DNA of 36,677 nt from Candidatus Gastranaerophilales bacterium (GTDB lineage Bacteria; Cyanobacteriota; Vampirovibrionia; Gastranaerophilales; Gastranaerophilaceae). Below the pieces are notes generated by a model, which worked only from the letters and a program-made list of their open reading frames with translations, ran no database searches and was not told the DNA's origin. The stretch's first letter is position 1, and each line of letters begins with the position of its first letter. The position numbers were made by a program, and so were the translations under genes. The stretch spans positions 1-36,677 of the forward strand of contig CALVBV010000007.1 of NCBI GenBank assembly GCA_944325815.1, read 5' to 3'. Shown piece after piece: positions 1 through 36,677 of this stretch.

Positions 1-174
1 CGCCTCACTTCCGTTCGGTCTCGCCTGCCGTCCATCAAAATGATACTTAATCATTTTGGCGGAGTCCTTGGCTCGCCGAACTTTCGTTCGATCTCGCCTG
101 CCATCCATTCGAAACGATACTTAATCGTTTCTCAGGAGTCCTTGCTACATCCCGACACTATATTCAATTTTCAC
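1..174. repeat. Copy R1 of tRNA-associated hairpin repeat (cut by window edge)
   Basis: This is the left-truncated first copy of a tandem repeat with an exact period of 210 bp: position 1 corresponds to 211. It holds two hairpins that share the loop ACTTA. One has arms AAAATGAT/ATCATTTT at 37-44 and 50-57; the other has arms GAAACGAT/ATCGTTTC at 111-118 and 124-131. Each hairpin is followed closely by GGAGTCCTTG. The copy ends with GCTACATCCCGA, the reverse complement of the first bases of tRNA-Pro found at 32670-32743. An open frame crosses it, but I do not think it is coding. Confidence 0.9.
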
Positions 175-184
175 TTTCCGAGGC

Positions 185-366
185 GCAGCTTGGTATATCT
201 ATATACGGCTCGCCTCACTTCCGTTCGGTCTCGCCTGCCGTCCATCAAAATGATACTTAATCATTTTGGCGGAGTCCTTGGCTCGCCTCACTTCCGTTCG
301 GGCTCGCCTGCCATCCATTCGAAACGATACTTAATCGTTTCTCCGGAATCCTTGCTACATCCCGAT
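185..366. repeat. Copy R2 of tRNA-associated hairpin repeat (complete, 182 bp)
   Basis: Complete copy. On the plus strand it opens with GCAGCTTGGTA, part of the tRNA-Pro D arm. The short palindrome GTATATCTATATAC follows, then hairpin 1 at 247-267 and hairpin 2 at 321-341, and the copy ends in GCTACATCCCGAT, the reverse complement of the tRNA-Pro 5' end. It is the same as copy R3 at 32773-32938 apart from point differences and a 16-base segment (218-233 region) lying between short GCCT-containing repeats. Confidence 0.9.
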
Positions 367-485
367 ATTATATTCAATTTTCAACAAAACACACAAACTC
401 TATTGGCCCGTGCAAATCAATCGTACTGTAAACAAGTTTATAAATCAACCCTTTTATTTTTATTTTGATGTATAATAACCATACA
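367..485. other. Leader region between repeat and acetolactate-synthase-like gene
   Basis: AT-rich sequence. The repeat copies share TATATTCAATTTT just beyond their ends (156-172 and 367-382), so similarity fades rather than stopping sharply. The rest has no gene that I can support; it contains the extended -10 element of the next gene. Confidence 0.6.
469..476 (+). promoter_or_regulatory. Extended -10 promoter element (TGTATAAT)
   Basis: TG directly joined to TATAAT. Initiation 7 nt downstream falls near 483, only 3 nt before the ATG at 486, giving a practically leaderless mRNA. No good -35 is visible, which is tolerated by extended -10 promoters. Confidence 0.55.
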
Positions 486-2120
486 ATGGCAAATCTTTTG
501 AGCATAAATCAACCCAAACCAAAAACGGATTATTCATCCAACGCAAAAATTCTTGTTGATACGCTGGTTAAACTCGGTGTTGACAGCATTTTTGGCTACC
601 CGGGCGCTTCGGTTTTGAGTATTTATAACGAACTTGCCAAACAAAATAAGATAAAACACTACCTCGTTCGCCATGAACAAGCAGCGGTGCACGCAGCAGA
701 AGGTTATGCCAGAATCAACGGCGCACCCGGAGTAGTCCTCGTAACCTCAGGCCCGGGATTTACAAATACTATAACAGGAATCGCAAACGCTTTTGCAGAC
801 TCAACTCCACTGGTTGTCCTTGCCGGAGATGTTGCACCCGCAAATAAACATTCTAAGGTTTTCCAAAAAGTTGATATTATTTCTATGACCAAATCCTGCT
901 GCAAAAAAAATTATCTTCTTAATTATAAAGACGACATAAAAGATATTATTGAAAAAGCCTTTATAGAAGCAAACTCCGGAAGCAAAGGACCTGTCATCGT
1001 AGCCTTGCCGAGGAATATTCTGGAAGCTGAATACACTGCGCTGCATAATAAAGAACAAAAAGAATACAAACCTCTGCAAGATTATAGCGAAGATATTCAT
1101 AAACTTTCTAAACTCATAAATGAAGCCCAAAGACCATTAGTTTTACTCGGAGGAGGAAGCCTGGATGCTTATTACGAAATTGAACAGTTTATATCTAAAA
1201 TACAAACTCCTGTTGTATCTACACTGATGGGAATTGGCGCCTATCCCTCCGAAAACAGCTATTATCTGGGAATGATTGGATTAAACGGTTCTCAAGAAGC
1301 TAACTCTGCTATAAAAAGGTGCGATTTATTAATCTCTATCGGCGCAAGCCTCTCTGACAGAACAACTTGTAAAAAAAATCAGTTTGCACCTAATACTAAA
1401 ATCGTTAATATTAATATAAATCATTTGCAAAACCTTTTCGATTTGGAAATAATTGCTGATGCAAAAGAATTTCTTTCGGAATTTGTAAAGCAATCACCAC
1501 ATTTTGAGCCAAAACAAAAATGGCTGATAGAAACCGATGAAATAAAAGAATGTCCGAAAGAGCCTGAGTGTAAGTCAAATTGCCTGCATTCATCTTTTGT
1601 CCTTAAAACTCTTTCAGATTTTACTAAATACTTAGAGCCGGTTGTAGTTACAGATGTAGGGCAGCATCAAATGCTTACGGCACAATTTTTCAACTTCAAT
1701 AAGCCCCGCAAATTCATAACCTCCGGCGGGCTTGGAACAATGGGATTCGGACTCCCGGCATCTATAGGGGCCTATATTGCAAACCCTGATAATCTTGTAT
1801 TGAATATAACAGGTGACGGCTCGTTCCAGATGAATCTGCAGGAACTTGCAACCTGCAGAGAACACAATATTCCAATAAAAATTATTATTATGAATAACAG
1901 TTATCTGGGGATGGTTCGCGAACTGCAGGAAAAAATTTATAACCAAAGATACCAGGTCGAGATGATTAATCCTGATTTTACAAAGATTGCAGAGGCATAC
2001 GATTTGTTTGCAATAAGCGTAAAAACAAAAGAAGAACTCATCCCGGCGCTTGAAAAAGCAATTAGACATAACGGAACAGCTATTGTCGATGTTGTAATTG
2101 ATTCATTTGAAAACATATAA
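486..2120 (+). CDS. Acetolactate-synthase-like ThDP-dependent enzyme (large subunit type)
   Basis: A 544-residue protein of the acetohydroxyacid synthase family, which condenses pyruvate with a 2-keto acid using ThDP and usually FAD. The N-terminal PYR domain has the cofactor-activating Glu64 in RHEQAA. The C-terminal PP domain has the GDG at 443-445, followed by NLQEL and MNNSYLGMV. Two departures from biosynthetic IlvB are visible. The Trp that favours 2-ketobutyrate (VRQWQ) is Leu480 here (VRELQ). The protein also stops about 30 residues early, without the usual C-terminal lid, and the usual catalytic-region PKD is PRN. No regulatory ilvN subunit is adjacent. ATG and TTG codons at 468 and 465 lie in frame, but the promoter overlaps them, so I chose 486; no Shine-Dalgarno is present. 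Family assignment is firm; the exact reaction is uncertain. Confidence 0.85.
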   Translation: MANLLSINQPKPKTDYSSNAKILVDTLVKLGVDSIFGYPGASVLSIYNELAKQNKIKHYLVRHEQAAVHAAEGYARINGAPGVVLVTSGPGFTNTITGIANAFADSTPLVVLAGDVAPANKHSKVFQKVDIISMTKSCCKKNYLLNYKDDIKDIIEKAFIEANSGSKGPVIVALPRNILEAEYTALHNKEQKEYKPLQDYSEDIHKLSKLINEAQRPLVLLGGGSLDAYYEIEQFISKIQTPVVSTLMGIGAYPSENSYYLGMIGLNGSQEANSAIKRCDLLISIGASLSDRTTCKKNQFAPNTKIVNININHLQNLFDLEIIADAKEFLSEFVKQSPHFEPKQKWLIETDEIKECPKEPECKSNCLHSSFVLKTLSDFTKYLEPVVVTDVGQHQMLTAQFFNFNKPRKFITSGGLGTMGFGLPASIGAYIANPDNLVLNITGDGSFQMNLQELATCREHNIPIKIIIMNNSYLGMVRELQEKIYNQRYQVEMINPDFTKIAEAYDLFAISVKTKEELIPALEKAIRHNGTAIVDVVIDSFENI

Positions 2121-2150
2121 AAAACGCTCATTCGTAGAGCGTTTTTTATT
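2121..2150 (+). terminator. Rho-independent terminator
   Basis: Stem AAAACGCTC (2121-2129) with GAGCGTTTT (2137-2145), a 7-nt loop, and a T-rich tail directly after the stop codon of the acetolactate-synthase-like gene. The A-run on the 5' side could let it work in both directions. Confidence 0.9.
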
Positions 2151-2238
2151 TAATCCTATTTCCCTTTTCCGGCTTTTCCCAATTTCCGCCTGTACAAATG
2201 ACCTCTAAAAGTCATTTTGCTAATTTTCTAACTCCAGC

Positions 2239-2427
2239 CTAGTCTAGCAGCGCCTCTAAGATTGCGGCATTTTTTCCTGCCATTGTATTTGCTTTTACTC
2301 TGCTTTTATACATATAGCTTCTCAAAGCTTCTCTAATCAATTCTGAACGGGTTCTGTTTTCTCCTTCTGCGACCTGATCGATTCTGTCTAAAAATTCTTC
2401 GGGCATTGAAATTAGTACTCTTGCCAT
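2239..2427 (-). CDS. Ribbon-helix-helix (CopG/Arc-type) transcriptional regulator
   Basis: A 62-residue protein. Residues 2-8 (ARVLISM) give the N-terminal beta strand that inserts in the DNA major groove as a dimer. The two helices follow (EEFLDRIDQVA and RTRSELIREALRSYM), with the family's typical Thr-Arg-Ser-Glu-Leu turn. It starts with a clear GGAG 7 nt before the ATG. No toxin gene is adjacent, so it is not an evident antitoxin. An 8-bp inverted repeat in its own promoter region (2450-2482) could be its operator. Target genes cannot be told from sequence. Confidence 0.85.
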   Translation of the reverse strand: MARVLISMPEEFLDRIDQVAEGENRTRSELIREALRSYMYKSRVKANTMAGKNAAILEALLD

Positions 2428-2449
2428 ATATTTCTCCTTTATTATGTAA

Positions 2450-2482
2450 TGACTTTAGATATCTTGTATATATATAAAGTCA
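2450..2482. promoter_or_regulatory. Candidate operator: TGACTTTA-N17-TAAAGTCA
   Basis: Perfect 8-bp inverted repeat (2450-2457 and 2475-2482) lying 23 bp upstream of the ribbon-helix-helix gene start, around an AT-rich core that would hold the -10 region. The position fits autoregulation; binding is inferred. Confidence 0.45.
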
Positions 2483-2532
2483 CAAAAAGAAAAAAAATTG
2501 CCTTTTTTTAATTCTTTTATGAAGTTTTGTAA

Positions 2533-2572
2533 CAAATCACCCCTAATATTCAACGATATCAGGGGTGATTTG
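2533..2572 (-). terminator. Strong hairpin downstream of the SLH gene
   Basis: Perfect 12-bp stem CAAATCACCCCT (2533-2544) with AGGGGTGATTTG (2561-2572) and a 16-nt loop, 20 bp past the stop of the SLH-domain gene. No clean T-run follows on the minus strand, so it may be a 3' stabilising hairpin rather than a classical intrinsic terminator. Confidence 0.55.
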
Positions 2573-2591
2573 AAATTTCAACTAACTATTT

Positions 2592-4010
2592 TTAGTAAAT
2601 AATAGTCAATTCTTCATCAGGATTCATGCAAGAATCATTTGTTGTGTTAGGTACGATGAGGTACTTAGCTTCATCAACAAATTCATAGCATACACCGAAT
2701 ACGCCGCTGCCAACGAGTTTAACAACATTGTAAACACCTTTACCAACAGTGATAAAGCTGCTTCCAACACTCTTCAAACCTTTTAGCGGATGAAGTGATG
2801 CTGTATCGCAGAATGCGTCAGACCAGTTGTCGCCGTATTCTTCAAGACCGTTTGCTACAACTTCTACGCCTGATGACACTGTTCTGCCGGCAACACCAAC
2901 TATTCTGCCTGCCATTGAGAATGGTGCGCCTAATAATCTTGAAATGATATTAGGATTTTTCAAGACATCTGCCTGTGCGCTTGACAATTTCTTTGGAAAT
3001 TCAGCACAGTTGTCACCGTTCTTGATAGATTCAAATTTAACTTCTATATAACCCGGTTTTTTAATTCCCGGTCTTGCAACAGATGATACAACACCTTTTA
3101 CTGTAGAGCCGGCCGGGAAGCAGGTTCCTGCAATTGTTACGTCTTCTGTTGTTTTTGCAGTGAATGTATCGCCTACATTAGAAGTTCTTGCACTGAGTCT
3201 TTCGCTTAATTTTATCTTTATAGCTACAGGTTCATATTTAGTTGCACAGTTTACTGCGCCGTTAGAAGTATCGATTACAAAACCGGATTTCATTGCACCA
3301 AGCATATATGCAACTTGTTCTTTTGACAAGTATTCGTCTTTTATAAGTTTGTCTTTGTCCGGTGCTTTGTTCAAGATGCCTGATGCGATAACCTCATTTG
3401 CGGCACCGTATGCCCACTTAGGAACATATTTTACAGCTTGTCCGTCAATTGCCGGCGCTGCATTTTTATCTGCAGATACATCCATCATTTTTGCAAATGT
3501 TGCTAAAACCTCCGCTTTTGTAATAGGCTGATCCGGTTTGAATGTAGAATCCGGATAACCAATCATTACATCTGCAGTTAAAGCTCTGTCAATCTGGTCT
3601 TTTGCCCAGTATTCTGCTGTTACGTCTGTGTAGCTGTTTGCTTTAACATCTTTTAAATCAAGACCGTCTGCAAGAATGAAAGCTAATTCAGAACGCAGTA
3701 CCGGCATCTTTGGATTAAATAAATCTGCTCTTCTTGCATCCATTTTGTCTTTCATGTTTTTTAGCATGTCTTTTGCAAAACGGTCGATTACAACATTTTG
3801 TTTGTTTTCGATAGTTTTCGCATGACAAGGTTTGCAAATTTTACCTCCGATGATTACATCATTTTCTGTTGTTACAAGAGAATGCCCTTGAGAGCCGAAC
3901 AATGTCGGATGAGCATAAGCCTGAATTGGCGCACCGGGCTGCCCCGCCATTACAGCAGAAGTCAGACAAAATACACTGACTGCCGTTAACATTTCTTTTG
4001 AAAATCTCAT
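2592..4010 (-). CDS. Secreted SLH-domain protein with CXXCH motif
   Basis: A 472-residue exported protein. The signal peptide is residues 1-22 (cleavage after AVMA). A CKPCH motif follows at 59-63, matching the heme-attachment signature CXXCH. One recognisable S-layer homology repeat lies at about 105-185 (YTDV..EYWAKDQI, IGYPDSTFKPDQPITKAEV), with a second weaker one after it. A beta-rich segment at about 265-330 (GDTFTAKT, PAGSTVKG) resembles the core of the small envelope protein at 23964. The C-terminal part has glycine-rich amphipathic stretches. SLH domains bind cell-wall polymers, and in cyanobacteria they anchor outer-membrane proteins to peptidoglycan, so an envelope-linking role is likely. 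Start supported by AGGAG 7 nt upstream of the ATG. Confidence 0.75.
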   Translation of the reverse strand: MRFSKEMLTAVSVFCLTSAVMAGQPGAPIQAYAHPTLFGSQGHSLVTTENDVIIGGKICKPCHAKTIENKQNVVIDRFAKDMLKNMKDKMDARRADLFNPKMPVLRSELAFILADGLDLKDVKANSYTDVTAEYWAKDQIDRALTADVMIGYPDSTFKPDQPITKAEVLATFAKMMDVSADKNAAPAIDGQAVKYVPKWAYGAANEVIASGILNKAPDKDKLIKDEYLSKEQVAYMLGAMKSGFVIDTSNGAVNCATKYEPVAIKIKLSERLSARTSNVGDTFTAKTTEDVTIAGTCFPAGSTVKGVVSSVARPGIKKPGYIEVKFESIKNGDNCAEFPKKLSSAQADVLKNPNIISRLLGAPFSMAGRIVGVAGRTVSSGVEVVANGLEEYGDNWSDAFCDTASLHPLKGLKSVGSSFITVGKGVYNVVKLVGSGVFGVCYEFVDEAKYLIVPNTTNDSCMNPDEELTIIY

Positions 4011-4040
4011 ACTTCTCCTTTCGTATAATTTCCTCTTGCA

Positions 4041-4058
4041 TTTTACTTGAAAGTAAAA
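4041..4058. promoter_or_regulatory. 18-bp palindrome upstream of the SLH gene
   Basis: TTTTACTT-GA-AAGTAAAA, perfect 8-bp arms with a 2-bp centre, 31 bp upstream of the SLH gene start. Its tight centre suits a dimeric protein-binding site better than an RNA hairpin. The function is unknown. Confidence 0.35.
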
Positions 4059-4080
4059 CGCTAAAAACCATCTATTGTTA

Positions 4081-5076
4081 TTATTTTTTCTTACTCGGTA
4101 CTAAATATGCCTGAGGATAGCAGTAATCTTCTCTAAATCCTATTCTACGGTACATCTTTAATGCTTTGTAATTATTTGTTTCTGTTGTGACATTAATTTC
4201 AGAAAAAACGCGCTTGCCGATTTTTGTCCAGTCTACAATTGTCTTTATTGAGCGATTCAGTAAGTGTTCTGAAAAACCATGACCTCTGTGTTCTTTTTCT
4301 ATAGCAACAAGCGGAATGTTTGCTATTTTTCCGCCGGTTACATTTGCAAATGCAAAGCCTACTGGAGAATCATTATACAACAAAACAGAGGTTACATCAG
4401 GCAGAAATTCCCCATAAATATTTTCTACTATTTTATTAATAATGTCAGTCGTTCCTTCGATTGATTTAAATCTTGTATCGTATATTGCATCCTGTTCATC
4501 TCTAAAGGATTCGTGAATAATTCTTATTGCATCATCTCTGTACAAATCAGAATAACCGACTATTTTATAACCATCAAGCTTTTCCGAAAGTTTCATATTT
4601 TCAAGAATCCTTTCTGAGGAGGCATTACCCATCATGAATCTAAGAACTGCAAGCCCGATAAATTTGAATCCGTATTTTGCAATATCTGCCGTAAATACTG
4701 ACTGATGCCCTATCATCGGATAAGACACAACCTTTGTCTGACGGTCAGTTTCTGTCATTTCCAGAAATTTCTCTATCAGCAGCCTGACTTTTGGAATTTC
4801 ATCTTCTGTTCCCAGGCAGTGTATAAGGTTTAGTTCTATAGATTCTGAAATTGAGGTAGTGTAAACCAAAAATGCCGTCGGAATTTCATTCTCTTTTAGA
4901 ACAATACATTTCATATAGTCTTTTTCAACAGCATCGACAAATTCTTCATACGGCAGCGGTTCAAGCTCAAACTTGTATTCGCTGACGGCTTTTGCCTTGA
5001 AATCATTGTACACACCGGCAAATATTTTTGATATATTACCGCTCAATAATTCTACTTCGTATGTTGAATCTGCCAT
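4081..5076 (-). CDS. Tandem GNAT-family N-acetyltransferase
   Basis: A 331-residue protein. The C-terminal half (about 165-325) is a clear GNAT domain: VAIEKEHRGHGFSEHLL gives the acetyl-CoA pyrophosphate-binding loop (R/Q-x-x-G-x-G/A type), followed by NVTTETNNYKALKMYRRIGF, the usual beta5-alpha4 end. The N-terminal half has the same outline, with a conserved-looking AKYGFKFIG near 135 but no intact CoA loop, so it may be a degenerate second GNAT domain. The substrate is unknown. AAGGAA precedes the ATG. It lies 10 bp after ribBA and is probably cotranscribed with it, but nothing ties it to riboflavin chemistry. Confidence 0.75.
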   Translation of the reverse strand: MADSTYEVELLSGNISKIFAGVYNDFKAKAVSEYKFELEPLPYEEFVDAVEKDYMKCIVLKENEIPTAFLVYTTSISESIELNLIHCLGTEDEIPKVRLLIEKFLEMTETDRQTKVVSYPMIGHQSVFTADIAKYGFKFIGLAVLRFMMGNASSERILENMKLSEKLDGYKIVGYSDLYRDDAIRIIHESFRDEQDAIYDTRFKSIEGTTDIINKIVENIYGEFLPDVTSVLLYNDSPVGFAFANVTGGKIANIPLVAIEKEHRGHGFSEHLLNRSIKTIVDWTKIGKRVFSEINVTTETNNYKALKMYRRIGFREDYCYPQAYLVPSKKK

Positions 5077-5086
5077 AAAAATTCCT

Positions 5087-6292
5087 TTACATTAAATGGT
5101 GCATCTTTTCGCGTTTGGTATTAATATACCTTTCATTATATTTATTAACCTCTGATTTTAGATTAATATTATCATGAATTTTGAGTCCGTAACCTTTTAA
5201 TCCGACAATTTTTTTCGGATTATTAGTAATCAGGTTAAAATTATTGAACCCTAAATCCAGTATAATCTGAGCCCCGACACCGTAATTTCTCAAATCCGGT
5301 GCAAAGCCTAAAGATTCATTCGCTTCAATCGTATCCTGACCTTCTTCCTGCAGTTTATAAGCTTTGAGCTTATTAATCAAGCCGATACCGCGCCCTTCGT
5401 GGTCGTGGATATATACTAAAGCGCCTTTTCCGTACTCATTAATCATTTTTAAAGCATTATGAAGCTGCCAGTTGCAGTCGCATTTGAGACTGTGGAATAC
5501 ATCTCCGGTCAGGCACTCACTGTGAACTCTTACAAGCGGAATTTTATCAGAGCCGTCGTCTTTAACCAGAGCAACATGTTCACAGCCTGTGATTGTATCG
5601 GTGTATCCGATTATGTTGAAATCTCCAAATTGTGTCGGCAAAAATACTTCTACTTCGCGCTTAACAAATTTTTCTTGTTTTAGGCGGTAAGCAATCAAAT
5701 CTGCAACGGTTATGAATTTAAAATTATGTTTTTTGGCAAACTCGTGCAAATCATCTCTTCTTGCCATTTCGCCATTTTCTTTCATAATTTCGCACATTAT
5801 TCCGGCTTGTCTGTGTCCGCATAATCTAGCTAAATCAACTACAGCCTCTGTGTGCCCGCATCTTTTTAGAACTCCGCCTTTTTTTGCAACACACGGAAAC
5901 AAGTGTCCCGGGCGGCGCAGGTCAGACGGCTGGGCATCAGGGGCAATTGCGACTTCAATAGTTTTTGCTCTATCAAAGGCTGAAACACCTGTTGTTACCC
6001 CAAATTTCGGATGGGCGTCAATGCTTAATGAAAAAGCTGTCTGCATACTTTCCGTATTTTTTGCAACCATTTGCGGGAGTTCAAGTTTGTCGGCGATTTC
6101 TTGTGATATTGCAAGGCAGACAATTCCGCGGCACTCTTTTGTAATAAAATTAACAAGCTCAGGCGTTACAAACTGGGCAGAACAAATCAAATCACCTTCG
6201 TTTTCTCTGTCTTCATCATCTGCGACAATAATCGGTTTTCCCTGACGGAAATCCTCTAATGCTTCTTCAATTGTATTGAATTGATTTGTCAT
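5087..6292 (-). CDS. ribBA: Bifunctional DHBP synthase / GTP cyclohydrolase II
   Basis: It catalyses the two entry steps of riboflavin synthesis. Residues 1-200 form 3,4-dihydroxy-2-butanone-4-phosphate synthase (DDEDRENEGDLI metal/substrate loop, RRPGHLFP, GHTEAVVDLARL). Residues about 205-400 form GTP cyclohydrolase II, with zinc-binding cysteines in ECLTGDVFHSLKCDC, the HEGRGIGL loop and RNYGVGAQI. All key motifs look intact. The start chosen gives MTNQFNTIEEAL, in register with family members; an in-frame ATG at 6307 overlaps ribE. The stop codon of ribE lies one base before this ATG, so translational coupling is likely. Confidence 0.95.
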   Translation of the reverse strand: MTNQFNTIEEALEDFRQGKPIIVADDEDRENEGDLICSAQFVTPELVNFITKECRGIVCLAISQEIADKLELPQMVAKNTESMQTAFSLSIDAHPKFGVTTGVSAFDRAKTIEVAIAPDAQPSDLRRPGHLFPCVAKKGGVLKRCGHTEAVVDLARLCGHRQAGIMCEIMKENGEMARRDDLHEFAKKHNFKFITVADLIAYRLKQEKFVKREVEVFLPTQFGDFNIIGYTDTITGCEHVALVKDDGSDKIPLVRVHSECLTGDVFHSLKCDCNWQLHNALKMINEYGKGALVYIHDHEGRGIGLINKLKAYKLQEEGQDTIEANESLGFAPDLRNYGVGAQIILDLGFNNFNLITNNPKKIVGLKGYGLKIHDNINLKSEVNKYNERYINTKREKMHHLM

Positions 6293-6293
6293 C

Positions 6294-6923
6294 TTAATAA
6301 AAACCATTCCTCTGTAGAAAATCTATATCTATTCCTGACCTATTATCACTCGTTAATAAAAATTTTTCAATATATTTAGCTATTATATCAACTTCAACAT
6401 TTACAAAATCTCCGCTTTTTAACCGCTTAAGATTTGTATTTTCAAACGTATGCGGAATTACGGCAATTGTTATAAGATTCTTATCAATTTGGGCTATGGT
6501 GAGGCTTATGCCGTCAATTGTAACAGAACCTTTTTTTATCACATATTTTGCATTCTCATCCGCAAGCTCTATTTTTACATCATAAAATCCATTATTTGGA
6601 TTTACACTAACAATTTTTCCCACACCATCGACATGGCCTGATACAATATGCCCTCCGAATCGTCCGTTTGCAGGCATTGCTCTTTCAAGATTTACATAAT
6701 CTCCTGATTTAAGATTATTGAGAGCAGTTACCGAAAAAGTTTCGGGAGAAACATCTGCTGTAAATCCTCTATCTGTGAAATTTACAACAGTAAGACAAAC
6801 CCCGTTCACAGCAATACTGTCACCTAAACTTATGTCATCCGGAATTTTTTTGCATTCAACGCATATTTGATTTTTTGTGACAGATGAAATTTTCCCGGTT
6901 TCTTCTATGATTCCTGTGAACAT
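6294..6923 (-). CDS. ribE: Riboflavin synthase, alpha subunit
   Basis: It makes riboflavin by dismutation of two 6,7-dimethyl-8-ribityllumazine molecules. It starts at the classic MFTGIIEETG and has two repeated lumazine-binding barrels: the first carries VNGVCLTV and GHIVSGHVDG, the second VTIDGISLTI. The longer open frame upstream reads a poly-Phe stretch and is not the start. The TATAAT at 6935-6930 (minus) places +1 exactly on the A of this ATG, and no Shine-Dalgarno is present, so the mRNA looks leaderless. For the same reason there is no room for an FMN riboswitch. Lumazine synthase is not in the window. Confidence 0.95.
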   Translation of the reverse strand: MFTGIIEETGKISSVTKNQICVECKKIPDDISLGDSIAVNGVCLTVVNFTDRGFTADVSPETFSVTALNNLKSGDYVNLERAMPANGRFGGHIVSGHVDGVGKIVSVNPNNGFYDVKIELADENAKYVIKKGSVTIDGISLTIAQIDKNLITIAVIPHTFENTNLKRLKSGDFVNVEVDIIAKYIEKFLLTSDNRSGIDIDFLQRNGFY

Positions 6924-6929
6924 GGAACC

Positions 6930-6938
6930 ATTATAACA
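6930..6938 (-). promoter_or_regulatory. Extended -10 promoter of ribE-ribBA
   Basis: TGTTATAAT on the minus strand. The 6 bases GGTTCC separate TATAAT from the ribE ATG, so the predicted transcript starts at the start codon. Confidence 0.65.
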
Positions 6939-7020
6939 CAAAATAAAGATACTAAAAAAAAAGATAATGAAGTCCAATTTTCCGCCGGGCTTGATTAAAT
7001 CATAATGAAACCGCTTGTTA

Positions 7021-7049
7021 TTGACAAAAACATTTTTATAAGTTATACT
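7021..7049 (+). promoter_or_regulatory. Consensus sigma-70-type promoter TTGACA-N17-TATACT
   Basis: TTGACA at 7021-7026 and TATACT at 7044-7049 with ideal 17-bp spacing. Expected initiation is near 7056, inside the palindrome that starts at 7046. It would produce a leader of about 250 nt before the gene at 7304. Confidence 0.75.
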
Positions 7050-7083
7050 TTCTTTGTATCGATATATCGATACAAAGAAAGTA
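7046..7083. repeat. 38-bp perfect palindrome overlapping the -10 and start site
   Basis: The two 19-bp halves are exact reverse complements with no central spacer (centre between 7064 and 7065, core TATCGATA repeated). It covers the -10 box and the predicted start site. It could act as a large operator, or give the transcript a 5'-terminal hairpin. Confidence 0.85.
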
Positions 7084-7303
7084 CGTCGAAATGAATAAAA
7101 TTGTAATCGTAAATTTGAATAGAAATTGGTGGCGCGGGTTAGTTTAACTACCCGGATTTTACTATTCTATTCTAAATTTTGGGTAGTTAAAGCCTGAGGG
7201 GTTTTGTCTGCTCAAATTTAAGCTTGTGAAAGTTAAAAATTGTAAACAAAATTTTTCAGGTTAGGCAATTTTCGAGTTTCACAAGTTTTAGGAATGTGCA
7301 GTC
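7084..7303 (+). ncRNA. Structured leader (putative cis-acting RNA)
   Basis: No coding sequence is supported. Two helices compete for the same bases: a hairpin CGGGTTAG/CTACCCG (7135-7142, 7148-7154) followed by a short T-run, and an 11-bp pairing TTTAACTACCC (7143-7153) with GGGTAGTTAAA (7181-7191). A further stem CTTGTGAAA (7223-7231) with TTTCACAAG (7277-7285) ends 4 nt before AGGA (7290-7293). The arrangement suggests an attenuator or a riboswitch-like leader. I do not match it to a known class. Confidence 0.45.
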
Positions 7304-8512
7304 ATGACAAAAGTAAATAACGATAATCTAATTAATACTCTGCCAAAAGCGCTAAAGCCTGCTGCAAAGTTTGTAAGGCATCAGGAACAGGCGTCAGGGC
7401 TTTCTACGTCAAGATTTATTCAGGATGTTACTACCTGTTTGATACCGAAAGCAGTTTTTTCAAGAAGTTTGGCGGATTTAACCGAGAATACTTTTTTGGA
7501 AGTTTCTGAGGAAACTTTAATCTATTTTGTGCCTACAATTTTAGGCCAGCATGTTGCAAGGAAGGTTTTTTCTAAGGGACTAACTCCTGATTTAAAGAAA
7601 GATGTTGCAACAACAGGCGTAGAGCTTATGGAAAAAGCTGACAAGGTAAAGAATAAGAAGATTTTACCTATTAAGGCGGCTATTGCACTTGCTGCAATGG
7701 CAATACCCCTTACAGAGTTTTCTTTGAATTATATTAAAAACCTTATGACGCTCAAAATTTTTAATAAGAGTGACTTTAAGAATATTGCATCATTGGAAAA
7801 CACAAAAGAGGACAAGGCTCATCAGGAAAAGGTAAGAAAAAGTGCAAAAAGGCATATTGGGCTTGCAGGCGGAGTTTATGCAGGATGTCTGGGATTAGCA
7901 GGTTTACTTGCAACAAAGGGCAAAAATTCTAAAATACTTCAAAATATCTCGGAATTTATTGTTGCACCCGGGACAAAATTGTTTAAAAATGCCCCAAAAA
8001 CAAAGAATTTTTTTAATAAATATTTATGTATGGATTTTAACCATACTAAAAAGGGAGAGTTGTGCTTGAGTAAAGGGCAGCTGACGACTTGCGTACTTAC
8101 AGGAGGCGTTGGATACTTTGGCGCTTCTGCAGATAGAGGCAAAGAAAACTTGAAAGAGACTGCAACAAGGTTTCCATTAGTGGCACTTTATGTGATTACA
8201 GGAAGTGAATTGGTTGAACAGGGATTTAGAAAATTGCTTTATAAAATGGGAAAATGCAGGGATTTAATAGACAAAGACTTAAAAGTCCCTGAATTTGATA
8301 AACTGAAAGGTTTAGCAGAAAAGCTTGCGCTTGAAAGAAATTCTTCAGTCGAGAAAGAGTACAAGTCACTTGTAAAACAAAAAGTCTTAATAAAGGGGCT
8401 GCCTTATATTTTCTCAATCGGAGTGATGGGATTCTTTGTCGCAGGTATGACGGTTCATTTTACGAAAAAAAGATATGAAAATGCTAAAAAACAAAAAAAT
8501 GGCGGGATTTAA
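7304..8512 (+). CDS. Multi-pass membrane protein of unknown function
   Basis: A 402-residue protein that I cannot assign to a functional family. The first ~120 residues look soluble. About five hydrophobic segments follow, near residues 125-145, 185-207, 262-278, 285-300 and 365-388. Between them are Lys-rich stretches, with a basic C-terminus (KKRYENAKKQ). Proteins beginning in this manner (a short polar head, then FVRHQE and a series of small-residue helices) are, as far as I recall, frequent in Gastranaerophilales; that is recollection. It is driven by the consensus promoter and structured leader upstream, so it is likely regulated and well expressed. AGGA lies about 10 nt before the ATG. 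Confidence 0.7.
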   Translation: MTKVNNDNLINTLPKALKPAAKFVRHQEQASGLSTSRFIQDVTTCLIPKAVFSRSLADLTENTFLEVSEETLIYFVPTILGQHVARKVFSKGLTPDLKKDVATTGVELMEKADKVKNKKILPIKAAIALAAMAIPLTEFSLNYIKNLMTLKIFNKSDFKNIASLENTKEDKAHQEKVRKSAKRHIGLAGGVYAGCLGLAGLLATKGKNSKILQNISEFIVAPGTKLFKNAPKTKNFFNKYLCMDFNHTKKGELCLSKGQLTTCVLTGGVGYFGASADRGKENLKETATRFPLVALYVITGSELVEQGFRKLLYKMGKCRDLIDKDLKVPEFDKLKGLAEKLALERNSSVEKEYKSLVKQKVLIKGLPYIFSIGVMGFFVAGMTVHFTKKRYENAKKQKNGGI

Positions 8513-8522
8513 CCGCCATTTT
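8496..8522. terminator. Bidirectional terminator between convergent genes
   Basis: Stem AAAATGGCGG (8496-8505) with CCGCCATTTT (8513-8522), 7-nt loop. It overlaps the stop codon of the membrane-protein gene and lies 8 bp beyond the end of rubrerythrin. The long A-run before it is a T-run on the minus strand. Confidence 0.85.
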
Positions 8523-8529
8523 CATCAGA

Positions 8530-9069
8530 TTAATAATTTTTGGCTTTCACCATAAAATAACTTTTTGGGTGTTTGCATACAGGGCAAAGCTCTACTGCAG
8601 ATGTTCCTGTATAAGAGAAGCCGCAGTTTGCGCATTCCCAAACAACCGGTTCTGATTTAGAGAAAACTTCTTCTTTTTTTATGTTTTCGAGAAGTTTCCT
8701 GTACCTTTCTTCGTGGTCTTTTTCAATTTTTGCAACATTTTCAAACAGAAGTGCTATATCGTCAAAACCTTCTTCTCTTGCTTCTTTTGCAAATTTAGCG
8801 TACATATCTGTCCACTCGTAGTTTTCGCCTGCAGCTGCGTCTTCAAGGTTTTCAAGAGTAGAGCCGATTTTTCCGCCGTGAAGAAGCTTAAACCAAATTT
8901 TTGCGTGCTCTTTTTCATTATTGGCTGTTTCTTCAAATAATCTGGCTATATGCACATAGCCGTCTTTTTTTGCCTGAGAAGCGTAGTAAGTATACTTATT
9001 TCTGGCCTGTGATTCCCCAGAAAAAGCCTCCATCAGGTTTGCCTCTGTCTTTGATCCTCTTAATTCCAT
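8530..9069 (-). CDS. rbr: Rubrerythrin
   Basis: A 179-residue non-heme di-iron peroxidase that protects anaerobes from hydrogen peroxide, taking electrons through a rubredoxin-like domain. The four-helix bundle carries the ligand motifs: [35 protein letters not shown] and [10 protein letters not shown]. The C-terminal rubredoxin-like iron site is CANCG...CPVC. A second copy with the same layout lies at 32007. AAGGAG precedes the ATG. The intergenic region with rarA has a TGTTATAAT box for this gene. Confidence 0.95.
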
Positions 9070-9093
9070 ATAAATCTCCTTTCGTAAAGTTAC

Positions 9094-9102
9094 ATTATAA
9101 CA
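9094..9102 (-). promoter_or_regulatory. Extended -10 promoter of rubrerythrin
   Basis: TGTTATAAT on the minus strand, 25 bp upstream of the rubrerythrin ATG and before its AAGGAG. No clear -35. Confidence 0.55.
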
Positions 9103-9133
9103 TAAGATTGGGTATTTATGTTACCATATTTGT

Positions 9134-10366
9134 ATGGACTTATTTACACAACTGGAAGAGGCAAACAAACAGGTTCCGCTTGCAGAGATTTTGAGACCCA
9201 AAACATTGGACGAATTTCTCGGGCAGTCGAATGTTGTTGCTCCAAATTCTCCTTTGCTCAATCTTTTAAAAACACAGCGTCTTTTTTCGTTGATTTTGTG
9301 GGGAACTCCGGGCTGCGGAAAAACGACTTTAGCAAGGCTTATTGCAACAAAAGTGAATGCGCAGTTTATTGAGCTTTCTGCCGTAACCTCCGGCATAAAA
9401 GAGATTAAAGAAACTGTTGAACAGGCTCGTCAAGCTTTGAGAGCCGGACAAAAAACAATCTTGTTTATTGATGAAATCCACAGGTATTCTAAAACCCAGC
9501 AGGATGCACTGTTGCCCCATGTAGAGAACGGAACCCTGTTTCTTATAGGTTCAACAACTGAGAATCCGTCGTTTCAGGTCGTTCCTGCGCTGCTTTCAAG
9601 AGTTCAGGTTATAAGGCTGAATCCGATTAATGATATTAGCATGACAAAAATTATTAATCGTGGGTTTGAATATTTGGAGAAAAATTATCAGCCGATTCAG
9701 TATGATGATGAAGTCGTAAAATTTATTGTAAATAACGCAAGAGGGGATGCAAGATGTGCATTGAATCTTGTTGAGAATTCGTATTTCGCAAGCAATTTTT
9801 CTAACGATACAAGATTATTAAGTATTGAAATATTGGAAAGTATTACCCAGAAACGTAATACACGATATTCAACACAAGAACACTATGATTGCGCTTCGGC
9901 TTTTCAAAAAAGCCTTAGGGGTTCAGATGCTGACGCTGCAATATATTACCTTGCCAAAATGATTGAAGCCGGCGAAGATCCGAGATTTATCGCAAGAAGG
10001 CTGATTGTATGCGCTGCCGAAGATGTTGGGATTGCAGATCCTAATGCTATGAATATTGCGGTTAATGCATATCGGGCGGTTGAAATTATCGGGCTTCCGG
10101 AAGGACGGATACCGCTTGCGAATGCGGTTGTTTATGTTGCAAAAGCCCCTAAATCAAATAAAGCCTGCCTTGCAATAGACAAAGCCCTTGCAGATATTGA
10201 ATCAGGCCAGGACTTTCCGCCTCCGATGCACCTTAGAGATGCGCATTACAAGGATGCGGCAAAATACGGATTCGGCAAAGGGTATGTATACACCCATGAC
10301 GCGCCGGATATAGAGCAACAGTTTATGCCGGATGAATTAGTAAATAGGAAGTACCTTGATGATTAG
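9134..10366 (+). CDS. rarA: Replication-associated recombination protein A (AAA+ ATPase)
   Basis: A 410-residue clamp-loader-like ATPase (RarA/MgsA/WRNIP1 family) that acts at stalled replication forks. Walker A is GTPGCGKT at 57-64, Walker B LFIDEIHR at about 110-117, sensor 1 is IGSTTENPSF, and the arginine-finger region is LLSRVQV. The C-terminal tetramerisation part has KSLRGSDADAAIYYLA and EDPRFIARRL, typical of the family. N-terminal PLAEILRPKTLDEFLGQ matches the usual start. No Shine-Dalgarno is evident before this ATG. The next gene overlaps its end by 8 bp. Confidence 0.93.
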   Translation: MDLFTQLEEANKQVPLAEILRPKTLDEFLGQSNVVAPNSPLLNLLKTQRLFSLILWGTPGCGKTTLARLIATKVNAQFIELSAVTSGIKEIKETVEQARQALRAGQKTILFIDEIHRYSKTQQDALLPHVENGTLFLIGSTTENPSFQVVPALLSRVQVIRLNPINDISMTKIINRGFEYLEKNYQPIQYDDEVVKFIVNNARGDARCALNLVENSYFASNFSNDTRLLSIEILESITQKRNTRYSTQEHYDCASAFQKSLRGSDADAAIYYLAKMIEAGEDPRFIARRLIVCAAEDVGIADPNAMNIAVNAYRAVEIIGLPEGRIPLANAVVYVAKAPKSNKACLAIDKALADIESGQDFPPPMHLRDAHYKDAAKYGFGKGYVYTHDAPDIEQQFMPDELVNRKYLDD

Positions 10367-11756
10367 CTTACGCAAAACCTATAAGTTGGGTATAATATCA
10401 ATTTTTGTAATAGGTATTATTTTGCGGCTTATTCTTTTTATAAAAAATCCATCTTTTATATATGATGAATCATCACTGGCACTTAATGTAATTCACCATT
10501 CGTACAAAGACTTATTTAACGGGCTCGATTCGCTCCAAGTTGCGCCTCCGTTATTCTTAATTTTATCCAAATTTCTATATAATGCACTCTCTCCGGCTAA
10601 TGATTACTTTAGAGACCTCACGTTCAGAATCATCCCGTTTATATCAGGAGTATGCACACTGCCGTTATTTTACTTATTTTTCAAAAAAATTTCCGCAAAC
10701 AAACGGCATATAGCGCTTGCCCTGTTTATATTCACATTTAACCCGATTTCAATCAGTTATTGTGTTCAATTTAAGCAATATTCTCTTGAACTTTTTACAG
10801 CATTAGTTCTTCTGTTTGTATACTACCGGATAATTTTTGAAAATAAATTAAAGATTACAGATATTATTACAATAGCCATCGCCCCTTGGTTTTCTCTGTC
10901 CTCATTCTTCATAACCGCAGCCGGGCTTATAATTCTTCTGGTAAAAAAAGAAATAAAAAAGAGCGGAATAATCTCTTTGCCGTTATTAATAAGCTGTATT
11001 TTATTCTATACGCTCTATCTAAAAAGCGTTTACGGCATAAATTACGCAGGTATGGATAACTTCTGGGCTTCACAGTATGGGTTCTTGGATTTTACTCATC
11101 CGACAAGACTCCTCATCAGGCTCGGAGAATTTTATACTTTTAAAAAAGCTTTTGCAATCCCGCTAGGACTTTATACAGTATTCTGTGCCCTTGCTTTTCT
11201 TTTTACAAACAGATTCTCGAAACTTTTCAAAACTTTTTTATTTTTACCGATAGCACTGACCCTTCTGGCCTCACTACTCCATTTATATCCCATTGCAGCA
11301 AGGCTCATATTATTCTGGCTGCCTATGGTAACAATATTTATTGCAGAGTCTGATTTTAAATTCAACCCCCAGCTCACATCAATTTTCTGTATTATTACAC
11401 TACTGCTAAGTTGTTTATACATAAATAACCCAATCGGAACTTCACACAGAGAAGCCGTTATATACATAAAAAATTCCATAAACTCAACAGATAAAATAAT
11501 AACTGATAGTGATTACAATACTTTTAAATATTATGCCGAAGGCAAAAGTATAAATAACGAAGTAACCTCGCTTCCATTTATATGTGCAGATAAAAAACAG
11601 GAGAACTCCTGCAGAGAAGCACTAGACAAATTTACAGAGGGGAAATATTATTTTATTGCTCCGTTTAAAATGTCCGATAAAATAGTTAATACAGGCTGTG
11701 ATATAACGACCAAAGACTTTGCGGCCTCTACAGTAATCTGCTTTATAAAAAAATAA
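10359..11756 (+). CDS. GT-C fold membrane glycosyltransferase (GT39/ArnT-like)
   Basis: A 465-residue integral membrane protein with about ten transmembrane segments, starting at 12-30. The first large loop has the YDESSLAL acidic motif (residues around 38-45), at the position of the catalytic Asp/Glu of GT-C enzymes that use polyprenyl-phosphate sugars. The C-terminal ~120 residues are soluble. It likely moves a lipid-linked sugar onto an envelope glycan, lipid or protein; the acceptor is unknown. It overlaps rarA as ATGATTAG, with AGGAAG 8 nt upstream, so it is translationally coupled. Confidence 0.75.
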   Translation: MISLRKTYKLGIISIFVIGIILRLILFIKNPSFIYDESSLALNVIHHSYKDLFNGLDSLQVAPPLFLILSKFLYNALSPANDYFRDLTFRIIPFISGVCTLPLFYLFFKKISANKRHIALALFIFTFNPISISYCVQFKQYSLELFTALVLLFVYYRIIFENKLKITDIITIAIAPWFSLSSFFITAAGLIILLVKKEIKKSGIISLPLLISCILFYTLYLKSVYGINYAGMDNFWASQYGFLDFTHPTRLLIRLGEFYTFKKAFAIPLGLYTVFCALAFLFTNRFSKLFKTFLFLPIALTLLASLLHLYPIAARLILFWLPMVTIFIAESDFKFNPQLTSIFCIITLLLSCLYINNPIGTSHREAVIYIKNSINSTDKIITDSDYNTFKYYAEGKSINNEVTSLPFICADKKQENSCREALDKFTEGKYYFIAPFKMSDKIVNTGCDITTKDFAASTVICFIKK

Positions 11757-11790
11757 AAGCGGCATTCAAATTCCTGCCGCTTTCATTTTT
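11756..11790. terminator. Bidirectional terminator
   Basis: Stem AAAGCGGCA (11756-11764) with TGCCGCTTT (11775-11783), followed by CATTTTTTAT, between the convergent ends of the glycosyltransferase and the GH57 gene. Confidence 0.85.
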
Positions 11791-11804
11791 TATAATTTAA
11801 ATTT

Positions 11805-14318
11805 TTAGCTTTTCCCCACAAGCGCTCTATTGAACATTTGCTTGTAGTAATCCATATTGATATTAAGGTTTTCGCCAATTTCAAACAGCATAACGAGTAA
11901 ATCTCTGTCCGCCTGACAGCTTATACCCTTAATCAATTCTTCCAGATTAGTAACTATTTTTGAGAAATAATAACTTTGTGCTTCTGCAATATCAACCTTA
12001 ATTTCCAGTTTTGAAATGCAATCCAGAAGTTCAAGAGTTGCATCAACCTGCTGTAAATCAAGCGCGTATGAAAGCCTGTTAATATTCTGCGCAACTTTTT
12101 TGCTGAAAATCTTAGAAGTAGGCGTCTTATCTATTTCAATACCAATTCTTTTTGCTTCAAAGTTAATATCACAAGCCTGCTGAATAATATCTGCATCCAA
12201 AAATCCTCGAGAGTCAACAAACAGCTCATTAAATTGTTTTGTAAGAACATACTGCGCAGAAATTTTGAATTCTTTCGGAATCTCAAGCCCGAGTGTCTGC
12301 ATTTGATAAATAGAACCTTTGCCTTCCTCGTACATTGAAGCGTAAGTATTTGCAAAGATTTGCAGCTTACCCTTAAGCATTGTTTGAAGAATTTTACGTC
12401 TTTCTTCAATAAATATGTCTTTAAGCGTAAAGTATTCAGTTCCAAAGTAACTGTCAATGCTTCTGATAATCTCCGTAAGCGGTGATACGAGATAAGTTCT
12501 GATTAATTCTTTTTGTATATCGCCAAAATTATCAGAATATTCTTTTATTGCACAGTGGAAGTCTCCGCCGGAGAACTGCAGAAGCGCAAATATCATATTT
12601 GATTTTTCTAATGTAACCTTAGATTCGACTTCAATATGTCCGATTACAAGTTTTGAATTTCCTTTTGTAACGCTTTTGTAAGAATGCTTTCTAATCTGAT
12701 AACAATATACACTCTCTTCGTCTTCAATATCAGTATAAAGTGATGATATTGCCCACAAGCTTACAATCTGTTTTGCAGTTACAACAGACGGTTTGACAAA
12801 TTTTTCAAAAACGTCTTTTCCGGTACCGAACTCGGGAATATTACTTTTTGCTTCCTTTAAAATTTCCAAAAACGGAGTTTCCAAATCTTTTTTGGTAAAC
12901 GATTTTGCAAGCTGCATAACCCTTGCCGCATACTTCATAATCTGAACAGTCTCAATACCTGAGATTTCAGAGAAGAACCATCCGCAGCTTGTATACATAA
13001 GCATTGCCTGTCTTTGGATTTCCAGAAGTTCCATAGCACGGACTTTCTGTTCATCATCCAAATCCGGAACAAAATACTCATCCTGGAAATTCTTAACACT
13101 GATATCGCTTCGGTCTAAAATTACACTGATATAATTATCACGCGCCTCTTTCGGATTGATAAAATATTTTTTTCCATGCCTGTTGTATAACGAAATAGTT
13201 TCATCCCTTAAGTGGTCTAATGCGTCTCTAAGCGGTTTTCTCCATTTCTGGTTCCACCCGGGATGTCCGCCTGTTGAACAGCCGCAGTCCTCGCACCAGC
13301 GTCCTACACCATGGAAACAACTCCAGGACGATACAGGTTTTATTTCCACTTCCCAGTCGCTTCTGTATTTTTCTAAATACTCGCCGTAATTGGTGATTGT
13401 AAATCCTGCATCCTGAACCCTCAGCTTCATTGCATACGCAAGCGCCATATCACCGAATTTTGTGTGGTGGCCGTAGCTTTCGCCATCTGTTGCAATATGT
13501 ACAAGCTGGTCATAATTTCTCAAGTCTGAGATACCATCCTTAAGACGATTTACAAATTTATTACCGTCTGTTAATAATTCATCGAACGCAACTGAGCGGG
13601 AAATTGCACCGTCATAAAAGAATAGGTCGATAAACTTACCCGGTGCGGATTTTATATAATATCTGTATGAACGAGCAGGATCAATATTGCCCCAGCTTAC
13701 GTCCTGCCAGGTTTCTTCTCCTTCTTTTCTGATTCTCTGAGCTTGATATGGAGAAAGTATCGTAAATTTGATATCATTTTCCACAAGAACTCTTAGCGTA
13801 TCATCGTCTACAGCAGTTTCAGCGAGCCAAATTCCTTCCGGCTTTCTGCCGAAACGGTATTCAAAGTCTTTAATACCCCACTTAACCTGCGTCTGCTTGT
13901 CTCTTTCATTAGCTAACGGCATAATCATGTGGTTATAAACCTGAGCAATTGCATTACCGTGGCCTGAGTGCATTCTTCTGGAGTTAATGTCGGCCTTGAT
14001 TATTCTTTCATACGTAAGCGGAGCAAACTCTTCCATCCAGGATAGAATCGTCGGACCAAAATTGTAGCTTATGTATTCATAATTATTTACAACATTTAAA
14101 ATTTGGTTTTTAGAATCTACAATTTTTGAAACGGAATTCGGATTATAACATTCTGCATTAACCCTTTCATTCCAGTCGTGGAAAGGCTGGGCACTATCCT
14201 GTTGCTCAATCGCTTCCAGCCACGGATTTTCTCTTGGCGGCTGATAAAAGTGACCATGGACTGTTAAAAAAACTTTTTTCTTTTCTTTTTTTATATCTTT
14301 TTCTTGTATTTCCGGCAT
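11805..14318 (-). CDS. Glycoside hydrolase family 57 protein (DUF3536-containing type)
   Basis: An 837-residue GH57 enzyme; the family acts on alpha-glucans by a retaining mechanism. Motifs in order: VHGHFYQPPRENPW at about 19-33, RMHSGHGNAIAQVYNH at 115-130, GIWLAETAVD with nucleophile Glu167, and IATDGESYGHH with acid/base Asp278. The Cys-rich element RWCEDCGCSTGG follows at 340-351, then PGWNQKWR. The C-terminal ~450 residues are the long helical extension typical of this subgroup. There is no signal peptide, so it is cytoplasmic and probably acts on storage glucan. GGAG 9 nt before the ATG lies inside the last codons of the upstream secreted-protein gene, so the two form an operon. Confidence 0.9.
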   Translation of the reverse strand: MPEIQEKDIKKEKKKVFLTVHGHFYQPPRENPWLEAIEQQDSAQPFHDWNERVNAECYNPNSVSKIVDSKNQILNVVNNYEYISYNFGPTILSWMEEFAPLTYERIIKADINSRRMHSGHGNAIAQVYNHMIMPLANERDKQTQVKWGIKDFEYRFGRKPEGIWLAETAVDDDTLRVLVENDIKFTILSPYQAQRIRKEGEETWQDVSWGNIDPARSYRYYIKSAPGKFIDLFFYDGAISRSVAFDELLTDGNKFVNRLKDGISDLRNYDQLVHIATDGESYGHHTKFGDMALAYAMKLRVQDAGFTITNYGEYLEKYRSDWEVEIKPVSSWSCFHGVGRWCEDCGCSTGGHPGWNQKWRKPLRDALDHLRDETISLYNRHGKKYFINPKEARDNYISVILDRSDISVKNFQDEYFVPDLDDEQKVRAMELLEIQRQAMLMYTSCGWFFSEISGIETVQIMKYAARVMQLAKSFTKKDLETPFLEILKEAKSNIPEFGTGKDVFEKFVKPSVVTAKQIVSLWAISSLYTDIEDEESVYCYQIRKHSYKSVTKGNSKLVIGHIEVESKVTLEKSNMIFALLQFSGGDFHCAIKEYSDNFGDIQKELIRTYLVSPLTEIIRSIDSYFGTEYFTLKDIFIEERRKILQTMLKGKLQIFANTYASMYEEGKGSIYQMQTLGLEIPKEFKISAQYVLTKQFNELFVDSRGFLDADIIQQACDINFEAKRIGIEIDKTPTSKIFSKKVAQNINRLSYALDLQQVDATLELLDCISKLEIKVDIAEAQSYYFSKIVTNLEELIKGISCQADRDLLVMLFEIGENLNINMDYYKQMFNRALVGKS

Positions 14319-14324
14319 TTTATT

Positions 14325-14828
14325 TTACTCCGTCTTTTTATCTTCCGGTGCTTTATTCGTTACCGTCAATTGTTGAACATCAACCCAGGCATCACCGAGG
14401 GCATCAGAAAATACTACACCTTTAATTTCTATTTCGTCATTTGTCTTTAAGTCGATAAATTTTTCTGCTTCATCCCGTTTGAGGAAAAGTTTCATTTCAG
14501 AAAGCGGAATATCATATTTAGTATCATCACGTTTTATAAGAAATGAGATATAATCTTCCGAAGATTTGAAGGCCGGTTTATAATCAAGCCCCAGTGTTGC
14601 AAATTTATCAAACTTAGCTTTCATAAGAATCGTTTTATTAAGATAACTCTTTGGGGAATTAACAACCGTAAGCGGTGAAACCTGATATACGGTTTTAGTT
14701 GTCTCTGCTGCCGGCGGTACAGCTGCCGGGGCAGCTGTTGCTGTTTCAAGATATGCAGCACTTGTAGTTAATACCATTGCACTAAATGCAACAAGCACGA
14801 TTGATTTTATATATTTAAAATATTTCAT
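14325..14828 (-). CDS. Small secreted protein, possible OB-fold
   Basis: A 167-residue protein with a signal peptide (about 1-25) and an Ala/Pro-rich linker to about 45. The mature part has alternating beta-type segments (YLNKTILMKAKFDKF, DEIEIKGVVF, AWVDVQQLTV) with the strand order and spacing of small OB-fold or BOF-like exported domains. That fold is inferred from the pattern only; no catalytic residues are visible. A GAGAGGG lies 7 nt before the ATG. It sits 6 bp upstream of the GH57 gene and is probably cotranscribed, although one product is exported and the other is not. Confidence 0.6.
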   Translation of the reverse strand: MKYFKYIKSIVLVAFSAMVLTTSAAYLETATAAPAAVPPAAETTKTVYQVSPLTVVNSPKSYLNKTILMKAKFDKFATLGLDYKPAFKSSEDYISFLIKRDDTKYDIPLSEMKLFLKRDEAEKFIDLKTNDEIEIKGVVFSDALGDAWVDVQQLTVTNKAPEDKKTE

Positions 14829-14894
14829 TTATTTACCCTCTCTTTACCCTACATATTAACATAATTTAACACAATTGTAAAATTTAGAACTGTC

Positions 14895-14923
14895 TTGCAT
14901 TTACATGTTATTTTCTGTATATT
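14895..14923 (+). promoter_or_regulatory. Promoter TTGCAT-N17-TATATT of the small sigma gene
   Basis: The -35 is TTGCAT (14895-14900) and the -10 is TATATT (14918-14923), preceded by TG, with ideal spacing. +1 falls at 14930-14931, the start codon itself, so the transcript is predicted to be leaderless. Confidence 0.7.
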
Positions 14924-14930
14924 ATAAGGT

Positions 14931-15572
14931 ATGAAAGACTTAGATTCAATAAACAAAGAGAGGGAACAGAGGGCTAATCTTTCTCAATACAAAGACTTAA
15001 TCGACACAATATCTAAAGTGGAATATAAAAAATTTTCTTCGCTGGGCTTAATTGAGCTTTCTGAAGTCATTAACCTTGCAAATTATACCGTTTATTATTT
15101 AATTAATAACACCTCAAACCACGACTTATATAATCAGGCATACCTTACTAAGGCTATAAAATGGGCAATAAGAAACGAAATGCGCCGGCGCTACAAGTGG
15201 TATGTTATGAAGAATCAAGAAAGCAATGAACAAGAAAAAATCAAAGACGCTGTTTATAAAACGATTCTGTCTATAGAAGAAATGGCAGATGCCGATAATC
15301 CGACTTTAATCCGTGATTCGTCCCGTACACCGGAAGAAAAAGCAGAGATTATGGAACTTAAAAACAGAATCTGCGAAATTATGAAAAAGCTCACACAGCG
15401 CGAACAAGATTTGATTGAAGCTAAGTATTTTTATGATAAAAAACTTAAGGATATTTCAGCAGAGTTTAATATTTCTCAATCCAGAATTTCAAGAATAATA
15501 CAAAACGCATTGGAAAAAATAAAAAAAGAGTTACTAAAGCAGGAAGAAGTATCAGATGAAAACGATATTTGA
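14931..15572 (+). CDS. FliA/WhiG-like alternative sigma factor
   Basis: A 213-residue sigma-70-family protein. The region-2-like part (about 55-105) contains YLTKAIKWAIRNEMRRRYKW, recalling the 2.3-2.4 helix of sigma-28 proteins, though it is divergent. Region 4 (about 150-200) is clear: LTQREQDLIEAKYF, then KDISAEFNISQSRISRIIQNAL, whose recognition helix resembles the SRVSQ-type helix of FliA. There is no group 1/2 region 1.2. The flagellin at 30621 has a sigma-28-type promoter, which makes this the best candidate for its regulator (inference). The gene overlaps gcvPB by 17 bp. It is predicted leaderless. Confidence 0.75.
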   Translation: MKDLDSINKEREQRANLSQYKDLIDTISKVEYKKFSSLGLIELSEVINLANYTVYYLINNTSNHDLYNQAYLTKAIKWAIRNEMRRRYKWYVMKNQESNEQEKIKDAVYKTILSIEEMADADNPTLIRDSSRTPEEKAEIMELKNRICEIMKKLTQREQDLIEAKYFYDKKLKDISAEFNISQSRISRIIQNALEKIKKELLKQEEVSDENDI

Positions 15573-16986
15573 AAAAAACAGCGGCGCTGACGGGATTTGT
15601 ATCGGAGAGTACAATTTAGGAGATTTTATACCTGAAAATTTATTAAGAGAAGGGGCAATCGGTCTGCCGCAGCTTAGCGAACTTGAAGTTATGCGGCATT
15701 ATAAAGCCCTAAGTGACAGAAATTTTTGTATAGAAAAAGGCTTTTATCCGCTCGGTTCCTGTACAATGAAGTATAACCCGAAGGTAAATGAACTCTTGGC
15801 CTCGCTTGAAGGGTTTACAAATCTTCACCCGCTGCAGTCTGATGAAGATGCACAAGGCGCATTGGAATTAATGTTCAGACTCCAAGAAGCTTTAAAATAC
15901 ATAACCGGAATGGATGCAGTAACATTGCAGCCTGCTGCCGGCGCGCACGGTGAGTTAACCGGAATGATGATTATTAAAAAGTATTTCGAGGTGAAAGGTG
16001 AGCCAAACAGGGTTAAAGTAATTGTTCCAGATTCTGCTCACGGTACAAACCCTGCAAGTGCTAAAATGTGCGGTTTTGAGATAGTTGAAGTTAAGTCAAA
16101 TTCAAAAGGTCAGGTTGATGTCGAGGCCCTAAAAGAACTCTTGGATGAAAATGTCGCGGCAATAATGATGACTAATCCGAACACTCTTGGTATTTTTGAA
16201 GAGAAAGTTTTGGAAATATCAAAGCTCATGCACGATAATGGCTCGCTTCTTTATTATGACGGCGCTAATTTTAACGCGATTATGGGCTGGACTAATCCTG
16301 CTTTAATGGGGTTTGATGTAGTGCATCTTAATTTGCATAAAACATTTGCCACACCACACGGAGGGGGCGGCCCTGGAGCTGGCCCGGTTTGCGTTGTAGA
16401 AAAATTAAAAGACTATTTGCCGTCGCCTGTTATAGTTTTTGAAGACGGAAAATACAGACGCGATTATAACATCAAGCACTCTATCGGAAAAGTCAGAAGT
16501 TTTTACGGAAACTTTGGAGTTCTGGTTAGAGCTTACGCATATATTCTAATGATGGGTAAGAACCTTAAGCTTGCAAGTGCTGATGCTGTCTTAAACGCAA
16601 ATTATCTGAAAGAAAAACTCAAAGGCGCGTATGATTTGCCTTATGATGAGCCCTGTATGCATGAGTTTGTACTCTCAGGCGAACGCCAGCACCATCAGGG
16701 AGTTTCCACTTTAGGTATCGCAAAAAGGCTTATGGATTCTAACTGCCATCCGCCAACGGTTTATTTCCCTCTGATTGTGCACGAAGCGCTTATGATAGAG
16801 CCCACAGAATCAGAATCAAAAGAGGTTTTGGATAACTTTGTTGATATAATGCTTAAAATAGCGGAAGAAATCAGAGAAAATCCTGAAGGAGTATTAAAAT
16901 CCCCTCAAAAAACTCCTGTTAAGAAAATTGATGAAACGCAAGCGGCAAGACATCCTGATTTAGTATTCAAAAATACGGATAAATAA
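15556..16986 (+). CDS. gcvPB: Glycine dehydrogenase (decarboxylating), subunit 2
   Basis: A 476-residue PLP-containing subunit of the two-subunit P-protein, which decarboxylates glycine and passes aminomethyl to lipoyl-GcvH. The PLP lysine is Lys262 in NLHKTFATPHGGGGPGAGP; other family motifs are PLGSCTMKYNPK, QPAAGAHGE and PDSAHGTNPASA. Subunit 1 (gcvPA), gcvH and gcvT are not next to it. The ATG lies within the end of the sigma-factor gene, and AGGAAG about 10 nt upstream can serve as its ribosome site, so the two are coexpressed. No glycine riboswitch is visible upstream. Confidence 0.95.
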   Translation: MKTIFEKNSGADGICIGEYNLGDFIPENLLREGAIGLPQLSELEVMRHYKALSDRNFCIEKGFYPLGSCTMKYNPKVNELLASLEGFTNLHPLQSDEDAQGALELMFRLQEALKYITGMDAVTLQPAAGAHGELTGMMIIKKYFEVKGEPNRVKVIVPDSAHGTNPASAKMCGFEIVEVKSNSKGQVDVEALKELLDENVAAIMMTNPNTLGIFEEKVLEISKLMHDNGSLLYYDGANFNAIMGWTNPALMGFDVVHLNLHKTFATPHGGGGPGAGPVCVVEKLKDYLPSPVIVFEDGKYRRDYNIKHSIGKVRSFYGNFGVLVRAYAYILMMGKNLKLASADAVLNANYLKEKLKGAYDLPYDEPCMHEFVLSGERQHHQGVSTLGIAKRLMDSNCHPPTVYFPLIVHEALMIEPTESESKEVLDNFVDIMLKIAEEIRENPEGVLKSPQKTPVKKIDETQAARHPDLVFKNTDK

Positions 16987-17031
16987 TTAACTAAAATATA
17001 CTGCGCGTTTGCTTTAAACAAAACACATTTA

Positions 17032-17040
17032 TGTTATAAT
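17032..17040 (+). promoter_or_regulatory. Extended -10 promoter for guanidine riboswitch and exporter
   Basis: TGTTATAAT, with a weak TTTAAA at 17013-17018 as a possible -35. Transcription from about 17047 would start at the edge of the aptamer. Confidence 0.6.
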
Positions 17041-17046
17041 AAACAA

Positions 17047-17140
17047 AAGTTTTCTAGGGTTCCGCAAACATTTATTTGGTCTGGACCGAGAGAAAACCCG
17101 CAAAATATGCGGACACGGAAGGATAAAAGCCTGGGAGATA
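17047..17140 (+). ncRNA. Guanidine-I riboswitch (ykkC class)
   Basis: Conserved elements of the ykkC/guanidine-I aptamer are present in order: CTAGGGTTCCG (17054-17064), TGGTCTGGACCGAGAG (17077-17092), then ACACGGAAGGATAAAAGCCTGGGAGA (17113-17138; the invariant parts are ACACGG and AAAGCC-GGGAGA). Guanidinium binding to this class turns on detoxification and export genes, and the next gene is a guanidinium exporter. The 3' conserved strand also forms the 5' side of a terminator, so ligand binding would release transcription. Confidence 0.95.
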
Positions 17141-17163
17141 TTTAGATATCTCCCGGCTTTTTT
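17129..17163 (+). terminator. Riboswitch-controlled terminator
   Basis: GCC-T-GGGAGATAT pairs with ATATCTCCCGGC (one bulged T), followed by TTTTTT at 17158-17163. It shares the GCC..GGGAGA strand with the aptamer, so the two structures exclude each other. Confidence 0.92.
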
Positions 17164-17180
17164 AATACAAAGGAGGAATA

Positions 17181-17498
17181 ATGTCTTGGTTTTATTTATT
17201 CATAGCAGGATTATTTGAAGTCGCCTGGGCAATCGGACTAAAATTATCACACGGATTTACACAAGTTTGGATAAGTATCTTTACGGTTATAGGAATGATT
17301 GCGAGCTTTTATTTCTTAGCAATAGCACTAAAAAACATTCCGCTTGGAACAGCTTACGCAGTCTGGACGGGAATCGGAACTATAGGCACAGTTATTTTGG
17401 GCATAATATTATTTAAAGAGCCGGTAAGTGTTATGCGCCTGGTATGTATATTTTTTATAATAAGCGGTATTACAGGGCTTAAGCTGTTATCAACTTAG
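17181..17498 (+). CDS. gdx: Guanidinium exporter (Gdx/SugE-type SMR protein)
   Basis: A 105-residue small multidrug resistance protein with four transmembrane helices; it works as an antiparallel dimer exchanging guanidinium for protons. The central glutamate is in GLFEVAWAIGLK (Glu13 region), and the Gdx-type signature WISI and GTAYAVWTGIG near 58-68 is present. The guanidine-I riboswitch directly upstream favours guanidinium as the substrate over quaternary-ammonium drugs. AAGGAGG lies 6 nt before the ATG. The stop overlaps the proC stop tail-to-tail by 4 bp. Confidence 0.95.
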   Translation: MSWFYLFIAGLFEVAWAIGLKLSHGFTQVWISIFTVIGMIASFYFLAIALKNIPLGTAYAVWTGIGTIGTVILGIILFKEPVSVMRLVCIFFIISGITGLKLLST

Positions 17499-18307
17499 CA
17501 TTTGCTCATAAGGGCAGACTTTTCTGCAGTTTTCTTTACTGTCTCAAAAAGAACGTCTGAGATATTGCTTTCTTTTAATACTTTATTCCCTTCTGCTGTT
17601 GTGCCCCCTGGTGTTGTAACTGCTGTAATAAGTTCATCCGGCGTATTTCCGGTTTCCTGAATCATTCTTGCCGCACCAAGTGCTGTCTGGGCAGAAAGTG
17701 TCAGTGCTGTTTTATAATCAAGCCCTAATTTTTCACCGGCCTTTGCAATTTCATTAATTATATAATAATAAAATGCAGGGCCTGAGCCTGAAACGCCGGT
17801 TACGGCGTCAATATCTTTTTCTTCGCAAAGGATAACTTTCCCTATTTTGGAGAAAATATTCTCAACAAGTTTTATATCTTCACTGCTAGCAGAATCATTC
17901 TTGCATACAGCGCTCATTCCGCACTCAAGAAGTGCCGGAGTGTTCGGCATTACACGGACAAATCTTTTATCTGAGCCAAGAGCACCCTCAAGCTTAGAAA
18001 ACGTAATCCCCGCTGCAATTGATATTATCAACTGCTTTGCAGTCACAGAGTCTTTAATTGATTCCAAAACATCCGGCACTACAAAAGGTTTTGTTGCGAT
18101 GAGAATTATATCAGCCTCCTTTACTGCATCTTTGGCATTAGATACAACATTGATTCCAAAATTTTCTTTTGCTCTTTTTGCGGAATCTTCATTAACTTCC
18201 GCGGCTATAATATGTTCTTTATCAAACGTATTTGAGCTCAACAGCCCTTTTATAATTGCGCTTGCCATTTTTCCTGCGCCAATAAAACATATCTTCTTAT
18301 TATCCAT
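17495..18307 (-). CDS. proC: Pyrroline-5-carboxylate reductase
   Basis: A 270-residue NAD(P)H-dependent enzyme for the last step of proline synthesis. The Rossmann motif is FIGAGKMASAII at the N-terminus; RVMPNTPALL and the C-terminal signature VTTPGGTTAEG are present, together with the dimer region GSGPAFYYYIINEIA. The start at 18307 has GAGGAG 7 nt upstream; the in-frame ATG at 18322 lies before that site and is rejected. No other proline genes are adjacent. Confidence 0.95.
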   Translation of the reverse strand: MDNKKICFIGAGKMASAIIKGLLSSNTFDKEHIIAAEVNEDSAKRAKENFGINVVSNAKDAVKEADIILIATKPFVVPDVLESIKDSVTAKQLIISIAAGITFSKLEGALGSDKRFVRVMPNTPALLECGMSAVCKNDSASSEDIKLVENIFSKIGKVILCEEKDIDAVTGVSGSGPAFYYYIINEIAKAGEKLGLDYKTALTLSAQTALGAARMIQETGNTPDELITAVTTPGGTTAEGNKVLKESNISDVLFETVKKTAEKSALMSKC

Positions 18308-18364
18308 AATCAAACTCCTCATCTTTTGATTTTATATTACCGCTAAATGAAATTTTATCAAGCT

Positions 18365-18832
18365 TTAAGAGCAGACATCAACCCAGCCGGAACTTCCTGA
18401 AACAAGAAAAAGTTTATCACAGCTCAGTTCAATTGCAGAATTAGATGTTCCGCATGCCGGAAATACAGTATTAAAACGTTTTAAAGAAATATCAGTATAC
18501 ACTGTTACATTATCTTTATTTACCCCGAAAGGACAGACACCGCCGATATTATAGCCGGTATACGAAAAAACTTCTTCCAAAGTTAGCATTTTTGCTTTTT
18601 TAGAAAAAAACGATTTATATTTTTTATTATCAACCCGCACATCGCCAGCACAAACAATAAGTACACACTTATCATCCAGCTTAAAAGAAAGAGTTTTCGC
18701 AATCCTTGCAGGCTCAACATCCAAGGCTTTTGCCGCAAGCTCGACTGTTGCACTCGAAACATCAAATTCCATCACTTTATCCGCTAGATTATATGCCGAC
18801 AAAAATTTTTTAACTTTTTCAATGCCCATCAT
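18365..18832 (-). CDS. YbaK/EbsC-family aminoacyl-tRNA deacylase
   Basis: A 155-residue single-domain protein of the YbaK/ProX editing family, which hydrolyses mischarged tRNAs such as Cys-tRNA(Pro) or Ala-tRNA(Pro). Visible family features are TVELAAKALDVEPARIAKTLSF, DKKKxK-like DNKKYKSFFSKKAKML, VCPFGV and the C-terminal GTSNSAIELS. The exact substrate amino acid cannot be told. Two consecutive ATGs (18832, 18829) are possible starts; GGAG lies about 10 nt upstream. Confidence 0.85.
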   Translation of the reverse strand: MMGIEKVKKFLSAYNLADKVMEFDVSSATVELAAKALDVEPARIAKTLSFKLDDKCVLIVCAGDVRVDNKKYKSFFSKKAKMLTLEEVFSYTGYNIGGVCPFGVNKDNVTVYTDISLKRFNTVFPACGTSNSAIELSCDKLFLVSGSSGWVDVCS

Positions 18833-18884
18833 AACAAATCTTCTCCACAACTTTAGAGTATTAAATCATTAAATAGAGCATAAA

Positions 18885-21473
18885 TCAAATACTTATTCTC
18901 AGCCCGAACTGCAAAGCAATACCATTTCTGCCGCCGTTTCGTATCATGCCTTCCAGAAAACCTGTTAATCTGTCTCCCCAGCGTTTCTGCACGCCGACAC
19001 CGTACTGTACAAAAGGTTTTATTGCAAGGCTCGGAAGATAAACATCATTTGCCTGAAAATTTGATTTATCAATAATATTCCAAACCATTGAAACACTTAA
19101 ATAAGGCTGTAAGTAGTTCTTAAAGTTTCCGATAATTTTTATCTCCGGCTCTATTTGGATTGCATGAATCGGATTTGCACTCATCCGGACATCACTGCTT
19201 GTTGTATAATTAAACGGATTTATAAATGAATATGACATAATAAGGCTAGGCTGCAAAATCAGCTTTCTATCTGCAAGTTCCCAATTATACCCGGTTTTTT
19301 CAGCAATTCCTGTATTAAACATGACAAAGTTATCTCTGCCGAATTTAGTAGAAGCTTCCGCAGAATTTGCACCGGCATTTGCAGTCCAGATTGAGAAGAA
19401 ATTACCTTTATAAAAGGCTGCATCAACCCCTAAAATCCCTCCGTTATTATATATACCATTACCGTCAAAAGTCTGATGAGAGCCGTTATAAGAAACATAG
19501 GCGCCGTATAGAGAATACCAGCCCTTTTTCAGTTTTATAAGTTCGCTTTCACCGCCTAAAATTGTACCGTACATAACATTAGACACTTTAGGGCCATTCT
19601 TTAACGGTACATTTTCAAATGTTGCATAAGGTTTAATCCATATCCCTCTTCTTTCTTCCGGCATCATAAGAGGTGAAAAAGCAAACTGCCGGTTTACACT
19701 TGCTGTCTGGTTTTTAAAATCCATACTTTTAGCAAGATTAGGAGGCGATATCATAACCATATCCAGATTTGAAAAGATTTTTTTATAAGTATCTAGCTGG
19801 ACTAAGTATCCTGCAAGCTGCGCAGCAACAGCAGGAACATAGGTTGAAGAATTAAATCCCCCTCTTGTAAAATCAAGATTGCCGTCAGAGGAATCATAGC
19901 TTGAATAATAATTAAAAATAGGGGTTTCTATAGTTTCAGGGGTATAGGTTACAGCATCTTTTAAGACTGAATCTGCAAAAGGAATAGTTATAAATTCGCC
20001 CTTCGGAGTTCCTTCTATTGCAAGAGTTCCCAGATGAAGCGTACCTCCGCCCGAGAGCGACGAGGCATTAACTCTGTCCATAGTGTTTGTATTAAAATTC
20101 ACATCAGCAAAAACATTACTTGTACCGGATAAAGTCATATTGCCGAAATTTATATTGTTAATTTCTCCGTTTTGCATATTGAAGTTAACACCGTCCGAAA
20201 ATGCGGTATTTGAGGCGCTGAAATAATCCGCCCCTTTAAGAAGATTCAATGTCCCTGAATTAAGATTAAAATTACCTGTGTAATTATTATTTACACCGCC
20301 TAAATTTAATATCCCGCTGTTATTAACCGTTCCGATGCCTGCAATTCCGCTTAAAATATTATTGTCTGCGCTAAAGTTAATTACAGAAGAATCTAATGAA
20401 TTGTAAATATCATTTCCTTCTCCTGTTCTGTTCCGGTTATTTCTAAATGTTGAACCCTCTATATTTAAAATGGATACGTTGTAAACAGCCCCGCCATGTC
20501 CTACCTGAGCCTCTTGTGAAATATAATTATTTTCAAGAAACGAGTTTCTTATTGTAGTTTCTCCGCCTTCTGCATTAAAAATTGCCCCTCCTGCACCTGT
20601 AAAAAGCGCATCTACATGGTTATCCGCGAATATCGTATTTTCCAGGACAAGTGATTTTGAATTGTATATAGCGCCTCCAAACACAAAAGAGTCTGTGTCT
20701 CCGTCTGCATAGTTACCATTAAATTCAGTATTTTTTACGGTTAAATCACCGGCATTAAAAACAGAGCCGCCATAGCCGAAAATTCCGGACGGGCCTGAAA
20801 TATAATTATCTTTAAATACCGAATTGCTGATATTTGCACTGCTCGTATTATACAACGCCCCTCCGCTTGATAAAACTTCTCCGTAAGTAAAATTATTTTG
20901 GAACGTAGTATCTGCGACTTGTAAATCCGCACCGGAGTCATATCCGTTTGCAACAGCCCCTCCGCTTGAAGAGGCGCCGTAAGCATAATTATTTGAAAAA
21001 CTGCTGCTGATGATTGAAACATCGCCGCTGTTTCTGTTATAAACAGCCCCTCCTACTCCTATATTTGACCCCATAGAGTTTACAAAATTTCCGTTAAATT
21101 CAGAACTCTCGATATTTGCATTTCCGCCGTTATTAAAAATTGCGCCTGCAAATTTTGAATTATTATACAGCTGCCCCTGACAGTTTCTGATACCGACACT
21201 GCTGAAAAGACTTTCATTGCTTCTATTTAAAACAAATCCTCCGAACAAATCATTTCCGTTTATATAATAACTATTGCCTTCAAAAGATATATTCAAATTT
21301 TGAAAATAATTTCCGATAGAAGAAGAGGCGTCCAAATTTCTCGTAAAGTTAAATACATCTCCGTTTTGGGGCGTTGAATTAATCAATTGTTCAAAAGTGC
21401 TGATATCAAAGCTTTGTGCATTTGCACACTGGATTAAAAACTGAAAAAGTAAACAAAGAATTATTTTTTTCAT
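18885..21473 (-). CDS. Polymorphic autotransporter adhesin (Pmp-like, type Va)
   Basis: An 862-residue outer-membrane protein with a signal peptide at 1-19 (ANAQ). Residues about 105-370 carry some eight repeats combining GGA(I/V)YN or GGAIFN with F-x-x-N (for example SSFSNNYA, TTFQNNF, SVFKDNY, NTEFNGNY). This is the signature of chlamydial polymorphic membrane proteins and predicts a right-handed beta-helix passenger. The last ~270 residues form an autotransporter beta barrel, starting around MPEERRGIWIKPY and ending FGLRISI. It is likely a surface adhesin. The start has no Shine-Dalgarno; the promoter at 21481-21508 predicts a 1-nt leader. A divergent tyrosine recombinase lies 118 bp away. 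Confidence 0.88.
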   Translation of the reverse strand: MKKIILCLLFQFLIQCANAQSFDISTFEQLINSTPQNGDVFNFTRNLDASSSIGNYFQNLNISFEGNSYYINGNDLFGGFVLNRSNESLFSSVGIRNCQGQLYNNSKFAGAIFNNGGNANIESSEFNGNFVNSMGSNIGVGGAVYNRNSGDVSIISSSFSNNYAYGASSSGGAVANGYDSGADLQVADTTFQNNFTYGEVLSSGGALYNTSSANISNSVFKDNYISGPSGIFGYGGSVFNAGDLTVKNTEFNGNYADGDTDSFVFGGAIYNSKSLVLENTIFADNHVDALFTGAGGAIFNAEGGETTIRNSFLENNYISQEAQVGHGGAVYNVSILNIEGSTFRNNRNRTGEGNDIYNSLDSSVINFSADNNILSGIAGIGTVNNSGILNLGGVNNNYTGNFNLNSGTLNLLKGADYFSASNTAFSDGVNFNMQNGEINNINFGNMTLSGTSNVFADVNFNTNTMDRVNASSLSGGGTLHLGTLAIEGTPKGEFITIPFADSVLKDAVTYTPETIETPIFNYYSSYDSSDGNLDFTRGGFNSSTYVPAVAAQLAGYLVQLDTYKKIFSNLDMVMISPPNLAKSMDFKNQTASVNRQFAFSPLMMPEERRGIWIKPYATFENVPLKNGPKVSNVMYGTILGGESELIKLKKGWYSLYGAYVSYNGSHQTFDGNGIYNNGGILGVDAAFYKGNFFSIWTANAGANSAEASTKFGRDNFVMFNTGIAEKTGYNWELADRKLILQPSLIMSYSFINPFNYTTSSDVRMSANPIHAIQIEPEIKIIGNFKNYLQPYLSVSMVWNIIDKSNFQANDVYLPSLAIKPFVQYGVGVQKRWGDRLTGFLEGMIRNGGRNGIALQFGLRISI

Positions 21474-21480
21474 AAAATCT

Positions 21481-21508
21481 ATTTTAAAAATTTAATCTAT
21501 TCTTTGAA
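21481..21508 (-). promoter_or_regulatory. Promoter of the autotransporter
   Basis: Minus strand TTCAAA (21508-21503), 16-bp spacer, TAAAAT (21486-21481). +1 would be near 21474, one base before the ATG. Confidence 0.5.
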
Positions 21509-21525
21509 CTACCCGCAAAGGTGAT

Positions 21526-21550
21526 ATATTACTGCCCAGTGGAGTAATAT
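21526..21550. repeat. Inverted repeat between autotransporter and recombinase
   Basis: ATATTACT (21526-21533), 9-bp spacer, AGTAATAT (21543-21550). Arms of this kind around a 6-9 bp spacer resemble tyrosine-recombinase core sites, and this copy sits directly upstream of such a gene. It could equally be an operator. Confidence 0.5.
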
Positions 21551-21591
21551 GCAGATAGCATAAAATTTTATTCTCGCCGGAAGGAGACATT

Positions 21592-22134
21592 ATGACAACA
21601 GTAGAGCCTATAAAAAATTTAGCTGATATTAAAAAAGTAGAATCCATACTCAAAAAACAAAGTTTGAGAAATTTACTGCTTTTCACACTGGGAACAAACT
21701 GCGGATTGAGAATATCAGATATTCTCGGATTAAATGTATTTGATGTTAAAGGTAAAAATTACATACTGTTAATTGAAAAAAAGACCGGAAAATTCAAAAA
21801 ATTTCCTATAAATACAAAACTAAAACCTATGATAGCTGAATTTACCCGGAATAAAGAATCCGAAAGCCCTCTTTTTACAACGATATTCGGCAATCGTATG
21901 GACAGAAGCACCGCATACAGAATTATAAATAAAGCCTGCAAAGATGCCAAAATTGAAGCAAATACGGGCACCCATACTTTGAGAAAAACTTTTGGATATC
22001 ACCATTATCGTAAATTTAAAGACATAGCAATGCTTCAGAAAATATTTAACCACTGCAGCCCCCAGATTACCCTGCGTTATATCGGAATCGATCAGGAACA
22101 AATTGAGGAAAGCTATAATAATTTTATTCTTTAA
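21592..22134 (+). CDS. Minimal tyrosine recombinase (catalytic domain only)
   Basis: A 180-residue tyrosine recombinase with all catalytic positions: Arg40 (GLRISD), Lys63/64 (EKKTGK), His128-x-x-Arg131 (HTLR), His154 and the nucleophile Tyr163 (LRYIGI). It lacks the usual N-terminal SAM-like core-binding domain, as do the FimB/FimE invertases of similar length. It strand-exchanges DNA at a short site. No phage genes are near. The divergent autotransporter and the inverted repeat at 21526-21550 suggest either phase control of the surface protein or a resident housekeeping or mobile recombinase; the sequence does not decide. GGAAGGAG precedes the ATG. Confidence 0.88.
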   Translation: MTTVEPIKNLADIKKVESILKKQSLRNLLLFTLGTNCGLRISDILGLNVFDVKGKNYILLIEKKTGKFKKFPINTKLKPMIAEFTRNKESESPLFTTIFGNRMDRSTAYRIINKACKDAKIEANTGTHTLRKTFGYHHYRKFKDIAMLQKIFNHCSPQITLRYIGIDQEQIEESYNNFIL

Positions 22135-22148
22135 CTAAGCCTTCTAAC

Positions 22149-22177
22149 TTTACATTTTTACTTCCTCGCGGTATCAT
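22149..22177 (+). promoter_or_regulatory. Promoter of pheS
   Basis: TTTACA (22149-22154), 17-bp spacer, TATCAT (22172-22177). Initiation near 22184 gives an 18-nt leader containing AAGGGAG. Confidence 0.65.
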
Positions 22178-22201
22178 TTACCTAAGGGAGAAAGAATAGA
22201 A

Positions 22202-23236
22202 ATGAAGACACAACTGGAAAATATTTACTCATCAGCAAAAGCTGATATTGAAAACGCTAAGACCATTAATGACCTTGATGAAATCAGATTAAAATATTTG
22301 AGCCGCAAGGGTGAATTTAATGCAATAAAAAAAGGGCTTAAAGATTTGTCTGATGAAGATAAACGAACAGTTGGCGCGCTTGCAAATAAAATTACCCAGG
22401 ATTTAGAAGCTCTTTTAAAAGAAAAACACGATATTTTTTATCAAAAGGAACTTAATGAAAAGCTTGAAAAAGAAAGAATTGATATAACCTTGAGCGGAAA
22501 ATATATTCCGGAAGGAAAAGTTCATCTTCTTACTTCTACAACAAATGAAATTGTCTCTATATTCCAAAACCTTGGATTCTCAGTAATAAGCCCTGAGCTT
22601 TCTCCCGAGGTTGAGACAGAATACTATAATTTTGATATGCTCAATGTTCCTAAAGACCATCCGGCAAGAGATGTTCAGGATACTTTCTATGTAAAAGGAA
22701 TGCCCGGGGTTGTATTAAGAAGCCAGACATCAGGCGCCCAGATTCACGTTATGGAGAATCAGAAACCGCCTATAAAGGTTGTTGCACCCGGAAGAGTATA
22801 CAGAAACGAGAATATTAACGCAAGAAAAAACAACTTTTTCCACCAGATAGAAGGTTTGTATATTGATAAGGATATTACTTTCGGCGACTTGAAAGGTGTT
22901 TTAAATGAGTTCATAAGACTTTATTTTGGCTCATCACGCCCGACACGTTTTAGAAGCAGTTTCTTCCCATTCACAGAACCTTCTGCAGAGCTGGATGTTC
23001 AATGCATAATGTGCCATGGTGAAGGCTGCAGAATCTGCGGCGGTACAGGCTGGCTTGAAATCCTCGGATGCGGTATGGTAGATGTTAATGTTCTAAACGG
23101 TGTCGGTATTGATCCGGATGTGTATTCAGGATTCGCTTTCGGTATGGGCGTCGAAAGACTTGCCATGCTTAAATATGCAGTAGATGACATAAGATTGTTC
23201 TTTAATAACGACAAGCGTTTCTTAGAACAGTTCTAA
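22202..23236 (+). CDS. pheS: Phenylalanyl-tRNA synthetase, alpha subunit
   Basis: A 344-residue catalytic subunit of the class II (alpha-beta)2 enzyme. It has an N-terminal coiled-coil arm (1-85), motif 2 around PGRVYRNENINARKNNFFHQIEG, FRSSFFPFTEPSAE, and motif 3 FAFGMGVERLAMLKY. A CIMCHGEGCRICGGTGW insert gives two CxxC pairs as in many Gram-positive PheS proteins. pheT is not adjacent. Its own promoter lies at 22149-22177. GGGAG lies 11 nt upstream of the ATG. Confidence 0.97.
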   Translation: MKTQLENIYSSAKADIENAKTINDLDEIRLKYLSRKGEFNAIKKGLKDLSDEDKRTVGALANKITQDLEALLKEKHDIFYQKELNEKLEKERIDITLSGKYIPEGKVHLLTSTTNEIVSIFQNLGFSVISPELSPEVETEYYNFDMLNVPKDHPARDVQDTFYVKGMPGVVLRSQTSGAQIHVMENQKPPIKVVAPGRVYRNENINARKNNFFHQIEGLYIDKDITFGDLKGVLNEFIRLYFGSSRPTRFRSSFFPFTEPSAELDVQCIMCHGEGCRICGGTGWLEILGCGMVDVNVLNGVGIDPDVYSGFAFGMGVERLAMLKYAVDDIRLFFNNDKRFLEQF

Positions 23237-23257
23237 ATTAATAAAGAGGAGTAATAT

Positions 23258-23956
23258 ATGAAACGACTTTTTGCATTGCTGACAATGTTTCTTTTGTTGA
23301 GTACAACTTGTTATGCATCTTCTACTTACGCATATTTTGAAACCAAAAAAGAACACGAGGCAACTCTTGAACACGTCAGTCAGGTCGGATTCAAACTGTT
23401 GAACGAGAATAGAATTGATAAACGTATAACATTTACACTCAACGATTCAAAAGATGTCAATGCATATTCAAGCATCTTTGATCGTTCCGTAACCATAAAC
23501 AAAGGCTTATACTCACGGCTTGACGACGATGATATGCTGGCCGCAATTTTAGGACATGAAATTTCTCACAGCATTGACGGTTATAACGGAATCTTTAGAG
23601 GATATTTCTCTTTTGTAACAAACATCTGCTGCCCTAAAAAATACGAATACAAATCAGACAAAAGAGCCGTTGATTTTATGGTAAACGCAGGATACCATCC
23701 GGTTGCAATGATTGTAATTATGAATAAAGTTTTTTCTCAATACAGATATGACTGGTGTTCAACACATCCTTTAACAAGCAGAAGGATGATGGAAGTTTAC
23801 GAATACATTTACAAAAAATATCCGGAATATCTTGTAAATAACAAATACAAGACAAATATTTACTACCAGAACTTTCTTTTGACTTCAAGAGAAAACAGGA
23901 TGAAACTCCAGAAGAAAGTTGAATCAGGTTCAAAGAAAAAAGTTCATTATTTGTAG
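23258..23956 (+). CDS. Exported M48-family zinc metallopeptidase
   Basis: A 232-residue protein with a signal peptide at 1-20 and the zinc site HEISH at 100-104. A downstream EYKSDKRAVDFM supplies the third ligand (Glu of the E-x-x-x-D pattern). The late CSTHPLTSRRM motif is usual in periplasmic M48 proteases such as BepA and LoiP, which degrade or help fold outer-membrane proteins. No transmembrane helices follow the signal, so it is periplasmic. GAGGAG precedes the ATG. The next gene begins 8 bp later, forming a likely operon. Confidence 0.88.
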   Translation: MKRLFALLTMFLLLSTTCYASSTYAYFETKKEHEATLEHVSQVGFKLLNENRIDKRITFTLNDSKDVNAYSSIFDRSVTINKGLYSRLDDDDMLAAILGHEISHSIDGYNGIFRGYFSFVTNICCPKKYEYKSDKRAVDFMVNAGYHPVAMIVIMNKVFSQYRYDWCSTHPLTSRRMMEVYEYIYKKYPEYLVNNKYKTNIYYQNFLLTSRENRMKLQKKVESGSKKKVHYL

Positions 23957-23963
23957 AGGCTGA

Positions 23964-24485
23964 ATGAAACGTTTTTTAGCATTAGTATTTTGTATAAACC
24001 TTTTATTCATGCCGGCATGCTCTGCAATAATAGAAGATGAACTTGTGAATACAACTCTTGATAAGAATTTAAAAATAAAACCGCGCACTCAAGAGTACGA
24101 AAGCAGCGAGATTCCGGTTGAAATAAGGATAAAAAAGGTTCTGACAACCAAGACAAAACCGGAAGAAGGAGATATTGTCGAGTTTGAAACCGTCTCAAAG
24201 GTAAAATCTTATCCGGCCGGAACAACTGTCACAGGCAGAATTGAATTTATTTCCATGAATTACACTTACGGAGTGCCTGCAGATATAATAATCGGAAGTT
24301 TTAAAATAGGAAAAACTCCGCTGTACGGAGAAATCTCAATAACAGGCGCAAACAGAAGCCTGTGGCTTCGTCCTTGTGTTATTGCAGGTTCAATCTTTTT
24401 CGGTGCAGGACTTGCCTTAATGCCAATAAGAGGCGGGCATGCAAAGGTTAAACCTTCTAAAACTTTTACAGTTTATATGAAATAA
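23964..24485 (+). CDS. Small envelope protein, probable lipoprotein
   Basis: A 173-residue protein with a hydrophobic N-terminus ending MPACSA; Cys19 could be a lipidation site although the lipobox is imperfect. The middle has a beta-type domain (PVEIRIKKVL, EEGDIVEFET, YPAGTTVTGRIEFI) that lines up with the segment at about 265-330 of the SLH protein at 2592. Near the end a hydrophobic stretch, CVIAGSIFFGAGLALM, precedes a basic tail. I do not recognise a named family. It is cotranscribed with the M48 protease. Confidence 0.6.
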   Translation: MKRFLALVFCINLLFMPACSAIIEDELVNTTLDKNLKIKPRTQEYESSEIPVEIRIKKVLTTKTKPEEGDIVEFETVSKVKSYPAGTTVTGRIEFISMNYTYGVPADIIIGSFKIGKTPLYGEISITGANRSLWLRPCVIAGSIFFGAGLALMPIRGGHAKVKPSKTFTVYMK

Positions 24486-25361
24486 TTATTTTTTAAAAAG
24501 TTTCTTTTCGAGTTCCTGTGCGGTTTTTGTCTTAGCTAATCCTCCGAGCGAGGTCTCTTTAAGAAGCGGAGACATCAACTGTCCTGTAATTTTAAGAGTA
24601 TCAACTATTTCATCCATTGGAATCTTGCTTTCTACTCCGCATAATGCAAGCTCAGCAGCAGTTACTGCATGAACCGCAAGAAAAGCATTTCTTTTTATAC
24701 AGGGAACCTCGACCAAACCGCACACAGGGTCGCATGTAAGTCCTAAAATATTTTTTAAAGCAAGAGCCGAAGCCTGTATGACTTCCCTCACACCACCCCC
24801 GAGCATCTGGCTAAGCGCGCCCGCAGCCATAGCGGAAGCAACCCCGCATTCAGCCTGACATCCGGCTACAGCGCCAGCAAGCTGCACTTTATTTGATATC
24901 AATAAACCAATCATGCCTGCTGTTAAAAGAGCATTTATCTGTTCTGACTCCGAAATTTTTCTCTCTTCACCGGCTGCAATTATTACAGACGGAACAATTC
25001 CACAAGAACCCGCAGTCGGACAGGCAACAATACGGCCCATCCGTAAATTTTCTTCTGCAGTTGCTATAGCATATTCTGTTATTTTTTCAAAAACAGTGCC
25101 AAATAACGAACCGTTTGATTTGTATCTATACAAAAGTTTTGCACAATCATCCCCGCACCATCCGCTGACAGCCTTCTCTGTTGACGTCAATCCGCTTTTT
25201 ACAGCCTCTTTCATTGCAAGCAGATCCTCAAGAACTTTGATTCTTACAACATTAACCTCTGTCTCTGAAAGCAGAGCCTCTTCTTCCTGCGCAATCTCAT
25301 ACACTGCCTTGTTTTGCTCGTTACACCTTGCCTCTAATTCTGAAAATGATAATATCGCCAT
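24486..25361 (-). CDS. sdaAA: L-serine dehydratase, alpha subunit (Fe-S)
   Basis: A 291-residue catalytic subunit of the oxygen-sensitive L-serine ammonia-lyase, converting serine to pyruvate and ammonia with a [4Fe-4S] cluster. Family motifs include CPTAGSCGIVP, GCQAECGVASAMAA and LTCDPVCGLVEVPC, which supply cluster cysteines. The ATG overlaps the stop of sdaAB (TAATG). The convergent plus-strand gene ends exactly at its stop. Confidence 0.95.
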   Translation of the reverse strand: MAILSFSELEARCNEQNKAVYEIAQEEEALLSETEVNVVRIKVLEDLLAMKEAVKSGLTSTEKAVSGWCGDDCAKLLYRYKSNGSLFGTVFEKITEYAIATAEENLRMGRIVACPTAGSCGIVPSVIIAAGEERKISESEQINALLTAGMIGLLISNKVQLAGAVAGCQAECGVASAMAAGALSQMLGGGVREVIQASALALKNILGLTCDPVCGLVEVPCIKRNAFLAVHAVTAAELALCGVESKIPMDEIVDTLKITGQLMSPLLKETSLGGLAKTKTAQELEKKLFKK

Positions 25362-26008
25362 TATTTTAATTTCCTAATATTTGTTACAAAAGACACATCA
25401 GATATAGCCTTTACCTTTTCAACCACATCTTCGCCTACAGGCACATCCAGTGCCAGATACATAGATGCAGTCCCGCCTTTTGCACTCCTATCACAATGGA
25501 GTGACGCTATATTAATCCGTTGTTTTTGTATAATATCACTGACTTTCGATATCATACCGGGCTTATCTTTATACATTAACAAAAGTGTATCATAATTCCC
25601 GTTAAGACTTACTGAAAATCCGTTTATACTATTGATTCTAATCTCTCCGGCGCCGACTGAATCCCCCGAGATTGTCATTTTATTATCAATAATTATATCA
25701 ACCGAGTTTGGGTGCCTGGAAATGTCCTCAGCATACTCGTATGAGTAATCAACATCCTTTACGATATCAAAAATGTTTTTGATTCCCGAATCATCAACAG
25801 TATACCCGAGAACGCCTGCCAAAAGCCCCTTATCCGTGCCGTGTCCGAACCCTGTTGTTGCAAAAGAATTATACAAAACAAATTTTACCTTGCTAAAATC
25901 ATTTTTATAAATATTTCTTGCCATAAGCCCAAGTCTTACGGCACCTGCTGTATGCGAACTTGAAGGACCAACCATTATGGGAGAAATTACCGAAAACAGA
26001 GAGTTCAT
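25361..26008 (-). CDS. sdaAB: L-serine dehydratase, beta subunit
   Basis: A 215-residue partner of SdaAA. The N-terminal part has FSVISPIMVGPSSSHTAGA, with the serine-binding loop, and GFGHGTDKGL. The C-terminal 75 residues are an ACT domain (DKPGMISKVSDIIQKQRINIASL), probably for serine sensing. It starts 3 bp after the stop of the response-regulator gene, so the three are in one operon. Confidence 0.95.
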   Translation of the reverse strand: MNSLFSVISPIMVGPSSSHTAGAVRLGLMARNIYKNDFSKVKFVLYNSFATTGFGHGTDKGLLAGVLGYTVDDSGIKNIFDIVKDVDYSYEYAEDISRHPNSVDIIIDNKMTISGDSVGAGEIRINSINGFSVSLNGNYDTLLLMYKDKPGMISKVSDIIQKQRINIASLHCDRSAKGGTASMYLALDVPVGEDVVEKVKAISDVSFVTNIRKLK

Positions 26009-26010
26009 TT

Positions 26011-26622
26011 TTAATAATTTTCCTCTTCTTCGCCCTTATCAGCTTTTATATAGCTATCCATTATTCCAAACAAAGCATTCTGCCAGTCGCTGTTTTTTTC
26101 AAGAAAGAAATCCGCCCCGCGCGCCTTGCACTGCTGTTCAATCTCTTTTCTCGGAGAAGCTGTTATAACCCCGATGACAGTTTTAACCCCGGCTGCTAGA
26201 GCCATTTTCTTTAATTCTGTAAGCAGTATAAATCCTTCTCTCTCCGTCGGAATAAATAAGTCCATTACAACATAAGAATACTTGCGTTTTTTGAATTTAC
26301 TTACCGCATCATATATTTCCTGAGAGCAGTCTATGTCATAATCAAATTGTGAGAGCAAAACCTTGAGCTGGTAAGTTATTACTCCCAAATCGTCCACAAT
26401 AAGAATTGCCGGACCTTTAAGTTCATCCTCTTCTTGCGCCAATGGATTTATAGCCTTACTTACAACCGGTTTTCTGGCATTCTTATTAAGTTCTTTTAAA
26501 GTATCAACTACATTTACCAGCTGTTTTTTTAAATCCAAAAGTTCTATATTTTTAGGCGGAGTATCATTAGTTATGTTATAAAACAGCGTAAGAAATTCAT
26601 CATCCAGCTCAATATTAGGCAT
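26011..26622 (-). CDS. Single-domain response regulator with N-terminal extension
   Basis: A 203-residue protein. Residues 1-68 are a mostly helical leader. Residues 72-195 are a receiver domain with acidic pair Asp77/Asp78, phospho-acceptor Asp121 (VVMDLFIP), Thr155 (ITAS) and Lys176 (EKNS). There is no DNA-binding or enzymatic output domain, so it would act by protein contact; the N-terminal helices may be the output. No kinase is near. The ATG at 26622 has AGGAG 5 nt upstream; a GTG 6 bp earlier is rejected. Confidence 0.85.
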   Translation of the reverse strand: MPNIELDDEFLTLFYNITNDTPPKNIELLDLKKQLVNVVDTLKELNKNARKPVVSKAINPLAQEEDELKGPAILIVDDLGVITYQLKVLLSQFDYDIDCSQEIYDAVSKFKKRKYSYVVMDLFIPTEREGFILLTELKKMALAAGVKTVIGVITASPRKEIEQQCKARGADFFLEKNSDWQNALFGIMDSYIKADKGEEEENY

Positions 26623-26653
26623 AAACACTCCTATTTTTATTATTTTTAATAAA

Positions 26654-26662
26654 ATTATACCA
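26654..26662 (-). promoter_or_regulatory. Extended -10 promoter of the regulator/sdaAB/sdaAA operon
   Basis: TGGTATAAT on the minus strand, 32 bp upstream of the response-regulator ATG; the leader carries AGGAG. Confidence 0.55.
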
Positions 26663-26731
26663 CATTCCGTCCCAAAAAGTAAGTCCCCGCCCTCATTTGT
26701 TTAGATTATTTTTGTTTTGACAATTTTAGAG

Positions 26732-26737
26732 TATAAT
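26732..26737 (+). promoter_or_regulatory. -10 box of the NTF2-like gene
   Basis: Perfect TATAAT. Counting 7 nt downstream puts +1 at 26744, the A of the ATG. The nearby TTGACA is only 9 bp away and cannot pair with it as a -35. Confidence 0.6.
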
Positions 26738-26743
26738 AGATTT

Positions 26744-27622
26744 ATGAAAAAATTTTTGCTTATAATATTATTAGCTCTGACTATTACTCAAACAAGCTAC
26801 GCAGGAGAGGGGACTTCCTTTTTCAAACTCTGGGCGTCTAATGATACACGCGAAATAAAAACCCTGTTAAACTCACAGGTAAAGTTCGCTAATGAGACAG
26901 ATTTTGAAAAATTTATTTCTACATACGATTCCGGCTATATTAACGGAGACGGATTTAATTTAGATACGTACTCCGCGCTGGTTAAAGAAATTTGGGAAAC
27001 TTATGACAAAATTGAGTATGATATAAAAATAAAAAATATAAACGTCGAAAATGACACTGCTATAGCGGAACTTGTAGAATCATCTTATGCGGAAATTCCG
27101 GTAACTGCCAATATGCATGGTGTTTTGAAAAGCGAAGCTAACAGCGTATATTATCTAAAGAAGCTAAACGGTGAATGGAAAGTAACCTCTGATACAGTTA
27201 TAAATGAAACAACCTCAATGCTGTACGGCGACGCCAGGCTATTAGATATAAAACTGACTGCACCGGCACAGATACTCGCCGATACAGAATACACTGCGAC
27301 ATTGGAATTTACTCCGCCTAAGGATTACATTGCAATTGCCTCAATTGCCAATGATAAAGTTGAATATCCGCAAAAACAGGCAAAAGAAGTTTTCCGCAAA
27401 TTTCCGGAAGAAAATGTCCTGGAAAGACTTTTCACCGCAAATTCGGATAATGTAAATGAATATATTATAGCATCCATCGGGCTCACTAAAGCCGATGTAG
27501 GAGAAAACTCAATAAAATTAAGCCTTACCGGATTTGGATATCAGATTACACGGGTTAATGTTATTCCGCAAAATAAATTTATAACAAAGAATGAGACTAA
27601 AGATGATGACAAGAACAAGTAA
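26744..27622 (+). CDS. Exported NTF2/SnoaL-like protein of unknown function
   Basis: A 292-residue protein with a signal peptide at 1-20 (TSYA|G). Residues about 25-150 have a helix-plus-sheet pattern like NTF2/SnoaL domains, with YYLKKLNGEWKVTSD closing the fold as in many DUF4440-type proteins. The C-terminal half is beta-rich (TAPAQILADTEYTATLEFTPP) and may be an Ig-like module. There are no visible catalytic residues. The start is set by the signal peptide and the -10 box; there is no Shine-Dalgarno. It overlaps the lspA start by 20 bp. Confidence 0.6.
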   Translation: MKKFLLIILLALTITQTSYAGEGTSFFKLWASNDTREIKTLLNSQVKFANETDFEKFISTYDSGYINGDGFNLDTYSALVKEIWETYDKIEYDIKIKNINVENDTAIAELVESSYAEIPVTANMHGVLKSEANSVYYLKKLNGEWKVTSDTVINETTSMLYGDARLLDIKLTAPAQILADTEYTATLEFTPPKDYIAIASIANDKVEYPQKQAKEVFRKFPEENVLERLFTANSDNVNEYIIASIGLTKADVGENSIKLSLTGFGYQITRVNVIPQNKFITKNETKDDDKNK

Positions 27623-28088
27623 AATAGCCTATTTTTTTATTTCTGCCGCGTTTTTTATCTTGTTCGATATTTATTTTTCAAATCTCGTCATTGATTCTTT
27701 GGAAGAGCTTCCTGTAAACCCGGTCTTTGATCTGGTTTTTGTCCAGAATACAGGCGCTGCATTCAGCATACTAAGTAACTCCAAAGTCTTTTTAACAGCA
27801 TTTGCGCTTATTGCAATATTGGGAATTGCAGTATATTTAATAAAACATATTAAAAGAATATCTGTTTTTACGATATTTTGGTCTGCTATGCTTGTTGCGG
27901 GAATATTTTGCAATATGTATGAAAGACTGCATTACGGATACGTAAGAGATTTTTTTAAATTGAATTTCATCAGCTTTCCGGTTTTTAATATCTCGGATAT
28001 TTTTATAAATATCAGTGTTTTTGCTATAGTTGTAATTATTATAAAGAATAACTACTTCAAGAAAAATAATGAAACTAACAGCAGATGA
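27603..28088 (+). CDS. lspA: Lipoprotein signal peptidase (divergent)
   Basis: A 161-residue protein with four transmembrane helices; it cleaves lipoprotein signal peptides at the lipidated cysteine. The catalytic aspartates are Asp116 (GYVRDFF) and Asp132 (FNISDIF); NTGAAFSI at 49-56 and SFPVFN are typical. Differences from the usual sequence: the TM1 DQxxK motif is DIYFSN, and NxxDR is NMYER, with Asp replaced by Glu. The position before an RluA-type pseudouridine synthase matches the common lspA-rluD order. The start could also be 27606. Confidence 0.85.
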   Translation: MMTRTSKIAYFFISAAFFILFDIYFSNLVIDSLEELPVNPVFDLVFVQNTGAAFSILSNSKVFLTAFALIAILGIAVYLIKHIKRISVFTIFWSAMLVAGIFCNMYERLHYGYVRDFFKLNFISFPVFNISDIFINISVFAIVVIIIKNNYFKKNNETNSR

Positions 28089-28968
28089 TTTAACAGAAGA
28101 AAAACGTTTAGACATATACCTTGCAGACTATATGCAGGATGTTTCGCGCTCAAAAATCCAGAATGAAATAAAAAAAGGAAATATTATTGTAAACTCACTT
28201 CCTGCAAAACCTTCATATATAATAAAGCCCGGTGATGAGATAGAAATCGCAGAAACAATATCTACCGTAAAAATTGAGCCGGAGAATATTCCGCTAAATA
28301 TAGTCTGGGAAGATGAAAACATGCTTGTCGTGAACAAACCTTCCGGAATGCTTACACACCCTGCTGGCCTTGAGTTATCAGGGACTCTTGTTAATGCGTT
28401 GATGTTCAAATACGGTGAAAACCTTTCAGATATCAACGGTGAATTTCGACGCGGAATTGTACACAGATTGGACAGGAATACATCCGGGCTGTTAATGATA
28501 GCAAAAAATAATGAAACTCATAACTATCTTGCTGAAAAAATTAAAAACAAAGAGATTGAAAAAAAATACCTTGCAATAGTCCGGGGGGTTATTAACGAAG
28601 ACGAAATAACCATCAACAAACCCCTGGGACGCAATCCGAACCAACCTCATAAAATGGCTGTGGTTGAAGGCGGAAAGAAAAGTCTTTCCATAGTAAAAGT
28701 TCTCAAAAGGTTTAAAGACGCAAGCTTAATAGAAGTTACACTTATTACAGGGCGTACACACCAGATACGGGTACATCTTTCCAGCATCGGGCATCCTGTA
28801 TACAATGACACGCTTTATGGATTCGGAAAAATGAAAATTAAAACCGAAGAACAGGTTTTGGAATCATATAAACTCACATTTCCGCGGGCGTTCAGCGGTG
28901 AAAAAGTCTCGCTTGAAATTCCCATGGATGAAAAACTTACAAAAGTTTTAAATTTTATATCCATATAG
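28069..28968 (+). CDS. RluA-family pseudouridine synthase (RluD-like)
   Basis: A 299-residue protein that converts uridine to pseudouridine in rRNA or tRNA. The S4 RNA-binding domain is at 12-60 (RLDIYLADYMQDVSRSKIQNEIKKGNIIVN). The catalytic domain follows: VVNKPSGMLTHPA, the active-site HRLDRNTSGLLMIAK with its Asp, and ITGRTHQIRVHL. The layout fits RluD, which modifies the helix 69 loop of 23S rRNA, but the substrate cannot be fixed. It overlaps lspA by 20 bp. Confidence 0.92.
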   Translation: MKLTADDLTEEKRLDIYLADYMQDVSRSKIQNEIKKGNIIVNSLPAKPSYIIKPGDEIEIAETISTVKIEPENIPLNIVWEDENMLVVNKPSGMLTHPAGLELSGTLVNALMFKYGENLSDINGEFRRGIVHRLDRNTSGLLMIAKNNETHNYLAEKIKNKEIEKKYLAIVRGVINEDEITINKPLGRNPNQPHKMAVVEGGKKSLSIVKVLKRFKDASLIEVTLITGRTHQIRVHLSSIGHPVYNDTLYGFGKMKIKTEEQVLESYKLTFPRAFSGEKVSLEIPMDEKLTKVLNFISI

Positions 28969-29032
28969 AATAGCCGGGCTTACGGATACACAACCCTGCT
29001 TTGTATAGTTTAATAACAAAGGAGGATTGCTT

Positions 29033-29737
29033 ATGTATCGTATTTTAACTTTTTTGCTTTTGATAACACTGCTTATAGAAACACCTGCCGAAGCTTCACG
29101 CACAGTAGTAACAAGCCGGCCGGCATACAGACCGTACTATGCTTCGCCGGCACACAGGTATAACCATAGCAGGCCCCGATACTACAATAATAATTACTAC
29201 AATCCATATAACCGAACCGGAACAATTTACCAGCCATCGCCATACAGGAGAAGGCTTTTTAACAGAAGCCCCCGAGTCTCCTCATTTTCAGATCTGAACG
29301 CTCTTGAAAAATATGCTCTTAACAAAAATTTTAAAAATGAAAGCGACATCGAACGGCTGCAGCGTCTGGAGACCGAAACTTTCGGCGCAGTTCAAACAGG
29401 AGACATTGCCGGGCGCTATGACAATGTCAGAAACGCAATACTTTCACGCCCGAAACAAAACTACAAAACATCTTGGCTGAGAAATCTAGGCAACTATTTT
29501 TCCGGACAAATGACCGGTTTCACTCCTTCAATAGGAGGCACTGACTATTTTCCTTACACAACCTCCTTTAATCCTGTAAACCCATATAACTCTCCGGGAA
29601 ACTTCAGCTATAATCAATATCCTACAGTTTATGACAATGGCAGAAGCTTCGGCTGGGGAACAAGCCCTTTTAACCGGGGATATAGAACAAATGATTATAC
29701 TACAGGCTCTGGGTGCGGGGTAAAAATTCTTGACTAA
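29033..29737 (+). CDS. Secreted Tyr/Pro/Asn/Arg-rich protein
   Basis: A 234-residue protein with a signal peptide at 1-22 (PAEAS). A low-complexity section rich in Tyr, Pro, Asn and Arg (25-78) follows. Residues about 85-135 form a compact helical module: LNALEKYALNKNF, DIERLQRLETETFGAVQTGD, RYDNVRNAIL. The tail is again Tyr/Gly/Asn-rich and ends in Cys-Gly. The middle module resembles one I recall as recurring in secreted Melainabacteria proteins; its function is unknown. AGGAGG precedes the ATG at 29033. Confidence 0.7.
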   Translation: MYRILTFLLLITLLIETPAEASRTVVTSRPAYRPYYASPAHRYNHSRPRYYNNNYYNPYNRTGTIYQPSPYRRRLFNRSPRVSSFSDLNALEKYALNKNFKNESDIERLQRLETETFGAVQTGDIAGRYDNVRNAILSRPKQNYKTSWLRNLGNYFSGQMTGFTPSIGGTDYFPYTTSFNPVNPYNSPGNFSYNQYPTVYDNGRSFGWGTSPFNRGYRTNDYTTGSGCGVKILD

Positions 29738-29874
29738 AGCCCACGCTCAGGATGGGCCGAATTTGATTTTACAATCTCAAAATACTCATTTTTATCAATA
29801 TTCACGCCCATATTTTTGGTGTCAATCTTAAATTTTTTCTTCTTTTTAGGTTTAAAAACACTATTGCCTGACAA
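29734..29874 (-). CDS. Small basic protein overlapping the end of panD (46 aa)
   Basis: An unannotated-looking 46-codon frame beginning with TTG at 29874, inside the last codons of panD, and ending TAG at 29734. AGGGG lies 7 nt before the TTG. The product starts [17 protein letters not shown], a run of five lysines, and ends [18 protein letters not shown]. The frame fills exactly the space between panD and the convergent secreted-protein gene, whose stop it overlaps by 4 bp. That matches the packing of real genes in this window. The function is unknown; the basic head could bind RNA. It is short, and the start codon is non-ATG, so I hold this as probable rather than certain. Confidence 0.55.
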
Positions 29875-30214
29875 TTTGATTCCCCTCTCCGACTTGAACA
29901 ATCTTAGGCTTATGTGTCTTTATTTCGTCTTCATTGAGCATCGCATAGGTTACTACAATAATTTTATCTCCGGGCTGAGCCTTTCTTGCAGCGGCACCGT
30001 TCAGGCAAAAACATTTTGAACCGCGCCCGCCTTTTATTGCATAAGTTTGAAAACGCTCACCATTATTAATATTCAAAATTTCAACTTTTTCCCATTCTAA
30101 AATTCCTGCCAGTTCCAAAAATTCTTCATCTATAGTTATTGAGCCGACATAATTCAGATTTGCGTCTGTAACTGTTGCTCTATGTATCTTTGAATTTAAA
30201 AATTGTCTTAACAT
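29861..30214 (-). CDS. panD: Aspartate 1-decarboxylase
   Basis: A 117-residue pyruvoyl enzyme making beta-alanine for pantothenate and CoA. The proenzyme self-cleaves between Gly24 and Ser25 (NYVGSITID), and Ser25 becomes the pyruvoyl group. Other motifs are [11 protein letters not shown], the YAIKGGRGS region and [20 protein letters not shown] lies about 9 nt before the ATG. panB and panC are not in the window. Confidence 0.96.
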
Positions 30215-30314
30215 ACACTAATACCTCTCACATAATATTAACACAAAAATTTAAATACATGGCTGATGAGCTTAAAGAAAAAAACATTTACAATCAAACC
30301 GGGAGGCAAAAAAA

Positions 30315-30545
30315 ATGTTTGATTTATTTATTTTAGAAACTTGTCCGTATTGCAGAAAAGTTATGAATTTTCTGGACGAAAACGGCATAAAATATAACAA
30401 AGTTGACATAAAGGATAAAGCTTCCGAAGATGCACTTATACAAATGGGAGGCAAAAGACAGGTACCTTTTTTAGTCGACACAGAGCGAAATATTCAGATG
30501 TACGAATCAGATGACATTATTGAATATATCAAAACCGTAATATAA
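30315..30545 (+). CDS. Glutaredoxin
   Basis: A 76-residue thioredoxin-fold protein that reduces disulfides. The active site is CPYC at 10-13 and the cis-proline is in RQVPFLV (about residue 50). YESDDIIEYI at the end is the usual C-terminal helix. GGGAGG lies 8-9 nt before the ATG. It is divergent from panD. Confidence 0.93.
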   Translation: MFDLFILETCPYCRKVMNFLDENGIKYNKVDIKDKASEDALIQMGGKRQVPFLVDTERNIQMYESDDIIEYIKTVI

Positions 30546-30550
30546 GGCAA

Positions 30551-30575
30551 ACTCTCAGCACAAAGCACTGAGAGT
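30551..30575. terminator. Hairpin between glutaredoxin and flagellin ends
   Basis: ACTCTCAG (30551-30558) and CTGAGAGT (30568-30575) with a 9-nt loop, between convergent genes. No T-run follows on either strand, so termination is only suggested by position. Confidence 0.4.
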
Positions 30576-30620
30576 CATTGAAAGGACCTTATTATATATT
30601 ATAAGTTGGTTATTGTTCTA

Positions 30621-31751
30621 TTAAATCAGGTTAAGAGCAATAGACGGCATCTGGTTAGCTGTTGCTAACAGAGTCGCTGTTGACTGCTGAAGAATCTGGT
30701 ACTTAATATAATTTGAAGATTCTGTAGCAACGTCAGCGTCTTTTATTGTTGAATTTGCTTCAACAAGGTTTTCTCTTTGAACATCTGTTGATTCAATTGC
30801 CGAGTCTAATCTGTTCATATAAGCACCGATTTTTGTACTTCTAAGAGATATATTATCAATTGCTATGTCTATTTGGTCAATAAATTCACGGGCAGAATTA
30901 TCATTTCTGTAAATTGCTGCGCACATCTGCTCTATTGATAAAGCACCTCCGGCAATAGTTGCGCTTGCTGCCCCGCCGCCTGCATAAGTTATATCTCCGT
31001 TTTCAGCAAGAGCTGCTGCCAGTGCTGATTTATAATACCCGTCTTGATACTGAACAGTACCATCTGCATTCAATACAGGCTGCCCGTTTGAATCTAATAC
31101 TCTGGCCCGATAAATATAACCGTTGGCTTCATCCTCTGCATCTTTTGCAGTTAAATCCATAAATCCTTGCGGATTACCCTCAGCATCTTTGATTCCTGCA
31201 GAGCCGAATCCAAAGATTACTGTAGATTCAGCGCTTGCAAACAAGAATGCATCCATTTTAATTACACATCTTGCATCGGAATAAAGTCCAACCTGCAGAT
31301 TAATATCTGTTGTACGTGAACCATCAAGAAGATATGTATCGTTAAAGTCTGTAATCTGGCACAAACGGTTGATTTCATCCATTCTCTGAACAACTTCGGT
31401 TGCGATAGCATCTAAAGAAGCAGAACCGTAAGTTCCGTTTGCTGCCTGCATTGTCAAATCTCTGATTCTTTGTAAGTAATCATTAATGATATCAAGAACA
31501 CCTTCCTGGGTTGTTAACATATCAAGCCCCATTTGTGCGTTTGTTTCAATGATATCATAACCGTTAATTTTAGCTTCCATGCCGGCTGATACTGCATAAC
31601 CGGCTGCGTCATCAGCAGCAGAGTTTATCCGGAAACCGGTTGATAATCTCTCCATTGCTGTGTTCATACCCTTAGTTGCATCTCTAAGGTAAGATTGACA
31701 GGTTAATGACGCCAAGTTTGTGTTAATTGTAATTGTTGATGTCGCTGCCAT
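30621..31751 (-). CDS. fliC: Flagellin
   Basis: A 376-residue flagellar filament protein. The N-terminal D0/D1 part (ITINTNLASL, MERLSTGFRINSAADDAAGYAVS) and the C-terminal part (SANQ-type LATANQMPSIALNLI) are well conserved; the central 165-275 region is short and variable. There are four cysteines (18, 131, 162, 277), rare for flagellins. There is no signal peptide, as expected for type III export. The promoter at 31791-31817 is of sigma-28 type. AAGGAA lies 7 nt before the ATG. No other flagellar gene is in the window. Confidence 0.95.
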   Translation of the reverse strand: MAATSTITINTNLASLTCQSYLRDATKGMNTAMERLSTGFRINSAADDAAGYAVSAGMEAKINGYDIIETNAQMGLDMLTTQEGVLDIINDYLQRIRDLTMQAANGTYGSASLDAIATEVVQRMDEINRLCQITDFNDTYLLDGSRTTDINLQVGLYSDARCVIKMDAFLFASAESTVIFGFGSAGIKDAEGNPQGFMDLTAKDAEDEANGYIYRARVLDSNGQPVLNADGTVQYQDGYYKSALAAALAENGDITYAGGGAASATIAGGALSIEQMCAAIYRNDNSAREFIDQIDIAIDNISLRSTKIGAYMNRLDSAIESTDVQRENLVEANSTIKDADVATESSNYIKYQILQQSTATLLATANQMPSIALNLI

Positions 31752-31790
31752 AATAATTTCCTTTCAATATTTTTTGCCTTTCTAGATTGT

Positions 31791-31817
31791 TTTACGGCAT
31801 GAAAAACAAGAACTTTA
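31791..31817 (-). promoter_or_regulatory. Sigma-28-type promoter of flagellin
   Basis: Minus strand TAAAGTTC (31817-31810), exactly 11 bp, then GCCGTAAA (31798-31791). The FliA consensus is TAAAGTTT-N11-GCCGATAA, so 7/8 and 6/8 positions match at the right spacing. Initiation near 31784 gives a leader of about 35 nt. Confidence 0.8.
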
Positions 31818-31834
31818 CAACTTTAGTTATAGAA
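31818..31834. repeat. 17-bp direct repeat, copy 1
   Basis: CAACTTTAGTTATAGAA, identical to 31922-31938. It directly abuts the upstream edge of the flagellin promoter. The copies are 104 bp apart. Confidence 0.85.
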
Positions 31835-31921
31835 TCCTCCATTTGTATGATAACAGACCGCAAAGCTTTTCTATCAGAGAGATTCCGGGCTCAGATATTT
31901 TATACTTTTCCTATAGTGTTC

Positions 31922-31938
31922 CAACTTTAGTTATAGAA
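31922..31938. repeat. 17-bp direct repeat, copy 2
   Basis: Second identical copy, 69 bp before the rubrerythrin start. Between the two copies I see no gene. The pair may bind a regulator shared by flagellin and rubrerythrin. Confidence 0.85.
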
Positions 31939-32006
31939 AACTGCCCGTGTATACAATAAACAAATTTCATAAAAAGGGATATTTTGGGATATACAAGGAG
32001 GCAACT

Positions 32007-32576
32007 ATGAAACTGGAAAACTCTGAGACCTTAAAATGTCTGATTAATGCTTTTGCCGGAGAATCACAGGCAAGAAACAGGTATACTTTTTATGCTAAAG
32101 CGGCGAAAAAAGAAGGATATGAACAAATAAGCGCAATATTTTCAGATACTGCGGATAACGAACAGGAACATGCCAAATTATTTTATATGCATATACCAAA
32201 TAAGCACCACACAGTTAACGCGGCTTATCCGTTCTTTTTCGGCAGGACTTATGAGAACCTTATTTCTGCCTCGGAAGGAGAACGTGAAGAGTGGGAGATT
32301 ATTTACAAAGATTCGGCACAAACCGCAAAAGAAGAGGGGTTTGATGACATATCACTCTTATTTACACACATCATAGAGATAGAAAAACATCATTCTCACC
32401 GCTTTAAGATTCTCGCCGAAGAGCTGAAGGAAGAAAGGCTATTCAAAAAAACTGAGGTTGCACAATGGATATGCCGTAAATGCGGATATACACATATCGG
32501 CAAAGAAGCACCCTGTAAATGTCCGGTCTGCGCGCACCCGCAAGGATATTTTCAAAGCTTTTGCGAAAAGTTTTGA
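32007..32576 (+). CDS. rbr: Rubrerythrin (second paralogue)
   Basis: A 189-residue peroxide-reducing di-iron protein with the same layout as the copy at 8530: AFAGESQARNRY, DTADNEQEHAK, EEGFDDISLL and EIEKHHSHRF as ligand helices, then a rubredoxin-like CRKCGY...CKCPVC site. The fourth-helix motif has HHSH where the other copy has DHEE, keeping the ligand histidine. AAGGAGG precedes the ATG at 32007; the longer in-frame start upstream is rejected. Confidence 0.93.
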   Translation: MKLENSETLKCLINAFAGESQARNRYTFYAKAAKKEGYEQISAIFSDTADNEQEHAKLFYMHIPNKHHTVNAAYPFFFGRTYENLISASEGEREEWEIIYKDSAQTAKEEGFDDISLLFTHIIEIEKHHSHRFKILAEELKEERLFKKTEVAQWICRKCGYTHIGKEAPCKCPVCAHPQGYFQSFCEKF

Positions 32577-32635
32577 TATAATTCTCAGCGCTTTTGGTCA
32601 AAAATAAAGACTAAATCTATCCCTGAAATATTGGA

Positions 32636-32663
32636 TTGACAAGATTTTTAGTAATAATATACG
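32636..32663 (+). promoter_or_regulatory. Possible promoter antisense to tRNA-Pro
   Basis: TTGACA (32636-32641), 16 bp, TATACG (32658-32663). It points into the antisense strand of tRNA-Pro and on into repeat R3. The -10 is weak. Confidence 0.3.
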
Positions 32664-32669
32664 ACAAAA

Positions 32670-32743
32670 TCGGGATGACAGGATTCGAACCTGCGGCCCC
32701 CGCGACCCGAACACGGTGCGCTACCAAGCTGCGCTACATCCCG
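32670..32743 (-). tRNA. tRNA-Pro (anticodon CGG)
   Basis: A 74-nt cloverleaf: acceptor CGGGATG/CATCCCG, D arm GCGC-AGCTTGGTA-GCGC, anticodon stem-loop CCGTG-TTCGGGT-CGCGG giving CGG, T arm GCAGG-TTCGAAT-CCTGT, and discriminator A. CCA is not encoded. Its 5' half recurs in pieces at the ends of the repeats at 185-366 and 32773-32938. Confidence 0.95.
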
Positions 32744-32772
32744 ATTTTGTTGTATTTAATTTTCTGTTGGAT

Positions 32773-32938
32773 GCAGCTTGGTATATCTATATACGGCTCG
32801 CCTCACCTGCCATCCATCAAAATGATACTTAATCATTTTGTCGGAGTCCTTGGCTCGCCTCACATCTGTTCGGCCTCGCCTGCCATCCTTTCGAAACGAT
32901 ACTTAATCGTTTCTCAGGAGTCCTTGCTACATCCCGAT
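32773..32938. repeat. Copy R3 of tRNA-associated hairpin repeat (166 bp)
   Basis: Same element as R2, minus a 16-bp segment. It lies immediately 5' of tRNA-Pro on the tRNA's strand. Hairpins are at 32819-32839 and 32893-32913, both intact. Read on the minus strand it begins AAAATCGGGATGTAGC, the same 16 bases that cover the upstream edge and first 11 bases of the tRNA, and it ends ACCAAGCTGC, the inverted D arm. Confidence 0.9.
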
Positions 32939-32992
32939 TTTATCGTACTATAAATTTATTATAAATCCCAAATACGAAAAATCAAGAAAAAT

Positions 32993-33433
32993 TTATTTTA
33001 CCGGCTGGGAATTAAGACGCTGAATTAAAGTATCTGTTATATCTACACCGCCTGAAAACACGCCTCGTGAATCAATTAAAACATCTAAACCTTTTTCTAA
33101 ACGTATTTTTTCTGCTACGGCATGTACACGAACGTATACTTCTTCTTCCTTTTTGCTGCGATACGCATTAAGCGCATTTTCACGGCTTTTTAATTCTGTT
33201 TTTACAGTTTCTTCAAACTTTTTCTTCTGTATAGGAGATTCTATTTTATTAAATTCCTGTTCTTTTTGGATTAAATATTGTTCTATCTCCGCACTTTTTG
33301 TTTCTATTTCACGGAGATTATTTTTCGCTAGCTGATAATTATTGATAACTTTTTCATAATTAATATAGCCGACCCCGCCTGCAAAAACCGGCAATGTATA
33401 TCCTAATAAAACTAATACTAATAATTTTTTCAT
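32993..33433 (-). CDS. Skp/OmpH-family periplasmic chaperone-like protein
   Basis: A 146-residue protein with a signal peptide at 1-18 (PVFA). It begins GVGYINYEKVINNY, the typical OmpH start. A long charged coiled coil (about 35-110) forms the tentacle of the trimeric chaperone, and the core strand is GLDVLIDSRGVFSGGVDIT. Such proteins carry unfolded outer-membrane proteins across the periplasm. GGAGAAGG precedes the ATG. TGTTATAAT lies upstream. Confidence 0.85.
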   Translation of the reverse strand: MKKLLVLVLLGYTLPVFAGGVGYINYEKVINNYQLAKNNLREIETKSAEIEQYLIQKEQEFNKIESPIQKKKFEETVKTELKSRENALNAYRSKKEEEVYVRVHAVAEKIRLEKGLDVLIDSRGVFSGGVDITDTLIQRLNSQPVK

Positions 33434-33451
33434 AAACCTTCTCCGTTAATT

Positions 33452-33460
33452 ATTATAACA
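33452..33460 (-). promoter_or_regulatory. Extended -10 promoter of the OmpH-like gene
   Basis: TGTTATAAT on the minus strand, 19 bp upstream of the ATG, just before GGAGAAGG. The leader would be about 12 nt. Confidence 0.55.
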
Positions 33461-33533
33461 AATTTTATTTTCGCAGGGAACTTTTTTAATATTTTTTCGT
33501 CTTATTAATTAAGAAAGCCGGGAGGATAAAAAT

Positions 33534-34457
33534 ATGAGCAGAGCTTTAAACAATTTGGAATTTATTGATAATAGCGAAATGGAATCAAACTTACCTAAAA
33601 CATTCAGCTCGATTGTTAATAATGATGACATTCTGCAGATGTATTTAAAAGAAATCGGACGTAAGAAAATGCTTACAAAAGAAGAGGAAGCAGAACTTGG
33701 AAGAAGGATTCAGGAAGGGGACGAAAAAGACAGAGAACGCGCGAAAAAAGAACTTGTTCAGGCAAATTTAAGACTGGTTGTAAGCATTGCCAAGAAGTAC
33801 ATCGGACAAGGAGTTTTATTTATGGATCTTGTTCAAGAAGGGTCGCTCGGACTGATAAAAGCCTCAGAAAAGTTTGATTATAAAAAGAATTTCAAGTTTT
33901 CTACTTACGCTACATGGTGGATTAAACAGACGATTATCAGGGCAATTTCTAATCACTCAAGGACAATAAGGATTCCTGTACACATGCTGGAAAAAATCCG
34001 GCGGTATAAGAAAGCGTGTTTAACGGTTTCTTGTGATGAAACTTTAGAAGCAGATGATGAAACTATTTCAAAGCTTTCAGGACTTGATGTCAAAAAAATT
34101 TGTGAAATAAAAAATGCCCTGAAAAAGGAACCCGTAAGTCTGGATACATTTGTAACCGATGATTTGTGTATACAGGATTATGTCGAGGATACATCTTATA
34201 CTTCGCCGGAGACTACGACACAACAGAAGTTGAGGACAAAAGATGTAACAAAATTAATTAACATCCTGGACAAACGCGAACAGGAGATTATAAAAAGGAG
34301 ATTCGGAATTGATGATGAAGAGCCAAAAACACTTGAACAAATCGGAAATGCGCTTGGTTTTTCCAAAGAAAGAATACGGCAGCTGGAATGCGGGGCTATA
34401 CAGAAACTTAGAAAGGTTGAATGTATTGATAAATTAAAAACATATATAGAAGAATAA
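33534..34457 (+). CDS. Group 2 (RpoD-related) sigma factor
   Basis: A 307-residue sigma-70 protein. Region 1.2 is [21 protein letters not shown] (about 34-54). Region 2 covers [26 protein letters not shown] and [17 protein letters not shown]. It has a compact region 3, and region 4 is [14 protein letters not shown] with the helix-turn-helix [20 protein letters not shown]. It lacks the long region 1.1 of the primary sigma, and its 307-aa length fits a group 2 factor, a class expanded in cyanobacteria. GGGAGG precedes the ATG. Confidence 0.9.
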
Positions 34458-34676
34458 ATACGTAAGGATAAAAAATCAAAAAACAGCATTGTATTTAAGA
34501 TTTTATCGCGAACTTAATTCTGTTATTGGGTGCCTGCGGAAGCAAGGATGAAGAATTTACAAATTTTCGCAAATTTTAAAATCCGGCCGAAGGTGTGCAG
34601 TATAGCACACCGGCAATATCAAAACCCTTTCGGACTTTTTTGAGGGGAGATGATATTTTTTCACAAACTGAAAAGG
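34458..34676 (+). other. Intergenic region with competing hairpins
   Basis: It holds no confident gene. GGTGTGC (34592-34598) pairs with GCACACC (34605-34611), extended by GCC/GGC across a bulge. Alternatively CCGAAGG (34587-34593) pairs with CCTTTCGG (34626-34633), ahead of TTTTTT at 34636-34641. The second form would be the terminator of the sigma gene. A frame at 34499-34579 encodes a lipobox-like LILLLGACGSKDEE without a usable start codon. Confidence 0.45.
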
Positions 34677-36386
34677 CTAAGGCTTCCGCTTTTTTTTCGA
34701 ATATTTACACAGACCGTATATCAAGAGCGCACAGGCTGTAATACCGAGAGCTATCGGAATGATAGTTTTATTTTTTCGGACTCCTTCCTTTTCTTCCAGA
34801 ATTTTTCTGTATTTAACTATTTTTTTGAAGAGTTTTGGATTATCTTTATCAAGCCCGCTTTCTATAAAGCTTTTTTCTAAAGCGTCCATTGGATTGAATG
34901 CCTCGCCTTTAGCCAATTTATTAAAATATTCTTTTTCGTAATCGGTATGAATTTTTGATGCATAATTAAGAGTTCTGTCACCGTTATGCTGGAATGTCTC
35001 TTCCATGCCAAGCGCATCTATAAAGTAGAGCATATTGTTATAAGAACTTACAGGTTCGGAGAACAGTTTTTTCTTCAGCTCATTATTAAGCTCTGCTTTT
35101 TTTGAATCATGGTTGGAAATCCCGAGGATAAAGCTGTCTTTGGGCCAGCCGAGTTCCAGCAGGCTTTTATTTACGTTTTGTTTTTTCTTAAACTCTTTTA
35201 ATGTACAAATTTTAACTCTATCTTTAACAAAGGGTTTAAGTTCACCGCCTTCGTAAATAGAAAAATTCTCCGCATTTGCTGAAAATTCATGCATAATATT
35301 TTTTGTGTCAAAACCTTTAACCTTTTTTGCTTCATCATCAATAATATCAAGAATCCCGGCCCCATACTGCGGTCTTATTATTGTTCCGGATTTTTCGATT
35401 CTCGGTGAAACATAAGTCCAAGATGCGTCCACTCTAAATCCGTCGAATCTTTGTGCATAAAAAGCGGTTTTTTCCCTCAGAAGCTTCTCCCCGTCAGGCT
35501 TAGTAAAGTCAAGCGCGGGAAGCCCCCAGCCGATTGAAGCATTTTCCATAAAGGCATTTGGATGTGCCCACACTTCGTCAAAAGAGAATCCGCAGAGCAT
35601 GTCGCCATAAAGCTTTATACCGCGGTTGTTCAATTCGGTTTTTGCCTTTTGAAGGCTTTTTTCGGCAAGAAATTGTTTAAATTCATAAAAATCAATCTCC
35701 TTTATGCAGGACTTTTTGATTTCATTAATTCTTTTTTCATGTTCCTTTAGAGAAACAATTTCCGGATTAAACAGATTTTTGTCTATTGAATACCATTTTT
35801 TAAAATTTCCTGTTCCGTATTTTTTCTTTAGAGCCTGATAGATTCCTTTGGGTTCAAGTCTCGAAATATTCTTCGCCTTAAACTCCTGAAACTCCGGCAG
35901 ATTTTTGTCTCGTTCATAAATCGATTGCAGAACTTTTTCTTGCACAGAATCATGTTCAACAACATTGCTGAAGTTTACTTTATCGCTAATTTTATTATTC
36001 TGAATAATTTGTTTAAACTCATCTTCTGTTGCAAAAGATTTTATATCAATAATATGATTACCCAAATCCATTGATGTTCCGGAATAAATGGGATATTCTC
36101 CCCTGTGAGAATGATATTGTCCGACAGGAAGAATTTGAACTCCGTTTATTCCCCAGTATTTTTTCGCAAAATCAAAAAACTGAAGCCCGTCTTTTGAAGC
36201 AAGATTACCTACTCCTGTATTAAGCTCTTTTGACTGAGGAAGCGAAGATGCCGGCACTATGAGTATAGATTTCCCTCTGTTTCCGGCCTTTTCTTTTGCA
36301 AGCCTTAGTGTAGAAGTATAATCTGCTTCTTCCTCCGCCCTTAGCCTGCGTTTAAAATTCACACTGTTTATTGAATTAATTCTCAT
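34677..36386 (-). CDS. GH77-like glucanotransferase with C-terminal membrane anchor
   Basis: A 569-residue protein whose core resembles 4-alpha-glucanotransferase/amylomaltase (GH77, clan GH-H). SLPQSKELNTGVGNL at 48-62 matches the family's substrate-loop start. FRVDASW holds the nucleophile-position Asp320, MHEFS the acid/base-position Glu367, and ISNHDS the third Asp427. The catalytic surroundings differ from standard MalQ (RIDH, AEDLG, THDN), so the activity may differ. The C-terminus has a transmembrane helix (about 542-562) and a basic tail. The N-terminal NSVNFKRRLRAEE recurs, as far as I recall, in Gastranaerophilales proteins. The start at 36386 has AGGTG upstream. Confidence 0.7.
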   Translation of the reverse strand: MRINSINSVNFKRRLRAEEEADYTSTLRLAKEKAGNRGKSILIVPASSLPQSKELNTGVGNLASKDGLQFFDFAKKYWGINGVQILPVGQYHSHRGEYPIYSGTSMDLGNHIIDIKSFATEDEFKQIIQNNKISDKVNFSNVVEHDSVQEKVLQSIYERDKNLPEFQEFKAKNISRLEPKGIYQALKKKYGTGNFKKWYSIDKNLFNPEIVSLKEHEKRINEIKKSCIKEIDFYEFKQFLAEKSLQKAKTELNNRGIKLYGDMLCGFSFDEVWAHPNAFMENASIGWGLPALDFTKPDGEKLLREKTAFYAQRFDGFRVDASWTYVSPRIEKSGTIIRPQYGAGILDIIDDEAKKVKGFDTKNIMHEFSANAENFSIYEGGELKPFVKDRVKICTLKEFKKKQNVNKSLLELGWPKDSFILGISNHDSKKAELNNELKKKLFSEPVSSYNNMLYFIDALGMEETFQHNGDRTLNYASKIHTDYEKEYFNKLAKGEAFNPMDALEKSFIESGLDKDNPKLFKKIVKYRKILEEKEGVRKNKTIIPIALGITACALLIYGLCKYSKKKRKP

Positions 36387-36532
36387 TGATACACACCTAA
36401 TATTAATTAAACACAAAAATAGATTTTTTTGCTATTGCCGCTCTATTATTACAAGTAAAGTGACCAAGTGCTCAGGTGACAAAAAGCCCCCTTCCCTTGC
36501 ACTGCTGTCCGGTAAAAAATAAGATTTGTAAG

Positions 36533-36548
36533 TCGGACATTAGTCCGA
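36533..36548. repeat. Short perfect hairpin TCGGAC-ATTA-GTCCGA
   Basis: 6-bp GC-rich stem with a 4-nt loop in the gene-free right end of the window. Confidence 0.6.
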
Positions 36549-36555
36549 GAATAAC

Positions 36556-36617
36556 TGTCATGCTGAACTCGTTTCCACTGCTGTCCATGATAAATTATCT
36601 TGTCATGCTGAACTCGT
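36556..36617. repeat. Direct repeat TGTCATGCTGAACTCGT, two copies
   Basis: Identical 17-mers at 36556-36572 and 36601-36617. ACTGCTGTCC also occurs twice (36501-36510 and 36577-36586). Short repeats like TGTCATGCTGAAC are a known intergenic type in bacterial genomes. The rest of 36387-36677 shows no gene that I can support. Confidence 0.75.
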
Positions 36618-36677
36618 ACTGTATAAATAGTAAAGTTTATCAATACAAAAATTAACAGAAAAGATTGCTTCAATCGC

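Follow-up and report, generated by a model that had tools for sequence, protein, structure and literature searches.

A 38-bp perfect palindrome lying over the start site of a consensus promoter in Candidatus Gastranaerophilales probably works like a TrpR-type operator, placed in front of what reads as a tryptophan attenuator. The claim is that the palindrome works like a TrpR operator, not that it is one. The DNA analyzed (hereafter the window) is a stretch of 36,677 nucleotides in which the promoter, the palindrome, a short leader peptide, and a set of alternative RNA helices precede a gene at 7304. With a palindrome on its start site and a tryptophan-sensing leader behind it, this gene looks double-locked by tryptophan supply. 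The promoter region contains:

7021..7049, forward strand: promoter TTGACA-N17-TATACT, read from the sequence, with −35 and −10 retained in relatives.
7046..7083, no strand: 38-bp perfect palindrome, proposed TrpR-type operator over −10/+1 (sequence, conservation, comparison with trpR promoters).
7054..7075, no strand: nearly invariant 22-bp core TTGTATCGATATATCGATACAA, defined on 32 distinct sequences.

The −35 hexamer TTGACA (7021-7026) is separated by a 17-bp spacer from the −10 hexamer TATACT (7044-7049). The palindrome (7046-7083), composed of TACTTTCTTTGTATCGATA followed directly by TATCGATACAAAGAAAGTA, is a perfect, spacerless repeat of 19+19 bp that starts inside the −10 and covers the expected +1; an 18-bp frame, GTATCGATATATCGATAC, occupies 7056-7073 within the core. 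Base composition predicts 4e-7 such palindromes in the window, where the runner-up has arms of 7 bp. Thus, the promoter and palindrome reported at 7021-7083 in the preliminary description of this DNA are borne out, as is its remark that so long a spacerless palindrome is rare by chance. The genome search that it proposed, carried out with a 26-mer and up to 3 mismatches, found a single copy. Within the window, there is no further exact copy of TTTGTATCGATA and no evident HTH gene adjoining the palindrome. Separately, similar short reading frames (..KMILNHFGGVLGSPHFRS..) at 40-468 and 32636-32953, near both window ends, suggest a dispersed repeat.

A DNA search recovered the locus in most of the 65 genomes of the window's genus. 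A survey of 383 genomes from the family placed the core in this genus only, once per genome. The preliminary description had named, as findings that would count against its reading, a lack of conservation in close relatives and dispersal as a repeat; close relatives do keep the palindrome upstream of their orthologues of the 7304 gene, and neither the window's genome nor any other in the genus holds more than one copy. Its position relative to the −10 is conserved genus-wide. Some relatives have lost the palindrome or carry a decayed version, and the leader, where readable, is retained there. The simplest reading puts the palindrome at or near the root of the genus, with several losses or decays later, although the downstream-protein tree on which this history is drawn cannot by itself separate gain from loss.

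The preliminary description left two roles open, a repressor site or a 5′ hairpin in the transcript. In 32 distinct intact sequences, the 22-bp core changes at only three positions, always in one arm and with no compensatory partner, and the would-be loop of the hairpin is equally invariant; this is not the pattern of a conserved stem in a 5′-terminal RNA. The flanks of the core differ among genomes, yet inside each genome the pairs 1, 3, and 4 outward tend to remain complementary (p ≤ 0.0002 in a permutation test that ignores the relatedness of the sequences). Each of these covarying pairs links a base before the expected +1 with one after it, which precludes an RNA stem unless transcription initiates unusually near the −10. 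For the same reason, the earlier rule, which took covarying halves as a sign of RNA, cannot be used in its stated form, since the covarying bases reach outside the RNA. Both the constancy of the core and the covariation of its flanks upstream of +1, as read from sequence, favor a candidate DNA operator over an RNA hairpin, which leaves the repressor half of the earlier proposal as the preferred one and the hairpin half as a rival. In that rival, transcription would begin at G7056, and a blunt hairpin, GUAUCGAUAUAUCGAUAC, would protect the 5′ end or tune translation of the leader peptide. The position and spacing suit such a role: the ribosome-binding sequence of the leader peptide directly follows the hairpin, the arm beside the leader start supplies an AAGG-like ribosome-binding sequence in many relatives, and the site in one genome (G057) departs from the core on both sides. 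Given the uncompensated stem changes, the invariant loop, the covariation outside the RNA, and the relatives that keep the leader without the hairpin, we consider this explanation quite improbable, noting that DNA and RNA roles of the palindrome are not mutually exclusive.

The preferred reading, a TrpR-like operator, draws on palindromes at trpR-trpB promoters in genomes that lack the 7304 gene. The −10 of these promoters is directly adjoined by a palindrome, typically GTTTCTATGnATAGAAAC, which, judging by its position, would be TrpR's own site; several other genera carry an additional GTTACTATTGACAGAAAC over the −35. GTTTCTATGnATAGAAAC and the window core GTATCGATATATCGATAC share the 18-bp frame, and 6/8 half-site bases agree (about 1.4% by chance). 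Intermediate sites exist at the window's own locus in relatives, namely GTATCTATAAATAGAAAC in G057, GTATCTATGTACAGAAAC in G024, and GTATCTATGTAACGTAAC in G029; the latter two genomes carry TrpR, and their spacing from site to −10 equals that of the window. The palindrome overlaps the −10/+1 of the promoter, and a tryptophan leader follows downstream, as would be expected at the promoter of a tryptophan-related gene. Against a TrpR operator stand the absence of a recognizable TrpR from all 15 palindrome-bearing genomes searched (neither PF01371, at its cut-off, nor a custom profile gave a match), the negative score of the window core against a matrix of trpR-promoter sites (44th among window 18-mers), CPR copies in coding DNA or away from TrpR genes, the rarity of the site in the CPR class sampled (see below), and the failure to find a U-tract terminator in the window's genus. 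With no TrpR homologue and a negative matrix score, the site is served by a repressor that has diverged or taken TrpR's place, or else part of the likeness is coincidental, which is why the claim is restricted to a palindrome that works like a TrpR operator. The missing TrpR and weak matrix score would also fit an operator for a regulator unrelated to tryptophan, for instance of the TetR or MarR type, with only a coincidental likeness to trpR promoters. This we hold to be unlikely in view of the tryptophan leader directly downstream, the intermediates found at this locus in G024 and G029, both of which have TrpR, and the TrpR-family genes that neighbor copies in CPR.

Outside the family, a few CPR genomes hold one to four exact or near-exact copies of the palindrome, some in coding DNA (L121, L122, L125-L127, L142, L184-L189). 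In a Kaiserbacteria genome, a TrpR-family gene (Pfam E 3e-8) is flanked by exact copies, and in a Curtissbacteria genome another TrpR-family gene is immediately preceded by a copy with one mismatch; the other CPR copies are inside coding DNA or distant from TrpR genes. The idea of a general CPR element was rejected, as the palindrome occurs in 1/285 genomes sampled from the class of G406. No viral copies were found. The copies in CPR coding DNA, together with the several losses and decays within the genus, might be expected of a mobile or self-perpetuating palindrome that owes its symmetry to quasi-palindrome correction and has no regulatory role. A core that stays nearly invariant while leader identity among relatives falls to about 70%, a fixed placement relative to the −10, and a single copy per genome make such an origin very improbable.

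Directly downstream of the palindrome lie a tryptophan leader peptide and an attenuator, on which the preliminary description was silent. All of the following are on the forward strand:

7091..7147, forward strand: leader peptide MNKIVIVNLNRNWWRGLV*, with tandem Trp codons at 7127-7132 (TGGTGG in 38/38 leaders; synonymous Leu variation).
7135..7154, forward strand: attenuator hairpin 1:2, CGGGTTAGTTTAACTACCCG (fold, sequence).
7144..7190, forward strand: alternative helix 2:3, TTAACTACCC (7144-7153) with GGGTAGTTAA (7181-7190), retained with substitutions in 22 leaders.
7181..7213, forward strand: candidate alternative hairpin 3:4 (GGGTAG..CTGCTC), a rival of 2:3 with no U-tract after it (sequence inspection).
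7198..7257, forward strand: helix 4:5, GGTTTTGT with ACAAAA.., with two-sided changes in several pairs among 22 leaders.
7220..7288, forward strand: stem ahead of the gene start, pairing AAGCTTGTGAAAG.. with ..TTTCACAAGTTT; AGGA comes next (inverted repeat I2, fold).
7304..8512, forward strand: 402-aa Trp-free protein, predicted all-helical, probably membrane, of unknown family (sequence, profile searches, predicted structure).

TGGTGG is present in all 38 palindrome-bearing leaders, while the neighboring Leu codon takes the forms TTG, TTA, CTG, CTA, and CTC. A short reading frame with ..WWR or ..WWC near its end is found in all readable leaders of the genus, whether the palindrome is present or not, and a leader peptide with WW or WWW precedes 16/17 orthologues in other genera of the family. 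In some loci (L083-L088, L026), the ATG of the leader peptide sits about at the expected transcription start, and the leader may be translated there from a leaderless message. The RNA from 7056 to 7320 folds much better than shuffled sequences (z −5.8). After the Trp codons it offers mutually exclusive helices, of which 2:3 and 4:5 are supported across 22 leaders and 1:2 and 3:4 are alternatives by sequence. In several other genera the attenuators are of the textbook kind, a 3:4 hairpin followed by a U-tract; no hairpin with a U-tract was seen in the 22 leaders of the window's genus, so the switch could act at transcription or at translation. No Rfam trp leader family matched by covariance model above its gathering score, the best match being Trp_leader_2 on the wrong strand (20.2 bits; gathering score 100). 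On sequence grounds, the leader reads as a ribosome-mediated tryptophan attenuator.

The gene behind the attenuator belongs to a family of proteins of ~400 aa, 70-93% identical to the window protein within the genus. The predicted structure is all-helical (mean pLDDT 77), and three clear hydrophobic segments indicate that it is probably a membrane protein. No family was found for it in Pfam or NCBIfam, and no relative among PDB sequences or PDB folds. For one protein of 402 aa, containing no Trp is unremarkable (P = 0.08); across 42 orthologues, which are related to one another, there is 1 Trp in 16,844 residues, against about 106 expected at the window background of 0.63%. Orthologues with a leader in other genera contain no Trp, except for one with a single Trp, while six paralogues without a leader contain one to three each. 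The L092 orthologue, which has no visible leader, is likewise Trp-free. Most likely, we infer, the protein helps a Trp-auxotrophic cell obtain tryptophan.

The lineage has no tryptophan biosynthesis: IGPS is missing from 64/66 family genomes and present in 14/14 control genomes, and TrpE/PabB is missing from the window's genome. Within the genus, TrpB is found in 8/13 genomes that lack the 7304 gene and in 1/18 (a partial copy) that bear it (p = 0.0012, not tree-corrected). Other genera follow a weaker trend (5/18 gene-bearing versus 9/17 gene-lacking, p = 0.18). In eight TrpB-bearing, gene-lacking genomes of the genus, trpR adjoins trpB. This correlation, uncorrected for the tree, fits two alternative routes to tryptophan, one through the 7304 gene and the other through trpR-trpB. 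Operons of trpR-trpB occur in Gastranaerophilales that lack the Trp pathway (L190, L191, L193, L194, L229-L232, L236-L238, L243, L244); their palindromes abut the −10, with a second copy over the −35 in several genera, and they likely serve indole salvage. In G024, trpR is not beside trpB and is instead divergent from a CstA-like transporter gene (L192:2834-4649). A literature search on tryptophan control in Gastranaerophilales found nothing relevant.

In general terms, the proposed control can be rationalized into three steps. (i) Repression: with ample tryptophan, the palindrome over −10/+1 would be bound by a repressor, which would block RNA polymerase. (ii) Attenuation: transcripts that escape would face a second check by the tryptophan attenuator. 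When charged tRNA-Trp is scarce, the ribosome would stall on the tandem Trp codons at 7127-7132 and keep segment 1 unpaired, so that segment 2 could pair with segment 3. (iii) Expression: formation of helix 2:3 would allow expression of the downstream gene, whose Trp-free and probably membrane-bound product would aid tryptophan acquisition in a Trp auxotroph. A more specific version is possible but tentative: once TrpR had been lost, the operator came to serve another repressor, giving a double tryptophan lock on a new type of Trp-free membrane protein for tryptophan acquisition that, in this lineage, replaces TrpB-based indole salvage.

The control region of the E. coli trp operon combines a TrpR operator with the trpL attenuator, and its trpO contains two self-complementary tetramers 8 bp apart. 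The window shares with it the consensus promoter, a palindrome over the start, self-complementary tetramers 8 bp apart, a WWR leader peptide, and alternative helices. The two differ in the tetramer (TCGA in the window core, CTAG in E. coli), in the lack of detectable TrpR in palindrome-bearing genomes, in a controlled gene that is not a biosynthetic enzyme, and in the absence of a visible U-tract terminator in the window's genus. The QacR operator IR1, of the TetR family, is also a long spacerless palindrome over a transcription start; it has the same layout as the window palindrome but is unrelated in sequence and physiology. Chlamydia trachomatis trpRBA (PMC7755916) is a TrpR-controlled tryptophan salvage operon of an auxotroph, to which tryptophan-dependent attenuation adds a further level of control. 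It resembles the trpR-trpB operons of the sister genomes; the window locus differs in having neither trpR nor trpB and in having a dedicated short peptide as its leader.

These observations provide a first regulatory clue to the protein family, and the tryptophan leader, together with the near-total avoidance of Trp, suggests a role for its otherwise anonymous members. They place trp-operon logic ahead of a gene outside biosynthesis, in gut bacteria that are auxotrophic, and offer a natural series in which operator, repressor gene, and controlled gene come and go among relatives.
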